NCBI RefSeq assembly: GCF_016107655.1
Contig: NZ_JABASX010000010.1
Location: 62,001 to 126,000 of the forward strand
Direction: 5' to 3'
DNA: 64,000 bases
Origin: Brevibacterium antiquum
Lineage (GTDB): Bacteria; Actinomycetota; Actinomycetes; Actinomycetales; Brevibacteriaceae
Shown: piece after piece, positions 1-64,000 of the stretch
Layout of the letters: each line of letters opens with the position of its first letter
Position numbering within the stretch: the first letter of the stretch is position 1
Made by a program: the position numbers and the translations under genes
Notes under the pieces: generated by a model
Seen by the model: the letters and a program-made list of their open reading frames with translations, nothing else
What the model was told of the DNA's origin: nothing
The model's database searches: none

Positions 1-283
1 GAAACCCCATGTGACTCTTGCCATCGCTCCTCCTTGAGCAGTCGGTGCAATCAGTATGACGATCTTTGGGTCACGCTGCTATGGCTCGTGTCGAAATTTG
101 CTGCTGGGTTCCCAATTGAAGAGGGCAAGCTTCACAGGCAGGCCGGTGGAGAACCTGACTTTCGGTCCCGACGAGCAGGACCTCCGGTGGAGCCGGCTGA
201 GAAACCTCGAGCCTGCACCACTCTTGACTCTCAGGAGTGTCCTTTGATTGACAACTCCCCTGCCAGGTGTTCAATTTTTTCAG
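1..283. other. Left edge without a supported gene; promoter for the AbiE-like pair near its end
   Basis: No reading frame here looks like a real protein; the short frames have no recognisable motif and overlap one another. Near the right end TTGACA (248-253) followed after 16 bases by TTCAAT (270-275) makes a plausible promoter for the toxin-antitoxin genes that start at about 305. The stretch is visibly richer in A and T than most of the window, in line with the acquired look of the genes that follow. Confidence 0.35.
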
Positions 284-304
284 ATGTTCAAGCATCCTGA
301 ACAT
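284..304 (+). promoter_or_regulatory. Inverted repeat, candidate antitoxin autoregulatory operator
   Basis: ATGTTCA-N7-TGAACAT is a perfect inverted repeat with 7-base arms, placed directly before ATG 305 and just after the -10-like TTCAAT. A further TGTTCA half-site lies at about 267-272. AbiEi antitoxins are known to repress their own operon by binding inverted repeats, so this is a good candidate operator. Binding is inferred. Confidence 0.5.
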
Positions 305-1220
305 ATGGATATGACTGAACATCGGAATCAAGATGCCCCCGCGTTCATCGAGCGGGCTGTCAGTCATCTCGCTGCGTTGGGCATGCGTGTCGGGTGGTCC
401 GGTCATGCGGACGAATACGGGCAAGCCGTTTCAGGAACACTGACGATCCACAACGGGGGACGACCTCACAAGTTCTCAGCAATTGCGAGCCCTTCGAACA
501 CAAAACCAGACGTCGCCATGTTCCCTCACGATCGAGACACGGTCTTGATTTCAGAGAAGGTCACGCAATCACGTGCGCAGCAGCTCAAAGATCGTGGGTG
601 GGGAGGATATGTGGACTCCTCGGGAAATGCTTCGCCGCGCGGAGAGGGCTTGGTCATCGAGATCGCGGGCCAACGCAATGGTGATTCGGCTCAGCAGGCC
701 GCGACTACAGCGCCGTTCACCCGCGCGGGTCTACCTGTGACGTTCTCACTTCTTGCCGCCAACGAGCATTTCGGCAGCACGCCCACTCAGCGGGCCCTGG
801 CTGACACTTCTGGAGCTTCCTTGGGAACGGTCAACCGTGTGATCAGGGCACTGCGCGAGCGCACTCCTTCGTTTCTGGAGGGAAAGCACAACGAGCTGTT
901 GAAAAGATCCACCTTGGACGCCGGCTGCGCTGTTCGGCTCGGAAATCGCCGCCGCCCGCCTCGGCGCACCGATTCGGCCAGCATCCGTGCTCATTCACCT
1001 CGGCGGCAACGCCAGCGACCGGCGCGAGCTGATCCGACAGGGGAGGCTCCGCAAAGACGAGCGCGGGATGATCCGAATCCGGCCTGCTATCTGGACAAAC
1101 TCTCCAGTCCCGGCCTTCAACGAGACCGTACCTCGGCTCCTTATTCGTGCCGGCCTGCTCCTCGAAGACGACCCTCGAATCGATGAGATCAGGACTCAGT
1201 TCTTTGGAGACAACTGTTGA
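305..1220 (+). pseudogene. Broken type IV toxin-antitoxin antitoxin (AbiEi-like)
   Basis: The first part (305 to about 910) encodes an AbiEi-family antitoxin: residues about 100-110 read YVDSSGNA, matching the family's conserved DxxGNA segment, and a winged-helix HTH follows at about 160-185 (SLGTVNRVIRALRER). The frame then runs into arginine-rich nonsense. The C-terminal part continues in the next frame from about 903 (FGSEIAAARLGAPIRPASV, then DPRIDEIRTQFF) to the TGA at 1218-1220. Compared with the family, the linker between the HTH end and the FGSEIAAARL block is missing, so the lesion looks like an internal deletion of a few tens of bases that also shifts the frame. ATG 305 is preferred as start because the inverted repeat 284-304 lies just upstream; TTG 248 and ATG 284 are alternatives. 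The toxin start overlaps this stop. Confidence 0.75.
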
Positions 1221-1881
1221 TCGATCTCACCGGGCACGCGGACGTCCCGGTTCCTGAGGAAGTACTCGCCGAACTTACGAAAATCTGTAGGAAGTTGGAT
1301 GTCGAATTGCTCGTCATCGGTGCAGCTGCTCGAGATCTCGCCCTCCACTCCCAGCAGCATAAAGATCCCGTTCGCGCCACAGTTGATGTCGATATCGCCG
1401 TTGCAGTCCGCACCGACGGACAGTTTCTCGAACTCGCCGGAACCTTTGCTCGCAGGGGCAAAGCACCTCACAAGTTCAAAGTTCTCGGAGTCGAGGTCGA
1501 CATCGTTCCGTTCGGCGGCAATGAAGCCGATCGCACTGTGACATTCACAGACGGCAACCTTCTCGATGTCACTGGGCTTCAAGAAGCACACTCGACCTCG
1601 CCGTCATCCTCAATGCGCTGTCTGAAAGACCATTCGATGATGAAGTTTGGGACGACGACGAGGCACTTGACGCTACCGATGCCGACATCATCACAGCGGC
1701 CAGTTACCACTACGCCCACATCGCGGCCCAGCCATTCTCGCCACAAGACGGCATTGCCGTGCTCGACATCATCCGCGATCCGGTACAGAGACAGATGCTG
1801 ATCCGTCACATGCGGAACTCATTTGCCGGTGAACTCCTTACCGCTCATAGCCGAGGTTTCGAAGCCGGCCTCGGACATTGA
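1217..1881 (+). pseudogene. Broken type IV toxin-antitoxin toxin (AbiEii-like nucleotidyltransferase)
   Basis: TTG 1217 overlaps the antitoxin TGA, the tight coupling usual for AbiE pairs. The N-terminal half reads as an AbiEii-type nucleotidyltransferase: LLVIGAAARDLALH, then ATVDVDIAVAV (the catalytic acidic pair), then VEVDIVPFGG. After LLDVTGLQEA the frame degenerates. The C-terminal half is found from 1591 in another frame (LDLAVILNALSE, TDADIITAASYHYAHIAA, MRNSFAGELL) and ends at the TGA 1879-1881. In family members a further segment separates these two blocks, so this gene also appears to have lost roughly a hundred bases with a frameshift. The product should be inactive, which may explain why the antitoxin could decay too. 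Confidence 0.75.
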
Positions 1882-1973
1882 CGACACACCAACTGTCTGC
1901 TGTTCGTCCGACCTGGCAGGAGGATCGAGAGCGCGCCGAACTCATCGACGGCTGCTTCACCACGGTCTGATCT

Positions 1974-2567
1974 TCACCTGGTCCCACTGCCTCGGGCCAA
2001 TCTGGTAGTCAACCAGGTTTGGAAGCGGTGGGACAAAACGACTGGGTCAACGAGGAGCTTAGGAATATCGGAGGCATTGCCAGCCTCAATGCTCAGGTGC
2101 AGCAGCGTCGGTCCCGATGTTGCGATAAGGCGATCGAACTCGGAACGCAACCGCGCATCGTCTGCGGCTCGGCCGACCGTCCAGCCCGCCGCTTCGGCGA
2201 GCGCGCCGAAGTCGACGTGTGAGGAGTAGGTCGGCAGGCCGGCCGTCGATCCGTACACCTGGTTATCGAGGAGGATGAGGAACAGCTTTTCGGCCCCTAG
2301 GAATCCACCGGTGGGCAGCACGTTCGGGTTCATCAGCAAGGATCCGTCGCCTTCGAGACCGATGACTTTGGGCAGGTCGGAGTCCTTGGCCGCCAGGGCG
2401 AGGCCTGTGGTGATGGACCCGACGAGGCCCATCGAGTCGAGGACGTAGAAGTGGTTGTCCCGGTTCTCCACGGACGCCAGCTCACGGCTGGTCGCGGCAC
2501 AGGTCACGACGACGGGAAGTTCCGCGGTCAGTTCGTTGAGGACTTCGAGTGCTTCGATGCGCTTCAT
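1974..2567 (-). CDS. ThDP-dependent decarboxylase, beta subunit (sulfopyruvate/phosphonopyruvate decarboxylase-like)
   Basis: This 197-residue protein carries the diphosphate-binding half of a thiamine-diphosphate decarboxylase: GLEGDGSLLMN is the GDG...N cofactor and Mg motif, followed by LLDNQVYGSTAGLPT. Its length and its pairing with a separate N-terminal-half subunit match the ComE subunit of sulfopyruvate decarboxylase and the C-terminal half of phosphonopyruvate decarboxylases. The ATG lies one base after the stop of the alpha gene (2569-2571), so the two should be co-translated and form a heteromer. The substrate cannot be read from sequence: a sulfonate or phosphonate 2-oxoacid is the family expectation, and no obvious sulfonate pathway gene is adjacent. 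An in-frame start at 2612 would sit inside the alpha gene and is less likely. Confidence 0.8.
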   Translation of the reverse strand: MKRIEALEVLNELTAELPVVVTCAATSRELASVENRDNHFYVLDSMGLVGSITTGLALAAKDSDLPKVIGLEGDGSLLMNPNVLPTGGFLGAEKLFLILLDNQVYGSTAGLPTYSSHVDFGALAEAAGWTVGRAADDARLRSEFDRLIATSGPTLLHLSIEAGNASDIPKLLVDPVVLSHRFQTWLTTRLARGSGTR

Positions 2568-2568
2568 C

Positions 2569-3123
2569 TCAGGCCACCTTCCCATCGGTGTTCCAGAAGG
2601 AGCCGAGGACAACGACCGGACGGTAGGTCATACGGGCGTGAACACCCGCCTCGGCGACGGTCTGCTCCCAATCCTCGGACGACGAGCGCCGATCGAGCTC
2701 GAGCACCTGGAGTCCTACCGTGCGCAGAATCGTCGGCATGGGCTGGCTGATCGAGTGGATCATCGAGTTGTACTCCCCCGGGCCGCCGCGAGTGTTAGCG
2801 AAGATGAGCAGCGGCAGGTGATAGGACATTGAGAACGTCGTCAGTGCCGTGAGGCTGTTGCCGAAGCCGTTGTCCTGCATGACGACGGCCCCGAACTTCC
2901 CCGCCAGCGGCAGCGCACCGAGGACTCCGATCGCCTCCTCTTCACGGGAGAGCGGCTTCACTCGCTCTGAGATTCCGGCGGTCCCTCCGTCTGCGGTGAC
3001 CAGGTGGCCGATGACTGGGGCAATGGTGACGGAGGGAACGTAGCCGATGAGGTCGGCGCCGGCGCCCCAGATCCCATCGGCGACGGCCTGCGTATATGAC
3101 TTCGTTGTCACGGATTTCCTCAT
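2569..3123 (-). CDS. ThDP-dependent decarboxylase, alpha subunit (sulfopyruvate/phosphonopyruvate decarboxylase-like)
   Basis: The 184-residue product is the pyrimidine-binding half of the same enzyme: REEEAIGVLGALPLAGK carries the conserved glutamate that activates ThDP, followed by VVMQDNGFGNSLTALTTF, typical of ComD-like alpha subunits. Together with the downstream beta gene it would make one complete two-chain decarboxylase. The start ATG (3121-3123) overlaps the stop of a short glyoxalase relic as ATGA, so the decarboxylase genes once sat in a longer operon. A possible upstream partner, a PEP-mutase-like enzyme, is present only about 35 kb away at 38091-38939, so a linked phosphonate pathway is not shown. 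Confidence 0.8.
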   Translation of the reverse strand: MRKSVTTKSYTQAVADGIWGAGADLIGYVPSVTIAPVIGHLVTADGGTAGISERVKPLSREEEAIGVLGALPLAGKFGAVVMQDNGFGNSLTALTTFSMSYHLPLLIFANTRGGPGEYNSMIHSISQPMPTILRTVGLQVLELDRRSSSEDWEQTVAEAGVHARMTYRPVVVLGSFWNTDGKVA

Positions 3124-3191
3124 TCCCTGTCTTCGGGGACTCGGTGTTGGGTGATGTTGATGACGTTGCCGTCGGGGTCGCGGACCTTCAT
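3120..3191 (-). pseudogene. Relic of a glyoxalase/VOC-family gene (C-terminal end only)
   Basis: Read on the minus strand, 3191 to 3120 encodes MKVRDPDGNVINITQHR and a few more residues before a TGA. RDPDGNVINI is the standard closing beta-strand motif of vicinal-oxygen-chelate (glyoxalase/bleomycin resistance) proteins. The rest of a roughly 120-residue domain is missing: immediately upstream lies the macrodomain gene. The TGA overlaps the decarboxylase alpha ATG. The ATG within the relic probably corresponds to an internal methionine or was created by the truncation. Confidence 0.6.
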
Positions 3192-3201
3192 TGGATCTTC
3201 C

Positions 3202-3735
3202 TCACCATTGGTCGTGGTCGAATACCTGACAGAACACGCTCGTCATCGAGTCGCTGAAGAGGACGAAGACCACCTCGGCGATTGACTCCCAGCGCCCGCG
3301 TTCGCGGCCGTCGACGATGACGGCGTGGGCCGCCTCGGCGACGTCCCTGGCAGACCAGCCGTAGACTCCCCCGCCGATGGCCGGGAAGGCCACCGAGGTG
3401 GCGCCGAGGTCCTCGGCTGCGTTGAGGCTGGATTCGAAACAGGACTCAAGCACCTCGGGGTCGGCCTCGCCCTGATGGCGGTTGGGTCCGACGGTGTGGA
3501 TGACCCACTTGGCCTTGAGTGCGCCGGCGGTCGTGGCGACGGCCTGACCTGCGGGAAGTCCGCGCGGGTGGCTAGTTTGGCGTACCTCTCGGCAGGCCTC
3601 GAGCAGTTCGGGTCCGGCTGCCGTGTGGATGGCGCCGTCGACGCCGCCTCCGCCGAGCAGACTTGAGTTGGCGGCATTGACGATCGCGTCCACGGACGCC
3701 TCGGTGATGTCTCCCTCGAGTACCGTGATCTTCAT
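3202..3735 (-). CDS. Macrodomain protein (ADP-ribose/O-acetyl-ADP-ribose processing, YmdB-like)
   Basis: This 177-residue single-domain protein is a clear macrodomain: DITEASVDAIVNAANSS near the N-terminus, then the ligand loop LLGGGGVDGAIH, and VAFPAIGGGVYGW as the second phosphate-binding loop. The asparagine and aspartate expected for hydrolytic members are present. Family members bind ADP-ribose and often remove O-acetyl or mono-ADP-ribosyl groups from proteins or nucleic acids in the cytosol. It lies 13 bases from the Fic gene on the same strand, so they are probably co-transcribed; both act on adenine-nucleotide modifications. Function in this cell is inferred. Confidence 0.9.
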   Translation of the reverse strand: MKITVLEGDITEASVDAIVNAANSSLLGGGGVDGAIHTAAGPELLEACREVRQTSHPRGLPAGQAVATTAGALKAKWVIHTVGPNRHQGEADPEVLESCFESSLNAAEDLGATSVAFPAIGGGVYGWSARDVAEAAHAVIVDGRERGRWESIAEVVFVLFSDSMTSVFCQVFDHDQW

Positions 3736-3748
3736 GATTCAAGTCTAG

Positions 3749-4972
3749 TCATAGCCCTCCTCTTCGTGCGCCGTCCGCGAATGCGTCGAGAACGCTCAAT
3801 ACGCCGGGCTGCTGCCAGATGCGATTCCTTCTACGTCCGGTCGCCTCGTGCAGAATGCCACGATCGACCAATGTGTCGACCGCACGCATCGCCGTCATCT
3901 GATTGGTGCCGAGGGCAACGGCGACGAAACTGAGATTAACTGCTGGTTGCGCGATCAGCATGGGCAGCAAAGTCCATGCTGACGAGTCGCGCCTCACTCC
4001 TGCCAGCGCGTGCTCCATCTCATTCAGCACGGTGAGCAACTCGTCCATGAGCTGTCTGCCCGAATGGCTGGCGAAACGAGCGGCACGAGTGAACTGAGCA
4101 ATAATGGGTCCGGCATCACCTGAGCGGAATTCACCGAGGGCGGCGAAGTACGCTCCGATGTCGGTGAGCAACCCTGCCGAAATCGGTATTACCGAGGTGG
4201 TGACAAGGCCCTTCTCCTTGAGAATTGCGTGGATCAGAGCGCGACCAGTCCTGCCGTTCCCGTCGGCGAACGGGTGTATGGTCTCGAACTGCGCGTGTGC
4301 GATGGCGGCTTGAACTAACACGGGAAGATCCTCCCGCGCGATGAATGCGACGAGATCTTCTATCGCTGGAGGAACTCGGTGGTGCGCCGGCGGTACAAAA
4401 TCAGCGAGCAACGGCCCACTTCCTCCCGGTCCGATCCATACCTGCTGCTCGCGGAGTGCTCCGGCCTCGGAAGCCATCATTCGATCGCCCTCCAGCAGAG
4501 CCCGATGCATGTCGAGAATCGACTCGAGGGACATCTGACCCGACATCCCGATCGCGGTCTCCATGGCATGCACGTTGCCCAGAACTGTTGTGGCATTGGC
4601 CTTCACCGTCTCGTCTATGGACGCTAGCGCCAACTGCAGAGCCGATGTTGTCAGCTGTTCAATCTGTGAGCTTGATGCACTCTCGGTCCGCAGTAATATG
4701 GTCGGCATTGGACCGCCCATACGAGCGTTCGGGCCGAGTCTTCCGGATGCGAACCCGTCGACCCGAGCCAAAGCGCCGGTTGCATCGTCGACGTCAGCAT
4801 GTACTTCAGCCGGCAGACGCACCTCCCACTGCGCGATCTCTGGCACCAGGGCGGCACGATAGGTCCCCGTCTGGCGCTGAACCTCCCGACGGCTGAGCAT
4901 GTCCGGATTGACCGGTGACCAGTTCAGTTCTTCACTGCCCATCGACGGTATTGGTACCTTGAGATCCGTCAT
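3749..4972 (-). CDS. Fic-family AMP-transferase with C-terminal winged helix
   Basis: The 407-residue protein has the Fic signature HPFADGNGRTGR at about residues 233-244, with the catalytic histidine first, and an N-terminal Fic_N region. SSSQIEQL near residue 100 resembles the class II inhibitory helix (S/T-x-x-x-E-G/N), with Gln in place of Gly/Asn, so activity is probably self-restrained by the Glu. The last 80 or so residues (LSFVAVALGTNQMTAMRAVDTLVDRGIL, then GRRRNRIW) look like a winged-helix DNA-binding domain. A strong palindrome (5010-5028) upstream suggests autoregulation. Such enzymes transfer AMP from ATP to target proteins. No antitoxin-like small partner is visible; the inhibitory helix appears to be internal. 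Confidence 0.9.
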   Translation of the reverse strand: MTDLKVPIPSMGSEELNWSPVNPDMLSRREVQRQTGTYRAALVPEIAQWEVRLPAEVHADVDDATGALARVDGFASGRLGPNARMGGPMPTILLRTESASSSQIEQLTTSALQLALASIDETVKANATTVLGNVHAMETAIGMSGQMSLESILDMHRALLEGDRMMASEAGALREQQVWIGPGGSGPLLADFVPPAHHRVPPAIEDLVAFIAREDLPVLVQAAIAHAQFETIHPFADGNGRTGRALIHAILKEKGLVTTSVIPISAGLLTDIGAYFAALGEFRSGDAGPIIAQFTRAARFASHSGRQLMDELLTVLNEMEHALAGVRRDSSAWTLLPMLIAQPAVNLSFVAVALGTNQMTAMRAVDTLVDRGILHEATGRRRNRIWQQPGVLSVLDAFADGARRGGL

Positions 4973-5009
4973 GACGCGAACTCCTTATTAACACTTAAGC
5001 GTGTATCCG

Positions 5010-5028
5010 TTAGTTAGAGTCTAACTAA
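5010..5028 (-). promoter_or_regulatory. Palindrome upstream of the Fic gene, candidate operator
   Basis: TTAGTTAGA-G-TCTAACTAA is a perfect 9-base inverted repeat around one central base, 38 bases upstream of the Fic start and 97 bases upstream of the divergent amidotransferase start. The surrounding stretch is A/T-rich and likely holds the Fic promoter. The winged-helix tail of the Fic protein is the obvious candidate to bind it; this is inferred. Confidence 0.55.
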
Positions 5029-5125
5029 TTCACACTTCTCAGTCGAGAGATCCATCGGCGTAGGCTGACACGACACAGCCGCCTCGGCAAGGCAGACGGC
5101 CTTCTGCGGAAGGAAACGACGAACC

Positions 5126-6004
5126 ATGTGCAGACTTCTCGGCTACATCTCCCCCACTCCGGCGAGCGCAGCGGATCTCATCGGTGCCGAGGAATGTCGG
5201 CAGTGGCAGAACTTGGGCCGACTCCATGCCGATGGCTGGGGCACCGCGTGGATCCGACCGGAATCTGAATCAGCCGAATCGGCCCGTCCGCAGGGAACCA
5301 CCTCGGGCACCTTCGACACCGGCCCCGACGTGCAGGACACCGTGTCTCGGGGAGGACGTCTTGAAAGGTATCGCACCCCGCACGAGGGAGCAGACGACCC
5401 TCATCTCACGGAAGTCCTCACCGTCCGTCCGACGGTCGCGCGGATCACTCACTTGCGCATGGCCACGCACGGGGCTGTCGACCTCACCGAGAATTCGCAC
5501 CCTTTCCTCGCCGACAACATCGCTCTGGCGCACAACGGATCCATCCATCCGATAGAACGCCTACGCGAATACGTCACGACTGCCGAGGCCGAGCGCATCG
5601 GCGGATCCACAGACACCGCAATCCTGTTCGCCCTCATTTTGCGACGCGTGGGTCAGGGCGAAACTCTGTTCGACGCCACCATCGCGACCGTCCGGATGCT
5701 GCGGGCAGACTTCGACCATCCGGGGATCAATCTGCTCGTCCTCAATGCCGAGGAGATGATCGTCGTTCATGCGACTTCGGGAACACCGATTCCATATAAG
5801 AACTTCGACACTTCCGGCACCGGTGGTGAACTTCCGCTCGATCACAAGGACCACTACTACCGGATGAGCTGGCAGCGCTTCGACGACGGGGCGACGATCG
5901 TGTCGTCCTCGGGCCTTGATCATAAGGGCTGGAGTCTCGTTGAGCAGAACACGGCGATGCGGCTGACTGTGGCTGATGGGGCGGAGACTGTGGTGGCGCT
6001 CTAA
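5126..6004 (+). CDS. Class II glutamine amidotransferase (YafJ/EgtC-type)
   Basis: The protein begins MCRLLGYISP, so after removal of Met the N-terminal Cys2 is the glutaminase nucleophile typical of Ntn amidotransferases. GWGTAWI, ITHLRMATHGAV, NSHPFLADNIALAHNGSI and GSTDTAIL are the conserved substrate and oxyanion segments of the family. Length (292 residues) fits stand-alone YafJ/EgtC-like members, which release ammonia from glutamine or cleave gamma-glutamyl amides. No ergothioneine gene is next to it, so EgtC function is not supported by context. A strong ribosome site (GGAAGGA) precedes ATG 5126. Its stop overlaps the convergent surface-protein gene by a few bases. Confidence 0.85.
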   Translation: MCRLLGYISPTPASAADLIGAEECRQWQNLGRLHADGWGTAWIRPESESAESARPQGTTSGTFDTGPDVQDTVSRGGRLERYRTPHEGADDPHLTEVLTVRPTVARITHLRMATHGAVDLTENSHPFLADNIALAHNGSIHPIERLREYVTTAEAERIGGSTDTAILFALILRRVGQGETLFDATIATVRMLRADFDHPGINLLVLNAEEMIVVHATSGTPIPYKNFDTSGTGGELPLDHKDHYYRMSWQRFDDGATIVSSSGLDHKGWSLVEQNTAMRLTVADGAETVVAL

Positions 6005-6534
6005 GTCAGGTTGCGGCACTTTCCGCCGAAGAGAAGCCCAGCGTCGCTTGCGATGGATGCGGGTCCTGATCGCCATCCACTTGTGTGTTTGACGAAGAGA
6101 GAGACCTGTAGCTCGCCGAGACTACCCAGCAGACCTGTGAGTACACCAGCGGGGACTTTCGTGGTGTAGTTGCCTCCGCCAGTGGAAGTTGTGTTTAGGG
6201 AAAGGTTGTACCCGGTTAGCGGGGCCAGCACAGATCCAAGTCCACTGGTGGATGCTTCAATATCGACGTCTGTGAGTTGATAACCCGTTGGCAGATGCCA
6301 GTAGATCTCCACCCGGCCGCTTAGGAGAACCGGCACATATTTGCAATTGGCAGTCAATGTCGGTGCCGGGACGGTAGCGGCCCTGAACGAGCCCGCAGAC
6401 TGTTCGGTATCCGTCCACGCAGCCATCGTCGAACGCACACCGGACAGTCCGAGGACGAGTATGGCCAAAGCAATGCCGGCGATGAGGGCCTGGATCCGGC
6501 GGTTTCGGAGCCGCAATAGTCTGTGGCTGCTCAT
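6001..6534 (-). CDS. SipW-type secreted protein 3 of the surface operon
   Basis: This 177-residue protein starts with an Arg-rich stretch (HRLLRLRNRR), a hydrophobic helix, then STMAAWTDTEQSAGSF, the alternate SipW-type signal ending seen in its two operon neighbours. The mature part is about 135 residues, beta-rich by appearance, with two cysteines (NCKYV near the start and GGKCRN near the end) that could form a disulfide. ATG 6534 overlaps the stop of the signal peptidase fusion gene as ATGA, so it is translationally coupled. It lacks the TasA-like length of the other two and may be a minor subunit or anchor. Function is inferred from context only. Confidence 0.75.
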   Translation of the reverse strand: MSSHRLLRLRNRRIQALIAGIALAILVLGLSGVRSTMAAWTDTEQSAGSFRAATVPAPTLTANCKYVPVLLSGRVEIYWHLPTGYQLTDVDIEASTSGLGSVLAPLTGYNLSLNTTSTGGGNYTTKVPAGVLTGLLGSLGELQVSLFVKHTSGWRSGPASIASDAGLLFGGKCRNLT

Positions 6535-7937
6535 GAATTCCCCCGACTTCGTGTCTTGGCGACGACGGCGGAGCCCGTGGCGATGAGTCCGCCGGCGATC
6601 AGCAGAATCCACAGCCATCCTTCGATGCCGGTGCGTGGGAGGTCACCGGGAGAGTCGGGCGCATCTGGACCGGGCTCACCTGGGGCAGAGGGATTTCCTG
6701 GATCGCCTGGACCAGTCGAAATCTCTTCGCCTTGGCCGATTGCCGTCAAGCGCACTTCGCTTCGCTGCCCGGCGACTGCCTCTGCGTCAGCACCTTGAGC
6801 CAAGGTGACTGTCACCTGCACGCGACGCTTCTCATCACTGGGCATTTCAAGCAGACGGCGGCCGTTGTCGGGTGCCGCTCCCAGTTCGCTGAGCGGGATC
6901 CGGTGAATGAGTTCTGCTGCGCCGCCCGGACACTGATCCATCTCCACGATCTCCGCACACGAGCGCACGTCGACGAGGAGTTCGCCGGCTATCGCGTTCG
7001 TCAGCTGTCCGGAACCGATCTCCAACTCCACTGTTCCGGAATCCGGTGCGTCGGCCCAGACATCGACGGTCCAGTCCGCCGAGGCTCCCGGGCTCAGATT
7101 GAGCATCTTCGCCTCGTCGCCGACAGTCCGCATGCGCAGATACTGGCCGCGCACCTCGGCGGTGGTGCTGGTTGCGGTTCTTCCACCAGCCGTGGTTGAA
7201 GTATCGGAAGCATCAGTGCGGCCGGCTGCGGACATAATCGGCGATGAATCAGACGAGCCGAACGGACCGCCTCCGGCCACCAACAGCACAGCGGCAACAG
7301 GCAGAGCGATGGCATGCTTCGGTGAGCGAGTCATCGTTGATTGCGACGTGACGCGCGCCATCGACTCAGCAGTCGTACGCGAGTCCTCGGCCTCCTCGGC
7401 AAGGTCGTCTTCCTCGTCCTCCCGTCGCGGCCAGAAGGCCCAGACGACGAGCAGGGACGCTGCGATCGTGATGCCGCCAAGAGCATAGGGATTGCGCAGC
7501 TTCTGGATGGCCGGTGCGATCCCCGGGATCGAGAACATGACCTTGCGAACGGTATCCGCAGTGTACGGCTCGGGGTCCTTCGCTTCGTTGGCGTCGCCCT
7601 TCATCTCGAACGTGACGGTGCCGGACGTGGAATCCGTCTTCAGGATCGAGGTCACGCGGTGCGTCACGGGCAGGACCTTCTCGCCACGGTCGGCGGTGAC
7701 GATATCGCCGACCTTCATCTCCTGCGCAGGGATCTCGTGGACGAAGGCGATCGATCCGGCGGTGATCGTCGGGGTCATCGAGCCTGTTTTGAACATCATG
7801 ATCGAGATGTTGAAGACGAAGCTGAGGATGACGAGGACGATGCACACGACGCCCAATACAGCGAGGATGTTGAGCAGGGCCGCGCCCAGCCATGATGAGG
7901 GGTGCTTTCTAGGGGCGGCGTCGTGAGATCTTGTCAC
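6531..7937 (-). CDS. SipW-like signal peptidase fused to an LPxTG-anchored extracellular domain
   Basis: GTG 7937 overlaps the preceding stop (GTGA); the product has 468 residues. The N-terminal 170 or so are an ER/SipW-type signal peptidase: a first membrane helix, FKTGSMTPTI with the catalytic Ser, LPVTHRV with His replacing the bacterial Lys, and MKGDANEAKDP. A second helix (YALGGITIAASLLVVWAFW) and an acidic cytosolic linker follow. Then MTRSPKHAIALPVAAVLLV looks exactly like a former signal peptide, leading into an exported domain of about 190 residues, a proline/glycine-rich stretch and DLPRTG plus a helix and Arg-rich tail, a sortase sorting signal. No stop or ribosome site separates the halves, so it reads as a real gene fusion. 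It should mature the three SipW-type proteins of this operon. Confidence 0.85.
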   Translation of the reverse strand: MTRSHDAAPRKHPSSWLGAALLNILAVLGVVCIVLVILSFVFNISIMMFKTGSMTPTITAGSIAFVHEIPAQEMKVGDIVTADRGEKVLPVTHRVTSILKTDSTSGTVTFEMKGDANEAKDPEPYTADTVRKVMFSIPGIAPAIQKLRNPYALGGITIAASLLVVWAFWPRREDEEDDLAEEAEDSRTTAESMARVTSQSTMTRSPKHAIALPVAAVLLVAGGGPFGSSDSSPIMSAAGRTDASDTSTTAGGRTATSTTAEVRGQYLRMRTVGDEAKMLNLSPGASADWTVDVWADAPDSGTVELEIGSGQLTNAIAGELLVDVRSCAEIVEMDQCPGGAAELIHRIPLSELGAAPDNGRRLLEMPSDEKRRVQVTVTLAQGADAEAVAGQRSEVRLTAIGQGEEISTGPGDPGNPSAPGEPGPDAPDSPGDLPRTGIEGWLWILLIAGGLIATGSAVVAKTRSRGNS

Positions 7938-8653
7938 GACGGTGCCTTGTTCGTGGCAGTGAATGTCCAAGTATTCGACGCGCTCGTACCCTGGGCAACG
8001 CTCGGAGTGTCCGTCGGGAGGGTGACCTCGAAGCAGTAGGCTCGAACTGAGCTGCCGGTTTTGCCGACCAACTGCGAGCCTGCACCTTGGCGGTCTTTCT
8101 CTGACAGATTCGTCGTAGCTGAAGTGCCGCCGTAGACATAGTCCGCCGATGCGGTGAATGTCGAGGCACTGCACGTGAACCCACCTGTTGAATATGAGGT
8201 TGTCACTGCACGATAGACCAGTTTCCCGGCGATGCCGCTTGTGCCGCCTGTCCCTCCGCTCGACACTTTCAGCTCACCGTCAATAGTCGTGTCCGGCGCA
8301 GTGCGGATGAACACCGGGGCGTAGACCTTCGATCCGGGGTACATCCCGGTGGCGTTGAAGGTCATCGTCGATGTGTTGTTCCAGTTCGAGCCGTCGACCG
8401 ACAAATCGATGTTGAACGTGCCCGCTTCGAACGACCCGGTTGCTTCCTCGGTGTCGGTCCACGCCGCCAACGTCGCTGCCGCACCGATGCCGAAGACCAT
8501 TCCTCCGGCGAGGATCGCCTTGATCCGGCGGTTGTACAGTCGACGTCGGCTCTGCTCGCGCTCCCGTTTCCGGCGTCGACTCTCTGAGCGGGTCTCGTTC
8601 GAGACCCGCTCAGACGGGGTCGGATCGCCAGAGGCATCCGTCGGAAACTGCAC
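7934..8653 (-). CDS. SipW-type secreted protein 2 (TasA/CalY-like)
   Basis: The 239-residue product has a long basic N-terminus (SRRRKREREQSRRRLYNRR), a hydrophobic helix and LAAWTDTEEATGSFEAGTFN, the SipW-dependent signal with cleavage expected just before or at the AWTD segment. The mature region is rich in Ser, Thr, Gly and Asn and ends WTFTATNKAPS, closely echoing the first protein of the operon (WQFTATSAE). Two cysteines could pair. By analogy to TasA/CalY proteins of Bacillus it may form surface fibres; this is inferred. GTG 8653 is the only good start, 14 bases after the upstream stop, and its stop overlaps the signal peptidase start. Confidence 0.8.
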   Translation of the reverse strand: MQFPTDASGDPTPSERVSNETRSESRRRKREREQSRRRLYNRRIKAILAGGMVFGIGAAATLAAWTDTEEATGSFEAGTFNIDLSVDGSNWNNTSTMTFNATGMYPGSKVYAPVFIRTAPDTTIDGELKVSSGGTGGTSGIAGKLVYRAVTTSYSTGGFTCSASTFTASADYVYGGTSATTNLSEKDRQGAGSQLVGKTGSSVRAYCFEVTLPTDTPSVAQGTSASNTWTFTATNKAPS

Positions 8654-8667
8654 GAAGTCCGCTGGAG

Positions 8668-9273
8668 CTATTCAGCAGAGGTTGCGGTGAACTGCCACTG
8701 GGCGCTGGCAGCGTCACCCTCGGTCAGGTCGTCACCGGCAGTGACCTGGAAGCACAGAGTGACGGGAGCGCCTGCCGTGCTGCCTGCACCTGCGGTCAAA
8801 TCAAACCCTTGGGCGCCAGTGGTCGCGTCCAAGGCTGTACCGGCCGGAACGACTGTGGTGCCCGCTGCACCTTCGGTACACGATGCGGCATCGACGACCG
8901 CGACGATTCCGTAGCTCAGGTTCGCTTCGTTAGCACCGCTGCCTGCGGCGGCTTCGAGAACCACGCTCGCGTCGTACGAGGTTTCGCCGTCGAGCCTGAG
9001 AACGAACGGGGCCGCCACGGTGTCGCCGGGAGTGAGGTTGTCACCGCCGTCGAGGTCGAATGTCAGATTCGCCGCACCATCGGCACTGGTGTGATCGGTG
9101 AAGTCGGTTCCATTGGTGCTTCCCTGCACATTGAACGAACCGGCGCCGAAGGTCCCTTCGGCCCATTCGTTGTCCGTCCAGGCGGCCAGCGTCACCGCAG
9201 CTCCCACACCGAGAACGATGCCACCCGCGAGGATGGCCTTGAACTTGCGAGAACGCGTCTTGGACTGCGTCAT
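8668..9273 (-). CDS. SipW-type secreted protein 1 (TasA/CalY-like)
   Basis: First gene of the surface operon, 201 residues from ATG 9273, which has a clear AAGGAG ribosome site. Signal: TQSKTRSRKFKAILAGG, a helix and LAAWTDNEWAEGTFGAGSFN. The mature protein is acidic and Asp/Gly/Thr-rich (DLDGGDNLTPGDTVAAPFVLRLDG), with two cysteines and the ending AQWQFTATSAE. Sequence and length fit the SipW-dependent TasA-like group. It shares the AAWTD...GSF segment with the other two operon products, suggesting one dedicated peptidase for all. The A/T-rich stretch 9274-9400 presumably contains the promoter. Confidence 0.8.
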   Translation of the reverse strand: MTQSKTRSRKFKAILAGGIVLGVGAAVTLAAWTDNEWAEGTFGAGSFNVQGSTNGTDFTDHTSADGAANLTFDLDGGDNLTPGDTVAAPFVLRLDGETSYDASVVLEAAAGSGANEANLSYGIVAVVDAASCTEGAAGTTVVPAGTALDATTGAQGFDLTAGAGSTAGAPVTLCFQVTAGDDLTEGDAASAQWQFTATSAE

Positions 9274-9425
9274 TCTGACTCCTTGGAAAAGCACACTTAT
9301 GCACACAACACCAGATTTGGTGACTTCATCATTATCACACAATTACTTGTTTAAGAATACTATTTATTACAGACGTGTTTTCCGGCACAGAAATGGAAGA
9401 TCACGGAAGCTTGGCTCAAATAGTC

Positions 9426-9456
9426 GTGCGGCCCTGCAGAATTCGCAGGGCCGCAC
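9426..9456 (-). terminator. Stem-loop terminator after yedE-tusA
   Basis: GTGCGGCCCTGC and GCAGGGCCGCAC form a perfect 12-base-pair stem with a 7-base loop, 31 bases past the tusA stop. The downstream T-run on the minus strand is weak (GACTATTTG), so it may rely on stem strength. It lies between this operon and the promoter of the surface-protein operon. Confidence 0.7.
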
Positions 9457-9486
9457 AAATAGCGGGTGTCTCGGGTGGTGAGAGAG

Positions 9487-9711
9487 TCAGGCCTTCTGCA
9501 CGGTAATCGTCCAACTGGCGTCACCAGTGCGATCGAAGTGGGTCACGGGGTAGCCGTTCTCCGCCGCCCACTGGGGAATCGCCTCGGTGGCTTGGGTGCA
9601 GTCGAAGTTGATGACGAGCTCATCTCCGTTGTCCATCCCGCCGATTGCGTCCTTGGCCTCAACCAGGGGGAAGGGGCAGACAAGACCGTTCGTCTCTAAT
9701 ACCTGTTTCAT
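9487..9711 (-). CDS. TusA-like sulfur carrier protein
   Basis: This 74-residue protein has the TusA/SirA fold signature near its start: LETNGLVCPFPLVEAKDAI with the conserved CPxP cysteine that carries persulfide sulfur. ATG 9711 overlaps the yedE stop (ATGA), so it is translationally coupled to the transporter. In YedE-TusA pairs the small protein accepts sulfur from imported thiosulfate or a related compound on the cytosolic side. Length is normal. Confidence 0.9.
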   Translation of the reverse strand: MKQVLETNGLVCPFPLVEAKDAIGGMDNGDELVINFDCTQATEAIPQWAAENGYPVTHFDRTGDASWTITVQKA

Positions 9712-10763
9712 GCGCTCCTGCTCTCTACGGGCTGCGCGGCACCTGTCCGCGCTCCTGATTTGATGGTGAATTTCGCGGCGACTCCAGCACCGACGATCAT
9801 GAAGAAGGTCGCGACCCAGCCCTGATATTCGAACTGCGCGGTCGAGACCATGGCGTTGCCGACGGTGCAGCCGCCGGCGATCGCGGCCCCCACGCCCATC
9901 CCGACTCCGCCGAGGATGGACTTGACCACGGTCCCCTGATCGGGGACGCGGATCCGGAATTCGCCCGAAGCCTTGGCCGCGATGAACGATCCGAGGAGGA
10001 TGCCGATGACGAGCATGACGCCCCAGTCGACGAGCGAGGCGTCCCCCGTACCCAGGAAAGTGGTGAGATTCGCCGAAGGCGTTGTGATGCCCAGGCCGGA
10101 GTTGCGGCCGGTCGCGGCCGACAACGGCCAGGCGATCGTTGCGATGACGCCGATGACCACGGCCGTGACGAACGGGTTCCAGCGCTTCTCCGTGAGGATG
10201 TGGGCCAGACCCTTCTTCAGCGGCGGCAGGGTCGCGACCGGGGTGGCGATCTTCCTGTTGTGGTGGACAGTGACCGCGATGGCCACGGCCGAGATGATCG
10301 CGACGAAGACCCACGGGCTCAGCCCCGTCGATGCCTGGAGCGTGCCGCTCTCGATCGTGATCGAGCGCAACCCCTCCGTCACCGAGGCGAGCGGACCGTT
10401 CTTCATCACCGCGGAGACGAGCGCATAGAAGATCAGAGCAAACCAGCTGCCGACCAGACCTTCACCGGCCCGGTAGTAGGTGCCGGTGGCACATCCGCCG
10501 GCCAGCACCATGGCGAAGCCGAAGATGAGGCCGCCGATGATCGACGCCAACCAGGGGAACGGCGAGGCCTCCAAGGTGATGACGCCAAGCGCGTTGAGCA
10601 GGAACAGCCCGATCGAGTGCACGGCGATGAGGAGGATGAGCGCCGAGAACCATCGAGTGTTCCCGGTCAGCGTGAGATCGCGGAAGGCTCCGGTGACGCA
10701 GAAGCGTCCTCGTTGGAGGACGAATCCGAGTACCAGGCCGACGACCAGTCCGGTGATGATCAT
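9708..10763 (-). CDS. YeeE/YedE-family thiosulfate or sulfur-compound transporter
   Basis: A 351-residue, highly hydrophobic protein with about nine or ten membrane helices and two internally related halves. The conserved cysteine motifs are visible: GRFCVTGAFRD near the N-terminus, GGCATGTYYRAGEG in the first half and GGCTVGNAM in the second. Family members import thiosulfate through a chain of such cysteines. The coupled TusA downstream supports sulfur import. The start ATG 10763 is divergent from pobA, with 281 bases between them. Confidence 0.9.
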   Translation of the reverse strand: MIITGLVVGLVLGFVLQRGRFCVTGAFRDLTLTGNTRWFSALILLIAVHSIGLFLLNALGVITLEASPFPWLASIIGGLIFGFAMVLAGGCATGTYYRAGEGLVGSWFALIFYALVSAVMKNGPLASVTEGLRSITIESGTLQASTGLSPWVFVAIISAVAIAVTVHHNRKIATPVATLPPLKKGLAHILTEKRWNPFVTAVVIGVIATIAWPLSAATGRNSGLGITTPSANLTTFLGTGDASLVDWGVMLVIGILLGSFIAAKASGEFRIRVPDQGTVVKSILGGVGMGVGAAIAGGCTVGNAMVSTAQFEYQGWVATFFMIVGAGVAAKFTIKSGARTGAAQPVESRSA

Positions 10764-10995
10764 TCATGAGCTTTCTGCTTATAGGCAGCTTGCTGCCGCG
10801 ACGATACATGTATGTGTTGAGCTATCTTCTACCGAGACGGGCTGGGGGAAACACTCAGAACCCACCTCGTGAACATAACACCCCTCATTCTGCTCAACAA
10901 TCTGACCATTCGTCAACACCACTGCCCGAATCCCAGTCGATCCTGGAGTCCGCACAGCGCTGCTTCTCATTCATTGATAACTTCCTCGCCTTGTG

Positions 10996-11017
10996 TCAGT
11001 GACTGGGCGCACACTGA
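10996..11017 (+). promoter_or_regulatory. Inverted repeat upstream of pobA, candidate operator
   Basis: TCAGTG-N10-CACTGA lies about 28 bases before the pobA start, just upstream of its ribosome site AAGGAGG, in the 281-base yedE-pobA divergent region. pob/pca operons are commonly controlled by IclR or AraC-type regulators, but no such regulator is next to this cluster. The rest of the region shows no further structure I can support. Confidence 0.25.
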
Positions 11018-11044
11018 GAGGACAATTACGGCAAGGAGGCCCAG

Positions 11045-12229
11045 GTGCCAGAATTTCAGACCGACGTCGCCATCGTCGGAGCCGGTCCGGCCGGGCTGCT
11101 GCTCGCCCACACGCTGCACAATGCAGGGATCGACTCAGTCGTCGTTGACAACCGCAGCCGCGACGACATCGCCCACACCCACCGGGCAGGCATCCTCGAG
11201 GCCGGGTCGGTGCGCATGCTCGAGGCCGAGGGCATCGAATCACGCGTACATACAGAGGGCCACCGTCACGACGGCATCGACATCCGCGTCGACGGCGTCA
11301 GCCACTCCTTCGACTTCCCGAGCCTCATCGGCGAATCCGTCTGGCTCTACCCGCAGAACGAGATCTTCGTCGACCTCTCCGCCGCCCGCGGACGCACCGG
11401 ACGCCCCACCTTCTACTCGGTCACCGACACCGCGATCGGCGATATCGAGACCGAACAGCCGTGGGTGAGTGCGACGACCGAGGACGGCGAGGAACTGACG
11501 ATCAATGCCCGCTACGTCATCGGCTCCGACGGCTCCCGCGGGCCCTGCCGGGCGATGATCCCAGCAGACACGAAGCAGCGCTTCTTCCACGAATACCCCT
11601 TCGCCTGGTTCGGGATCCTCTGCGAGGCACCGGCCAGCCACGAGGTCCTCATCTACTCCCGCTCCGAACGCGGCTTCGCCCTGATCTCCCAGCGCAGCGA
11701 GTCCGTGCAGCGCATGTACTTCCAAACCTCCCCCGACACCGATGTCGCCGACTGGTCCGATGACCGCATCTGGTCGGAGCTGCAGTCCCGAGTCGACGGA
11801 CCCGACGGCTTCCAGCTCAAAACGGGTGCGATCATCGACAAGAACATCCTGCCCTTCCGCTCGGCCGTGACCGAGCCGATGCAGCATGGTTCCCTGTTCC
11901 TCGCCGGCGACAGCGCCCACACCGTTCCACCCACCGGAGCCAAGGGCCTCAACCTGGCCTTCGCCGACGTGTCCGTGCTTGCCCCGGCGCTGATCTCAGC
12001 CCTGAAGACCTCCGACGCCGAGGCGCTGGCCGGGTATTCGCAGACCGCGACGAAACGTGTGTGGAAGGCTCAGAACTTCTCCTACCAGATGACCCGGATG
12101 CTCCACTCCGACCCCAGCCAGGATGCGTTCGAAACGAAGCGCAGCCTCGGCGAGCTCAATTCGATCCTCGAATCCGAGCACGGCCGGCGCTACCTCGCCG
12201 AGTGCTACACAGGTTGGCCCAAGGGCTGA
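11045..12229 (+). CDS. pobA: 4-hydroxybenzoate 3-monooxygenase
   Basis: The 394-residue flavoprotein hydroxylates 4-hydroxybenzoate to protocatechuate using FAD, NAD(P)H and O2. The N-terminal FAD motif is VAIVGAGPAGLLLAH (residues about 8-22), the middle has VIGSDGSRGPCR (DG motif), and FLAGDSAHTVPPTGAKG near residue 288 is the second FAD-binding GD motif. Length matches the PobA family (about 390). GTG 11045 has a strong AAGGAGG site. It opens a co-directional run pobA-pcaH-pcaG-pcaB-pcaL, which consumes its product. Confidence 0.93.
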   Translation: MPEFQTDVAIVGAGPAGLLLAHTLHNAGIDSVVVDNRSRDDIAHTHRAGILEAGSVRMLEAEGIESRVHTEGHRHDGIDIRVDGVSHSFDFPSLIGESVWLYPQNEIFVDLSAARGRTGRPTFYSVTDTAIGDIETEQPWVSATTEDGEELTINARYVIGSDGSRGPCRAMIPADTKQRFFHEYPFAWFGILCEAPASHEVLIYSRSERGFALISQRSESVQRMYFQTSPDTDVADWSDDRIWSELQSRVDGPDGFQLKTGAIIDKNILPFRSAVTEPMQHGSLFLAGDSAHTVPPTGAKGLNLAFADVSVLAPALISALKTSDAEALAGYSQTATKRVWKAQNFSYQMTRMLHSDPSQDAFETKRSLGELNSILESEHGRRYLAECYTGWPKG

Positions 12230-12275
12230 GCAGCTCAGCACAGACAATCCTCCACACCGAGAAGAAAGGTTCGAC

Positions 12276-13076
12276 ATGGGAGCACAGAAACCCTCCGGCC
12301 CGGACGACGCGGCCGAGTCACAGCAGACGCTGTCTGCCGAGATCGAAGCCATCGAGACCGAGCATAAGAACGCAGTCGCCGCCGGCACACCGGCCGAGAC
12401 ACAGCCGCGCCTGGACTACCCGCCGTACCGGTCCTCGATTCTCCGACACCCGACAAAGGACCCTCGGCACACGGATCCGGAGACCATCGAGCTCTTCTCT
12501 CCCGCATTCGGCCACCGCGACCTGGCGAATCTCGAATCGGACCTCACCATCCAGGCCGGCGGGGAACCGATCGGCGAACGCATCAAGGTCACCGGCCGCG
12601 TCCTCGACGGCAACGGCCGCCCCGTCCGAAACCAGCTCGTTGAGATCTGGCAGGCCAACTCCGCCGGACGCTACATCCACAAGCGCGACCAGCACCCAGC
12701 CCCGATCGACCCGAACTTCACCGGCGTCGGCCGCACCCTGACCGGTGACGACGGCTCCTACTCGTTCACGACGATCAAGCCAGGACCGTACCCGTGGAAG
12801 AACCACCACAATGCGTGGCGGCCGGCCCACATCCACTTCTCACTCTTCGGCTCCGAGTTCACCCAGCGCATGATCACTCAGATGTACTTCCCCAGCGATC
12901 CGCTGTTCGCACTCGACCCGATCTACCAGTCGATCACCGACAAGAAGGCCCGCGACCGCCTCGTCGCCACCTACGATCACACCATCACCGAGCACGAATT
13001 CCTCATGGGCTACAACTGGGACATCGTGCTCACCGGAGGCAACCGCACCTGGATGGAAGAAGAGGACGATGACTGA
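12276..13076 (+). CDS. pcaH: Protocatechuate 3,4-dioxygenase, beta chain
   Basis: The 266-residue chain carries the non-heme Fe(III) centre of the intradiol dioxygenase that opens protocatechuate to 3-carboxy-cis,cis-muconate. Intradiol core: VRNQLVEIWQANSAGRY, GPYPWKNHHNAW and WRPAHIHFSL, with the tyrosine and HxH ligands expected for PcaH. About 50 N-terminal residues look variable. ATG 12276 follows AGAAAGG; a longer in-frame start inside pobA is unlikely. Its stop overlaps the pcaG start by 8 bases. Confidence 0.93.
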   Translation: MGAQKPSGPDDAAESQQTLSAEIEAIETEHKNAVAAGTPAETQPRLDYPPYRSSILRHPTKDPRHTDPETIELFSPAFGHRDLANLESDLTIQAGGEPIGERIKVTGRVLDGNGRPVRNQLVEIWQANSAGRYIHKRDQHPAPIDPNFTGVGRTLTGDDGSYSFTTIKPGPYPWKNHHNAWRPAHIHFSLFGSEFTQRMITQMYFPSDPLFALDPIYQSITDKKARDRLVATYDHTITEHEFLMGYNWDIVLTGGNRTWMEEEDDD

Positions 13077-13641
13077 CCAGAAGCTCACTGCAACACCCGG
13101 CCAGACAGTCGGCCCGTTCTACGGCTACGCCATGCCGTGGCCCGGCGACAATGAACTCGTTCCCCCGGCCAAAGCCGGAGCAGTCCAGCTCCACGGCTAT
13201 GTCTACGACGGGGCCGGCGCTCCCGTTCCCGATGCGATCCTCGAGATCTGGCAGCCCGATGAGGACGGCAACGTCTCCCGCAATTCGGGATCGCTGCGCC
13301 GTGACGGATTCACCTTCACCGGTTTCGGCCGCAACGAGGTCGACCCGGAAGGCCGCTACGTCTTCTCCACCCTCAACCCAGGGGCGACTGAGGCAGGCAA
13401 GGCACCGTTCATCAGCGTCGTCATCTTCGCCCGCGGACTGTTGAACAGGCTGTTCACCAGGATCTATCTCCCTGAGGACACCGAGGCTCTGGCGGCCGAC
13501 CCGCTGCTGTCCTCCCTCGATGCGACCGAGCGGGATCGCCTCATCGCGACTCGCGGGGCTGACGGATCGCTGCGTTTCGACATACGGTTGCAGGGTGAGA
13601 ACGAGACCCCGTTCCTGCGGTTCCCCAGTCACGAAGACTGA
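13069..13641 (+). CDS. pcaG: Protocatechuate 3,4-dioxygenase, alpha chain
   Basis: This 190-residue subunit has the intradiol fold (LHGYVYDGAGAPVPDAILEIWQ) but lacks the full set of iron ligands, as usual for PcaG, which pairs with PcaH to form the active site. TPGQTVGPFYGYAMPW is the typical alpha-chain start. ATG 13069 overlaps the end of pcaH, giving coupled translation and equal amounts of both chains. Confidence 0.93.
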   Translation: MTDQKLTATPGQTVGPFYGYAMPWPGDNELVPPAKAGAVQLHGYVYDGAGAPVPDAILEIWQPDEDGNVSRNSGSLRRDGFTFTGFGRNEVDPEGRYVFSTLNPGATEAGKAPFISVVIFARGLLNRLFTRIYLPEDTEALAADPLLSSLDATERDRLIATRGADGSLRFDIRLQGENETPFLRFPSHED

Positions 13642-13692
13642 CAGGACTCACAAACACCGAGTCACCGCTGCCGCCACTGGAGAGGACACACA

Positions 13693-15078
13693 ATGACTGA
13701 CACCGTTGCCCATACGCGCCTCCTGTTCGCCCCGGGCGACCTGCGAGGCGCCGAGGCCATCGACGATGTCGCCCTCGTGTCTGCACTCGGCGATGTGGAG
13801 TCGGCGTGGATCAACGCTCAGGCGCATGCCGGGTTGATCTCCTCCGATGCCCGCGCCGAGGCGGTGGCGGGCATCGAAGCCACCACCCGGTCGCTGCTCT
13901 CCGACTCCGCCGAACTCGAGATGCTGGCCGCTGGCGCCGAATCCGGTGGCAACCCGGTCATTCCGTTCCTCAAGGCCGTGCGCTCACGACTCGGTCCGGA
14001 TGCGTCCCGCGCCTTGCACAAGGGCCTGACCAGCCAGGACGTCATGGATTCGGCGCTAGGACTGCTCATGGCCCGAGTTGCCCGCCAGACTCATGCACGC
14101 CTCGACGTCATCGCCGATGTGCTCGTCGGGCTCTCCGAGGATCATGCCTCGACCGTGTGCTTGGCTCGCACCCTGACCCAACCGGCACTGCCGACGACCT
14201 TCGGGCTCAAGATCGCCTCCTGGGCCGCCGAAGTCCACGAGGTCCAGAGCCTGACCCCGCGCATCGACTACGTGCAGGTCGGAGGAGCCGCGGGCACCCG
14301 AGCCGCGATCCGCGAGTTCGCGGGAACCCAGACCGAGGCGCTGCTGCGCGAATTCCATGTGCAGCTGCGCGGACCCGACGCCGCGCTCACCAGCATTCCC
14401 GCGCCCTGGCACACCGACCGCGTCCGGGTCCTCAACTGGGCCTCTCACCTCACCCAATGTGTGACGGTCGGGGCCTCAATCGCCCGAGACGTGCTCATCG
14501 GCACCCGCCCCGAGGTCGGCGAACTGAGCCTGGCCGCGACCGGCGAGTCCTCGGCGATGCCGCAGAAGGTCAATCCCACCTCGGCGGTCCTCCTTCACCG
14601 CAACGGCATGCGCGCCCCCGGGCTCATGGCCACACTGACCTCGACCGCGGCCGAGGCGATCGAGGAGCGCTCCGACGGAGCCTGGCACGCCGAATGGCCT
14701 GCCCTGTCCGAGCTCATGGGCCTGGCCGTGTCCTCCCTCATCATGCTCCAGACGATGGTCGAAGGACTGAGCGTCAAGCCTGATGCAATGCGGAAGAACG
14801 TGGACGCCGCCAGCCCAGGCATCTATGCCGAACGCCTCAACATCGCCTTCGGCGACCGGCTGACGAAGACTCAGGTTCAGGACATCATCGCCCCTGGTGG
14901 TGACCCTGTGGCCGCGCTCAAAGCAGCCCTGGGCCAGGCCGAGGACGATCTGGAGAGCTTCTTCACTCCGGAGAACTACCTCGGCGACGCCGAAGATATC
15001 CGACAGACCATCATTGCCACCATCAACGGACCCGAGCCCGTATCGCCGGGCCTCCTCCCCTTCGCCTCAAGAAAGTGA
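13693..15078 (+). CDS. pcaB: 3-carboxy-cis,cis-muconate cycloisomerase
   Basis: A 461-residue member of the fumarase/aspartase superfamily with the signature GESSAMPQKVNP around residue 284. It converts 3-carboxymuconate to 4-carboxymuconolactone in the cytosol, the step between PcaHG and PcaL. TSQDVMDSALGLL and GGAAGTRAAI are other conserved superfamily blocks. ATG 13693 follows GAGAGGACAC; the gene lies 51 bases after pcaG and 6 bases before pcaL. Confidence 0.93.
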   Translation: MTDTVAHTRLLFAPGDLRGAEAIDDVALVSALGDVESAWINAQAHAGLISSDARAEAVAGIEATTRSLLSDSAELEMLAAGAESGGNPVIPFLKAVRSRLGPDASRALHKGLTSQDVMDSALGLLMARVARQTHARLDVIADVLVGLSEDHASTVCLARTLTQPALPTTFGLKIASWAAEVHEVQSLTPRIDYVQVGGAAGTRAAIREFAGTQTEALLREFHVQLRGPDAALTSIPAPWHTDRVRVLNWASHLTQCVTVGASIARDVLIGTRPEVGELSLAATGESSAMPQKVNPTSAVLLHRNGMRAPGLMATLTSTAAEAIEERSDGAWHAEWPALSELMGLAVSSLIMLQTMVEGLSVKPDAMRKNVDAASPGIYAERLNIAFGDRLTKTQVQDIIAPGGDPVAALKAALGQAEDDLESFFTPENYLGDAEDIRQTIIATINGPEPVSPGLLPFASRK

Positions 15079-15084
15079 CCTGAC

Positions 15085-16398
15085 GTGGAACTCACCGCAA
15101 CTGTCCTTGCCGCACCGACCGTCCCTTCCGCCGCCACTGCCACTGCGAATCCGCGCGTCCTCGTCGTCCTGCCCTCATTGGGCACCTCGGTGAGCGCGCT
15201 GTGGCAGTCAGCTGCCACCCACCTCGGCGGCGTGGATCCTGAGACGACGGTCATCGGCATCGACCTGCCCGGCCACGGCCGTTCGACGCCGGTCGACGTC
15301 CCCGCGGGGACCTCCGAGGTGCCCAGACTGACGATGAGCGACCTCGCCGAGGCGGTCCTGACCACCATCGACCGAGTCCTTCCCGACGTGGCCGGTTCTG
15401 CTGCTGCCCGCATCAGCCTGGCCGGTGACTCGATCGGCGGCGCGATCGCCCTGCAGCTGGCCCTCGACCACGGTGACCGCTTCGACCGTGCCGCCGTGTT
15501 CTGCACCGGAGCCAAGATCGGTGAGGCCAGCGGTTGGGAGGAACGCGCGGAGGTCGTCGCCACCTCGGGCACACCCACACAGGTCATCGGTTCGGCCCAG
15601 CGTTGGTTCGGTGAGGGCTTCATGGATCGCGAGCCCGATGCTTCGGCTGCCCTGCTGCACTCGCTGCAGGACGCGGACCGCTTCTCCTATGCCGCGCTCT
15701 GCCACGCACTGGCCTCCTTCGACGTCCGCTCGCGCCTCTCGGAGATCGCCCTGCCGGTTCTCGCCGTCGCCGGGTCCGAGGATCAGCCGACCCCACCGAC
15801 CAAACTCGCCGAGATCGCCAATGGCATCTCCGGTGCCCTCCTCGAGGTCATCGAGGGAGCCGCCCACCTCGTGCCCGCCGAAGCACCGGCGGTCGTCGCG
15901 GGTCTGCTCCATGACTTCCTGGATGGAAACAGCAGGGGCGGGAACACTGCGAGCGCACAGAGTTCGGACGCCGCCTCGGCGGATCTGCCCACCGCCTCTG
16001 GTCCACGTGATGCCAGCCGGGACGAGGTGCGAGAGGCCGGTATGACCGTGCGCCGCCAGGTCCTCTCCGACGCTCACGTCGACCGCGCGAATGCGAAGGT
16101 CGATGACTTCACCGCCGACTTCCAGGACCTCATCACCCGCTACGCCTGGGGCGAGATCTGGGCCCGCCCGGGCCTCGAGAAGCGCATGCGATCAGCGATC
16201 ACACTGACCGCGATGATCGCCGGTGGGCATGAGGCCGAACTCGCGATGCACGTCAAGGCCGCCGTGCGCAATGGGCTCAGCCGCGACGAGATCAAGGAAG
16301 TCCTCCTCCAATCCGCTATCTACTGCTCCGTGCCCAGCGCCAACACCGCGTTCTCCGTGGCCTCGCAGGCACTGGCGGAGATGGACGAAGAAGGCTGA
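15085..16398 (+). CDS. pcaL: Fused 3-oxoadipate enol-lactonase / 4-carboxymuconolactone decarboxylase
   Basis: The 437-residue protein joins two activities. Residues about 1-280 are an alpha/beta-hydrolase with the nucleophile elbow LAGDSIGGA (Ser near 115) and the His in GAAHLVPAEAP: the enol-lactonase (PcaD). A Ser/Ala-rich linker leads to a carboxymuconolactone decarboxylase domain at about 315-437 (RYAWGEIWARPGLEKR, HVKAAVRNGLSRDEIKEVLLQ): PcaC. Together they turn 4-carboxymuconolactone into 3-oxoadipate. PcaL fusions are common in Actinobacteria. GTG 15085 lies 6 bases after pcaB. The later steps (pcaI, pcaJ, pcaF) are not in this window. Confidence 0.92.
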   Translation: MELTATVLAAPTVPSAATATANPRVLVVLPSLGTSVSALWQSAATHLGGVDPETTVIGIDLPGHGRSTPVDVPAGTSEVPRLTMSDLAEAVLTTIDRVLPDVAGSAAARISLAGDSIGGAIALQLALDHGDRFDRAAVFCTGAKIGEASGWEERAEVVATSGTPTQVIGSAQRWFGEGFMDREPDASAALLHSLQDADRFSYAALCHALASFDVRSRLSEIALPVLAVAGSEDQPTPPTKLAEIANGISGALLEVIEGAAHLVPAEAPAVVAGLLHDFLDGNSRGGNTASAQSSDAASADLPTASGPRDASRDEVREAGMTVRRQVLSDAHVDRANAKVDDFTADFQDLITRYAWGEIWARPGLEKRMRSAITLTAMIAGGHEAELAMHVKAAVRNGLSRDEIKEVLLQSAIYCSVPSANTAFSVASQALAEMDEEG

Positions 16399-16548
16399 CA
16401 CTGTTCGAATCGTCACATTGCGTCCGCGGGGCTATCGATGGCTGTCGATCGGCAATAGGCTGGTTCGGTTGCAGTGAATCGCCCGATTGAGTCTCCGACC
16501 TCGGGCGTCACCGCGGTCCCAATCATTCACTTCGCCCGAAGGAACTCC

Positions 16549-17751
16549 ATGAGCGACGCGCCGTACCCACGCCGGGTCTACAAGTTCGCCGTCTTCGCCC
16601 TCGCGATCGGCGCGTTCGCCATTGGTGTGACCGAGTTCGCCACGATGGGCCTGCTGCCCCACATCGCCCGCGAACTCGACATCACCGTCCCCCAGGCCGG
16701 TCACGCCGTGTCGTTCTACGCCATCGGCGTCGTCGTCGGGGCACCCCTGATCACCACGATCGCTGCGCACATGGACCGCAAGAACCTGTTGCTGGGCCTC
16801 ATGGGACTCTTCGCCCTCGGCAATTTCGCCTCGATGCTCGCCCCCGACGCGACCCTGTTCAACATCGCGCGCTTCTTCAGCGGGCTCCCCCACGGCGCCT
16901 ACCTGGGTGTCGGCGCGATCGTCGCGTCCTCGCTCGTGGCCCCTCACCGTCGCGGCCGAGCAATGGCACGGGTCATGCTGGGCCTGACGATCGCCAACAT
17001 CGTCGGCGTCCCCATCGCCACGGCACTGGGCAACATGTTCGGCTGGCGCAGCGCCTATGCCCTCGTAGCCGCACTCGGCATCCTCACCGTCATCATGGTT
17101 GCCGTCGGCGTACCGAAGGTGAAGCTGGCCGGTATCCCCTCGGCTCGCGGCGAGATGAAGGCCCTGGGGCGCAGCCAGATCGTCCTCACCCTCGTCGCGG
17201 GTTCGGTGGGCTTCGGCGGCATGTTCGCCGTCTACACCTACATCACCCCGACCATGACCGACGTCGCCGGCGTCCCCGAGGTCGCGATCCCCTGGGTGCT
17301 CGCGGTCTACGGACTCGGCATGACAGCCGGCTCCCTCATCGCCGGGCCCCTCGTCGACAAGTCCATCGAACGCTCTGGCATCGGCGGCATGATCCTCTCC
17401 GCGATCGTGCTCGCCGCCTTCGGCGCCTTCACCCACATCGCTGCGGTCGCAATCATCGCGCTCTTCCTCATCGGCATCGCCGGCTCGATGATCACGACCG
17501 CCCTGCAGATGCGTCTGCTGCGTGACTCCCACGACGCCCCGAGCCTGTCAGCGGCCATGAACCACGCCGCGTTCAACCTCGCCAACGCCCTCGGCGCCTG
17601 GCTCGGCGGCATCGTCATCACCGCCGGCTTGGGTTACCGCGCCCCGGCCTGGGTGGGCGTGGGCCTGTGCCTGCTCGGACTCGTCGTCCTCATCATCGCC
17701 ATCGCCATGCGCCGAGGCGGCTCGACGAACCGCTCGACCGTCGAGCTCTGA
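16549..17751 (+). CDS. MFS transporter, DHA1/AraJ-like
   Basis: A 400-residue, twelve-helix major facilitator. The first helix reads FALAIGAFAIGVTEFATMGLLPHIARELD, typical of the AraJ/CmlR efflux group, and loop 2-3 has AHMDRKNLLLGLMG. ATG 16549 is preferred because GAAGGA lies just upstream; an in-frame GTG at 16474 has no clear ribosome site. It follows pcaL on the same strand after 150 bases, so it may export aromatic acids or intermediates, or be unrelated. Confidence 0.85.
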   Translation: MSDAPYPRRVYKFAVFALAIGAFAIGVTEFATMGLLPHIARELDITVPQAGHAVSFYAIGVVVGAPLITTIAAHMDRKNLLLGLMGLFALGNFASMLAPDATLFNIARFFSGLPHGAYLGVGAIVASSLVAPHRRGRAMARVMLGLTIANIVGVPIATALGNMFGWRSAYALVAALGILTVIMVAVGVPKVKLAGIPSARGEMKALGRSQIVLTLVAGSVGFGGMFAVYTYITPTMTDVAGVPEVAIPWVLAVYGLGMTAGSLIAGPLVDKSIERSGIGGMILSAIVLAAFGAFTHIAAVAIIALFLIGIAGSMITTALQMRLLRDSHDAPSLSAAMNHAAFNLANALGAWLGGIVITAGLGYRAPAWVGVGLCLLGLVVLIIAIAMRRGGSTNRSTVEL

Positions 17752-17956
17752 GGCTGGTGGGGCTTCACGTCTGAGTCGCGCAGATCACTCGGACGTACAA
17801 GTAGTCTCAACTTCTGATACCTTCTGGTCGCATTGTGTGAGACAGGAGTAGTGTCTAGCAGTCGCCTTTCACGCCCGTGTCCGGCGACTTTCATCTGACA
17901 CGAGCACCATCCCGCCCGTGCCTTCGTCTCTCGACAACAGCGGAGCACAAAAGAAC

Positions 17957-19399
17957 ATGTCCACCGATACACAGCCGGGAAACCCCAGCGCTCAGCCGGG
18001 ACCGGAGTCCGAATCCGATGTCATCGCAGCGACTCGGAAGAACAACACCCGAGGCAAGGTTCTCACCGCCTCGATGGTCGGCACCACGATCGAATTCTTC
18101 GACTTCTATGCCTATGCGACCGCCTCGTCGCTGGTGTTCCCGGCCCTCTTCTTCCCCAACCAGACGTCGACGACCCAGCTTCTGAGCTCCTTCGCGATCT
18201 TCGGCGTCGCCTTCGTCGCCCGACCACTGGGGTCCATCATCTTCGGCCACTTCGGCGACCGCATCGGCCGCAAGAAGACACTCATCGCGTCCCTGCTCAT
18301 CATGGGCATCGGCACCTTCCTCATCGGCCTCCTCCCGACCGCGAGCACTCCGGGCTGGATCGTCCTGGCCCCGCTGCTCCTCGTCCTCCTGCGCTTCTGC
18401 CAGGGAGTCGGACTCGGCGGCGAATGGTCGGGTGCGGCACTGCTGGCCACCGAGAACGCTCCGAAAGGCAAACGTGCCATCTGGGGAACCTTCCCGCAGC
18501 TGGGCGCCCCTGTCGGCTTCATCATCGCCAACCTGCTCTTCGTCGGACTCAACAAATGGACCTCCCCCGAGGCGTTCCTCGCCTGGGGCTGGCGCATCCC
18601 TTTCCTGCTCTCAGCACTCCTCGTCGCCGTCGGCCTCTACGTTCGCATGTCCCTCATGGAGACTCCCGCCTTCCAGCTGGTCGCCCAGAAGCAGCAGATC
18701 TCCAAGGCCCCGCTCGCTGCCGTCTTCAAGACGAGCTGGAAGCCGCTGATCCTCGGCACCTTCATCATGTTCGCAACCTACGTGATCTTCTACTTCATGA
18801 CCGCGTTCACCCTCACCTACGGCACCTCACCAGCTACCACCGGTCAGGCGAAGACCGCCGCCGAGGCTGCCGGCACGAGCTTCGATCCCGCCGGGTTCGT
18901 CGCTGGGCTGGGGTACACGAAGAGTGAGTTCCTCACCTACCTCATCATCGGCGTCGTGTTCTTCGGCATCTTCACCGTGGTCTCCGGACCGCTGGCCGAA
19001 AAGCTGGGACGACGCAAGATGCTCATGGGAGTCACGGTTCTCATCGCCGCCTATGGCCTCGTCGTCAATGGACTGTTCAATTCAGGAACCCCAGGTGTCA
19101 TCATCGCCCTGATCGTCGGCTTCATCCTCATGGGACTGACATTCGGTCCGATGGCCGCGTACCTGCCGGAGCTGTTCCCGGCCAATGTGCGCTACACGGG
19201 CTCGGCGATCTCCTACAACATGTCCAGCGTCATCGGTGCAGGTCCCGCGCCGTTCGTCATGGTGGCCCTGTGGCAGGCCGAAGGTGGAACGATCTTCTAC
19301 TGCGGCCTCTACATCATCGGCGCGGCGATCCTCACGCTCATCTCCCTGTTCCTGGCCAAGGACACCTCCGAGCTCGACATGGAGGCTCAGCTGAGCTGA
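17957..19399 (+). CDS. MHS-family MFS transporter, probable aromatic or organic acid uptake
   Basis: The 480-residue protein belongs to the metabolite:H+ symporter group of the MFS: GTTIEFFDFYAYATASSLVFPALFF in helix 1, FGHFGDRIGRKKTL in loop 2-3, and GVGLGGEWSGAALLATENAP in helices 4-5 are diagnostic. Relatives carry shikimate, 2-oxoglutarate or hydroxybenzoates. Its place directly after the pob/pca genes suggests import of 4-hydroxybenzoate or protocatechuate. ATG 17957 is preferred to GTG 17918; the ribosome site (AAAAGA) is weak for both. Confidence 0.85.
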   Translation: MSTDTQPGNPSAQPGPESESDVIAATRKNNTRGKVLTASMVGTTIEFFDFYAYATASSLVFPALFFPNQTSTTQLLSSFAIFGVAFVARPLGSIIFGHFGDRIGRKKTLIASLLIMGIGTFLIGLLPTASTPGWIVLAPLLLVLLRFCQGVGLGGEWSGAALLATENAPKGKRAIWGTFPQLGAPVGFIIANLLFVGLNKWTSPEAFLAWGWRIPFLLSALLVAVGLYVRMSLMETPAFQLVAQKQQISKAPLAAVFKTSWKPLILGTFIMFATYVIFYFMTAFTLTYGTSPATTGQAKTAAEAAGTSFDPAGFVAGLGYTKSEFLTYLIIGVVFFGIFTVVSGPLAEKLGRRKMLMGVTVLIAAYGLVVNGLFNSGTPGVIIALIVGFILMGLTFGPMAAYLPELFPANVRYTGSAISYNMSSVIGAGPAPFVMVALWQAEGGTIFYCGLYIIGAAILTLISLFLAKDTSELDMEAQLS

Positions 19400-19453
19400 G
19401 GCCCAATGCCCTAGGATCGAGACGAGGACAACCAGCATCAGGGGAGGACGACC

Positions 19454-19924
19454 ATGGCACTTTCACCGCAGCTGCAACCCTTGGTCGGCACCTGGCAGGG
19501 CACCGGATCGGGCCACTACCCCACGATCGCCCCCTTCAGCTACAGCGAAGAACTGACCTTCCGCGACGTCGGCAAACCCTTCCTGGTCTACCAGCAGCGC
19601 ACCTGGTCACCCGACGGGCAGCCCATGCACATGGAAACGGGGTTCCTGCGCAGCCCCACTCCCTCCACCGTCGAACTCGTGCTGGCCCAACCGACAGGAC
19701 ACGCCGAACTGGCCGAAGGCACCCTGATTGCGGCTGAGCACGGGCTCATTCTCGAACTGCAGTCACCGCAGGTCCTCGTGACCGCCTCGGCGAAGCCCGT
19801 TCAAGCAACCGCTCGAACCTACCGTCTGGTGAAGAATCAGCTGTCGGTCGACTTCTCCATGGCCGCCGTTGGTGCGGCCATGACTCACCATCTCCATTCG
19901 GACCTGGTCAGAGCCGAGGACTGA
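19454..19924 (+). CDS. Nitrobindin-like heme-binding beta-barrel protein
   Basis: This 156-residue protein starts with LVGTWQGTGSGHYPTI, the hallmark of bacterial nitrobindins (THAP4/FABP-like heme proteins), and ends in the expected barrel strands with a late His-rich segment (MTHHLHSD) that can hold the proximal heme ligand. Such proteins bind ferric heme and react with peroxynitrite or NO. A strong GGGGAGG site precedes ATG 19454. It stands alone after the MHS transporter. Confidence 0.85.
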   Translation: MALSPQLQPLVGTWQGTGSGHYPTIAPFSYSEELTFRDVGKPFLVYQQRTWSPDGQPMHMETGFLRSPTPSTVELVLAQPTGHAELAEGTLIAAEHGLILELQSPQVLVTASAKPVQATARTYRLVKNQLSVDFSMAAVGAAMTHHLHSDLVRAED

Positions 19925-20091
19925 CACAGATTCCGAGTCACGGCTGTCCCGGGCTGAAACTGAACTTCAACACTACGATTTGGCAACGACCGCCTCGGCG
20001 AGGCCCCGTTCGTCATGTGTGTGACTCAGGACACGGTACGATTCCCTTCAGACGTTGCTCAGACTTTTCCCGCGCGAGCGACACCTTTCTA

Positions 20092-20105
20092 TGACATCGA
20101 TGTCA
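20092..20105 (+). promoter_or_regulatory. Perfect 14-base palindrome upstream of the amino acid importer
   Basis: TGACATCGATGTCA is a perfect palindrome 20 bases before the start of the solute-binding protein gene and just upstream of its GGAGG site. Its position in the leader suggests a repressor operator or a transcript-end element. No regulator is adjacent. Confidence 0.35.
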
Positions 20106-20125
20106 CTGACTCTCCTGGAGGAACT

Positions 20126-20929
20126 ATGAAACGACGCTTGACTCTGGCCACGGTGGCCGTCGGCGCCATGCTCGCTCTGTCCGCGTGCGGCGGCGGAGGC
20201 GAATCAGAGCCGGCAGCGACCGGCGAAGGTGGAGTCCCACTGGTCAAAGAGGGCAAACTGACGACCTGCACCCACCTGTCCTACCAGCCCTTCCAGTTCG
20301 AGAAGGACGGCGAGGTGGTCGGATTCGACGTCGACATCGTCGATGCCGTGGCCAAGAAGCTCGGCGTGGAGCAGGAGATCGTCAATACGCCCTTCGAAAC
20401 CATCACCACAGGTGCCGCATTCAACCAGGACCAGTGCGACGTTGCGGCCGCAGCGATGACCATCACGCCTGAACGTGAGGAAGCTATCGGCTTCTCAGAA
20501 CCGTACTTCGCTGCGAACCAGGCCGTCCTGACGAAGGATGACAAGACCGCGAAGGATGCCGACGCGCTCAAGGACTTCAAGGTCGGTGCACAGGCGGGGA
20601 CAACCGGGCTCGACTATGCGACAGAGAACTTCAAAGACGCCGAGGTCATCACCTACGAGGATCTCCCCCTCTCCCTCGAAGCGCTGAAGAACGGCCAGGC
20701 CGACGCGGTCATCAACGACAACGGCGTTCTCTACGACTATGCCGCGAACAACGACGGCTTCGCTGTCGGCTTCGACATCGACACCGGCGAGCACTACGGC
20801 ATCGGCATGAAGCAGGACAATGCCGAGATGAAGAAGGCCGTCGACGAGACCATCAAGGAACTCAAGGACAACGGCGAGTACGACAAGATCTACAAAAAGT
20901 GGTTCAACCAGGCGCCACCCAAGGAATGA
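20126..20929 (+). CDS. ABC importer, polar amino acid-binding lipoprotein
   Basis: A 267-residue extracytoplasmic binding protein with a lipoprotein signal (MLALSACGGGG, lipid-modified Cys21). The fold is the family 3 type: LTTCTHLSYQPFQFEKDGEVVGFDVDIVDAV near the start, AAAMTITPEREEAIGFSEPYF, and VINDNGVLYDYA later. ATG 20126 follows GGAGG. With the permease and ATPase downstream it forms a complete high-affinity importer for a polar amino acid; which one cannot be told from sequence. Confidence 0.9.
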   Translation: MKRRLTLATVAVGAMLALSACGGGGESEPAATGEGGVPLVKEGKLTTCTHLSYQPFQFEKDGEVVGFDVDIVDAVAKKLGVEQEIVNTPFETITTGAAFNQDQCDVAAAAMTITPEREEAIGFSEPYFAANQAVLTKDDKTAKDADALKDFKVGAQAGTTGLDYATENFKDAEVITYEDLPLSLEALKNGQADAVINDNGVLYDYAANNDGFAVGFDIDTGEHYGIGMKQDNAEMKKAVDETIKELKDNGEYDKIYKKWFNQAPPKE

Positions 20930-21067
20930 TCGGTGATCGGGCGGTCGGCCGCAGCCTTCGGGCTCCGGCCGGCCGCCCGTTGACCTGAGTGCGTCAATTC
21001 GCATTCACCTGTCCCATCTGCACACAGGCGAACACGATTCCGCCGACACCGTTGAAGGACCTCACCC

Positions 21068-21931
21068 ATGTCGACTTCACCTACGACGGGGAGCCGCGGC
21101 CCGACCGGCCCGGGCCACCCCGTCCCCAAAGCCAAGATGAGCAAGCGCAAGAAGGCCAAGATCTCCCGCGGCATCCAATACGGGATTCTGCTCGTCATCG
21201 TCATCGCCATCATCGCCGTGGCCGACTGGCCCACTCTCATCGACACCTTCGGTCGCGTGGACATCGCAGTCAGCATGTTCCCCGAAGTCATCACCAAGGC
21301 CCTGAAGAACACCGTGATCTTCACAGCCCTCGGCTTCGTGCTCGGACTGATCGTCGCGATCGTGCTCGCACTCATGCGCCTGTCTTCGGTCGGAATCTAC
21401 AGGTGGATCTCATTCGCCTACATCGAGTTCTTCCGTGGACTCCCTGCCCTCGTCGTCTTCCTCGTCATGGGTTTCGGTCTCCCTGTTGCATTCCAAGGAT
21501 TCAATCTTCCGCAACTGGTCATCATCATGATCGCGTTGGCTCTCGTGTCCTCGGCCTATATGGCCGAGACGATCCGAGCCGGCATCCAGGCTGTACCTCA
21601 GGGGCAGGTGGAGGCGGCTCGATCGCTGGGCATGTCCTCATCGCGGGCAATGTTCACCATCGTGCTGCCCCAGGCGATGCGCATCATCCTGCCGCCGCTG
21701 ACCAATGAGCTCATCTTGCTGACGAAGGACTCTTCGCTGGCCTACATCCTCGGGTCATCGGTCGACGGGCGCGAACTCGCCGCACTGGGCCGGGCCGAGA
21801 TCGTGAATTCCGCGAACCTCACCCCGTTCATCGTCATCGCGGTCTGCTACCTCATCATCACGATCCCGCTGTCCTATCTCTCACGGGTCCTCGAACGCAA
21901 ATACGGTTCTGCCGAGCCAGGAGTGAAGTAA
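21068..21931 (+). CDS. ABC importer, polar amino acid permease
   Basis: The 287-residue protein has a cytosolic N-terminus rich in Lys/Arg, a first helix ([19 protein letters not shown]) and the HisM-type permease core with the EAA loop ([24 protein letters not shown]), which docks on the ATPase. Its stop and the ATPase start overlap as TAATG. The 138 bases between it and the binding protein gene show no gene; a longer frame upstream is unlikely to be translated. Confidence 0.9.
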
Positions 21932-22698
21932 TGATCAGCACAGCCGACAAGACACCGATCATATCGATCAAGAACCTCAAGAAGAGCTTCGGCTCGAACC
22001 AGGTGCTCACCGACATCAACCTCGAGGTCGATAAGGGTGAGGTCGTCTGCGTCGTCGGGCCCTCGGGCTCGGGCAAGTCGACGATGCTGCGCTGCATCAA
22101 CACACTCGAGACACCCACCGGTGGATCCATTGTCGTCGACGGCATGGACATGACCGACCTCGACCTCGACATCGATGCCGCCCGGACTCGAATCGGTATG
22201 GTCTTCCAGTCGTTCAATCTCTTCGGCCACTTAACCGTTCGTGAGAATCTCACTGTCGCTCAGATCAAGGTGCTGGGGCGCTCGAAGGCAGAGGCCGACA
22301 AAGTCGCCGAGGCGAACCTGGCGAAGGTGGGGCTGTCTGAGAAGATCGATGCCAAGCCCGCGTCCCTGTCCGGCGGTCAGCAGCAGCGAGTGGCAATTGC
22401 CCGAGCGCTGAGCATGGATCCCGATGTCATGCTCTTCGACGAGCCCACCTCGGCGCTCGATCCCGAGACCGTGGGCGATGTCCTCCAGGTCATGCGCAAC
22501 CTCGCCGAGGCGGGAATGACAATGGTCGTCGTCACCCACGAGATGGAGTTCGCCCGGCAGGTCGCCGACCGTGTCCTGTTCATGGACGGCGGGTACGTCG
22601 TCGAGTCCGGACCCGCCAGGGAGGTCATCGGCAACCCGCAGGAGCAGCGGACGAAGGACTTCCTCGCCCGCGTCCTCAATCCCGGACAGCTGGGGTAG
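21931..22698 (+). CDS. ABC importer, polar amino acid ATPase
   Basis: A 255-residue GlnQ-type ATPase with Walker [11 protein letters not shown]-loop MVFQSFNLF, signature [15 protein letters not shown], Walker [15 protein letters not shown] and H-loop [10 protein letters not shown], all intact. It starts at ATG 21931 within the stop of the permease gene. A strong hairpin at 22720-22781 ends the transcript. Confidence 0.95.
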
Positions 22699-22719
22699 GA
22701 GGCAGCCCAGCTTCGCCGG

Positions 22720-22781
22720 GCGGTCACCTGAGCGTTGAGAGGCTACGGCACAACCTCGCCCGTCAACGCTAAGGTGACCGC
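22720..22781. terminator. Large stem-loop between convergent genes
   Basis: Nineteen-base arms at 22720-22738 and 22763-22781 are complementary at 18 positions, around a 24-base loop. The element sits between the importer operon (+) and the proline racemase-family gene (-), a position expected for a shared bidirectional terminator. No T-run is present. Confidence 0.65.
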
Positions 22782-22811
22782 TCGATGAAAGAGGTTGTCT
22801 GGGCAGCTTGC

Positions 22812-23858
22812 TCAGAGTGTGAAACCGGCGGGGAACGGGTCGCTCGGGTCGAGTGTGTACTGCGCGCTGCCGGTGATCCAAGCGCTGCCTGTGATCGTGG
22901 GGATGACACCCGCATGCTCGGCGACGTTCGTCTCGTCGACCAGGCGGCCGGTGAACGAGGTGCCGATGAACGACTCGTTGGTGAAATCCGTGTTCAACTC
23001 CAGCTCGCCACGGGCATGACGAACGGCCATGAGAGCGCTCGTTCCGGTTCCACCCGGTGAGCGGTCCAGCCAGCCGGGCGCATTGATGAGCACATGGCGC
23101 ACGCCGAGGGAACTCTGCCCGCTGTCGCTTCCCGGTGCCAGGAACACCACATGTTCGCAGCCGCGGTACCCCGACTCCGGATGCACCGGCTCCATCTGCT
23201 CGTTGACCGCGGCCATGACGTCCCGCCCGGCGGCGATGAAATCCTCTGCGCGGTCACGCTCGAAGGGGATTCCGACTCCCTGCCCGTCAGCAGCGCCGTC
23301 CCCGATAGCGACCTCAGCAGCATTGACGAACGCATAGAAGTTGCCGCCGAAGCCGATGTCGCATGCCAGTTCACCGCGACCCGGCACGTCGACGATCTGG
23401 TCAAGCGCATGTGCATAGGACGGGACGTTGACGATGGTCACCGATTCGGCTCGACCATCACGGACGGCCACCTCGGCGATGATGAGCCCGATGGGCGCGT
23501 CCAAACGGATGCGCGTCACCGGTTCCTCCACGGTCACCATGCCCGTCTCAACGAGCACGGTGGCCACGGCGATGGTGCCGGCACCGCACATCGGGAGCAC
23601 ACCGGTGACCTCGATGAACAGCACGCCCCAATCGGCATCGGAACGTGTCGGCGGCTGCAGGATCGCCCCGGAGAGCCAGCCGTTGCCACGGGGTTCGCAC
23701 ATGAGGAAGGTGCGCAGGTCATCGGAATCGGCGATGAACCGGTCACGGCGCTCGGCCATCGTGGCACCGGGAAAGGCCCCGACTCCCCCGGTGACGACCC
23801 GCACCGGCAGGCCCTCGGTATGAGCCTCAACGGTTTGGATGAGTCGATTCGTGCGCAT
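22812..23858 (-). CDS. Proline racemase-family protein (hydroxyproline epimerase/dehydratase-like) with atypical active site
   Basis: The 348-residue length and fold blocks (TVEAHTEGLPVRVV, FIEVTGVLPMCGAGTIA, GGNFYAFVNA, WLDRSPGGTGTSA, SFTGRL) match proline racemases, 4-hydroxyproline epimerases and trans-3-hydroxyproline dehydratases. In those enzymes two residues act as acid and base: Cys in MCGHGT and Cys, Ser or Thr in DRSPxGTGT. Here the first Cys is kept but the following His is Ala (MCGAGT), and the second position is Gly (SPGGTGT). Simple two-base racemisation therefore seems unlikely; a dehydratase-like or other reaction, or a changed substrate, is possible. It starts 6 bases after the decarboxylase stop, suggesting one operon, and faces an amino acid importer. 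Confidence 0.8.
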   Translation of the reverse strand: MRTNRLIQTVEAHTEGLPVRVVTGGVGAFPGATMAERRDRFIADSDDLRTFLMCEPRGNGWLSGAILQPPTRSDADWGVLFIEVTGVLPMCGAGTIAVATVLVETGMVTVEEPVTRIRLDAPIGLIIAEVAVRDGRAESVTIVNVPSYAHALDQIVDVPGRGELACDIGFGGNFYAFVNAAEVAIGDGAADGQGVGIPFERDRAEDFIAAGRDVMAAVNEQMEPVHPESGYRGCEHVVFLAPGSDSGQSSLGVRHVLINAPGWLDRSPGGTGTSALMAVRHARGELELNTDFTNESFIGTSFTGRLVDETNVAEHAGVIPTITGSAWITGSAQYTLDPSDPFPAGFTL

Positions 23859-23864
23859 GTTCGC

Positions 23865-26735
23865 CTACTTCTTCGACTCGAGCTGATCCTTCGGAAGGAT
23901 GACACGGTAACCCAGCCGGGCGTCGTAGCCGTGGATCTCTCTGGTGTCGAGGGCGGACATGAAGTCGAGCACCTCGGCGGTGATGATCTGACCGGGCACG
24001 AGCACGGGGAATCCCGGCGGGTAGGGCGTGACGAACCCGGCAGAGACCGGCTGATCCCCGGACTCGACCCGACGGCCCAACTCCTCCGGGAGGACGTGTT
24101 CGATGTTCCACCGGCGCAGCCCGGCGTAGTAGGCGGTGCGCAGGTCACCGTCGGGCAGCTGCTTCGACGGATCCTCAGCCGGCACCTCGGCGGCGTATTC
24201 CGGCGCGAAGGCGCTGAAGTCCGGAAGCGGCGGCATGATCTCGGCCGGCTCGTCGAGGGAGTACTCGGCTTGGAGTTCGTGCGGGTCGTTGAACTTCTCG
24301 GCCATCTTGACGAGGACCTCGATGAGGTAGGCCACGGCCGACCGTGACGTGCCGATGTTCGTCATGAACAGCACCGTGTTGCGGCTCGTCTTGTTGACCT
24401 GGATTCCGTAGCGGTCCATGAGGAAGTCGTGTTTGAAGGTGTCCCCGTCGACTCCGGTGCCGCTGATCTCGATGGTGATACGGCTGGGATCGACGACGAA
24501 CTCGTCGGTCGTCCACGCATGCCAGAACGTCGCCAGCCCATCGCGCAGAGGCATCGTGCGCTCGGTCTGCCGGTACTCCTCGGGGATGAGGTCGGCCGCG
24601 GTGAGCACACGGAAGGTCTTCTTCAGCAGCGGATGACGTGAGACGGCGGACGCCAGGCTCATCGCCAGATCCAGCTGCTTCTGCACGAGGGCGAAGCCCT
24701 CCATCTCTACCTGCCGGCGCCCCAAGTCCAAGGACGCGAGGATCTGGTAGTTCGGCGAGGTCGAGGTGTGCGTCATGTACGCCTCGTGGAACGAGTCCTC
24801 CGCTCCGTGGGAGAACTCCTGGTCGTAGACGTGGATCATCGAACCCTGCCGCAGCGAGGTCAGCGTCTTGTGCGTCGACTGGGTCGCATATACGCGCAGA
24901 ACCGCATCCGGCGGCGGCAGCAGCGACTCGTTCAGCCACACCTCGTCGGGGGCGGGCTCACCGGTCTCTGCATCGAAGAGACGCTCACGCTGCTCGCGGT
25001 ACGCCCTGGCATGGGCATCGGTGTCGAGGATCGCTTCGAGCCGCTCGGCCGCGACCATGGCGGTGCGTTTGCGGGTGACAGGGTGGAACCGGGCGAAGGC
25101 GAACCACGCCTCGTCCCAGAGGAAGACGAGGTCGGGCTTGATCGCCAGGCATTCGGCCATGACCTTCTCCGGGTCGTAGACGATCCCGTCGAAGGTGCAG
25201 TTGGTCAAGGTGATCATCCGGACCTCGTCGAGACGGCCGGCGGCCCGGTAGTCGAGCAGGAGCTGTTTGATCCGGTTCAGCGGCACCGCGCCGTAGAAGG
25301 CGACATCATTGAGAGGGTAGGCCTCGAGGTAGGCGGTCCTGGCACCCGTGAGCATGAGCGCATGGTGGTGCGACTTATGGCAGTTGCGGTCGACCATGAC
25401 GACCTCGTCGGGTGAGACGACCGCCTGGTGGACGATCTTGTTCGCCGTCGAGGTTCCGTTCGTCACGAAGTAGGTCCGCTTCGCGCCGAAGGCCCTGGCC
25501 GCCAGGGACTGCGCCTTCTTGATCGTGCCGACCGGCGCCAGCAGGGAGTCCAGCTCACCCGAGGTGGCACTGGTCTCTGCCAGCAGCAGATTGAGACCGT
25601 AGAAGTCGACGAAGTCACTGATCCACTTCGATCCCACGACCGAGCCGCCACGGGAGACCGGCAGAGCGTGGAAGACACCGGCCGGGCGGCGCGCGTGCTC
25701 CCGGATCGCGGTGAAGAACGGGGTGTCATAGAGGTGCTGGACGCGGCGCAGGAGAGACAGGTGGAGCTCGAACTGGTCCTCACGGCGGAAGACACGACGG
25801 AAACGATGGGTCAGGGCTCCGGCCAGGCTCTCGATGTGGGCACCGGCCATGAGGTAGAGGTCGAGCTCCGGGCGCAGACCGGCCAGAGTGTCTGCCAGAC
25901 GCAGCACTCGACGGACCGAATTGAGCGGACTCATCGGCATCGTCGGCGAGTCGGTCGTGCCCTGGTGGGCAAGTTCGATGGCACTGCGCAGATCGCGGCT
26001 GAGCACCTGCCGGGTCCGGTCGGTGAAGCCGGGGCGGATGACGCAGGCGAGCAGGTTCGGGTTCGTCAGCGCCGCCGCGACCGCATCGTCGGCGGTGGGG
26101 ACGATGACGTAGTCGTAGATGAACTGGTCGGAGGCGTTGCGCAGCTTGAGCAGGTCGGTGTGCAGCTCATCACGGCCGCCCTCCGTAGTCTCATCGACGA
26201 TGAGCACTTCGAAGCGGGGGCGTGAATCCTGACGGTCCTTGTGCTCGGCGCGCTCATCCTCGGTGAGGTCATCCTCGGCGACGTCGGGGACTGTGGTTCC
26301 GCGCAGGCGGTTGACGGCACGTGTGATCATGTCGTGGGCCTTGTCGAACTCACCGTTGGAGAGCAGCTCGGCGATGTCCTCGACATAGCGCTGCCCGAAG
26401 CCGCCCCAGTACAGTTCGATCGTCTTCAGCGACCGCAGCGAACGCCAGACCTCACCGTCGGCGGCGATCATCGAGAAGTCCCCGCCGCTGATGGCCAGAC
26501 GCTTGATCGCGAACTTCAGGTACTCCCAGGCGTCCGAGCGCAGACGCCAGGTGCTCGCAGGCATTCCCGGATCGCGTTCGAGCTGCGACTTCTTCGGCCG
26601 AGACCGAAATCCCGTCTCCGAGGAACCGCCGGCCGAGTCAGAGTCCAGCCGCTTCCGGGGCGTCCCTCCGGCCGCTGCCGGTCCAGGCATGAAAGATGCC
26701 TGTGCCGAATGGTCGTCGGAGTCGATGCCGGTCAT
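23865..26735 (-). CDS. PLP-dependent Arg/Lys/Orn decarboxylase family protein (large form)
   Basis: ATG 26735 has a perfect AGGAGG site; the product has 956 residues. After about 65 low-complexity residues come an N-terminal wing domain, then the fold-type I PLP core: YFVTNGTSTANKIVHQ, DRNCHKSHHHALML, FLWDEAWFAFARF and ATQSTHKTLTSLRQG, whose Lys (about residue 623) binds PLP. The C-terminal domain ends with a YPPGFPVLVPG segment. It would decarboxylate a basic amino acid to a diamine or agmatine. The linked racemase-family gene and the divergent ThDP enzyme hint at an amino acid pathway, but the substrate is not defined by sequence. Confidence 0.85.
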   Translation of the reverse strand: MTGIDSDDHSAQASFMPGPAAAGGTPRKRLDSDSAGGSSETGFRSRPKKSQLERDPGMPASTWRLRSDAWEYLKFAIKRLAISGGDFSMIAADGEVWRSLRSLKTIELYWGGFGQRYVEDIAELLSNGEFDKAHDMITRAVNRLRGTTVPDVAEDDLTEDERAEHKDRQDSRPRFEVLIVDETTEGGRDELHTDLLKLRNASDQFIYDYVIVPTADDAVAAALTNPNLLACVIRPGFTDRTRQVLSRDLRSAIELAHQGTTDSPTMPMSPLNSVRRVLRLADTLAGLRPELDLYLMAGAHIESLAGALTHRFRRVFRREDQFELHLSLLRRVQHLYDTPFFTAIREHARRPAGVFHALPVSRGGSVVGSKWISDFVDFYGLNLLLAETSATSGELDSLLAPVGTIKKAQSLAARAFGAKRTYFVTNGTSTANKIVHQAVVSPDEVVMVDRNCHKSHHHALMLTGARTAYLEAYPLNDVAFYGAVPLNRIKQLLLDYRAAGRLDEVRMITLTNCTFDGIVYDPEKVMAECLAIKPDLVFLWDEAWFAFARFHPVTRKRTAMVAAERLEAILDTDAHARAYREQRERLFDAETGEPAPDEVWLNESLLPPPDAVLRVYATQSTHKTLTSLRQGSMIHVYDQEFSHGAEDSFHEAYMTHTSTSPNYQILASLDLGRRQVEMEGFALVQKQLDLAMSLASAVSRHPLLKKTFRVLTAADLIPEEYRQTERTMPLRDGLATFWHAWTTDEFVVDPSRITIEISGTGVDGDTFKHDFLMDRYGIQVNKTSRNTVLFMTNIGTSRSAVAYLIEVLVKMAEKFNDPHELQAEYSLDEPAEIMPPLPDFSAFAPEYAAEVPAEDPSKQLPDGDLRTAYYAGLRRWNIEHVLPEELGRRVESGDQPVSAGFVTPYPPGFPVLVPGQIITAEVLDFMSALDTREIHGYDARLGYRVILPKDQLESKK

Positions 26736-26875
26736 ACTTGAGCCTCCTGGCGATGAAGTATCTCGATGTCGAGCGATCCCCTGCGGAATCCGTTGTGCCA
26801 AGATCATACGGCGTTGCATGACCGAATGTTCAACAGCCCACCCACATGAGACAAAAGAATGATAAGCATGAAGCC

Positions 26876-28603
26876 ATGGACAACTCCGCGCCACTTTCCG
26901 CCGGCCATCTCCTCGTCAACGAGCTCGAAGCCCACGGCGTCCAGCGTGCCTACCTGGTCCCCGGCGAGTCCTATCTCGACGTGCTCGATGGCCTCCACGA
27001 TTCGACCATCACCCCCATCGTCGGCCGCCAAGAGGGCGGAGCCGGCTACATGGCCGTAGCCGAGGGCCGCATGACCGGCATCCCCGGAATCGCCATGGTC
27101 ACCCGCGGCCCCGGAGCCTCGAATGTCATGGTCTCCGTGCACACCGCCTACCAGGACGCGACGCCGCTCGTCGTCTTCGTCGGCCTCATCCCCACCGCCC
27201 AGCGAGGTCGCGAATCCTTCCAGGAATTCGATCTGGACGGCTGGTTCTCGACGACGACCAAGAAGGTCCTGACCCTCGATGACCCGGACAAGGCCGCCGA
27301 GGTGGTCGCCGATGCCATGCACACCGCCGTGACCGGGCGGCCGGGTCCCGTCGTCGTGGGCCTGCCCGAGGAGGTGCTCGTCGAGGCCAGCGCCGGTCGA
27401 GTTCTGGCACCGCGCACACACGGCTCCGCCGCGCCGTATGCCGGCGATGTCACAGAGCTGCGGGCCCGCATCCTCCAGGCCGATTCTCCTGTGCTCATCA
27501 TCGGCGGCGAGGATTGGTCCCCAGCGACGTCGCGCAGGATCGCGCAGTGGTCGCGCGATCGCGGCCTCGGCGTGATCGGCACCTTCCGTGCCTATGACGG
27601 CATCGACCACGACTGCCCCAACTTCCTCGGCATGCTCGGCTTCGGCGCCTCCGCGGTGGCCAAGAGAACCTTCGCCGAGGCTGACCTGCACATCTTCCTC
27701 GGCTGTGTCCGCACCGATGTGGCCACCGATTCCTTCACGATCGGCACCGAGGCCAAGACCGTCGTCATCGGCCCCGACCCAGATGCCCACGGACACTACG
27801 GCAGCCTCGACCAGCACATCGTCACCTCGGTCAACCGCTTCGCCCAGGCCCTATTCACCGAGGACGGTTCGCGCGCCTATTCGGTCTCCTCGGACGGCTC
27901 CATTGATGAACCCGCCGTCGGCGATGAGCACCTGAGCGGCAACGATGAGCCGGTGCCGCTGCCGGACTGGATCCGCGAGGCCCGCGCAGAACTCGACGAA
28001 TGGCGGATGCCGGTCACCACCTCGGCGAACTCTGACTCTGCTGATGCCGGTGACGGCTTCGTCGACATGGATGAGGCCTTCGCCCATGTCAAGGAGCTGC
28101 TGCCGGACAACGCGATCATCACCTACGGGGCCGGGAACTTCTCGGGCTGGGCCACCAGGTTCCTGCCCACCCATGGGTTCCCCTCGGCGCTGGGCCCGCG
28201 CAACGGGTCGATGGGCTTCGGCCTCCCGGCCGCCGTTGCCGCCGGTCTCGTCCATCCCGAGCGGCCCGTGTTCTGCATCGCCGGAGACGGGGACTTCCTC
28301 ATGAACGGCCAGGAGCTCGCCACCGCCGCACAGTACGGGGTGAACCTGACCGTCGTCGTCAACGACAACTCCGTCTACGGCACGATCCGCGGCCACCAGG
28401 ACCGCGAGTACCCGGGCCGCGCAACGGGAACTGCTTTGCGAAGCCCCGACTTCGCGGCCCTGGCCACGGCCTTCGGCGGCCTGGGGCTGACGGTCGAACG
28501 CACCGCGGACTTCCGGGACGCCTTCGAGAAGGCCCTGGCTCATGAGGGGCCGGCCCTCGTCCGCTGCCTCACGGATCCCGCGATCCGCGGTGCCCGGGTG
28601 TGA
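26876..28603 (+). CDS. Thiamine-diphosphate enzyme, acetolactate synthase/benzoylformate decarboxylase-like
   Basis: A 575-residue three-domain ThDP enzyme. The N-terminal pyrimidine domain has VGRQEGGAGYMAVAEGRM with the cofactor-activating Glu; the middle domain spans about 190-330; the C-terminal domain has CIAGDGDFLMNGQELATA and VVVNDNSVYGTIRGHQ for diphosphate and Mg binding. It resembles stand-alone acetolactate synthase-like proteins of catabolic loci rather than the biosynthetic IlvB (no IlvN follows). It is divergent from the decarboxylase, sharing a 140-base promoter region. An alternative start is ATG 26846; neither has a clear ribosome site. Confidence 0.8.
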   Translation: MDNSAPLSAGHLLVNELEAHGVQRAYLVPGESYLDVLDGLHDSTITPIVGRQEGGAGYMAVAEGRMTGIPGIAMVTRGPGASNVMVSVHTAYQDATPLVVFVGLIPTAQRGRESFQEFDLDGWFSTTTKKVLTLDDPDKAAEVVADAMHTAVTGRPGPVVVGLPEEVLVEASAGRVLAPRTHGSAAPYAGDVTELRARILQADSPVLIIGGEDWSPATSRRIAQWSRDRGLGVIGTFRAYDGIDHDCPNFLGMLGFGASAVAKRTFAEADLHIFLGCVRTDVATDSFTIGTEAKTVVIGPDPDAHGHYGSLDQHIVTSVNRFAQALFTEDGSRAYSVSSDGSIDEPAVGDEHLSGNDEPVPLPDWIREARAELDEWRMPVTTSANSDSADAGDGFVDMDEAFAHVKELLPDNAIITYGAGNFSGWATRFLPTHGFPSALGPRNGSMGFGLPAAVAAGLVHPERPVFCIAGDGDFLMNGQELATAAQYGVNLTVVVNDNSVYGTIRGHQDREYPGRATGTALRSPDFAALATAFGGLGLTVERTADFRDAFEKALAHEGPALVRCLTDPAIRGARV

Positions 28604-28646
28604 TTGGGCCGATGAGCTCCCTCCCACCGGCTGCACAGCCACGGAC

Positions 28647-28710
28647 CCAACGGTTGGTGACTTCTGGTCGAAAATTCGCTTCGGATCGACCAGGAGTTAC
28701 CAACTGTTGG
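28647..28710 (+). promoter_or_regulatory. Twin CCAAC-N-GTTGG operators in a long inverted repeat
   Basis: Two copies of CCAAC-N-GTTGG (28647-28657 and 28700-28710) are 53 bases apart, centre to centre, close to five helix turns. They are the ends of a larger inverted repeat: 28648-28671 and 28686-28709 match at 21 of 24 positions. A 7-base-pair hairpin (28713-28719 with 28726-28732) follows and could end the upstream transcript. This fits a dimeric repressor bound at two sites, or a strong RNA hairpin. Confidence 0.45.
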
Positions 28711-28780
28711 GCGCTCGGACCACGTTCCGAGCTCACCGACACCGCGGCGGCCCCGGTCTCCGCGAAATCACACGCTCTCT

Positions 28781-28821
28781 CGCTGTAACTGATTCCTACG
28801 CTGTAACTGATTCTGACGCTG
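28781..28821 (+). repeat. 18-base tandem repeat just upstream of the amidohydrolase gene
   Basis: CGCTGTAACTGATTC occurs at 28781-28795 and 28799-28813, with a third partial copy CGCTG at 28817, all at a strict 18-base spacing. The array ends 15 bases before ATG 28836. It could be a tandem regulator site or simple replication slippage. Confidence 0.5.
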
Positions 28822-28835
28822 CAAAGGTGACTGAC

Positions 28836-30467
28836 ATGAACATCGACGCGATCTTCACCGATCTTGATGCCCACACGCTCGACCCGGCACGTCCGCGGGC
28901 GAAGAAGATCGGCGTCTTCGCCGGCCGCATCATCGGCTTCGACGAGGAACTCGACGGCGTCACCGCAGATCGGGTCGAATCGCTGGGCGGGGCCACCGTA
29001 CTGCCGGGCTTCAACGACGTCCACTGCCACACAGCTTGGTTCGGACTCACCTTGGCATCCATCGACGTCACAGCGCTGCCCGGTGGCCTGCCCGATGTCT
29101 ACGCCGCGCTCGAGAAAGCGGCCGCGACGACACCGGCCGGCGAGTGGATCAACGCCACCGGTTACGCCCACCGCGACTACGACGGGCAGTACCCGGAGCT
29201 CTCCCGCCTCGATGAGATCACCGGCGACCGGCCTCTGTTCATGCGCCAGACTTCGGGGCATGCCGCGATCGTCAACACCGAGGCGATGAAGCGAGCAGGA
29301 GTCCTCGACCCCGGCTTCAGCGACCCCGTCGGAGGCAAGGTCGTCACCGATGCGGCGGGCCACCCCACAGGTCTGGTCGAAGAGACCGCGCAGGGACTTG
29401 TCCAGGACCTCATCCGCCCCTACTCACTCGACACGATCGTCGAAGCCATCGACCTTTCGACGGCGTACTATGCAAAGGAGGGCATCACCTCCTTCGGTGA
29501 CTGCGGCGTCGCCTACGGGTGGATCGGCCACTCCCCCATCGAGGTCAGCGCCTACTTGCGTGCTCGCGAAGAGGGCAAACTGCGCGCCCGGGCCCAGCTG
29601 TTGCCGCAGGCCGATGGTCTCCACGAGATCGCAGCGAACTCCGCCGACGGCTTCGGCATCGGCCTCGATGCGGGAGTGCGCACCGGCCTCGGCGATGACC
29701 TCGTCTCGCTGGGACCCGTCAAGTTCTTCATGGACGGGGCGCTGAGCGGGGAGACCGCAGCTCTGCGGGAGAACTACGAGGGCAAGGACCATCCCGGCTA
29801 TCTGCAGGACGACGCCGAGGTGCTGCGCAAGCAGATCCTGGACACCTACGCCTCAGGATGGTCCGTCGCAGTCCATGCGATCGGCGATGCAGCCGTGGAT
29901 GCTGCGGTAGCCAACATCGTCGACGCCCAGGCCAAGTATGGTCGCCGAGCGGTCCCCAACCGGATCGAGCACGCTGGCCTCGTTCATGATGAGCACCTGT
30001 CCACCCTGGCCGACAACGGCATCGTCGTGACCCCGCAGTCCGCGTTCGCCGAAGGAATCGGCGACGGAATGAACGCCTCACTGGGCCCCGCACGCCGCTC
30101 ACTGATCTACCGCGCGAAGTCCTTCCTCAACGCCGGTGTGCTGCTGGCCGGCAGCTCGGATCGCCCCTGCGCCGACGGCAATCCGCTGCGCGGGATCGAA
30201 GCCTTTGTGACCAGAAAGACCCGCGACGGCGACATCATGGGCTCGGCCGAGGAATGCCTGAGCGCCGATGAGGCGATCGCCGCCTACACCTCTGTCGCGG
30301 CCGAGGCCTCCGGGCATGGTGCAGACAAGGGAACCCTGTCACGCGGGAAGCTCGCGGACTTCGTGGCCCTCGATGCCCACCCCGCCGAGGTGGAACCCGA
30401 GCAGATCTCGCAGATCACGGTCCGCGCCACCGTCCTCGGCGGCGATTTCACCCACGACGCCCGCTGA
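28836..30467 (+). CDS. Amidohydrolase family protein (YtcJ-like, Amidohydro_3)
   Basis: The 543-residue metal-dependent hydrolase has the entry motif PGFNDVHCHTAWFG, the metal-ligand region, YASGWSVAVHAIGDAAVDAAV, NRIEHAGLVHDEHLS, and LAGSSDRPCADGNPLRGIEAFV near the C-terminus, all typical of YtcJ-type amidohydrolases that act on N-acyl or cyclic amides. ATG 28836 follows AAAGG; GTG 28827 is an alternative. It has its own structured 232-base upstream region and is closed by a 52-base palindrome. Substrate unknown. Confidence 0.85.
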   Translation: MNIDAIFTDLDAHTLDPARPRAKKIGVFAGRIIGFDEELDGVTADRVESLGGATVLPGFNDVHCHTAWFGLTLASIDVTALPGGLPDVYAALEKAAATTPAGEWINATGYAHRDYDGQYPELSRLDEITGDRPLFMRQTSGHAAIVNTEAMKRAGVLDPGFSDPVGGKVVTDAAGHPTGLVEETAQGLVQDLIRPYSLDTIVEAIDLSTAYYAKEGITSFGDCGVAYGWIGHSPIEVSAYLRAREEGKLRARAQLLPQADGLHEIAANSADGFGIGLDAGVRTGLGDDLVSLGPVKFFMDGALSGETAALRENYEGKDHPGYLQDDAEVLRKQILDTYASGWSVAVHAIGDAAVDAAVANIVDAQAKYGRRAVPNRIEHAGLVHDEHLSTLADNGIVVTPQSAFAEGIGDGMNASLGPARRSLIYRAKSFLNAGVLLAGSSDRPCADGNPLRGIEAFVTRKTRDGDIMGSAEECLSADEAIAAYTSVAAEASGHGADKGTLSRGKLADFVALDAHPAEVEPEQISQITVRATVLGGDFTHDAR

Positions 30468-30478
30468 CTCCCCCAAAC

Positions 30479-30530
30479 ACCCGACGGCGGCCCTGCTACC
30501 TCGCGCGAGGTAGCAGGGCCGCCGTCGGGT
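30479..30530. repeat. Perfect 52-base palindrome (dispersed element, copy 1); bidirectional terminator position
   Basis: Positions 30479-30530 are a perfect palindrome with 26-base arms and no loop, centred between 30504 and 30505 (core CTCGCGCGAG). It lies between two convergent genes. The inner sequence GACGGCGGCCC and the CTCGCGC core are shared with the element at 61251-61322, and the right flank GTAGCGGTTGG matches the outer part of that copy, so the two are members of one repeat family. The left outer flank is degenerate here. Confidence 0.8.
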
Positions 30531-30544
30531 AGCGGTTGGTGGGG

Positions 30545-31906
30545 TCAGCGGGAGAAGTCGAGGTCGGTGAGGACCTTCTCGAAGACGCCCAGGCCGGTCT
30601 CGAGGTCCTCTTCGCTGATGTTGATCGGCGGGACGACGTGAAGACGGTGGTAGTTGTTGAAGGGGACGACGCCGTGTTCTTTGAGGGCCGCAACCACCGA
30701 GGCGACTTCGGGCGAGCCCCCACCGTAGGGCGCCAGCGGTTCGCGGGACTCCTTGTCCCAGACGAGTTCGATCGCCCAGAAGGCGCCGACTCCGCGGACC
30801 TCGCCGACATGCTTCGAGTTCTCCGCTATCTGGCGCAGCCGTGGCCCGATGATCTCCTCGCCGATGCGTTCGGCGTGCTCCATCATGCCTTCTTCGTCCA
30901 TGGCCGTCATCGTGGCCACCGCTGCTGCGCAGGCCAGAGGGTGGCCGGAGTAGGTGAGCCCGCCGGGATAGGGCTTGCGTGCGAACGAACTGTAGATCGC
31001 ATCGTTCATGATCACACCGCCCAAGGGCACGTAGCCGGAGTTCACGCCCTTGGCGAAGGTGATGATGTCGGGCACCACGTCGAAGTGCTCGAAGGCGAAC
31101 CATCTGCCGGTGCGGCCGAAACCGGCCATCACCTCGTCGGCGATGTAGATGATGTCGTGCTTGTCGCACAGCGCACGGACGCCGCGCATGTAGTCGCTGC
31201 CCGGGAGCATGATGCCTGCTGTGCCCGGAATGGTCTCGAGGATGATTGCGGCGATCGTCGACGGACCCTCGAGTTCGATGGTGCGCTCGAGGTGGCGCAG
31301 CGCCCGCTCGGTCTCCTCCGCCTCTGTGGCGGCAGAGAACTCGGACCGGTAGAGGAAGGGCCCGAAGAAGTGGACGACTCCGGAGTCACCGCGGTCATTC
31401 GACCAGCGACGCGGGTCGCCGGTGACGTTGACGGCGGTCTCGGTGCCGCCGTGATACGAGCGATAGCGGGAGAGGATCTTATGCCTGCCCGTGTGCAGCC
31501 GGGCCATGCGGATCGCGTGCTCGTTCGCGTCCGCACCGCCGTTGGTGAAGAACACATGGTCGAGTCCGGCAGGGGTGCGGTCGGTGATGAGGCGGGCGGC
31601 CTCCGAACGAGCTGCGTTGACGTGGGCGGGACTGATCGTGCACAGCAGGTCCGCCTGATCCTTGATGGCCTGGACGACCTTCGGATGCTGGTGCCCGATG
31701 TTAGTGTTGACCAGCTGGGAGGAGAAGTCGAGGAACGACTGCCCCTGGCCGTCGATGATGGTCGATCCCTGCGCACGGGAGACGGTCATCGGGTCAAGCA
31801 GCTCCTGCGCCGACCAGGAGTGGAAGACGTGCGCGCGATCGAGCTCGTAGGCCCTGGCGGATTCGTCCTTGATCGCTGAGATGTCTGCCTCGCTGAGCTG
31901 CTGCAC
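30545..31906 (-). CDS. Class III PLP aminotransferase (omega-amino acid/taurine:pyruvate type)
   Basis: A 453-residue aminotransferase with NIGHQHPKVVQAI near the N-terminus, FFTNGGADANEHAIRMAR, YIADEVMAGFGRTG (PLP aspartate) and ITFAKGVNSGYVPLGG with the Schiff-base Lys. The form resembles omega-amino acid, GABA or taurine:pyruvate transaminases. GTG 31906 is used, with AAAGGG upstream. Its neighbour across the palindrome is the amidohydrolase; the two converge and are not an operon. It could act on a diamine-derived or beta-amino acid; the substrate is inferred only. Confidence 0.88.
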   Translation of the reverse strand: MQQLSEADISAIKDESARAYELDRAHVFHSWSAQELLDPMTVSRAQGSTIIDGQGQSFLDFSSQLVNTNIGHQHPKVVQAIKDQADLLCTISPAHVNAARSEAARLITDRTPAGLDHVFFTNGGADANEHAIRMARLHTGRHKILSRYRSYHGGTETAVNVTGDPRRWSNDRGDSGVVHFFGPFLYRSEFSAATEAEETERALRHLERTIELEGPSTIAAIILETIPGTAGIMLPGSDYMRGVRALCDKHDIIYIADEVMAGFGRTGRWFAFEHFDVVPDIITFAKGVNSGYVPLGGVIMNDAIYSSFARKPYPGGLTYSGHPLACAAAVATMTAMDEEGMMEHAERIGEEIIGPRLRQIAENSKHVGEVRGVGAFWAIELVWDKESREPLAPYGGGSPEVASVVAALKEHGVVPFNNYHRLHVVPPINISEEDLETGLGVFEKVLTDLDFSR

Positions 31907-32047
31907 AACGCATCACCCTTTCACCATTGTTCAGGTTCGTCCGCTCATCGTAGATCAGATTCCGGTGAAACGGTCCGTCGACGAGGTGCCGGGTCTATGT
32001 CCGTGCCCCCGGGCTCCGCATCGATGGCCCCGGGTAGAGTGATTCGC

Positions 32048-32659
32048 ATGCCCTACCGCACGATCGTCGCCCCCGCCGAGACCGAGATCGAGATCAAGAA
32101 GTCGCGCTTCATCGGCTTCCTCGCACCGGTCGCCGATGAGGCAGAGGCCAGGGAGGTCATCGCCGAGCGCCGCAGCGCCCATCCGAAGGCGCGCCATCAT
32201 TGCACCGCGTTCGTCCTCGATCCGGATTCGCGCACACAGCGCTTCAGCGATGACGGTGAGCCGGCGGGCACGGCCGGGGCGCCGATCCTCGACGTCGTCT
32301 CCGGTCACCAGCTGACGTTCGTCGTCGCGGTCGTGACCAGGTACTTCGGGGGAACTCTGCTGGGTGCGGGAGGACTCGTCCGCGCCTACGGCCAGGCCAC
32401 CTCGGCGGCATTGGAGACGGCACGCGTGGTGACGAAGCATGAGCTGGTGCCTGTGCGCGCCGAAGTCGACTATGCCCAGGCCAACGCCCTGGATCGGGCG
32501 GCCGGGAACAGAGGATGGGCGACGCGGTCGCACTACGGAGCCACCGTGGTCATCGACATGATGGTCCCCGTCGCCGAGGTGGACGCGGCCTTTGCAATGT
32601 ACGCAGACGTCACCGCCGGGCAGGCAGAGCCCGCCGTCGGTGATGTCGAATGGGCGTGA
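32048..32659 (+). CDS. yigZ: YigZ/IMPACT family protein
   Basis: The 203-residue protein has the UPF0029/IMPACT signature: KKSRFIGFL, HHCTAFVLD, FSDDGEPAGTAGAPIL and VVTRYFGGTLLGAGGLVRAYG, followed by the small C-terminal ferredoxin-like domain. Its role in bacteria is unclear; eukaryotic IMPACT restrains GCN2. ATG 32048 has no ribosome site; TAGAGT (32035-32040) lies 7 bases before it, so the mRNA is probably leaderless. Confidence 0.9.
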   Translation: MPYRTIVAPAETEIEIKKSRFIGFLAPVADEAEAREVIAERRSAHPKARHHCTAFVLDPDSRTQRFSDDGEPAGTAGAPILDVVSGHQLTFVVAVVTRYFGGTLLGAGGLVRAYGQATSAALETARVVTKHELVPVRAEVDYAQANALDRAAGNRGWATRSHYGATVVIDMMVPVAEVDAAFAMYADVTAGQAEPAVGDVEWA

Positions 32660-32674
32660 TCAGTGCTGAACTGA

Positions 32675-33175
32675 TCAGTCCAGGGCTGCGATCTTTCCGA
32701 CCTGTGCATTGGTCAGCATGACGAGGTCCTCGGGACGGATTTCGATCTCGAGGCCGCGACGACCTGCGGAGACGAAGACCGAGGAGTGCTCGAGTGCGGT
32801 GCGGTCGATGACGACCGGCACAGCATGGCGCTGCCCGAACGGGGAGACCCCGCCGACCGGGTAGCCGGTGCGACGTTCGGTCTCGGCCACGCCTGCCAGT
32901 TGGGCCTTCTTCGCTCCGCGTGCGGAGGCGAGGCCCTTGAGGTCGAGCTGCCCGGACACGGGAACCAGGGCGGTGACGGGTGCGCCGTCGACCTGGATCA
33001 TGAGGGTCTTGAATACCTGGTCGGAGCCTACGCCGAGCTTGTCGGCTGCTTCGGTTCCGTAACGGCGTGTACTCGGATCGTGATCGAAGCTGTGCAGGGT
33101 GTAATCGATGCCTGCCAGGTTGAGTACACGGACGGCCGGGGTAGCCGCGCTTGTCGGTTTGGATGCCACTGTCAT
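32675..33175 (-). CDS. ybaK: Cys-tRNA(Pro)/Cys-tRNA(Cys) deacylase, YbaK/EbsC type
   Basis: A 166-residue single-domain trans-editing protein: VFKTLMIQVDGAPVTALVPVSGQLDLKGLA, GYPVGGVSPFGQRHAVPVVID and RRGLEIEIRPEDLVMLT are the family blocks. It hydrolyses mischarged Cys-tRNA(Pro). ATG 33175 is chosen because the alignment begins just after it; the upstream extension to 33367 has no family similarity. It converges on yigZ, with only 15 bases between them. Confidence 0.9.
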   Translation of the reverse strand: MTVASKPTSAATPAVRVLNLAGIDYTLHSFDHDPSTRRYGTEAADKLGVGSDQVFKTLMIQVDGAPVTALVPVSGQLDLKGLASARGAKKAQLAGVAETERRTGYPVGGVSPFGQRHAVPVVIDRTALEHSSVFVSAGRRGLEIEIRPEDLVMLTNAQVGKIAALD

Positions 33176-33366
33176 AAAGGGGTCGTGCCTCCTGCCCGTA
33201 AATCTGCGAGGACACGCGGAGCATTTCTGCCCAGGGCATTCGCCCCTGTGTTCCCGCGTCGATACGGACGGAATGTTGTATCGAATGCTGATGGGTACCC
33301 GCCCACAATAAGCGAAGTCCCGGCTCAAGCGCCAATCAATGACGGTTGATGAAGAGTCAGAAACCA

Positions 33367-33418
33367 CCTACGACCTGGAGTGACGCCGGTGTTCACGGGC
33401 AACTGCGGAGGTTGTAGG
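33367..33418 (-). terminator. Weak stem-loop after the zincin gene
   Basis: CCTACGACCT (33367-33376) and AGGTTGTAGG (33409-33418) can pair over ten positions, one of them a G-T wobble, with a 32-base loop. It starts two bases past the zincin stop. The loop is long and there is no T-run, so termination is uncertain. The rest of 33176-33420 holds nothing I can name. Confidence 0.3.
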
Positions 33419-33420
33419 CC

Positions 33421-33768
33421 TCAGCCCCAGCCGATCTCGTGGAGCCGTTCGTCATCGATTCCGTAGAAGTGTGCGATCTCGTGAACGATGGTGATGACGA
33501 TCTCGTTGCGCAGGTGGTCACGGTCCTCGGCGAAGGCAATGAGATTGTCGCGGTAGAGGAAGATATTGTCCGGCAGCTCGAGTCCGGAGATGCCGCGCTC
33601 CCCCACCGGCGTTCCGTCGTAGAGGCCCAGCAGATGTGTGTTGCCATCCTCAGGCCGGTCCTCGACGAAAAGAGCGACGTTGTCGAGCTCATCGGTCACG
33701 CCCGCAGGAAGTTGGTCGAGTGCCTCGTCAAGGATCGTTTCGAACTCTTCTTCACTGAGGTCTTCCAT
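33421..33768 (-). CDS. Small zincin metallopeptidase (Zincin_1 family)
   Basis: A 115-residue protein with the zinc-binding HEIAH motif (VHEIAHFYGIDDERL) close to the C-terminus and LPDNIFLYRDNL before it, as in actinobacterial PF06262 proteins. The first part is acidic. Such proteins are cytosolic and of unknown substrate. The ATG at 33768 lies upstream of the tRNA-Glu promoter and is transcribed away from the tRNA genes. Confidence 0.88.
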   Translation of the reverse strand: MEDLSEEEFETILDEALDQLPAGVTDELDNVALFVEDRPEDGNTHLLGLYDGTPVGERGISGLELPDNIFLYRDNLIAFAEDRDHLRNEIVITIVHEIAHFYGIDDERLHEIGWG

Positions 33769-33884
33769 GTCGACCAGCCTACCGGGATGATCTCCGAAGG
33801 GACTGTGGGCCGTTCTCCCGCGGGCCCCGAACCACTCTCTTCAAAGCCCCCGAGACAGTGTGACCGAGGACACGGGTTGCCGGT

Positions 33885-33914
33885 TTGCACTCTTCGAAAT
33901 GGTTGGGATAAGCT
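33885..33914 (+). promoter_or_regulatory. Promoter of the tRNA-Glu/tRNA-Asp transcript
   Basis: TTGCAC (33885-33890) and TAAGCT (33909-33914), 18 bases apart, form a good actinobacterial promoter about 38 bases upstream of tRNA-Glu. Transcription would start near 33921. Confidence 0.5.
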
Positions 33915-33951
33915 TAACGTCGTTGCCCCGGGGAATCCGAGGTCAACCTGG

Positions 33952-34024
<73 letters not shown>

Positions 34025-34072
34025 CGGTGTAGGATTGTGAAGTCCGACATCGGATCAGATGCAACATAGTTA

Positions 34073-34146
34073 GGCCCTGTAGCGCAGTTGGTTAGCGCGC
34101 CGCCCTGTCACGGCGGAGGTCGCCGGTTCGAGTCCGGTCAGGGTCG
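34073..34146 (+). tRNA. tRNA-Asp (GUC)
   Basis: Seventy-four bases: acceptor GGCCCTG/CAGGGTC (one wobble), anticodon stem CCGCC/GGCGG with loop CTGTCAC giving GUC, T-arm GCCGGTTCGAGTCCGGT, discriminator G. It lies 48 bases after tRNA-Glu and is probably on the same transcript. CCA is not encoded. Confidence 0.95.
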
Positions 34147-34154
34147 CGGAGCAC

Positions 34155-34187
34155 AAGGCTCTTCTTCGGAAGGGCCTTTGTTTCTCT
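34155..34187 (+). terminator. Rho-independent terminator after tRNA-Asp
   Basis: AAGGCTCTTC (34155-34164), a TTCG tetraloop and GAAGGGCCTT (34169-34178) form a 10-base-pair stem (one G-T), followed by TGTTTCTCTC. A classical terminator, which would separate tRNA-Phe from the Glu/Asp unit. Confidence 0.85.
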
Positions 34188-34215
34188 CAACATACTTGAC
34201 GTATGTTTGCGGCAT

Positions 34216-34291
34216 GGCTCTGTAGCTCAGTTGGTAGAGCGTTCGACTGAAAATCGAAAGGTCACCGGATCGACGCCGGTCGGAGCCACCA
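34216..34291 (+). tRNA. tRNA-Phe (GAA), with encoded CCA
   Basis: Acceptor GGCTCTG/CGGAGCC, D-arm GCTCAGTTGGTAGAGC, anticodon stem TTCGA/TCGAA with loop CTGAAAA giving GAA, and encoded CCA at 34289-34291. The T-loop reads ATCGACG, with A in place of the near-universal T54, between a normal ACCGG/CCGGT stem. A 7-base inverted repeat (34189-34207) ends nine bases before the gene. Confidence 0.93.
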
Positions 34292-34296
34292 GACGG

Positions 34297-34334
34297 AAGC
34301 CCCCGGATTTCTGCGGAAGTCCGGGGGCTTTTCT
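34297..34334 (+). terminator. Rho-independent terminator after tRNA-Phe
   Basis: AAGCCCCCGGA (34297-34307) pairs with TCCGGGGGCTT (34320-34330) over 11 positions with a 12-base loop, followed by a T-rich tail (TTCT). It ends the tRNA-Phe transcript ahead of the convergent CPBP gene. Confidence 0.9.
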
Positions 34335-34358
34335 GTGCCAGATTCAGTCCTGCCAGAT

Positions 34359-35249
34359 TCAGCTCTCGCGGAGCACTAGCTGGGAGGCCTCCGATGTCTG
34401 TCGCCCACCACCAGGCGGAAGAATTCTGCCTCGACAATGAGCCATCCAGATGAAGACGGCACCCGCAAGCATGCAGACAACGATGGAGAACACACTGCCT
34501 TCAGGTCCGAAGTCTCCGCCGGTGATGAGCACCGGTCCGGACATCGTCGCATCCAGCAGCCCCTGCGGCGTATTGGCCCCGGAGACCTCGGTGCTGAAGA
34601 TTCCTCCGGCGGCTATGTTCCAGCCGAAGTGCAGACCGATAGGAACCCAGAGTCTCCTCGTCGCCATGTAGGCGGCGGTGAGCATGAAGCCGGCCTCGAC
34701 CGCGATGGCGATCGCACCGGAGAGGGAGGCGTTGGGGTTGAGCAGATGCATGAGGCCGAACACCATACCGGTGGCCGCCATGGCGATCCATGAGCCTGTC
34801 CGCTCTTCGATGACGCGGAACAGGACACCCCGAAAGATCACTTCCTCTGTGACGGCGACTGCTGCCATGAACCCGAGCATTCCCAGCAATGCCCCCGGGG
34901 ACCCGAGCCCGTCGACGGTGTATCCGCCGAGGAGGCCAATTGTCGCGATCACGAGAGAGAACAGGCTGATGCCGATGAGCGCTCCGAGGCCGAGCGACCG
35001 TGCGGCGCCTGTCCGCGACACCTCGGTGACAGTGCGATTCTCCGTGCGCCGTACTACAGCACGGTAGACGACGAGCGTGAGGGTCGCAGTGATGAGTCCG
35101 GCCACGAGAGCCGCCACCCCGTTTCCCCCGACGATACTTGTGGCGACGCTTCCGAGGACGGTGACTGCCACGACGGCGATGAGCTGTTTGATGAGACGCA
35201 CGACACTGACTCCATTCGCAAGAAGGCCGTGAGCGTTTGCCTCGGCCAT
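34359..35249 (-). CDS. CPBP-family intramembrane metalloprotease
   Basis: A 296-residue membrane protein with the Abi/CPBP motifs: EEVIFRGVLFR (metal-binding Glu pair and Arg), FGLMHLLNP (His) and GLHFGWN (His...Asn), spread over about eight helices. Bacterial members are often linked to bacteriocin self-protection or protein processing; eukaryotic relatives cleave CAAX proteins. No bacteriocin gene is visible nearby. ATG 35249 is preceded five bases upstream by TATCGT and no ribosome site, so it may be leaderless; a GTG at 35201 with GGAG upstream is an alternative. Confidence 0.85.
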   Translation of the reverse strand: MAEANAHGLLANGVSVVRLIKQLIAVVAVTVLGSVATSIVGGNGVAALVAGLITATLTLVVYRAVVRRTENRTVTEVSRTGAARSLGLGALIGISLFSLVIATIGLLGGYTVDGLGSPGALLGMLGFMAAVAVTEEVIFRGVLFRVIEERTGSWIAMAATGMVFGLMHLLNPNASLSGAIAIAVEAGFMLTAAYMATRRLWVPIGLHFGWNIAAGGIFSTEVSGANTPQGLLDATMSGPVLITGGDFGPEGSVFSIVVCMLAGAVFIWMAHCRGRILPPGGGRQTSEASQLVLRES

Positions 35250-35317
35250 CGGCGACGATAGGGGGCATCTATCCGGGCAAGCATCACCCCTGAGAGTGAA
35301 AACAGATGGGACCAACC

Positions 35318-35335
35318 GGTTACGTAACGGTAACC
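35318..35335 (+). promoter_or_regulatory. Nested inverted repeats upstream of the SDR gene, candidate operator
   Basis: GGTTAC-N6-GTAACC spans 35318-35335 and contains the perfect 10-base palindrome GTTACGTAAC (35319-35328). It lies about 80 bases before the SDR start. Overlapping half-sites of GTTAC/GTAAC suggest a TetR- or MerR-type operator; no regulator gene is next to it. Confidence 0.4.
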
Positions 35336-35414
35336 ATGGCATGTATTGTGATGGCGGTAACAGAGTTCCCAACCGAACCATGCGCTGAAACTCAAGATGC
35401 AAAGGAGCAAAAAT

Positions 35415-36311
35415 ATGACACGTGGTACCCGAATGAATGGTGCACGAGTGCTGATCACCGGTGCAGGCAGCGGAATCGGACGCCTGATGGCCCTCGACGC
35501 AGCAGCACGTGGAGCCGCAGAGATTCTGATCTGGGACCTCTCGGCCGAGAGTGGACAGCGCGTACGCGATGAACTCGTGGCGGCAGGAACGCAGGCCCGC
35601 TCATTTGCCGTCAATGTGGGCGACTCCAGCCAGGTCACAGCCACCGCAGAGGAAACCGGCCCGATCGATGTCCTCATCAACTGCGCCGGAATCGTCACCG
35701 GCAAGAAGCTGCTGGACGCCGATGAGGACGCCATCCGACGGGTCTACGACGTCAACACCCTCGCTTTGTATTGGACGACACGTGCCTTCCTGCCCGGAAT
35801 GCTCGAACGTGACCGCGGCAGCGTGGTCACCATCTCCAGCGCCGCGGGCCTCACCGGAGTGGCCAAGCAGACTGATTATTCGGCAAGCAAATTCGCCGCC
35901 TTGGGCTTCACCGAGTCCCTGCGCAATGAGCTGCGCACCGACGGCAGCAACGTCAACACTCTCGTCGTGTGCCCTTTCTACATCAACACCGGCATGTTCG
36001 AGGGCGTGACCACGAAGTTCCCTCGCCTGCTGCCCATCCTCGAGGAGAACAACGTCGCCACCAAGGTCATCGACTCCATCGAATCCGGGCGCGAACAGCT
36101 GGTCATGCCCTCCCTGGTCCGTCTGCTGCCAAGTATGCGGATGCTGCCGACGCAGGCCTTCGACCGGGTGCTGGACTTCCTCGGCGTCAACAAGACCATG
36201 GATCATTTCACCGGCCGTCGGCCCGCGGCGGCGGAGTCGAATACCGCCTCGCCGGCACAGGAGCTGAATTCCGCCGATCCATCCGCCGCCCCGGCCCCTG
36301 CGCGACGCTGA
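35415..36311 (+). CDS. Short-chain dehydrogenase/reductase (retinol dehydrogenase-like)
   Basis: A 298-residue classical SDR: cofactor motif LITGAGSGIGRL, NCAGI, and the catalytic YSASKFA after the Ser in VTISSAAG. The C-terminal extension after about residue 250 carries a hydrophobic stretch and a Pro/Ala-rich tail, as in RDH10/17-beta-HSD11-like enzymes acting on lipophilic alcohols. AAAGGAG lies upstream of ATG 35415. The Asp in IWDLS suggests NAD preference. Confidence 0.88.
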   Translation: MTRGTRMNGARVLITGAGSGIGRLMALDAAARGAAEILIWDLSAESGQRVRDELVAAGTQARSFAVNVGDSSQVTATAEETGPIDVLINCAGIVTGKKLLDADEDAIRRVYDVNTLALYWTTRAFLPGMLERDRGSVVTISSAAGLTGVAKQTDYSASKFAALGFTESLRNELRTDGSNVNTLVVCPFYINTGMFEGVTTKFPRLLPILEENNVATKVIDSIESGREQLVMPSLVRLLPSMRMLPTQAFDRVLDFLGVNKTMDHFTGRRPAAAESNTASPAQELNSADPSAAPAPARR

Positions 36312-36428
36312 CGAGGGACACGAGCTCCTCCTCATCTTTGGCTATACGCCTACTCGATGGACAATGATGAGGAGGAGCATCGACCCCGCGGGGGCTCAGA
36401 CACCGAAGCTGCGCAGAAGGAGGACGCC

Positions 36429-37412
36429 ATGGCCGTCACCGATCTGGTCCTCGAAGGCGGAGGAGCCAAGCTTCCCGGACTCATCGGCGCGGTCAATGCA
36501 CTGAGCTCGGCCGACTACTCCTTCCACCGCATTGCGGGAACCTCGGCCGGTGCGGTTGTCGGAGCCCTGACCGCTGCGGGCATTCCGCCGGAGAGTCTCA
36601 TCGAGACGGTTCTCGGCAAGGACTTCACCGACTTCGAGGACCTCAGTCCGGCCTTCCGGCTCGTGCCGTGGCTCGGGAAGGTCCAGGGGCTTCTGTTCCA
36701 CAAGGGCATGTATCTCGGCACCGCCCTCCACGACTTTCTGGCCGAGATCCTCGCTGATCAGGGGATCCGCACCTGGGGAGACCTGCGTCTGCACGACCCC
36801 CACAGCGCGCTGCCGCCGGAGAGGCAGTACCGCCTCGTCGTCATCGTCTCTGATGTCTCCCGCGGTCGCATGCTGCGACTGCCCTGGGACTACCGATCTG
36901 CGCTCGGCGTCGACCCGGATTCCCAGTCCGTCGCCGAGGCGGTCTGTGCCTCGGCCGCGACCCCGTTCTTCTTCCGGCCCCGCTCTTTGCGAGCAGATCC
37001 GCAGGTGGCCGGTGGTGCCACAGTGCTCGGGGCAGACGGCGGGCTGCTGTCGAACTTCCCCGTCGACATCTTCGATCGCAAAGACAGTCAGCCCGCTCGT
37101 TGGCCCACCCTGGGCGTGATGCTCTCAGCCAAAACCACGGCCGAAACCCAATGGCGGCCCAATGCGAACACCTACGAATACGCCGTCTCTCTGCTGTCGA
37201 CCATGATCAACGCCCACGACCGGCGTCATATCGATGAACCCTCGGTCACCGACCGGACGATCTTCGTCGACACCGCATCCCAGAGCAGCACCGACTTCGC
37301 CTTGACGCTGGCGGACAAGGTCGACCTCATCGGATCGGGTGAGACCGCGGCCGAAGACTTCCTCAGCACCTGGGACTGGCAGACGTGGAAGGAACGCTAC
37401 GACCGACGGTAA
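36429..37412 (+). CDS. Patatin-like phospholipase
   Basis: A 327-residue patatin-fold lipid acyl hydrolase: glycine-rich oxyanion loop LVLEGGGAKLPGLIGAV, nucleophile elbow GTSAGAVVGAL (Ser) and the dyad Asp in LGADGGLLSNFPVDIF. Such proteins hydrolyse phospholipids or other acyl esters. ATG 36429 has GAAGGAGGA; an in-frame ATG at 36357 would add 24 charged residues and has no ribosome site, but TATACG lies 8 bases before it, so a leaderless longer form cannot be excluded. Confidence 0.9.
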   Translation: MAVTDLVLEGGGAKLPGLIGAVNALSSADYSFHRIAGTSAGAVVGALTAAGIPPESLIETVLGKDFTDFEDLSPAFRLVPWLGKVQGLLFHKGMYLGTALHDFLAEILADQGIRTWGDLRLHDPHSALPPERQYRLVVIVSDVSRGRMLRLPWDYRSALGVDPDSQSVAEAVCASAATPFFFRPRSLRADPQVAGGATVLGADGGLLSNFPVDIFDRKDSQPARWPTLGVMLSAKTTAETQWRPNANTYEYAVSLLSTMINAHDRRHIDEPSVTDRTIFVDTASQSSTDFALTLADKVDLIGSGETAAEDFLSTWDWQTWKERYDRR

Positions 37413-37549
37413 TCGCAGCGGGCCCACGACACCGTCGAGAGCCGTCCACGACACCGGTGGGAGCCAGGACACCTGTGCACAAGCTTCTGCTCGTGCAACA
37501 ATGTGGGCGTCGGCAGAAAAACGCATCGACCACCACCGAAGGAGCGATC

Positions 37550-38068
37550 ATGAGCGACAATCCCAACGATCCGAGGCAGTGGCAGGACGAACCTGCGATG
37601 GGTGAACCAGACATGGATGAACCCACCCTTGAAGAGCCCACGGCCGACGAGCTGGACGACCCTGAACTCAACGCAGCCGAAGCCGAAGCCGACGATGTCG
37701 ACACGGAGCTCGATGCCGGTGTCGATCCCGATTCAGCAGCCGGGCCGACAATCGAGCCCGGTGCCGACGGCCCCGAGGGAACCGGCATCGAAGGTGCCGA
37801 CAATGCCCTCGTCGAAGCCGAAGGTGTGGAGGACGAGCTCAATGCCCCCGACCTTCCCGGTGAGTTCTCCACGGATACCTCCCCTGCCGCCGAAATGGGC
37901 AACCGCCCCGGTGATGAGATGGTCTCCGAGGACGAAGACGAGGCTGAAGTCGCCGAGCTCGCCGGTGATGACCTCGATGTCGATGCACTCGCCGATGATG
38001 GGGTCGAAGAAGTCGCCCTCATCGACGGCATGCCCGAGGTCATCGACGACTCCTACAACGAGGACTGA
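37550..38068 (+). CDS. Highly acidic low-complexity protein of unknown function
   Basis: The 172-residue product is dominated by Asp, Glu, Pro and Ala, with almost no basic residues and no cysteine. Repeated units such as EPDMDEPTLEEPTADELDDPE open it. It resembles small acidic actinobacterial proteins annotated only as domains of unknown function. A good GAAGGAG site precedes ATG 37550 and codon use fits the neighbours, so it is probably expressed. No membrane helix or known motif is present. The 137 bases upstream contain a degenerate direct repeat (CCACGACACCG twice) and no gene. Confidence 0.7.
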   Translation: MSDNPNDPRQWQDEPAMGEPDMDEPTLEEPTADELDDPELNAAEAEADDVDTELDAGVDPDSAAGPTIEPGADGPEGTGIEGADNALVEAEGVEDELNAPDLPGEFSTDTSPAAEMGNRPGDEMVSEDEDEAEVAELAGDDLDVDALADDGVEEVALIDGMPEVIDDSYNED

Positions 38069-38090
38069 GTCACAGTCTGAACCGCTGGGA

Positions 38091-38939
38091 CTATCCGCCC
38101 AGTTCGGAGACCGTCCGATAGGACAGCACGTTCGCTGTCTGAGCCGGGCGGTCTCCGGTCAGCCCTTCCAGCGACTGCACTGCTGCGGAGATCGCTGCTC
38201 GATACAGCAGCGAACCTGTGCTGATGCGTGCCGCTCCTGCCTCGGCCAACTGGCTGCGTGAGAATCGTGGGCTGGCCAGCACGTTGACCGGCAGCGGGCA
38301 GGCGTCGACGATCCGGGTGATGACATCCAGGTCCAGATCCCCGGGGACGAAGATCCCATCGGCCCCGGAGTCGGCATAGCGCCGCAACCGCTCAAGTGTG
38401 TCGCCGAGGTCTTCCTTCCCGGTCCAGTACGTGTCGATCCGGGCATTGACGAACAGGTCCGGGAACGCGTCCTTGATCGCTCTCACCTTGTCGGCGAGCG
38501 CCTCCGGTGCGACGAGGCGACCGCGAGCGGAATCCTCGATGTTGATCCCGTCGACCGCGAGGGCTCCCCCATCCGAGGAGCGTTGCCCACCCGATACGCC
38601 CACCGATGTCTGCCGGGTCGCGAAGCTCTCCCGCAGAATGTCGACGACGGCCTGGGGATCGTCGCCGTATCCATCTTCGAAGTCGCAGGTGAGCAGGCCG
38701 TCGGGCAGTGCCCGCCGCATGTTCGCCATGAGAGCGGCCATCGCGGTCAGTGTCTCGCGGTCTTCGTCGGCGGCGCCGATGCCGGCCGCCACACCGAGAC
38801 TGGTCGTGCCGACGGCAGAGTGACCAGCCTCGGCGAACAAGCGGGCACTCGCCACGTCCCAGGCGCAGGGCAGAATGAACGGCTCCCCCGGGCGGTGCAG
38901 ACGGTGGAAAGCCGGGAACGGTGCGGACGGTCTGCTCAT
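38091..38939 (-). CDS. PEP mutase/isocitrate lyase-family enzyme
   Basis: A 282-residue TIM-barrel protein: ILPCAWDVASARLFAEAG, LLTCDFEDGYGDDPQAVVDIL (metal-binding acids), GINIEDSARG, FVNARIDTYW and GADGIFVPG are the family blocks of the PEP-mutase-like group. The Cys of isocitrate lyases (KKCGH) is absent. Members cleave or isomerise 2-oxo or 2-hydroxy acids such as oxaloacetate, methylisocitrate or phosphonopyruvate. Its ATG overlaps the stop of the ArsR-type gene (ATGA), so the regulator and enzyme are co-translated. Confidence 0.85.
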   Translation of the reverse strand: MSRPSAPFPAFHRLHRPGEPFILPCAWDVASARLFAEAGHSAVGTTSLGVAAGIGAADEDRETLTAMAALMANMRRALPDGLLTCDFEDGYGDDPQAVVDILRESFATRQTSVGVSGGQRSSDGGALAVDGINIEDSARGRLVAPEALADKVRAIKDAFPDLFVNARIDTYWTGKEDLGDTLERLRRYADSGADGIFVPGDLDLDVITRIVDACPLPVNVLASPRFSRSQLAEAGAARISTGSLLYRAAISAAVQSLEGLTGDRPAQTANVLSYRTVSELGG

Positions 38940-39646
38940 AGCTGTGTCTCCTCTGCGATAAGGATCCAGTCGAGGCTCTCCCGACCGGTCGGTGTGAGTT
39001 TGAGTGCTCGACTGCTCGGTCGGCGCGTGATCCACGTGCGGTCGAGAAATTCTCGGCACAGTTCGTCTCCGAGCCACCCGCCGAGGTGGGTCCGCCGTTC
39101 CGTCCAATCGAGGCAGCGGCGTGTGACCGGTCGGGCAGATGTCGCTGTGGTCGGCACGTCGATGCCCCACGCCTTCGCGATTGCCTCCCGACCGGAATCG
39201 GTCACGGTCACCGCCTCGTCGACCCACCCGCGTGCGGTCAGGGCAGCAAACAATCGGACGCCGAGCTTTCCTGCGATATGCCTGTAACAGGTCCTCGCCT
39301 CGAGGAGGTGACGGTCACGAGTCTTCGCAACCAGAGACGAGACCGATTCGACTCGCTGGCCTGCCAGGGCTCCGGTGTTCTCGAGCCAATCGGCGATGTC
39401 TGCCGAGGCGAGTTGGACGTAGCGATGCCTGCCCTGACGGCGTTCCGCCAGGACTCCGCGAGCGATGAGGATGCTGACATGTTCCGAGGTCGACGACATC
39501 GGCAGCCCGAGTGCACGGGACAACTCGGTCAGCGTCCAGGCTCTGCCGTCGAGGACGCAGGTGCAGATCATCACTCGTGTGGGCTCGGCGATTGCCGATG
39601 CGAGTGCGGCGATGTCCGGCGCCGCTTCCTGGTGTGCCCTGCTCAT
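38936..39646 (-). CDS. ArsR-type winged-helix regulator with C-terminal extension
   Basis: A 236-residue protein whose first 95 residues form an ArsR HTH (IAEPTRVMICTCVLDG, then LTELSRALGLPMSSTSEHVSILIARGVL, the recognition helix, and a wing RRQGRHRYVQL). No CxC metal site is present. The remaining 140 residues (RHLLEARTCYRHIAGKLGVRLFAALTARGW, CLDWTERRTHLGGWLGDELC) form a conserved second part found in non-metal ArsR regulators, including a candidate thiol set. It is coupled to the PEP-mutase-like gene and divergent from mgtE. Confidence 0.82.
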   Translation of the reverse strand: MSRAHQEAAPDIAALASAIAEPTRVMICTCVLDGRAWTLTELSRALGLPMSSTSEHVSILIARGVLAERRQGRHRYVQLASADIADWLENTGALAGQRVESVSSLVAKTRDRHLLEARTCYRHIAGKLGVRLFAALTARGWVDEAVTVTDSGREAIAKAWGIDVPTTATSARPVTRRCLDWTERRTHLGGWLGDELCREFLDRTWITRRPSSRALKLTPTGRESLDWILIAEETQL

Positions 39647-39751
39647 GCCTCCATGATAGGACTCCAACGATTCGGGCAGTGCCGAAGTGACCTCGCGCTG
39701 TGGCATATGGTGGACAGCGACGACAGAGACAGCGGATGTAAGGGGGCAGTC

Positions 39752-41119
39752 ATGACAGACATGACGGTGGACGACTCGGCGGCAGACCGCCTCGAATCCG
39801 CACTGTCGGGACGAATCGACCGGTCCGCGATGGACGAGATCGCGGATCTCACGCATCAGATTCCACTCCCCGAACTGACCCGTCTCGTCCACACGAGCAA
39901 TCCGCTGCAGTCGGCGGTCCTCTTCCGCATCTTGGATAAGGATGACGCTCTCGCGGTCTTCGAGAATCTTCCGCCGGGTTATCAGGCAGAACTGATCCAG
40001 AGTCTGCGGGAACCGGAGGTCGCCCACATCGTCGAGGGCCTCGACCCCGATGACCGTGCCGAACTCTTCGGCGAACTTCCCGCCAACGTCGCCCGCAGGC
40101 TGATGAGCGGCCTCGATGCCGAAGAACGAGAGATGACGACCGCGGTCCTCGGCTACCCGAAGAAGGCGATCGGCCGCTACATGTCACCCGAGGTGCTCAG
40201 CCTCCACGAGGACTGGACAGCCGCCGAGGCTATGGAGGTCGTCCGCGCCCGCATCGACGGACCAGAGACCGTCTACCTCCTGCCCGTCGTCGGGGTCGGT
40301 CGTGTCCTTTCAGGGGTGGTGTCCCTGCGCAACCTCATCGCCGCCGAGCCCGAGGCTCTTATCGGGGATATGGTGCGCGAATCGATCAGCACGCAGGCGC
40401 TGACCGATCGTGAGGTCGCCTCACGTGAGTTCCTCTCCCACCGGCTCATTGCGATGCCGGTCGTGGACAAGGAGGACCGCCTCGTCGGGATTCTGACCAT
40501 GGACGATGTCCTCGACATCGTTGATGAGGAGGACGCCGAGGACATCGCCCGGTCCAGCGGTTCCGAACCTCTCGACCGCTCCTACCTGTCCTCGACGATC
40601 TTCCGCCTGGTCAAGAGCCGCATCGTATGGCTGTTGGTCCTCGCGGTCTCCGCGATCCTCACCGTCCAGGTTCTCGAGGTCTATGAGGACCGGCTCGATC
40701 AGGTCGTCATCCTCGCCCTCTTCATCCCTCTGCTCACCGGCACGGGAGGCAACACCGGCAATCAGGCCGCAACGACCGTGACCCGAGCGCTGGCCGTGGG
40801 CGAAGTGCGGATCCGCGACCTCGGGAAGGTCATCTGGCGCGAGCTGCGGGTCGGTGCGCTGCTGGGCGCTGTGCTCGGTGGTCTGGGATTCATTGTCGCC
40901 GGGCTCGTCTATGGGTGGGCGATCGGGCTGGTCATCGGCCTCACTCTGCTGTCTGTGTGCATCATGGCCGCGACTGTAGGCGGGCTGATGCCGATCATCG
41001 CGAAGCGCGTCGGGGCGGATCCGGCGGTCTTCTCCAACCCGTTCATCTCCACCTTCTGCGACGCCACCGGCCTGATCATCTACTTCACCATTGCGACGAC
41101 GATTCTGCGGCTCGGCTGA
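39752..41119 (+). CDS. mgtE: Magnesium transporter MgtE
   Basis: A 455-residue protein with the three MgtE modules: an N-terminal superhelical domain (LPPGYQAELIQSL, DDRAELFGELP), two CBS domains (about 130-260) that sense Mg, and five membrane helices with the selectivity segment LTGTGGNTGNQAATTVTRAL and FSNPFISTFCDATGL. The start ATG 39752 follows AAGGGGG. It is divergent from the ArsR-type regulator. Confidence 0.95.
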   Translation: MTDMTVDDSAADRLESALSGRIDRSAMDEIADLTHQIPLPELTRLVHTSNPLQSAVLFRILDKDDALAVFENLPPGYQAELIQSLREPEVAHIVEGLDPDDRAELFGELPANVARRLMSGLDAEEREMTTAVLGYPKKAIGRYMSPEVLSLHEDWTAAEAMEVVRARIDGPETVYLLPVVGVGRVLSGVVSLRNLIAAEPEALIGDMVRESISTQALTDREVASREFLSHRLIAMPVVDKEDRLVGILTMDDVLDIVDEEDAEDIARSSGSEPLDRSYLSSTIFRLVKSRIVWLLVLAVSAILTVQVLEVYEDRLDQVVILALFIPLLTGTGGNTGNQAATTVTRALAVGEVRIRDLGKVIWRELRVGALLGAVLGGLGFIVAGLVYGWAIGLVIGLTLLSVCIMAATVGGLMPIIAKRVGADPAVFSNPFISTFCDATGLIIYFTIATTILRLG

Positions 41120-41148
41120 GGCACTACGAACACCCAGCCGCCACGAGC

Positions 41149-41196
41149 TGTCAAGATTTTATTGACACATTGAAAGCGTCAACCTAACCTTGACGC
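41149..41196 (+). promoter_or_regulatory. Leaderless promoter with tandem GTCAA-N7-TTGAC operators
   Basis: TGTCAA-N7-TTGACA (41149-41167) and GCGTCAA-N7-TTGACGC (41176-41196) are two inverted repeats with the same spacing, centres 28 bases apart. The TTGACA at 41162-41167 is a perfect -35, and TAACCT (41185-41190) lies 17 bases on as -10, putting the transcript start at the A of ATG 41197. A repressor at the second site would cover the -10 and the start codon. Confidence 0.6.
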
Positions 41197-42462
41197 ATGA
41201 CCTCATTCAACTTCTTTGCCATCACCGAAGACCGCCCCTCGACCCGCTGGCAGACACTGTTCGATGCCGTGTGGCCTGCCTACCGGGCGTGGTATCTCCG
41301 CGACGGGGACACCGCCCGCCCCAGTTTGGCTACGGCCGAGGCCAAACTGCGCGAACACATGCCCGAAATCGTCCCCACCTGGCAGCGTCTGGTCGAACTC
41401 GCACGCGGGGACGAAACCGCGGCTCGCATGCTCACACTGTGGAACCCGCCGCGTTTCCTGCCCGGGTGTTCACAGGTTGCCCTGCAATCCCCTGAGCCGG
41501 CGCTGGTGCGCAACTACGACTACGGGTTGGAGCTGTTCGAACAGGTCCACGCCTCGACTCGCTTCGACTCCCGCCGGGTGATCGGGACCTCGGACTGCCT
41601 GTGGGGCCTGCTCGACGGAATGAATGAGGACGGGCTGGCCGTCTCCTTGGCCTTCGGCGGGCGGCCAGGCGACGGTGACGGCTTCGCCGCGCCGCTGGTC
41701 GTGCGCTTTCTCCTGGAGGTCGCCGGCTCCGTGCCGGAGGCCCTGCGCCGACTCGAGACGATACCGGTGTCCATGTTCTACAACTTGACCATGATCGATG
41801 CCGAAGGCACATCGGTGACGGCCTACGTCGGTCCGGGAATGACCCCAGAGATCATCAACGATCCGGTGGCGACGAACCACCGCGGTCGCCACCCGGAATT
41901 CCCCGACCACGCACGACGATTCCGCAGCGTCGAGCGCCAGGACCTGCTCACCGAGGCAGTGGAGCAGGGATGCGATGTGCAGGAGATGGCCCAAACGATG
42001 CTCAGCCCCGGAGTCTTCAGCGACGACTACGATAACGCCTTCGGCACCCTGTACACTGCCGTCTATCTGCCGCTGCGCGGCCAGGTCGAATATCATTGGC
42101 ACGACCGCAGCTGGACCCGCAGCCTGAACTCTACCGAGGAGATGATCATCGTGACCCTCGATGAAGACAGTCCCGAACCGATGCATGTCGACAGGCAGCC
42201 CGACAACCAGCCGATCGCGGATCCGGTCAGAGAATCGGCAGGCCCTGCTGTGGCCGATCTGCTCGACACGGCACGGCAGGCGGTCCACGATCTGTCCCAT
42301 TCGCCGGACCCTGCGGCGTTTTCGGCGCTGCTCAGCCTCTCCGCCGAGGTCGGTGAGGCCCTGGGCACCAGTGCTCGCACGATGGCCGAGGACAATTCCT
42401 GGGCCAGGGTGGCCGAGATGGCCGACGTCAGCCGTCAGGCAGCCTGGCAGCGCTGGCGCTGA
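41197..42462 (+). CDS. C45 acyl-coenzyme A:6-aminopenicillanic acid acyltransferase-like Ntn hydrolase
   Basis: A 421-residue protein of the peptidase C45/choloylglycine-like Ntn group: PGCSQVAL with the Cys that becomes the N-terminal nucleophile after self-cleavage, VRNYDYGLELF, GLLDGMNEDGLAVSLAFGG and TNHRGRHPEFPD. The C-terminal 90 residues (after about 330) are an acidic tail that ends in a helix-turn-helix-like segment (VAEMADVSRQAAWQRWR). Members transfer or hydrolyse N-acyl groups. No ribosome site precedes ATG 41197; the promoter geometry predicts a leaderless mRNA. Confidence 0.82.
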   Translation: MTSFNFFAITEDRPSTRWQTLFDAVWPAYRAWYLRDGDTARPSLATAEAKLREHMPEIVPTWQRLVELARGDETAARMLTLWNPPRFLPGCSQVALQSPEPALVRNYDYGLELFEQVHASTRFDSRRVIGTSDCLWGLLDGMNEDGLAVSLAFGGRPGDGDGFAAPLVVRFLLEVAGSVPEALRRLETIPVSMFYNLTMIDAEGTSVTAYVGPGMTPEIINDPVATNHRGRHPEFPDHARRFRSVERQDLLTEAVEQGCDVQEMAQTMLSPGVFSDDYDNAFGTLYTAVYLPLRGQVEYHWHDRSWTRSLNSTEEMIIVTLDEDSPEPMHVDRQPDNQPIADPVRESAGPAVADLLDTARQAVHDLSHSPDPAAFSALLSLSAEVGEALGTSARTMAEDNSWARVAEMADVSRQAAWQRWR

Positions 42463-42517
42463 GCGTCCACACTCGTCTGCTTCCACGCACGTCGGCGTCC
42501 ACGCACCAGGCGCAGCA

Positions 42518-44308
42518 TCACGCCGACCACGCCGACCACAGCTGCGCGTAACGCCCGTTCTCGGCGACAAGTTCCTCGTGACTGCCCTCCTCGACAACCT
42601 CACCGTGTTCCATGACGAGGACTCGGTCAGCGGTCTCGGCCTGGCTGAGCCGGTGGGCGACGACGAGAGCCCCACGACCGGCCAATGCGGCACGGGCAGA
42701 GGCTTCGAGCACGTGAGCTCCCGCCGATCCCGCCTCAGCGGTGGCCTCGTCGAGGATCGCGAAGTCAGGATTCGCCAGCACCAGACGGGCGAGTGCGATC
42801 GTCTGCTCCTGCACCGCACTCAGACGGGTTCCGCCGTCACCGACCTCGGTGTCCAGTCCCTTGGACAGTTCGCTGACCCAACCGGCCCCGACCGTGCTCA
42901 AGGCGGCGGTGATCTTCTCGTCCGTGGCATTCGGGACGGGCAGGGTAACGTTGTCGCGCAGGGTGCCGTTGAAGGTATGGACCTCCTGAGCGACCATCGT
43001 GATGTGCGAGCGAAGCACGTCTTCCGGCAGTTCGGTCAGTTCCATGTCCCCCGCCGAGGTGGCTGTGCCCGAATCGAGTCGCGCCAGTCCGTGCGTGGGT
43101 GCGGAGAGTCCGGCCGCGATCCGTGCCAGCGTGGACTTCCCGGCCCCGGTGGTGCCGACGACGGCGACGACTTCGCCCGGCTCCAGTCGCAGGTTCACGC
43201 CCTTGAGGACATGGTTGCTCGACTCCGGGTCCTCGTCGTAGGTGAACCACAGGTCCTCGAGCACGAGGGCCGGAGAGTCGAAGATGACGTCGCTCGTCCG
43301 CCTCGGCGAACTGCCTGCCTCATCGATGACGCCGACCATGCGCGTCAGCGAAGCTCCGGCGGATTGGATCTGGTCGAAGAGCCCGACCAGCGCCCCGATG
43401 GGGTTGAACAGACGGTGGAAGACCAGGGCAGCGGTCGTGACTGCCCCGGCCGTGGTCTCACCGGTGAAGACCAGAGCGAATCCGGCGACGAGGAGCAGGG
43501 AGAGCACGACGGCCTCGGCGCGGTTGTTGCGTCCGAAGGCGCGGGTGAGGAAGCGGAAGACATTGATCGACAGATCGCGGGCCTCGCCGGAGGCCGAGTC
43601 GATGCGGGTCAGCTCGCCGTCCTCAGCACGGTAGGCACGGAGGGTCTGTGCTCCGGTGAGTCCGCCCAGCAGCCGACCGGCGCGCCTGCCGAACGCCGCC
43701 CGTTCCTCCTTGTAGATCGGTTCCGAGCGGGGCAGGTACCAGCGCAGGGTGAGCCAGTACATCGGCAGTGCGACGAGGCCCACGAGGCCCAGTCGCCAGT
43801 CGATCGCGCCCAGGCCCACGGCAGAGACGATGACGATGAGCAGCGATTCGACGACGAGCGGCAGCACCTGGGCGGCGGCCTCGCTGATCTTGCGGGAGTC
43901 GTCGGCGACGCGGGAGACCAGGTCGCCGGTGCCGGTCTTCTCGATGCGCTGGGAATCCAGTCTGAGCGCGGATTCGACGACCTGGGTGCGCAGCTCGGCG
44001 ACGACGGGCATGGCGATATGGGCCAGTGACCAAGCGCTGACCCACGTGCCCAGCGCCATGACGATGCCGGCGGCCGCAACGGCGATCGCGCAGGTCCAGA
44101 CGAGATCCGGGCCGGCGCCGGTGGGCAGTTCGTCGACGAGGCGGCCGATCGCCCAGGGCCCGACGAGACCGGCACCTGCGTTGGCCAGACCCGAGACGGC
44201 GAGCACGACAAGCCATCCGGTTCGCGCCCGCAGCAGGGGTGCCAGGTGGGAGAAGGAGCGTCGCCTCGAGGCGATCGACAGGGTAGCGGGCGCGGAGGAT
44301 GCGGTCAT
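42518..44308 (-). CDS. ABC exporter half-transporter A (catalytic Walker motifs, degenerate signature)
   Basis: A 596-residue half-transporter: six helices (about 25-320), then an ATPase with Walker A VVGTTGAGKSTLA, Walker B FAILDEATA (catalytic Glu) and H-loop LVVAHRLSQ intact, but the signature is LSAVQ instead of LSGGQ. Its ATG overlaps the stop of the partner (ATGA). It pairs with the next gene to form a heterodimer in which only one ATP site is complete. Siderophore, drug or peptide export are all possible; no cargo gene is adjacent. Confidence 0.9.
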   Translation of the reverse strand: MTASSAPATLSIASRRRSFSHLAPLLRARTGWLVVLAVSGLANAGAGLVGPWAIGRLVDELPTGAGPDLVWTCAIAVAAAGIVMALGTWVSAWSLAHIAMPVVAELRTQVVESALRLDSQRIEKTGTGDLVSRVADDSRKISEAAAQVLPLVVESLLIVIVSAVGLGAIDWRLGLVGLVALPMYWLTLRWYLPRSEPIYKEERAAFGRRAGRLLGGLTGAQTLRAYRAEDGELTRIDSASGEARDLSINVFRFLTRAFGRNNRAEAVVLSLLLVAGFALVFTGETTAGAVTTAALVFHRLFNPIGALVGLFDQIQSAGASLTRMVGVIDEAGSSPRRTSDVIFDSPALVLEDLWFTYDEDPESSNHVLKGVNLRLEPGEVVAVVGTTGAGKSTLARIAAGLSAPTHGLARLDSGTATSAGDMELTELPEDVLRSHITMVAQEVHTFNGTLRDNVTLPVPNATDEKITAALSTVGAGWVSELSKGLDTEVGDGGTRLSAVQEQTIALARLVLANPDFAILDEATAEAGSAGAHVLEASARAALAGRGALVVAHRLSQAETADRVLVMEHGEVVEEGSHEELVAENGRYAQLWSAWSA

Positions 44309-46047
44309 CGGGCCACCGCCTGACGGTAGGACTCTGCGGCCGCGGACTCCGCGGCGAGGAGTTCGGCGTGGCCGCCGATGAGTACCTGTCCGTTCACAGG
44401 AACGAAGACAACCGTGTCCGCGGCTGCCAAGAATGCCGGAGAGGCGGTGACGATGACGGTGGCAGCCGATCGGCCGGCCCGACGCAGATCGCTCACGCCG
44501 CTCGAGATGCGTGCCTCGGTGACGGCATCGACGGCGGTGGTGGGTTCGTGGAGGACGAGGACGCTCGGGTCGGCATTCAGCGCTCGGGCCAGGGCGACGC
44601 GCTGCCGTTGGCCGCCCGAGAGGTTGCCGCCGAGTTCCTGGATTCTGTGGTCGAGGCCCCCGTCGACGAGTCCGAGGAGTTCGTCGACCCCCGATGCGAG
44701 GAGCACCTCGGCGGGGACGGGGTGGTCGGTCGTGCCGACGACCATGGTGATGTTAGAGCGGATCGTGCCCTCGAAGAGGTCGACGGTGTGGGGTGAGACG
44801 ATCATCTGGTCGGGACTCGTCCCTCGGGCATGGGATGCCAGCGCTGCGAGGAGGACCGTCGTCGGCTCGGCGCTCTCGGTGACGATGCACGTCAGTGTGC
44901 CGAAGTCGGTGGTGAAGTCGACGCTGCGGTCCTCACCGACTGCCCAATTGCGGACGTCGACCGCGGTGTCGCCGATGTGGATCCTTGTCGGCTTCCCGCC
45001 TCGGCGTGGGGCACTCTTGTCGGATTCTGTCTCAGTGGCTGCGTCGGTCGATGTGAGTGCCGCGGACGAGGGAACAGCCTCGGCGGATTCGATGTCGGTC
45101 AGGAGCCGGGCGATCCTGCCTGCCGCGCCGTGCGATTGGGCGAAGAGGCCGACGATCTCGGCGAGCGCTCGCATCGGTTCGGTGAGGAACGCGGTCATGC
45201 CGAGGATGCCGATCAGTGCGCCGACGCTCATCTGCCCTTCGATGAGCCGCAGGCTTGCGACGACGAGGACGATCGCGAGCACCGTCGACATCACGAGAGC
45301 ACCCAGGCCTGCGAGTCGACCTGTTCTCTCACCGGTGGCGATGCCGGCTGCCGCGGCCTCGTCGGAGGTCTTCTCGTAGAGGCGGACGGCCCAGGGCTCA
45401 CCGCCCATGGCCTTGATCACGCGCAGACCGTGCATGAGGTCGGATGCGGAACGACCGGCACCGGCGACTGCTTCGAGCTGGGTTGCGGCCTTCGCGGATA
45501 CGGAACGGCTGGGTAGTGCGACGATGAGCAGCCCGATGGGCACGGCGATGAGGACGACGAGACCGGTCACTGGGTCAGCGATGAGGAGGAATACTGCGGC
45601 GGTGACCATGCCCAGCACCGAGGCGATGCCGCGTCCGGCCTGGGCGAACGACTGCGCTGCGGTGTCGGCGTCTGCCGAGGCGATCGAGAGGACCTCGCCG
45701 GAGGCGCGATCGGGCGGCAGGTTCGCCGAGGTGAGCGCGGCGTGGGTGATCTCGACGCGAAGGGCATGGGCTTCGTGTTCACGAGCGGAGTTGCAGAAGC
45801 GGGAGCCGAAACGATATCCGAGGCTGAGCACGGTGAACAGCAGGCCGATGCCGATGATCGAGACGGCGAGCGTCGGCAGGGACAGCGGAATGATCGCGCG
45901 GTCGACGACGATTCCGATGGCGACGGGCACGAGCGCCTCACAGACCTGCCACAACGACAGGGTGATGGCTCCGGGCACGAGCAATCCGAGTCGACGCCGG
46001 GCGGCCCTGCGCAGCAGCATCGAACCTGATGAGGGAGTCTTCGGCAC
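44305..46047 (-). CDS. ABC exporter half-transporter B (degenerate Walker A/B, intact signature)
   Basis: A 580-residue partner: six helices, then an ATPase lacking a recognisable Walker A (CIVTESAEPTTVLLAAL in its place), with Walker B changed to VLVLHEPTTAVD (Asp to His), no H-loop His (VIVTASPAF), but a perfect signature NLSGGQRQRVALARAL. This is complementary to half-transporter A. A Ser/Thr/Glu-rich insert precedes the ATPase. GTG 46047 has no ribosome site; TAGGGT lies 7 bases upstream, consistent with a leaderless transcript. Confidence 0.88.
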   Translation of the reverse strand: MPKTPSSGSMLLRRAARRRLGLLVPGAITLSLWQVCEALVPVAIGIVVDRAIIPLSLPTLAVSIIGIGLLFTVLSLGYRFGSRFCNSAREHEAHALRVEITHAALTSANLPPDRASGEVLSIASADADTAAQSFAQAGRGIASVLGMVTAAVFLLIADPVTGLVVLIAVPIGLLIVALPSRSVSAKAATQLEAVAGAGRSASDLMHGLRVIKAMGGEPWAVRLYEKTSDEAAAAGIATGERTGRLAGLGALVMSTVLAIVLVVASLRLIEGQMSVGALIGILGMTAFLTEPMRALAEIVGLFAQSHGAAGRIARLLTDIESAEAVPSSAALTSTDAATETESDKSAPRRGGKPTRIHIGDTAVDVRNWAVGEDRSVDFTTDFGTLTCIVTESAEPTTVLLAALASHARGTSPDQMIVSPHTVDLFEGTIRSNITMVVGTTDHPVPAEVLLASGVDELLGLVDGGLDHRIQELGGNLSGGQRQRVALARALNADPSVLVLHEPTTAVDAVTEARISSGVSDLRRAGRSAATVIVTASPAFLAAADTVVFVPVNGQVLIGGHAELLAAESAAAESYRQAVAR

Positions 46048-46110
46048 GAAGGCTACCCTAACATTTTGCGAAGGACCGCGGAGTTCCGCACTTGGGCTTA
46101 CGATGGCTTC

Positions 46111-46989
46111 ATGGGCACAAGGCTCGATGACAACATCTCATCCGCAGCCGACCGCACCATCGTCATCACCGGTGGCAACAGCGGAATCGGCAGGGCGGCA
46201 GCATCCATGCTCGCAGGCATGGACGCTCACGTGGTCCTTGCCGTGCGCGATCCGGCCAAGGGACGAGCCGCAGCTGACGCGATGCGCGGGACCGTCGATG
46301 TACGACATCTCGACCTCGCCGATCTCGCCTCGGTGCGCGCCTTCGCTGAGGAATTCACCGAGCCCATAGACGTCCTCATCAACAATGCGGGGATCATGGC
46401 CCCACCCTTAGGTCACACCGCCGACGGGTTCGAATCCCAGTTCGGCACGAACCACCTCGGCCATTTCGCTCTGACCAACCTGCTTCTTCCCCAGATCCGA
46501 GATCGGGTGGTCACCATCTCCTCGATCGGGCATCGGCTGGGGACAATCGACTTCGATGATCTCAGTTGGGAACGCAGACCGTATAAACCGATGGCGGCCT
46601 ACGGGCAGTCAAAGCTTGCGAACCTTCTCTTCACCTCCGAACTCCAGCGAAGGCTCACCGAGGTGCCCTCCTCTGTCATCGCGACCGCAGCCCACCCGGG
46701 TCTGGCGGCGACGAACCTCTACCGACTGCAGGGAAACCGAACGCTCGCATCAGTCACCGAGGCCGTGATCGGTCTGATCTCGCAGGACGAGCACCAAGGT
46801 GCTGTGCCGACATTGTGCGCAGCCACAGCTGACATCCCGGGCAACAGCTATGTCGGCCCACGCCGATTCAAGGAGACTTTCGGACAGCCGAAACTCGTCG
46901 GCCGTTCTGCTGCAGCCAAGGACGCCGAGGTTGCCCGACGTCTGTGGACGGTGTCGGAGGAGCTGACGGGAATCAGGTTTCCGCTCTAG
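46111..46989 (+). CDS. Short-chain dehydrogenase/reductase (oxidoreductase, WWOX/RDH-like)
   Basis: A 292-residue SDR: TIVITGGNSGIGRAAAS, LAVRDPAKG, INNAGIMAPPLG, NHLGHFALTNLLLP, and catalytic YGQSKLANLLF. This form is common among actinobacterial NADP-linked SDRs of unknown substrate. ATG 46111 has no ribosome site; TACGAT (46099-46104) lies 6 bases upstream, so the mRNA is probably leaderless. It shares a 63-base divergent promoter region with the ABC exporter. Confidence 0.87.
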   Translation: MGTRLDDNISSAADRTIVITGGNSGIGRAAASMLAGMDAHVVLAVRDPAKGRAAADAMRGTVDVRHLDLADLASVRAFAEEFTEPIDVLINNAGIMAPPLGHTADGFESQFGTNHLGHFALTNLLLPQIRDRVVTISSIGHRLGTIDFDDLSWERRPYKPMAAYGQSKLANLLFTSELQRRLTEVPSSVIATAAHPGLAATNLYRLQGNRTLASVTEAVIGLISQDEHQGAVPTLCAATADIPGNSYVGPRRFKETFGQPKLVGRSAAAKDAEVARRLWTVSEELTGIRFPL

Positions 46990-47045
46990 GTCGTGGAATT
47001 CATCGCGCGACGCTTTTTCAACACCCCGTCCAATTGCCTCCCGGC

Positions 47046-48242
47046 CTACCGAAACGCCTGCTCACCGGTGATGTGACGGCCCAGAATCAGAGTGTGCACC
47101 TCATCCGTGCCTTCGTAGGTGCGCACCGATTCGAGATTATTCGCATGCCGCAGCGGTGAGTATTCGAGTGTGATGCCGTTGCCGCCGAGCATCGAGCGGG
47201 CCTCCCGGCAGATGGCGATCGCCTCGCGGCAGTTATTGAGTTTTCCGACCGAGATCTGGACCGGATCGAGCGTCCCGGCATCCTTGAGGCGACCGGTCTG
47301 CACGGCCACAAGGATCCCTTTCTGGATCTCGAGCACCATATTCACCAGCTTCTGCTGAGTGATCTGATAGCCGGAGAGTGGTTTGTCGAACTGCATCCTC
47401 TCCTGCGCATACTTCAGAGCCACCTCGTAGGAGTCGCGGGCGGCGCCCATCGCGCCCCACATGATTCCGTAACGGGCCTCATTGAGGCAGGAGAACGGCC
47501 CCTTGAGTCCTCGGACTTCGGGCAGGACCGCCTCGGCGGGGAGATGGACCTCGTCAAGGGTAATGTCGCACTGGATGGAGGCGCGCATCGACAGCTTCTG
47601 CTCAATCGGGGTCGCTTCAAAGCCTTCGGTGTCGGTGGGGACGAGGAAGCCGCGGATGCCCTCGTCGGTCGCGGCCCAGATGACCGCGATGTCGGCGATC
47701 GAGGCCAGCCCGATCCACCTCTTGGCACCGTTGAGGGTCCAGGTGCCGTCGTCGCCGCGCACGGCAGTCGTGGCCATTGATCCGGGGTCGGACCCGGCGG
47801 TGGGTTCGGTCAGACCGAAGCAGCCGATGATCTCTCCCTTGGCCATCCCCGGCAGGTACCGGTTCTTCTGCTCTTCGGACCCGAATTTGTGGATCGCGGA
47901 CATAGCCAGGGATCCCTGCACGGACACGAAGGTCCGCAGTCCCGAATCACCGGCTTCGAGCTCCATGGCCGCGAGGCCGTATTCGACGGCGGTTCGCCCG
48001 GGGCAGCCGTAGCCGTGCAGGTGCATGCCCAGCAGTCCGAGCTCGCCCATCTCGGCCACGATCTCGCGGGGGAAGATGGCGTTCTCATACCAGTCGGCGA
48101 TGTTCGGACGGAAACGCTCATCGACGAAGGCCCGCACCTTGTCGCGAAGTTCGATCTCGGACTTGCTGAGGAGTCCTTCGAGATTGAGGAGGTCGGACTT
48201 GTCGAGGTCGGCGGCGTCCTGCGCAGTGGCGGTCGTAGTCAT
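47046..48242 (-). CDS. gcdH: Glutaryl-CoA dehydrogenase
   Basis: A 398-residue acyl-CoA dehydrogenase. GCFGLTEPTAGSDPGSM (substrate/FAD), KRWIGLASIADIAVIWA, GAMGAARDSYEVALKYAQERMQF and RTYEGTDEVHTLILGRHITG (catalytic Glu) match glutaryl-CoA dehydrogenases, which oxidise and decarboxylate glutaryl-CoA to crotonyl-CoA. ATG 48242 lies one base after the stop of the CoA-transferase gene, so the pair is co-translated. This supports glutarate or lysine degradation. Confidence 0.9.
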   Translation of the reverse strand: MTTTATAQDAADLDKSDLLNLEGLLSKSEIELRDKVRAFVDERFRPNIADWYENAIFPREIVAEMGELGLLGMHLHGYGCPGRTAVEYGLAAMELEAGDSGLRTFVSVQGSLAMSAIHKFGSEEQKNRYLPGMAKGEIIGCFGLTEPTAGSDPGSMATTAVRGDDGTWTLNGAKRWIGLASIADIAVIWAATDEGIRGFLVPTDTEGFEATPIEQKLSMRASIQCDITLDEVHLPAEAVLPEVRGLKGPFSCLNEARYGIMWGAMGAARDSYEVALKYAQERMQFDKPLSGYQITQQKLVNMVLEIQKGILVAVQTGRLKDAGTLDPVQISVGKLNNCREAIAICREARSMLGGNGITLEYSPLRHANNLESVRTYEGTDEVHTLILGRHITGEQAFR

Positions 48243-48243
48243 T

Positions 48244-49470
48244 TCAGGCTCCTGTGGTGGCTGGGTGTGGGTGGGCGGCGGCGCCGAGGATGTCGTGAGT
48301 ATCTGCTCCGAGCTCCGGTGGCGCGGAACGCACGGGTGGGCGGACTCCGTTGAAGTTGACGGGGAATGCCACCTGCCGCATGGGTCCGGCGGTGGGATGG
48401 TCGACCGTCTGGACCATCCCGAGGGCTTCGGTCTGCGGATCGGAATAGACCTCGTCGAGGTGTTTGATCGGTGCGGCGGGAATGCCGGTGGCCGAGAACT
48501 TCGCGCACCAATGCTCGACGGTGTTTGTGCGCAGGGTGCGGGAGAGTTCCGCGTTGAGGTATTCACGGTTCTCGACTCGACCACGGTTGACCGACAGGCG
48601 TTCGTCGCCGCCGAGGTCTGGTCGGTCGATGGCTGTGCAGAGCCGCTGCCACAGGGAGTCGTTGCCGATGGCGAGGACGAAGTAGTCATCGGCGGCCGGG
48701 TATGCCTGATAGGGCACGAGGTTGGGGTGGCCGGAGCCCAGCGCGTGTGGGCGTTTGCCGTCAGCGAAGTAGTTCGTCGCCCAGTTCACGTGCAACGCCA
48801 GCTGGCCTTCATAGAGGGAAGTCGTCAGGTATTGGCCCTTGCCGGTCCGGCTGCGTTCGAAGAGCGCGGAGACGATGCCGATGATGCCGAACAGCCCCGC
48901 ACCCAGATCGCCCATGGCGAACCCGGACTTCATCGGTGGCCCCCCGGCCTCTCCGGTCAGGGACATGAGTCCTCCGCGAGCCTGGGCAACCATGTCGTAG
49001 CCGGGTTCATCGCGCATCGGCCCGTGGTCTCCGTAGGCGGAAATGTGGAGGATGACGAGGTGCGGGAATCTGGCCGAGAGCTCTTTGTAATCGAAGATCT
49101 GCTGCAGCGAGCTGCCCGGTCGGAAGTTCTCGACCAGCACATCGGCCTCAGCCAGCAATTCGTGGACCTGCTCCTGGCCCCGATCGGATTTGAGGTCAAT
49201 CGTCACAGACTTCTTGCTGTGGTTCGCGGCGTGGAAGTACGTGGCATCGGCGCCGACCATAGGTGGGCCCCAGGCTCGGGTGGGGTCTCCCCCATCAGGA
49301 TGCTCGACCTTGATGACCTCGGCACCGAGATCGGCCAGGGACATCGTGGCATAGGGACCGGCGAGGATCTTCGACAGGTCGATGACGCGTACGCCCGCGA
49401 GCGGTCCAGTGAAGGTCTCGTCGGCAGTGAGGGCTTCGTCGTGTGCTGCTTCTTCTGCTGTGGTTCTCAT
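48244..49470 (-). CDS. Class III (CaiB/BaiF) CoA-transferase, probable glutarate CoA-transferase
   Basis: A 408-residue family III CoA-transferase: GVRVIDLSKILAGPYATMSLADLGAEVIKVE, FRPGSSLQQIFDYKEL and GYDMVAQARGGLMSLTGE with the catalytic Asp. Next to glutaryl-CoA dehydrogenase it most likely activates glutarate with a donor acyl-CoA, as the mammalian SUGCT does. It is 26 bases downstream of the acyl-CoA dehydrogenase gene on the same strand. Confidence 0.88.
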   Translation of the reverse strand: MRTTAEEAAHDEALTADETFTGPLAGVRVIDLSKILAGPYATMSLADLGAEVIKVEHPDGGDPTRAWGPPMVGADATYFHAANHSKKSVTIDLKSDRGQEQVHELLAEADVLVENFRPGSSLQQIFDYKELSARFPHLVILHISAYGDHGPMRDEPGYDMVAQARGGLMSLTGEAGGPPMKSGFAMGDLGAGLFGIIGIVSALFERSRTGKGQYLTTSLYEGQLALHVNWATNYFADGKRPHALGSGHPNLVPYQAYPAADDYFVLAIGNDSLWQRLCTAIDRPDLGGDERLSVNRGRVENREYLNAELSRTLRTNTVEHWCAKFSATGIPAAPIKHLDEVYSDPQTEALGMVQTVDHPTAGPMRQVAFPVNFNGVRPPVRSAPPELGADTHDILGAAAHPHPATTGA

Positions 49471-49496
49471 GTGATGCTCCGATGGTTGAGGTGGCT

Positions 49497-51209
49497 TCAG
49501 GCCACGGGTGTAGGAGTTGAGACGGTGCCAGCCGAGACAGATTCGCTGGTCAGACTCGCCCCATCGACGATGTCCTCGAAGTGGGACAGGATTTCGACCA
49601 CGGCGGACTCGTCACCCGTGATGTTGCTGCCGATGAAGGTCTTCGCGACGAGCAGCTTGCGGAAGTTGCCGTCACGGGTGGCTTCGGCATCGGCCTGCTC
49701 GAGCAGCAGGGTAGCCATAATCAGCTGTGCCAGATCATCGGCATACCCGCCGATGAGAGCTTCGGCGGCTTCGGATTCGGCGCTCACAATGGCGTCACCG
49801 CGGTCGACGATCGCGCTCCATCTGGTCAGGAGCTCACGGATCTCAGGGACAGCCTCGGCGAGGGCGATGGTGTTCAGCTTCTCTTTCATCGTCTTCGCCA
49901 GGAGACGATGCGTGTTCTGTTTGCGCATGCACCGCAGGACATCGAGGGCGATGACGTTGCTCGAGCCTTCCCAGATCGAGCCCAGGTGGGAATCGCGGAC
50001 GAGGCGGGCATCGGGGAATTCCTCGATGTAACCGCGACCGCCGCGGACCTCCATCGCCTCACCGGTGACGAAGCGGGCACGTTTGCAGATGTAGTGCTTG
50101 GCCAGCGGGGTGAGTACGCGGATCTGCGCGGTCGCGGAAGCATCCCCGGCATCGGCTCGTTGGAGCATGTCACCGCAGTAGAAGACGAGACCCAGTGCGG
50201 CCTCGGCTTCGGCCTGCAGCGGCAGCAGGGTCATGCGCATCAGGGGTGCTTCAATGAGGGTCTTGCCGAAGACCACGCGCTGGCGGGCGTGGGCGAGCGC
50301 TTCGTTGATCGACCTGCGCATGAGGGCGGTGGCGCGCATCGCGTTGGACAGGCGGGAGGTGTTGACCATCTCCGCCATCTGCCGGAATCCGCGCTCGAGC
50401 GCACCGACCTGGACGGCATAGGCATTGTTGAGGGTGACCTCGCCGCTGGGCATGGACCTGGTGCCGAGCTTGTCCTTGAGCCGGTCGATGACATAGGAGT
50501 TCTTCGTCCCGTCCGGACGGTGCTTGGGCAGCATGAACAGTCCCACACCGCGCGTGGTGTCATCGCCGCCGGGGAACCTGGCGAGGGTGAGGATGATGTC
50601 AGCGTCCGGATTCGAGGCGAACCATTTGCGACCGGACAGCGCCCAGTTCTCGCCGTCACGCTCGGCCACGGTCGAGGTCTGGGCGATGTCGGTGCCGGCA
50701 TGGATCTCGGTCATGAACATCGCACCGGTGAACCGACGTTCGGGATCGACCGAGATCAGACGATCAATTGCCTCGGCGATCTGCTCCCCCTCACCGAACT
50801 TCCACAGGGTCCTGGCGGCTGCGTCGGTCATCGAGACCGGGCAGGCCAGACCGAACTCGGCTTGGACGAAGACGTAAGAGAGGATGTATTTGACCAGGTG
50901 GGGCGGTACGTCGTCCCAGCCGTGGAGGCCACGGTGTGAAAGGGCGGAGAGGCCGTATTCCTCGTAGGCGGCCTTCTGCAGCTCCTGGTAGCTGTGGTGG
51001 TAGTCGATCGTGTCGACGCGATCGCCCTCGCGGTTGAACTGTTCCAGCGTCGGCGGGTTCTTGTCCGCAACGTCTGCCAGCGGGGCCAGGCGCTGCGGGG
51101 CATCGGCGCCAAGTGCAGTGAGCACCGGAGCGAGCAGCTCTCGATCTGCTGACTCAAGGTATGACTCGATGAGGGGCTGCAGGGCCGGGTCGAGGTCGAC
51201 GTAGTTCAT
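49497..51209 (-). CDS. Acyl-CoA dehydrogenase, long AidB-like form
   Basis: A 570-residue flavoprotein, longer than standard acyl-CoA dehydrogenases through N- and C-terminal extensions: MTEIHAGTDIAQTSTVAE, RKWFASNPDADIILTLAR, VRGGRGYIEEFPDARLVRD and LGSIWEGSSNVIALDVLR match the AidB-like subfamily. Substrate unknown; its operon position suggests an acid feeding the glutaryl-CoA route. It is the first gene of the minus-strand unit and divergent from a LysR regulator. Confidence 0.87.
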   Translation of the reverse strand: MNYVDLDPALQPLIESYLESADRELLAPVLTALGADAPQRLAPLADVADKNPPTLEQFNREGDRVDTIDYHHSYQELQKAAYEEYGLSALSHRGLHGWDDVPPHLVKYILSYVFVQAEFGLACPVSMTDAAARTLWKFGEGEQIAEAIDRLISVDPERRFTGAMFMTEIHAGTDIAQTSTVAERDGENWALSGRKWFASNPDADIILTLARFPGGDDTTRGVGLFMLPKHRPDGTKNSYVIDRLKDKLGTRSMPSGEVTLNNAYAVQVGALERGFRQMAEMVNTSRLSNAMRATALMRRSINEALAHARQRVVFGKTLIEAPLMRMTLLPLQAEAEAALGLVFYCGDMLQRADAGDASATAQIRVLTPLAKHYICKRARFVTGEAMEVRGGRGYIEEFPDARLVRDSHLGSIWEGSSNVIALDVLRCMRKQNTHRLLAKTMKEKLNTIALAEAVPEIRELLTRWSAIVDRGDAIVSAESEAAEALIGGYADDLAQLIMATLLLEQADAEATRDGNFRKLLVAKTFIGSNITGDESAVVEILSHFEDIVDGASLTSESVSAGTVSTPTPVA

Positions 51210-51231
51210 GGTTCCTTACTGTTCCACTTGT

Positions 51232-51255
51232 ATTACACGGTGTCCAAGACGTAAT
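51232..51255. promoter_or_regulatory. ATTAC-N14-GTAAT dyad, candidate LysR site
   Basis: In the 125-base region between the acyl-CoA dehydrogenase and LysR genes, ATTAC (51232-51236) and GTAAT (51251-51255) form a symmetric dyad, 22 bases upstream of the dehydrogenase start. LysR regulators bind dyads near divergent targets, so this is a candidate site for the neighbour. Confidence 0.4.
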
Positions 51256-51334
51256 CTCATGGTCATTATTTGCGATTCTTTATCAATCCTTGGCTGTCTG
51301 CGGATACGGCCGAACGACAACGAAAGCGGGCACC

Positions 51335-52240
51335 ATGGAACTGCGGCATTTCTCGGCCTTCCTCGCCGTGGCACAGGAGCTGCACTTCGGACGGGCAGCG
51401 GAGACCTTGCACATCGCGCAGCCGGCCTTGAGCCAGATGATCCGCGCCCTCGAGAAGGACCTCAACGTGCAGCTGTTCGAACGGACAACGCGCCGGGTGC
51501 GACTGACCTCCTCAGGTGAGGCGCTGCTCGAGCCCGCTCGCGCGATCCAGGCCCAGGTCGAGGGCGCGCGACGCATCGCCCGTGCTGCGAAGGAAGGCGT
51601 GGTCGGCCGGGTGCGGATCGGGTTCGGCGGCACGAGCGGCTATTCGATCCTGTCCCTGCTCGCCCGGGAGGTCGCGCACCGACAGCCCGGTATCACCCTG
51701 GAGATGCACCCACAGACGTATTCCGGTGAGTCGGCCTTGGCCGTTCGCGACGGGACCATGGACATGGGGATCATCTCCCCGCCGGCGCCGGCGGGCATCG
51801 CCGTCCACGTCATCCGGCAGGAACGGGTCATGGTCGCAGTCCCCACCAGCCACGAACTCGCCGGGGCGGAGAGCGTCTCCATGGCGGATCTGAAGGAGCA
51901 GCCGTTCATCACCTACGCGCCTTCGCACGGTTCGCAGGTGCGAGAGGCGATGATGCGCCTGGCCGATCAGGCCGGCTATCTTCCGCACATCGCGCAGGAG
52001 GCACCGGATCCCTACAGTCTGCTCGCGCTCGTGGGTGCGCAGGTCGGAATCGCGATCGTCGTCGAGTCCTCGAATCACATCCGCATCGACGGTGTCACCT
52101 ATGTTCGCCTCGCCGAGGGTGGGGATGCGTTCACATTGGCGCTCGGCTGGCGCCGCAACAACCCTTCGAAGGCCCTGGCGCGGGTCGTCGAGATCGTGCA
52201 GGAGATCCTGCCCGAGGCGCAGCTGCCGAAAACCAATTGA
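51335..52240 (+). CDS. LysR-type transcriptional regulator
   Basis: A 301-residue LysR protein: N-terminal HTH MELRHFSAFLAVAQELHFGRAAETLHIAQPALSQ and then a two-lobed effector domain from about residue 90 (VRIGFGGTSGYSILSLL). The length is normal. It is divergent from the acyl-CoA dehydrogenase/CoA-transferase/gcdH unit and probably activates it in response to an acid or acyl-CoA. ATG 51335 is the start shared by the family. Confidence 0.9.
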   Translation: MELRHFSAFLAVAQELHFGRAAETLHIAQPALSQMIRALEKDLNVQLFERTTRRVRLTSSGEALLEPARAIQAQVEGARRIARAAKEGVVGRVRIGFGGTSGYSILSLLAREVAHRQPGITLEMHPQTYSGESALAVRDGTMDMGIISPPAPAGIAVHVIRQERVMVAVPTSHELAGAESVSMADLKEQPFITYAPSHGSQVREAMMRLADQAGYLPHIAQEAPDPYSLLALVGAQVGIAIVVESSNHIRIDGVTYVRLAEGGDAFTLALGWRRNNPSKALARVVEIVQEILPEAQLPKTN

Positions 52241-52263
52241 GCCGGAGCGCACCTCCCGCCAAA

Positions 52264-52325
52264 ACGTCCCGACGTCAATAAAACTCCCCGGCGCCACGCG
52301 AAATTAGTGACGTCGGGGAGTTTTA
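52264..52325. terminator. Terminator with two competing stems between convergent genes
   Basis: AAAACTCCCCG (52280-52290) pairs with CGGGGAGTTTT (52314-52324) as an 11-base-pair stem ending in TTTT, a good bidirectional terminator for the LysR and aldehyde dehydrogenase genes. CCCGACGTCA (52268-52277) can instead pair perfectly with TGACGTCGGG (52308-52317). The two stems share 52314-52317 and cannot form together. Confidence 0.75.
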
Positions 52326-52337
52326 GTCTGGCGAGTG

Positions 52338-53753
52338 CTACCAGCTGATCACGTGTGGGACGCTGACGTGCTTGAGCCCTTCGAGTCCGAACTCGAGTCC
52401 GAAACCTGACTTCTTCACCCCGCCGAAGGGAATCCGCGGGTCCACTGCTCCGTGCTTGTTGATCCAGGTCGATCCTGCCTCCAGGCGGGCCGCGACCTTC
52501 TTGCATTCCTCGAGGTCGCTGCCCCAGACCGAGGAGCCGAGGCCGACCTCGAGTTCGTTGGCCCAGCCGATGGCCTGTTCCAGGTCGGTGTACTTGATGA
52601 TCGGCAGAGCCGGGCCGAACTGCTCCTCTGCGACCAGCGGGTTGTCGTTGTCGATGTCGGCGACAAGCGTGGTCGGGTAGAAGTATCCGGGCTGGTCCGC
52701 GACAGGGTCACCGCCCGTGAGCACCCGGGCACCGGAGTCCTTGGCCGCCTGGACGAGCTTGGCGACGATATCGAACTGCTGTTTGTTCTGCAGCGGCCCG
52801 AGCACGTTCTCCTCCTCCAAACCCACGCCCATCGGTGACTGTTTGGCCACCTCGACGAGGGCATCGCAGACCTGGTCGTAGAGGGCTTCGGGCACGTAGA
52901 GGCGCTTCATCGCCGCACACGTCTGACCGGTGTTGATGAACGCACCCCAGAACAGGTCGCCGGCAATGGCCGCAGGATCGGCGTTTTCGAGCACGATGCC
53001 TGCGTCATTGCCGCCCAGCTCCAAGGTCAGACGGGCCAGGGTGTCAGCTGCCGATCGCATGATTGCCTGACCGGTCTTCGTCGATCCGGTGAACATGATC
53101 TTGTCGACATCTGCATGAGATGTCAGGGCCGCGCCGACCTCGCCGCTGCCGGGAACCACGGTGAGAACGTCGGCGGGCAGGACCTGGTTGATGACTGCGA
53201 CGAGTGCCTGCACCGACAAAGGCGTGTACTCGGAGGGCTTGAGAACGACGGTGTTGCCCATCTTCAACGAGGGGGCGAACTGCCACACGGAGATCATCAT
53301 CGGCCAGTTCCAGGGCCCAACTGCTCCGATGACGCCGACGGGTCCGTAGTGGAGTTCGGCGTGGGTCTCCTCGTCGTCGACAAGAACTTCAGGCTCGAGC
53401 TCGAAGGCGGCATTGGCCCGCAGCCATGCGGCGCAGGCGCCGACCTCGAAGCGGGCATTGGGTCCGTTGAGCGGCTTGCCCTGTTCACGCGAGAGCAGCT
53501 CGGCCAGCGCCTCGGCGGAGGCTTCGACCGCGTCAGCGGCCCGGTTCAGCAGATCGCTGCGCTCCTTCGACGTCCGCGACGCCCATTCGGGCTGAACCTT
53601 GCGTGCAGCTGCAACGGCGGTGTCGATGTCGGCGGTGCTGCCTTCACGGGTGCGACCGACGACCTCGCCGGTGGCAGGATCGAGCAGTTCTCGACCGTTC
53701 GGGTCTTCGATGGTCGACAGCAGTCCTGCGAAAGTGGTGAGGTCGGTGCTCAT
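52338..53753 (-). CDS. Aldehyde dehydrogenase (NAD(P)-dependent)
   Basis: A 471-residue aldehyde dehydrogenase with PWNWPMMISVWQFAPSLKMGN, KPSEYTPLS (cofactor), TLELGGNDAGIVL (general-base Glu) and FINTGQTCAAMKRLYV (catalytic Cys). With the copper amine oxidase about 3.5 kb away it probably oxidises the aldehyde released from an amine such as phenylethylamine or tyramine. ATG 53753 follows AAAAGGAG on the minus strand. The permease gene lies 55 bases upstream in the same direction, suggesting an operon. Confidence 0.9.
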   Translation of the reverse strand: MSTDLTTFAGLLSTIEDPNGRELLDPATGEVVGRTREGSTADIDTAVAAARKVQPEWASRTSKERSDLLNRAADAVEASAEALAELLSREQGKPLNGPNARFEVGACAAWLRANAAFELEPEVLVDDEETHAELHYGPVGVIGAVGPWNWPMMISVWQFAPSLKMGNTVVLKPSEYTPLSVQALVAVINQVLPADVLTVVPGSGEVGAALTSHADVDKIMFTGSTKTGQAIMRSAADTLARLTLELGGNDAGIVLENADPAAIAGDLFWGAFINTGQTCAAMKRLYVPEALYDQVCDALVEVAKQSPMGVGLEEENVLGPLQNKQQFDIVAKLVQAAKDSGARVLTGGDPVADQPGYFYPTTLVADIDNDNPLVAEEQFGPALPIIKYTDLEQAIGWANELEVGLGSSVWGSDLEECKKVAARLEAGSTWINKHGAVDPRIPFGGVKKSGFGLEFGLEGLKHVSVPHVISW

Positions 53754-53808
53754 GATTCTCCTTTTTCGGGGGTGGATCGTGTGGTCATGGGGTGGGTATG
53801 GCGAGGTC

Positions 53809-55314
53809 TCATCCCAGGCTTCCACCTGAACCGACACCTGCATAGAGCTGTGGGCGCCTCGCCCGGAGGACGAGGGCCCAGGCGGTGCCGATGATGCCGG
53901 GCACAAGCACGATGGCGGGCAGCAGCCAGGAGAGCACCGAGGTGCCTTCGAGGCCGATGAGGACGTTGAAGTTGATGACGATGGAGATGAACAGAACGAT
54001 GAGCCCCAGCGCCGAGAGCCCTGGTGCGATCGCCCTGGTCCACAACGAATATTCGCGTGAGTGAGAGCGCAGGAATCCGACCACGGCCAGCGCGGTCAGC
54101 GCCATAAGCAAGACGAGTCCGAAGGCCCCCATGTTCGTCAGCCAGGTGAAGAGGGTGACAACAGGGAAGAGCGGATCCTCACTGCCGGCCCCGATGAATG
54201 CGAAGACGAGGATGACAATGAGAGCGATCCCTGACTGGGCCAGAGACCCGGCAACGGGTGCACCCGTTCGGCGGGAGGTTCTGGCGAGGAAGGTCGGCAG
54301 CACCCGATCACGGCCGAGAGCGAAGAAGTATCGCGCCACGATGTTGTGGAAGGCGACGAGCGCGGCCAGCAGCGAGGTGAGGAAGAGCAGGTTCGCGAGG
54401 TCGACGAACCATACCGGGGCATGCTCACCGAGGAAGACGAACATAAGATCGGGACCGAACTCCTGAGACCGTCCGACGACGCTCGAAGCGCCTTCGCCCA
54501 CGGTCATCGCCCAGGCGGAGAACGCGTAGAAGACGGCGATGATGCTCACAGCGATGATCGTCGCCCGGCCTGCTGTGCGCTTGGGGTCCTTGACCTCTTC
54601 GTTGTAGATCGCGCCGGATTCGAAGCCCATGAACGCCGCGATCGAGAATGCCAGTGCCGCGCCGACCCCGGGCGCGAAGAGCTGGTCGGGCAGCAGTCCG
54701 TCGGCGGTGACGCCTTCGGGACTGTGACTGAAACCGATGATGTCGAAGACGATGACGACGAGGAACTCGGTGCCGACGATGATCCCGAGGACCTTCGCAG
54801 AGAAGTCGACACGGCTGATGCCCATGAGTCCGACGATCACCCAGGCGATGAGCGCACAGATCCACCAGGCGACCTGCAGACCGAAGAGGGAATCGAGGAA
54901 GGAGGAGAAGACGAAGCCGAACATTCCGGCGATGCCGATCTGCATCGAGTTGTAGGCGACCAGAGCCGTCAGAGCGGCTCCCATCCCCACGGGCTTTCCC
55001 AGCCCTTTGGAGATGTAGGCGAAGAAGGCACCGGCATTGTGCACGTGTCGGCTCATGGCCGCATACCCGATCGCGAAGAGGACGAGAATGATGCCGAGGA
55101 CGACGAACGACAATGGGATTCCGAGGAGACCGGTGACCGCGAAATTGCTCGGGACACCGCCGGCGACCACGGTCAGGGGCGCCGAGGCGGCGATGATCAT
55201 GAACACGAGCGCCGACGTTCCGATCCGGCTCGCCCCGAGACCTGCCCTTGAGTGACTCGAGGCAGTGGTGCCTTCCGCCTCGGCGCCGGTGCCGAGGATT
55301 CCGTGCGCGCTCAT
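53809..55314 (-). CDS. APC-superfamily amino acid/amine permease
   Basis: A 501-residue, twelve-helix permease: IGTSALVFMIIAASAPLTVVAGGVP in helix 1, AFFAYISKGLGKPVG, and SIAAFMGFESGAIYNEEVKDPKRT between helices 6 and 7 are typical of amine or amino acid APC transporters. ATG 55314 has AGGTGG upstream; GTG 55323 is an alternative. It would import the amine that the island's oxidase attacks; alternatively an amino acid. A short dyad (AACAGA-N8-TCTGTT, 55326-55345) sits at its promoter. Confidence 0.87.
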   Translation of the reverse strand: MSAHGILGTGAEAEGTTASSHSRAGLGASRIGTSALVFMIIAASAPLTVVAGGVPSNFAVTGLLGIPLSFVVLGIILVLFAIGYAAMSRHVHNAGAFFAYISKGLGKPVGMGAALTALVAYNSMQIGIAGMFGFVFSSFLDSLFGLQVAWWICALIAWVIVGLMGISRVDFSAKVLGIIVGTEFLVVIVFDIIGFSHSPEGVTADGLLPDQLFAPGVGAALAFSIAAFMGFESGAIYNEEVKDPKRTAGRATIIAVSIIAVFYAFSAWAMTVGEGASSVVGRSQEFGPDLMFVFLGEHAPVWFVDLANLLFLTSLLAALVAFHNIVARYFFALGRDRVLPTFLARTSRRTGAPVAGSLAQSGIALIVILVFAFIGAGSEDPLFPVVTLFTWLTNMGAFGLVLLMALTALAVVGFLRSHSREYSLWTRAIAPGLSALGLIVLFISIVINFNVLIGLEGTSVLSWLLPAIVLVPGIIGTAWALVLRARRPQLYAGVGSGGSLG

Positions 55315-55447
55315 GTGATCCACCTAACAGAAAAGATTGTCTGTTCAGGATCTCGCACCGAAGCCAGCCATGTCTTGGCTTTGGAAGCACTCCGCTTGAC
55401 TCTCGACGCAGTCTTCACGTGCGCCTCGGATCACGCCGACTATCGCC

Positions 55448-56413
55448 TCAGCCCAGGCAGCCTCTGCGGTACTGGGCCGGCGGCCGGCCCACAACACTGC
55501 GGAAGAGCCGGGAGAAATGAGCAGGATCGCTCAGTCCCCAGCGGGCCCCGATCGCGGCGACGGGCACCCGAGCCTGCAGCGGGTCAGCAAGATCCAGGCG
55601 ACAGCGGGCGATCCGGCGCCTGCGGATCTCTCCGGAGACCGTTTCGCCGCTGCCTTCGAAGATCTGGTGGAGGGCCCGCACGGACATGAAGTGTGCGGCG
55701 GCGATCGTCGAGGGCGAAAGCTGCGGATCCGCGAGGTTCGCTTCGATGTATTCGGTGATCTCCGCCCAGAGCTGCTGCCTCTCCCCCGGCGCTTCCCTCG
55801 CCTCGGTGAGCTCATCGGCCATGACGGTGGTGAGCAGGTCGACGACGTTGCCGGCCAGCCGGATCCCGACCGCCCTGTTGAGAGTGGGCAGCATGGCCCC
55901 GGCCTGGGTGATGATCTGCGTGGCGACCGCACCGAGCTGATGCTCAGCGCCGATCGAGGTCGCGGTGAGTTGGCCGACGGTGTCGGCGGGCAGATTGACC
56001 CGCGACTGCGGGAACATCATGACGTAGGAGGAGAAGTCGCAGTCGAAGCTCAGGGTATAAGGACGTGAGGTGTCGTAGATCGCCAGCGAGCCGGGTGCCA
56101 GGGACACCTCTCGACCGTCCTGGATGAGCAGCCCGTGCCCTTTGAGCTGGAGTGAGACCTTGTAGTAGCTGTCCGGGCTCGGGGCCGAGCCGTTGGAGTC
56201 GGTGTCAGTACCGCGAGCAATCAGGTTCGGCGTCCGCAGCACCGCGTGAGGATTGGCAGAGATGTGGGACATGACGACGGAGTCGTAATCGCGCGCGCTG
56301 ATTGCTCCCCGGAATCCGCCGCGGCGCTGGGGCTCTGTGTCCAACGGCACGAACGAGTCCGAGACGAGGGACTTCCATCCATCGAAGTCCGATGCTGTGC
56401 TCTCAAGTAACAT
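55448..56413 (-). CDS. AraC-family regulator, FeaR-like
   Basis: A 321-residue AraC regulator: an N-terminal sensing domain (HISANPHAVLRTP, LAPGSLAIYDTSRPYTLSFD, typical of the AraC_binding_2 type in FeaR) and a C-terminal double HTH (LSPSTIAAAHFMSVRALHQIF and VPVAAIGARWGLSDPAHFSRLFRSVVGRPPAQYR). FeaR activates amine oxidase and aldehyde dehydrogenase genes in E. coli, matching this neighbourhood. ATG 56413 follows AGAGGACG; a longer GTG start at 56464 is possible. Confidence 0.85.
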   Translation of the reverse strand: MLLESTASDFDGWKSLVSDSFVPLDTEPQRRGGFRGAISARDYDSVVMSHISANPHAVLRTPNLIARGTDTDSNGSAPSPDSYYKVSLQLKGHGLLIQDGREVSLAPGSLAIYDTSRPYTLSFDCDFSSYVMMFPQSRVNLPADTVGQLTATSIGAEHQLGAVATQIITQAGAMLPTLNRAVGIRLAGNVVDLLTTVMADELTEAREAPGERQQLWAEITEYIEANLADPQLSPSTIAAAHFMSVRALHQIFEGSGETVSGEIRRRRIARCRLDLADPLQARVPVAAIGARWGLSDPAHFSRLFRSVVGRPPAQYRRGCLG

Positions 56414-56509
56414 CTTCGTCCTCTGCAGAAACGACCGATCGTCGACCTCTGCGTCGGCGATCACTTGGCGCTCACTCTATCCCCAACCGAGCGGGGAGTC
56501 ACGAGCACT

Positions 56510-57139
56510 TCAGGATTTACCGACCGATTGGTCATTGTCCTTCAGCGCTGCGGCCGACATGCGGTCGATGACATAGTCGAGCTGGGCACGGAAGCCCGCG
56601 AAGTCGACGGTCTCACCACCGATCATCGCGGCGGTCTGGGCACCAAGCAGATATGTCAGGAGGACATCGGCCGCGGGCTCGAGGACCACCTCGGCGGCCA
56701 AATCACCATCATCACGGGCCTGACCGAGCCAACCGAGAATCCAGGTCCGCCACCGTGCCATGGTCTCGCGCGTGGTGCGGGCATGATCGGGACTTTGGGC
56801 CACCTCGGCGAAGAAGGACAGGACGACCCTGGCCTCGTCGTGGAGCTCGGGCGTGATCGGCAGGACCTCCGAAGCGAAGGCACGCAGAGCGTCGACCCCT
56901 CGCAGGTGCGAGGTCGAGAACTCGACGCGGCGATTCGTGGCATCGAAGACGAACAGGTAGGTGGCCGCGAGCAGGTCGGACTTGGATGGGTAGTAGGACT
57001 TGATCGCACCGTTGGCGAAGCCCGCCTCGGCGGCGATATCGCGCATTGTCGCCCCGGCAAGCCCCTGCCTGACGATGATCCTCAGGGTCGCCTCGACGAG
57101 TTCGCGCCGACGCTGGTCGTGATCGACGATCTTGGGCAT
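56510..57139 (-). CDS. TetR-family regulator
   Basis: A 209-residue TetR protein: N-terminal [54 protein letters not shown], then a nine-helix ligand domain. It is divergent from the copper amine oxidase gene, with a palindrome between the -10 and -35 of that gene, so it probably represses the oxidase and perhaps itself. Its ligand is unknown but an amine or aldehyde is likely. Confidence 0.88.
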
Positions 57140-57169
57140 ACGTCCTCCGGTTCACTTCAGCGGCGGCTC

Positions 57170-57197
57170 TTGACTTTAATTTCTACAAGTGTAGGTT
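57170..57197 (+). promoter_or_regulatory. Promoter and operator of the copper amine oxidase gene
   Basis: TTGACT (57170-57175) and TAGGTT (57192-57197), 16 bases apart, form a promoter; the palindrome CTACAAGTGTAG (57183-57194) lies in its spacer and touches the -10. A TetR dimer here would block RNA polymerase. This is the only clear palindrome in the 101 bases between the two divergent genes. Confidence 0.5.
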
Positions 57198-57240
57198 ATT
57201 ACGTGAGTCAGCACACACATTTCATTGCAAAGGTGCACAC

Positions 57241-59202
57241 ATGTCCTGCCATTCCACTCCCGCCGAGCCGCCCCCTCGGAGCATCCTCACCCCACGCTCG
57301 CTGCCCACCGAGGATGAGATCGCGACCGTCACCACCGTGCTGCGCGAGGCCGGGCACTTCCCCGCCGAGGCGCGCATGGCCTACGTCGGACTGCTCGATC
57401 CCGTGCGCGGCCAGGCCCGCACCGCCGCCGAGGTGGACCGCCGTTTCCGTGCCTTCATCATCGACAAGTCCGCTGGCACGGCCCGCGACATCATCGTGTC
57501 CGCAACGCATGCCCGGGTCGATTCCGTGACCGAAGTGGACTCCACGAGCGAGGGTGAGTTCCCCGTCATGGAGGAGGAGTTCGGAATCGTCGAGGAGGTG
57601 CTTGCCGCGGACCCGAAGTGGCAGGAGATCCTCGCCCGTCGCGGCCTGCCTGTCGAACAGGTGCGTGTGGCACCATTGTCCGCGGGCGTCTTCGAATACC
57701 CGGAGGAGAGTGGCCGGCGGATCCTGCGGGGCCTCGCCTTCCACCAGCAGCATGAGACCGATTCCGCGTGGGCGCACCCGATCGACGGCCTCGTCGCCTA
57801 TGTCGATGTCACGAACAAGTCAGTCGATCAGATCCTCGACCTCGAGAATGTTCCGGTGCCTGCCGAGCACGGGAACTACACCGACCCCGAACTGACCGGT
57901 CCGATGCGCACCACGCAGAAGCCGATCGAAATCACCCAGCCCGAAGGCCCGAGTTTCACCCTGTCCGAGGGCAACCACATCGAGTGGGAGAAATGGTCAC
58001 TCGATGTCGGCTTTGACATGCGTGAAGGTCTGATCCTCCACAACATCGCCTTCACCGACGGCGAGCGCACCCGTACGATCCTCGACCGTGCCGCCATCGC
58101 GGAAATGGTCGTGCCCTACGGCGATCCCTCACCGGTGCGGTCCTGGCAGAACTATTTCGACACCGGCGAGTACCTCGTCGGGCAATGCGCGAACTCACTC
58201 GAACTGGGGTGTGACTGCCTCGGTGACATCACCTACCTCTCCCCGTGGGTGGTGAACAACCTCGGCGAACCGCGGCAGATCAAGAACGGCGTCTGCATGC
58301 ACGAGGAAGATGCCTCGATCCTGGCCAAGCACTCGGACCTGTGGTCCGGTGTCGATTACACCAGACGCAACCGACGCTTCGTCGTCTCCTTCTTCACCAC
58401 CGTGGGCAACTACGACTACGGCTTCTACTGGTACCTCTACCTCGACGGCACCATCGAGTTCGAGGCCAAGGCCACGGGAGTCGTGTTCACCTCAGCACTG
58501 CCGGACGGATCGAGCGATTTCGCCTCGGAGATCGCGCCCGGGCTGGGTGCTCCGTTCCATCAGCATCTCTTCGGGGCGCGTCTCGACTTCGCCCTCGACG
58601 GCGGCAAGTGCCGAGTCGAAGAGGAGGACGTGGTGCGCCTGCCGGTCTCCGAGACCAATCCGCGCGGCAACGCATTCAGCCGCAAACGCACGGTGCTGCG
58701 ATCTGAGCGTGAGGCCCAGCGCGATGCGGATCAGTCGAAAGCTCGGACCTGGGTGGTGTCGAATCCGGAGTCGGTCAACCGCCTCGGCGAACCTGTCGGG
58801 TACAAGCTTCATCCCACGGGACTGCCGACTCTGCTGGCCGCCGAGGATTCCTCGGTTCACCGGCGGGCGACGTTTGCGTCGAAGGCGCTGTGGGTCTCGC
58901 AGTATCACGAAGACGAACGCTATCCGACCGGTGATTTCCCGAACCAGCATCCCGGCCATGCGGGGCTGCCGAGCTGGACGGAGGCCGACCGCAGCGTCGA
59001 CGGTGAGGACATCGTGGTGTGGCACAGCTTCGGCCTCACACACTTCCCGCGGGTCGAGGACTGGCCGATCATGCCCGTGGACACGGTCGGATTCAAGTTG
59101 CGCCCGGAAGGGTTCTTCGACCGCTCCCCTGTCCTTGATGTTCCTGCGCCGGCCTCGGGTGGACACTGCGAAGGATCCGACGGCGGCTGCTGCGAGGGGT
59201 GA
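57241..59202 (+). CDS. Copper-containing primary amine oxidase
   Basis: A 653-residue quinoprotein oxidase: [16 protein letters not shown] contains the tyrosine (about residue 391) that becomes the topaquinone cofactor, and [11 protein letters not shown] (440-442) gives two copper ligands, with the third expected in [10 protein letters not shown]. It deaminates a primary amine to an aldehyde with release of ammonia and H2O2. The last 14 or so residues ([14 protein letters not shown]) are an unusual Cys/Gly tail. Start ATG 57241 has AAAGG upstream. No secretion signal is visible. With the permease, aldehyde dehydrogenase and FeaR-like regulator it forms an amine-use island. Confidence 0.92.
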
Positions 59203-59206
59203 GACT

Positions 59207-59229
59207 GCTGCGCGGTGCCCCCGCGCAGC
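59207..59229. terminator. Stem-loop after the amine oxidase gene
   Basis: GCTGCGCGG (59207-59215) and CCGCGCAGC (59221-59229) form a 9-base-pair stem with a 5-base loop, 4 bases after the oxidase stop and directly next to the stop of the isomerase relic. A strong but T-less hairpin. Confidence 0.6.
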
Positions 59230-59459
59230 TCAGAGCTGGCGGAAGAAGTCGTCCGTGGTCGCGTTGGGGTGCTTCGCCAGGGGTGTGACTTTGACGTTCA
59301 TATAGGCGAACATCGGGAAGCCCTGGAAGGTCGCGTGGAGGAAGTCGAGGTCATCGACGTCGTAGATCGAGATATTGGAGTACTCTCCCACGATGCGCCA
59401 GATGCCCTTCATGATTCCGCGTCAGCATTCGTGCCTCCTGCTCTGTCTGAATGGGTGAT
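59230..59459 (-). pseudogene. Muconolactone isomerase-like relic (frameshifted)
   Basis: The minus-strand frame 59412-59230 encodes GIWRIVGEYSNISIYDV and FPMFAYMNVKVTPLAKHPN, the C-terminal two thirds of a muconolactone delta-isomerase (CatC) domain. Upstream of ATG 59412 the same frame hits a stop, but another frame gives IQTEQEARMLTR, which fits the preceding helix of the family, so a single-base frameshift lies at about 59410-59420. The N-terminal strand and the rest of the first 20-25 residues are not found. It once acted in the catechol branch of the 3-oxoadipate pathway or a related lactone step. Confidence 0.6.
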
Positions 59460-59590
59460 TCGATGGCCACTATAGGGCTTTGCTGCTGGGGACAGCTCGG
59501 CCGTCCCACAACGAGCTTCCCGCATTGATCCTCCGTGCACAGACAGCGGTCCCGCTTGAGTGTGCGTGCAGAGTTCCGCCCCCACCGCTG

Positions 59591-59623
59591 TTGTCTCGTG
59601 AGCCAGGTCACTAGCCTGGCGTC
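59591..59623 (+). promoter_or_regulatory. Leaderless promoter and dyad of the GMC oxidoreductase gene
   Basis: TAGCCT (59612-59617) lies 6 bases before ATG 59624, with TTGTCT (59591-59596) as a -35 at a short 15-base spacing. A dyad GCCAGG-N7-CCTGGC (59602-59620) overlaps the -10. No ribosome site is present. Confidence 0.4.
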
Positions 59624-61246
59624 ATGAACGCCTCAACTGCACAGAACAGCGCCGGCTCGACGAGCGAGCACAGTGAGAACTTCCCCACCGAACTGCCCGA
59701 CACTGACTTCGACTATGTGGTCGTCGGTGCCGGATCCTCCGGGTGCGTCATCGCCCGCAGGCTCATCGACGCCGGCAAGAAGGTCTGCCTCATCGAGGCC
59801 GGCGGGGACGAGACTAACCCGAACATCGACCACCTCAACACCCTGGGCCTGCTCTGGCATTCAGCTCAGGACTGGGACTACTACACGACCCCGCAGCCGG
59901 GCGCGATGAATCGCAAGATCCACCTGCCGCGAGGCAAGGTCCTCGGCGGTTCCAACGCCCTCAACGCTGTGATCTGGGTCCGCGGCGATGCCTGGGACTA
60001 CGAGCAGTGGGTCGAATCGGGCTGCCCCGGCTGGTCCTGGGACGAGGTCCTGCCGGTGTTCAAAGCCATCGAGACCTACGACGGTGAGATCACAGAGACA
60101 CGCGGCACCGATGGCCCGATGGATGTGCGCACCGGCTACGAACGCAACCCGATCCAGGAGGACATGGTCGCAGCGGGTGAGCAGACTGGCCTCGACTACA
60201 ACCCCGACTACAACTCGGGCAGCGTCGAAGGCATCTCCCGGATCCAACTCAACGTCCGCGACGGAAAGCGATTGAACACGTGGCGGGCCTACCTCAAGCC
60301 CCGCCTCGGCGATGGGAATCTCACGATCCTCACGTCGACACATGTTCGTCGTCTCCTCACCGAGGACACGCAGATCACCGGCGTCGAGGTCGACTTCCGC
60401 GGACGGGTGGGGACGCTGAACGCAGACGAAGTCATCCTCACTTCGGGGGCGCTGGCCTCACCGGAACTGCTCATGCGCTCGGGAATCGGTCCCGCCGATG
60501 AGCTGCGCGAGGTCGGGATCGAACCGATCCACGACCTGCCGGGCGTGGGTAAGAACCTCCAGGATCACTGGCTCTCCCCGGTCATCTTCACCACCGGCTC
60601 CGAGCCCGTGCCGATGGGTGAGGTCGCCCCCGCCGAGGTGCATCTGTTCTGGAAGTCCGACCCGGACCTTCCGGTGCCCGACACCCAACCTCTGTTCTTC
60701 TCCGTGCCGATGTACGCCCAGGACTCCGCGCCGAACGTGCAGACGGGACCGGACAACGGCTTCACCCTGCAGGGCGGGCTCGTCCGGCCGAAGAGCCATG
60801 GTGAGGTCACTCTGAGTGGGCCGAACCCGCAGGACCCGACGTTGGTCAACCCGAACGTGCTGTCCGAACAGGCCGATGTCGATGCCCTCGTGGCCTCGGT
60901 GAAGCAGTGCCGGGAGATCGGACGCGCCGAGGCCCTGGCACATTGGCAGCCCACAGAGATCTTCCCCGGCCCCGAGGTGGCCGATGAGGATCTCGAGGAC
61001 TACGTTCGCGGCTCTGTCGTGACCTACCACCACCAGGTCGGCACCTGCCGGATGGGACAGGATGAGACGTCCGTCGTCGACCCGCAGTCATTCAAGGTCC
61101 ACGGATTCGAGGGCCTGCGCATCGCTGATGCCTCGATCATGCCGCAGGTGCCCACCGGCAACACCAACGCCCCGACGATCATGATCGCCGAACGCGCGGC
61201 TGCCGTCCTCGTCGGCTCCTCCGTCGAGGGGATCACCGCCCCCTGA
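59624..61246 (+). CDS. GMC-family flavin oxidoreductase (choline/alcohol dehydrogenase-like)
   Basis: A 540-residue GMC enzyme: FDYVVVGAGSSGCVIARRL (FAD), LPRGKVLGGSNALNAVIWVRG, TSGALASPELLMRSGIGP, and near the C-terminus YHHQVGTCRMG and PQVPTGNTNAPTIMIAERAA with the catalytic His and Asn. Substrates of relatives include choline, alcohols and sugars; no betaine gene is adjacent. ATG 59624 has no ribosome site and probably starts a leaderless mRNA. Confidence 0.88.
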   Translation: MNASTAQNSAGSTSEHSENFPTELPDTDFDYVVVGAGSSGCVIARRLIDAGKKVCLIEAGGDETNPNIDHLNTLGLLWHSAQDWDYYTTPQPGAMNRKIHLPRGKVLGGSNALNAVIWVRGDAWDYEQWVESGCPGWSWDEVLPVFKAIETYDGEITETRGTDGPMDVRTGYERNPIQEDMVAAGEQTGLDYNPDYNSGSVEGISRIQLNVRDGKRLNTWRAYLKPRLGDGNLTILTSTHVRRLLTEDTQITGVEVDFRGRVGTLNADEVILTSGALASPELLMRSGIGPADELREVGIEPIHDLPGVGKNLQDHWLSPVIFTTGSEPVPMGEVAPAEVHLFWKSDPDLPVPDTQPLFFSVPMYAQDSAPNVQTGPDNGFTLQGGLVRPKSHGEVTLSGPNPQDPTLVNPNVLSEQADVDALVASVKQCREIGRAEALAHWQPTEIFPGPEVADEDLEDYVRGSVVTYHHQVGTCRMGQDETSVVDPQSFKVHGFEGLRIADASIMPQVPTGNTNAPTIMIAERAAAVLVGSSVEGITAP

Positions 61247-61250
61247 CCCA

Positions 61251-61322
61251 CCCAACTGCTACCTGACGGCGGCCCAGCAACCTCGCGCTAAGTTGCTGGG
61301 CCGCCGTCAGGTAGCAGTTGGG
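61251..61322. repeat. Long palindromic element (dispersed element, copy 2)
   Basis: Two perfectly complementary 31-base arms (61251-61281 and 61292-61322) flank a 10-base loop with CTCGCGC. The middle of each arm shares GACGGCGGCCC and outer CTACC/GGTAG sequence with the palindrome at 30479-30530. It lies between two co-directional genes, starting 5 bases past the GMC stop, where it can act as a transcription barrier. Confidence 0.85.
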
Positions 61323-61373
61323 GGCTGATAGTCTTCGAATCCGTCGACCGAACTGCGATCGAGAGGGGCACGC

Positions 61374-62609
61374 GTGTCCGAGGCGAGCGATTCGACGCAG
61401 GACTCCCAGGAGCTGCTGGTCACCATCGGGGCCGGGCTGCTCACGGGCGGAATCTCCTCGGTCGACGTCGAGGATGCTCTGACCGGCCTTGCCCGCACAC
61501 TGGGCATCAGCAAGCTCCGCGTCGCGGCCCTCCCCCGTGGACTGTTCCTCACATCCGGTTCCGGGGATTCGACGAAGTTCGAACGCATCGGTCCCGACCT
61601 GCGCTTCGATCAGACGGCGAAGCTGCTCGACATCGTCGACGCACTGCGGGCGCGGCGGCTCTCGGTCGGGGCCGCGGGACGGATGATCGAAATCGAGGTC
61701 CACGCGAGGCTGCCGCGGTGGCCCGTTTGGCTCTCCCACCTCGGCGCCGTCCCCATCGGAATCGGACTGTGTCTGCTGCTCGAGCCCGGTCTGATCAATC
61801 TGGCGTTCGCGGCCTTCGGCTCGCTCATCGTCGCAGGCATCCTGGCAGTCAACGGTCGCTGGCCCAATCTCCGCCCGCTGCTGCCGGTGAGCTCGGCGTT
61901 CATCGTCTCCGTCATCGTCCTCATCGGCTACCGACTCGACTGGCTTGAGAGTCCCCTGCGCACGATCGTCGCGACTCTCGCGCTGCTGCTTCCTGGCAGC
62001 GCCGTGGTCACCGGGCTGACCGAAATCTCAGCCGGAGCACTCTCTGCCGGCAGTTCACGGCTCGTCTCGGCCACGGTGCAGCTGGCGATGTTCATCGCCG
62101 GAGTCGCCGGCGCCGCCGCGATCACCGGCACCGGGGCCGAAGCGCTGCGGAACACTCAGCTCACCGATTCGGCCTGGCAGCTCTCCGCCCTCGGTGTCCT
62201 CTCCGCCACCATCGGGCTGATGGTCTACCTGTACACCCCGCTCGAGCACACGCTGCCGATCGTTCTCACGATCGCGGCCGCCGCACTGGCACAGCTGGGC
62301 TTCGGAGCCGAGTTCGGTGCCGCCGTGGGTGGTCTTGCCGGAGCACTGACCGCCTCACTGGTGGCCGTCATCCTCTCCCGCCTGCCCCGCGGGCCGATCT
62401 GGCGAATCAGCTACGTTCCCGCATTCCTCATCGTCGCGCCCGGTTCGTTCGGCCTGCTCAATGCCTCGCAGCTCGAGTTCGGCGACGGCAGCAGTGTCGC
62501 GGGCGGCCTGCTCGCGGCCGGCGCAACATTCTTCTCGATCGCCATCGGCACCGTCATCGGCGCGACCATCGCTCACGCCGTCGAACCCAAGGACGAGATC
62601 GTCGCCTGA
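61374..62609 (+). CDS. Threonine/serine exporter, ThrE family (fused form)
   Basis: A 411-residue protein: a cytosolic N-terminal ThrE domain (GAGLLTGGISSVDVEDALTGLARTLG) followed by ten or so membrane helices, so both ThrE and ThrE_2 parts are in one chain, as in actinobacterial ThrE. It exports threonine and serine. GTG 61374 is preceded by GAGAGGGG. Its stop lies 6 bases from the convergent SDR gene. Confidence 0.88.
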   Translation: MSEASDSTQDSQELLVTIGAGLLTGGISSVDVEDALTGLARTLGISKLRVAALPRGLFLTSGSGDSTKFERIGPDLRFDQTAKLLDIVDALRARRLSVGAAGRMIEIEVHARLPRWPVWLSHLGAVPIGIGLCLLLEPGLINLAFAAFGSLIVAGILAVNGRWPNLRPLLPVSSAFIVSVIVLIGYRLDWLESPLRTIVATLALLLPGSAVVTGLTEISAGALSAGSSRLVSATVQLAMFIAGVAGAAAITGTGAEALRNTQLTDSAWQLSALGVLSATIGLMVYLYTPLEHTLPIVLTIAAAALAQLGFGAEFGAAVGGLAGALTASLVAVILSRLPRGPIWRISYVPAFLIVAPGSFGLLNASQLEFGDGSSVAGGLLAAGATFFSIAIGTVIGATIAHAVEPKDEIVA

Positions 62610-62615
62610 GGCCCA

Positions 62616-63440
62616 TCAGCGCTTCGGGTCAGCGAACGCGGCCTCGTAGCTCTGCCTCTGGTTCTTGCGCGCCCGCAGCTGGTTGGGCACCATCGCCTTG
62701 AACAGCCGATCGCGGATCGCAGTCGGCAGCAGATTGGCCACCTTGACGGCCGGGCCGATGAACCCGGGAACGGTGACCTCGAATCGCGGTCTGGCAGCGG
62801 CCTTGACAACGGCACGCGCCGCCTCGGTGGGGGTGAGCAGCCTGGCCGCACCGCTGGAGGTTCCTGCCGCCAGCGCGGTGTCGACGACTCCGGGCATGAT
62901 CGCCGTGACCTGAACACCGGTGCCGCGCATCTCCGCGCGGATGGCCTTGAGGTATCCGAGCACTCCGTGCTTCGTGGCACCATAGGTCGCCTCTCCCGGG
63001 ATGGGCAGGATCGATCCCGCCGAGGCCACGGTGATGAGGTGGCCGCGCCCCCTGGCCAGCATGGCCGGTGCCGCGGCCTTGATGCCGTTGATGACGCCGA
63101 GCAGATTGACCTCGATCTGTGCCCGGGCCGCAGCCTCAGGCTCCTCGGTGAAGGGACCGACCCACATCAGACCCGCATTGGAGACGAAGATGTCGATGGG
63201 ACCCAGCTCCTGCGTCACCTCTTCCAGGAAAGCACTCTGGCAGGCGGGATCCGTGACGTCGAGTCTGCTGGCCTGGATCCCCAGCTCTGCAGCGGTTGCC
63301 CGCGCCGCATCGAGGTCGATGTCGCCGATGGCCACGTTCGCCCCGGCGGCTGTGAAGCCGGCGGCGATCTCCCGCCCGATGCCTCGGGCTCCGCCGGTGA
63401 TGGCCACAACCTGGCCGCTCAGTGCGCGCTTGTCAGTCAT
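62616..63440 (-). CDS. Short-chain dehydrogenase/reductase
   Basis: A 274-residue classical SDR: VAITGGARGIGREIA, GDIDLDAARATA (Asp for NAD), VSNAGLMWVG, VASAGSILP and catalytic YGATKHGVLG. The C-terminal third is Arg-rich (LRARKNQRQSYEAAF). Its ATG overlaps the stop of the flavin monooxygenase gene (ATGA), so both are on one transcript and may act on the same lipophilic ketone or alcohol. Confidence 0.88.
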   Translation of the reverse strand: MTDKRALSGQVVAITGGARGIGREIAAGFTAAGANVAIGDIDLDAARATAAELGIQASRLDVTDPACQSAFLEEVTQELGPIDIFVSNAGLMWVGPFTEEPEAAARAQIEVNLLGVINGIKAAAPAMLARGRGHLITVASAGSILPIPGEATYGATKHGVLGYLKAIRAEMRGTGVQVTAIMPGVVDTALAAGTSSGAARLLTPTEAARAVVKAAARPRFEVTVPGFIGPAVKVANLLPTAIRDRLFKAMVPNQLRARKNQRQSYEAAFADPKR

Positions 63441-64000
63441 GCCGTCACCTTTCCCTTGCGAGGAGCGTGCTGTCGCCCCGTTCGCATCTCACGTTTCAGT
63501 TCCAACAGATAGTGGTCGAAATCGACCTGCATCGTGTGCCGGGGCGAATCGTAGAACTGCCGTTTGTTTCGTCGATCGTCCTCGCGCATGCGCCTGGTCA
63601 TCTCCTGCCGATTCGGCAGTTCGTACTCGCCGGTGAGCTCCTTGACGACCAGCCTGCTCTGAGCCTCGGCCAGAGGCATGACAGCACCGACCGGCTGCAG
63701 GAGACCGATGAAGAACAGGCCGGGACGGTCGGGATGGGCCATGCGCTTGAACAGCGGCAGGTCATTGCCCTCAGCGGAGATGAGGTCCGGATCGAAGAAG
63801 GGAAAGTTCACCCGATATCCCGTCGCCCACACGATGAGATCGGCCGGCGCCTCACTTCCATCGGTGAACACCACCCGGTCACTCTCGAGTCGTTCGATGC
63901 CCGGTTTCACCGTGATCGCACCGGCGCCGAGGCGGTCCCTGATTGCGTCCGACTGCACCGGATGCGATTGGCCGGGTGTATGGGGCGGAGTGGGCAGGCC
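63437..64000 (-). CDS. Flavin-containing monooxygenase, C-terminal part (runs off the window)
   Basis: The visible 187 residues are the end of a class B flavoprotein monooxygenase: RVVFTDGSEAPADLIVWATGY (the ATGY motif), LFFIGLLQPVGAVMPLAEAQS and a basic C-terminal tail. The frame is open to the window edge, so the N-terminal FAD and NADPH Rossmann motifs lie outside. With the coupled SDR it suggests an alcohol-to-ketone-to-ester (Baeyer-Villiger-like) pair; that reaction is inferred. Confidence 0.85.
   Translation of the reverse strand, partial: GLPTPPHTPGQSHPVQSDAIRDRLGAGAITVKPGIERLESDRVVFTDGSEAPADLIVWATGYRVNFPFFDPDLISAEGNDLPLFKRMAHPDRPGLFFIGLLQPVGAVMPLAEAQSRLVVKELTGEYELPNRQEMTRRMREDDRRNKRQFYDSPRHTMQVDFDHYLLELKREMRTGRQHAPRKGKVTA

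Follow-up and report, generated by a model that had tools for sequence, protein, structure and literature searches.

Background

In Bacillus the signal peptidase SipW processes TasA and TapA; TasA forms fibres by donor-strand exchange, and TapA acts as their starter or anchor (PMC9674648, PMC10151520). The tapA and sipW genes of Bacillus subtilis overlap stop to start (PMC10151520). In the sipW-bsaABC operon of Clostridium perfringens, SipW is reported to be needed for a TasA-like matrix protein to be exported and to polymerise; a sortase encoded nearby was not needed, and no LPXTG was predicted in BsaA (PMC7395162). The reported preference of class E sortases is for LAXTG (PMC5148588).

The window analysed here is the whole stretch of 64,000 nt from Brevibacterium antiquum. 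Brevibacterium is a cheese-and-soil bacterium. To our knowledge, both the way in which TasA-like fibres are attached to the cell and the reason for the presence of a peptidase in the operon are poorly known outside Bacillus.

The fused gene and its operon

The window has a fused reading frame on the minus strand that starts with GTG at position 7937 and terminates with TGA at position 6531 (Table 1). There is no stop codon between the two halves. The preliminary description of this DNA had read it as a single uninterrupted frame leading from a SipW peptidase into an exported domain, and this is borne out. On the minus strand the operon runs from TasA-like protein 1 and TasA-like protein 2 through the fusion to a third protein with a SipW-type signal. 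At 7937 a GTGA holds both the start of the fusion and the overlapping stop of TasA-like protein 2; at 6534 an ATGA holds the ATG of the third substrate and the overlapping stop of the fusion. TasA-like proteins 1 and 2 are homologous. Three proteins score above the TIGR04088 cutoff, all in this operon, and no others were found in the genome; the peptidase is indeed encoded next to its own substrates, as had been proposed.

Table 1. Positions in the window of the fused gene, its segments and the adjoining operon genes
Feature	Positions	Strand	Residues	Basis or remark
TasA-like protein 1, SipW-dependent signal	8668-9342	-		TIGR04088, 37.8 bits; probable start at internal ATG near 9273
TasA-like protein 2, SipW-dependent signal	7934-8653	-		TIGR04088, 36.9 bits
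Fused ORF: SipW-type signal peptidase, surface domain and LPRTG sorting signal	6531-7937	-	468 aa	
SipW domain, two membrane helices	7428-7889	-	17-170	TIGR02228, SEC11 match, invariant residues
Ser53 codon	7779-7781	-	53	
His93 codon	7659-7661	-	93	
Linker, acidic, fast-evolving, probably cytoplasmic	7335-7427	-	171-201	
Third hydrophobic segment with preceding positive RSPKHA	7272-7334	-	202-222	
Variable spacer	7173-7271	-	223-255	Signal peptidase cut site of other genera not recognisable here
Exported beta-sandwich domain, two conserved Cys	6708-7172	-	256-410	AlphaFold2
Cell-wall sorting signal: LPRTG (6627-6641), helix, basic tail (RSRG)	6534-6641	-		Sequence, TIGR01167
Third SipW-signal protein	6001-6534	-		TIGR04088, 23.4 bits

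In a search of the genus, 24 of 57 Brevibacterium species have the full, uninterrupted fusion. In the remaining species the domain is absent or SipW is present alone, and no split sipW/anchor pair is seen among the 57. The preliminary description had suggested looking for the same fusion in other Brevibacterium genomes, and had held that two separate genes in related strains would speak against it; no split pair was seen within the genus, and it is in other genera that such pairs are frequent. Purifying selection acts on each of the two halves (pN/pS about 0.1-0.22). The linker and spacer are fast-evolving yet remain in frame. The fusion is a confirmed observation.

The third substrate, which has homologues in loci L029, L030 and L033, occurs in two dissimilar sequence types that occupy the same place in the operon. 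The two types are found in different Brevibacterium species, which suggests an allele-like replacement. The genes flanking the operon were read by eye. A class II glutamine amidotransferase-like gene is convergent to the operon (5126-6004, plus strand). One flank (1974-4972) has decarboxylase-type subunits, a macro-domain protein and a Fic protein, and the other (11045-15078) has aromatic-ring degradation genes; both are ordinary-looking.

The peptidase half and the surface domain

The SipW domain matches TIGR02228 with 67.3 bits against a cutoff of 51.85, and the nearest solved structures in the PDB are SEC11A/C. Ser53 and His93 are invariant among 12 Brevibacterium proteins. These results agree with the earlier identification of a SipW-type peptidase with a Ser/His dyad. 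The score to NF046067, the Bacillus SipW equivalog, is 49.9 bits and is below its cutoff of 190. By these profile scores the SipW of the window is related but lies outside the Bacillus orthologue group. The linker that follows has a mean pairwise identity of 0.34 and a pN/pS of 0.6-0.9.

The surface domain (about 155 residues), when modelled alone with AlphaFold2, has a pLDDT of 91.9. It has no match to a Pfam or NCBIfam family. The best matches in a fold search are Ig domains of the MSCRAMM type (adhesin), with TM-scores of 0.51 or less, which are too weak for an assignment. A relationship to TasA or camelysin was also considered and rejected: hhalign comparisons with the TasA-like proteins of the operon give probabilities of 0.1-9% (12 or 32 sequences), TasA is absent among the 50 best PDB fold matches and from the hits of PDB sequence searches, and the domain does not carry an AAWTD-type (SipW-type) signal. 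An identity with TapA was rejected by sequence, as no TapA chain was found in PDB sequence searches; TapA did not appear in the PDB fold search either. The full-length AlphaFold model is poor outside the domain (pLDDT 60.9), and the membrane topology discussed below was for this reason derived from the sequence.

The LPRTG, helix and basic tail reported earlier at the C-terminus are evident in the sequence. TIGR01167 gives 18.2 bits in the genome search, above the cutoff of 15.9, and 13.0 bits, below the cutoff, by hmmscan of the whole protein. One sortase was found in the genome, of class E (250 bits), together with 13 LPXTG-type tails. The sorting motifs of the fusions are LPRTG or LPWTG in Brevibacterium and LAxTG or LPxTG in other genera. 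It is likely from these features that the domain is anchored to the wall by sortase.

The joining segment and its cut site

The third hydrophobic segment sits where the split proteins have their Sec signal peptide. Conservation is higher in this segment and its RSPKHA flank than in the linker and the spacer. Split anchor proteins start with a classic Sec signal peptide, e.g., one with PAWAAPTTEV. In most fusions from outside Brevibacterium the internal segment resembles the signal peptide of the split proteins, with a charged n-region, a hydrophobic core and an AxA immediately ahead of the domain. In the Brevibacterium fusions, including that of the window, the n-region and core are present and the cut site is at chance.

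Strict counting of AxA separates the groups poorly (0.88 vs 0.73 in shuffles) because the regions are rich in Ala, and a leave-one-out cut-site matrix was therefore used and compared with shuffles. The median score is 9.1 for split proteins, 7.7 for non-Brevibacterium fusions and 3.1 for Brevibacterium fusions, from a matrix that leans towards the first two groups, whose AxA-selected sites were its training set. The share of proteins that score better than 95% of their shuffles is 78% (split), 71% (other fusions) and 11% (Brevibacterium, 2 of 19, where the 19 fusions are one clade and non-independent). The score of the window is 0.2, which is at chance. The Brevibacterium spacer is longer than that of other groups, and residual weak sites (AQA-SDT, SFA-ED and SAA-G) are found in several Brevibacterium species.

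In most genera the joining segment is apparently an intact, cleavable Sec signal peptide that would free the anchor domain from the peptidase. As the internal segment there resembles a cleavable Sec signal peptide, cleavage after export is to be expected for the usual fusion. The Brevibacterium site seems to have decayed. The preliminary description had taken this segment for a former signal peptide and the peptidase for an enzyme covalently tied to the wall. Both ideas may hold in Brevibacterium, where the site is at chance and so few fusions exceed their shuffles; neither is the best general reading, as most other genera keep an intact AxA site.

Fused and split forms in other genera

The same fusion is present in at least 12 actinobacterial genera besides Brevibacterium, beside TasA-like SipW substrates. 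The survey consisted of a domain search in the order and the class plus a scan of named genomes. Fused genes are found in Brevibacterium, Brachybacterium, Enteractinococcus, Leucobacter, Plantibacter, Agromyces, Micromonospora, Nakamurella, Paeniglutamicibacter, Cryobacterium and Glaciihabitans, and in some Leifsonia, Arthrobacter and Microbacterium. Most of the Microbacterium found, as well as Agrococcus, Humibacter and some Arthrobacter, have split genes. Genomes with fused and with split genes share a common gene set of TasA-like genes, sipW, the anchor gene and the third substrate. Among genomes with sipW and TasA-like genes, the anchor gene was not found in G016 and Dietzia.

In nearly every split genome the stop of sipW and the start of the anchor gene overlap as ATGA or GTGA, so a single frameshift would interconvert the fused and split forms. 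A tree of the SipW domain with 115 rows has about 8 changes between them; its support is modest, and the supported branches force only a few of these changes.

Additional SipW genes are present in some genomes. A Glaciihabitans MAG (L171) has two fused SipW-anchor genes, near positions 740 and 3818, with several TasA-like genes at one locus. A second SipW gene is found at 2764-4791 of locus L040 (genome G012) and on contig 1 of G135 near position 1513921. The second gene of G012 adjoins two further TasA-like genes and is without an anchor domain.

Fusion extends to the substrates in two loci. [Zimmermannella] faecalis ATCC 13722 (L139) has a triple fusion of SipW, signal peptide, domain and substrate in one ORF at positions 3947-5734. 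Its LPATG-helix-RRRR signal is complete and is followed by a substrate of the third type with an intact AAWTD signal, and the locus contains no N. In Leifsonia sp. ALI-44-B (L194, 3362-4972) SipW is joined directly to a putative substrate and an LAAWTD is kept between them. An apparent second triple fusion (L138) has N at the join and was left out of the count. In L139 and L194 each join retains its own cut signal, which would be expected if signal peptidase and sortase separate the fused operon products.

Interpretation

The best explanation of the locus, which we regard as reasonably probable, is a translational fusion of neighbouring genes of a tasA-sipW-type operon, whose products are usually cut apart and whose surface domain is a wall-anchored base or assembly factor of a TasA-like fibre. 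The sipW gene, whose product would process the TasA-like proteins of the operon, would be translated as one chain with its neighbour, which encodes a surface protein anchored by sortase. This chain would cross the membrane with four segments, i.e., the two helices of SipW, an internal signal sequence that restarts export, and the sorting signal. Both ends are placed inside because the charge pattern fits such a topology. SipW would cut the TasA-like proteins, and sortase E would cut LPRTG and join the domain to peptidoglycan. In most genera a signal peptidase would also cut after the internal signal sequence. This would leave the peptidase in the membrane and the anchor at the wall as separate proteins, produced 1:1 and at the same spot.

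The anchored domain would most likely have a TapA-like role, in which it would anchor the fibre of SipW-processed proteins to the wall or act in its assembly. Its gene linkage, i.e., the repeated fusion to SipW beside the substrates, makes it the leading candidate for the anchor or assembly factor that is missing. The preliminary description had offered a role as substrate guide or as fibre anchor for the C-terminal domain; the latter is the better fit to the conserved operon. Against this explanation, the domain has no convincing homology to TasA-like proteins, and the reported LAXTG preference of class E sortases differs from the LPRTG and LPWTG of Brevibacterium. The unrecognisable cut site of Brevibacterium and the genomes with sipW and TasA-like genes in which the anchor gene was not found (G016, Dietzia) also count against it.

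An assembly or frameshift error that joined two genes would need a single indel, as the overlap by ATGA in the split pairs of other genera illustrates. Such an error has a negligible probability and can be excluded, because the same uninterrupted fusion is present in 24 Brevibacterium species and many genera; these independent genomes refute it, and the purifying selection on either side of the join also counts against it. A second alternative is that the locus has two products, with SipW translated from the GTG and the surface protein chiefly from an in-frame start ahead of the third segment. The window does have in-frame ATGs just upstream of this segment (SMARV and STMTRSPKHA), and the anchor protein of split relatives begins at exactly the same place. 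However, the sequences of 12 Brevibacterium species, read by eye, show neither a conserved start codon nor a conserved Shine-Dalgarno sequence at the junction, and a stop after SipW is present in 0 of 24 fused species, which makes the arrangement improbable.

A lasting tether in Brevibacterium deserves more weight and is a tentative possibility. The internal signal would stay uncut and an active peptidase would remain joined to the wall-anchored domain, with the processing of fibre proteins fixed at the points of wall anchoring. The chance-level scores of the 19 Brevibacterium fusions, the longer spacer, the better conservation of the third segment and RSPKHA, and the retention of the fusion in the genus with no split seen are all consistent with this. 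The weak sites that persist in several species argue against it, as do the single-clade origin of the 19 sequences and the clear retention of the cut site in other genera. In addition, in a protein fixed in both membrane and wall the short spacer and the domain would have to bridge the gap. With a decayed junction, the active peptidase might perhaps be held permanently in membrane and wall and mark fixed sites of subunit cutting, assembly and anchoring, and elsewhere the fusion might be a self-contained polyprotein of the membrane that signal peptidase and sortase cut into its parts.

The repeated joining to SipW is of significance as a Rosetta-stone link: it singles out a candidate anchor of the fibres across Micrococcales and Micromonosporaceae and draws attention to a domain family that Pfam lacks. 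The fused, split and triple-fused natural variants are material for testing processing and anchoring, and the apparently decayed cut site of Brevibacterium makes a long-term link between enzyme and wall testable.

Comparison with known systems

No description of this SipW-anchor fusion was found in a literature search that had most subscription papers outside its reach. SipA of Streptococcus pyogenes is presumably a signal peptidase of a different type. As far as the accessible part of its source goes, SipA is similar to the present case in that a pilus locus has a signal peptidase-like protein of its own, but it is encoded by a separate gene (PMC4049620). The corresponding part of the C. perfringens sipW-bsaABC paper reports no SipW fusion (PMC7395162). 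The sorting signal resembles that of class E sortase substrates of actinobacteria in its C-terminal pentapeptide, helix and basic tail, with class E as the only sortase of the genome; it differs in having LPRTG rather than LAXTG in Brevibacterium, and the substrate here is fused to a signal peptidase (PMC5148588). As in tapA-sipW-tasA of B. subtilis, a SipW-type peptidase is encoded with its fibre substrates and a candidate anchor or assembly factor (PMC9674648, PMC10151520). Unlike that system, the candidate anchor has a sortase signal, and its signal peptide is an ordinary Sec one instead of the SipW type; unlike TapA, to which it has no detectable similarity, it is fused to SipW in many genera. 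What is new is a tasA-sipW-type operon with the peptidase and a sortase-anchored protein in one chain.
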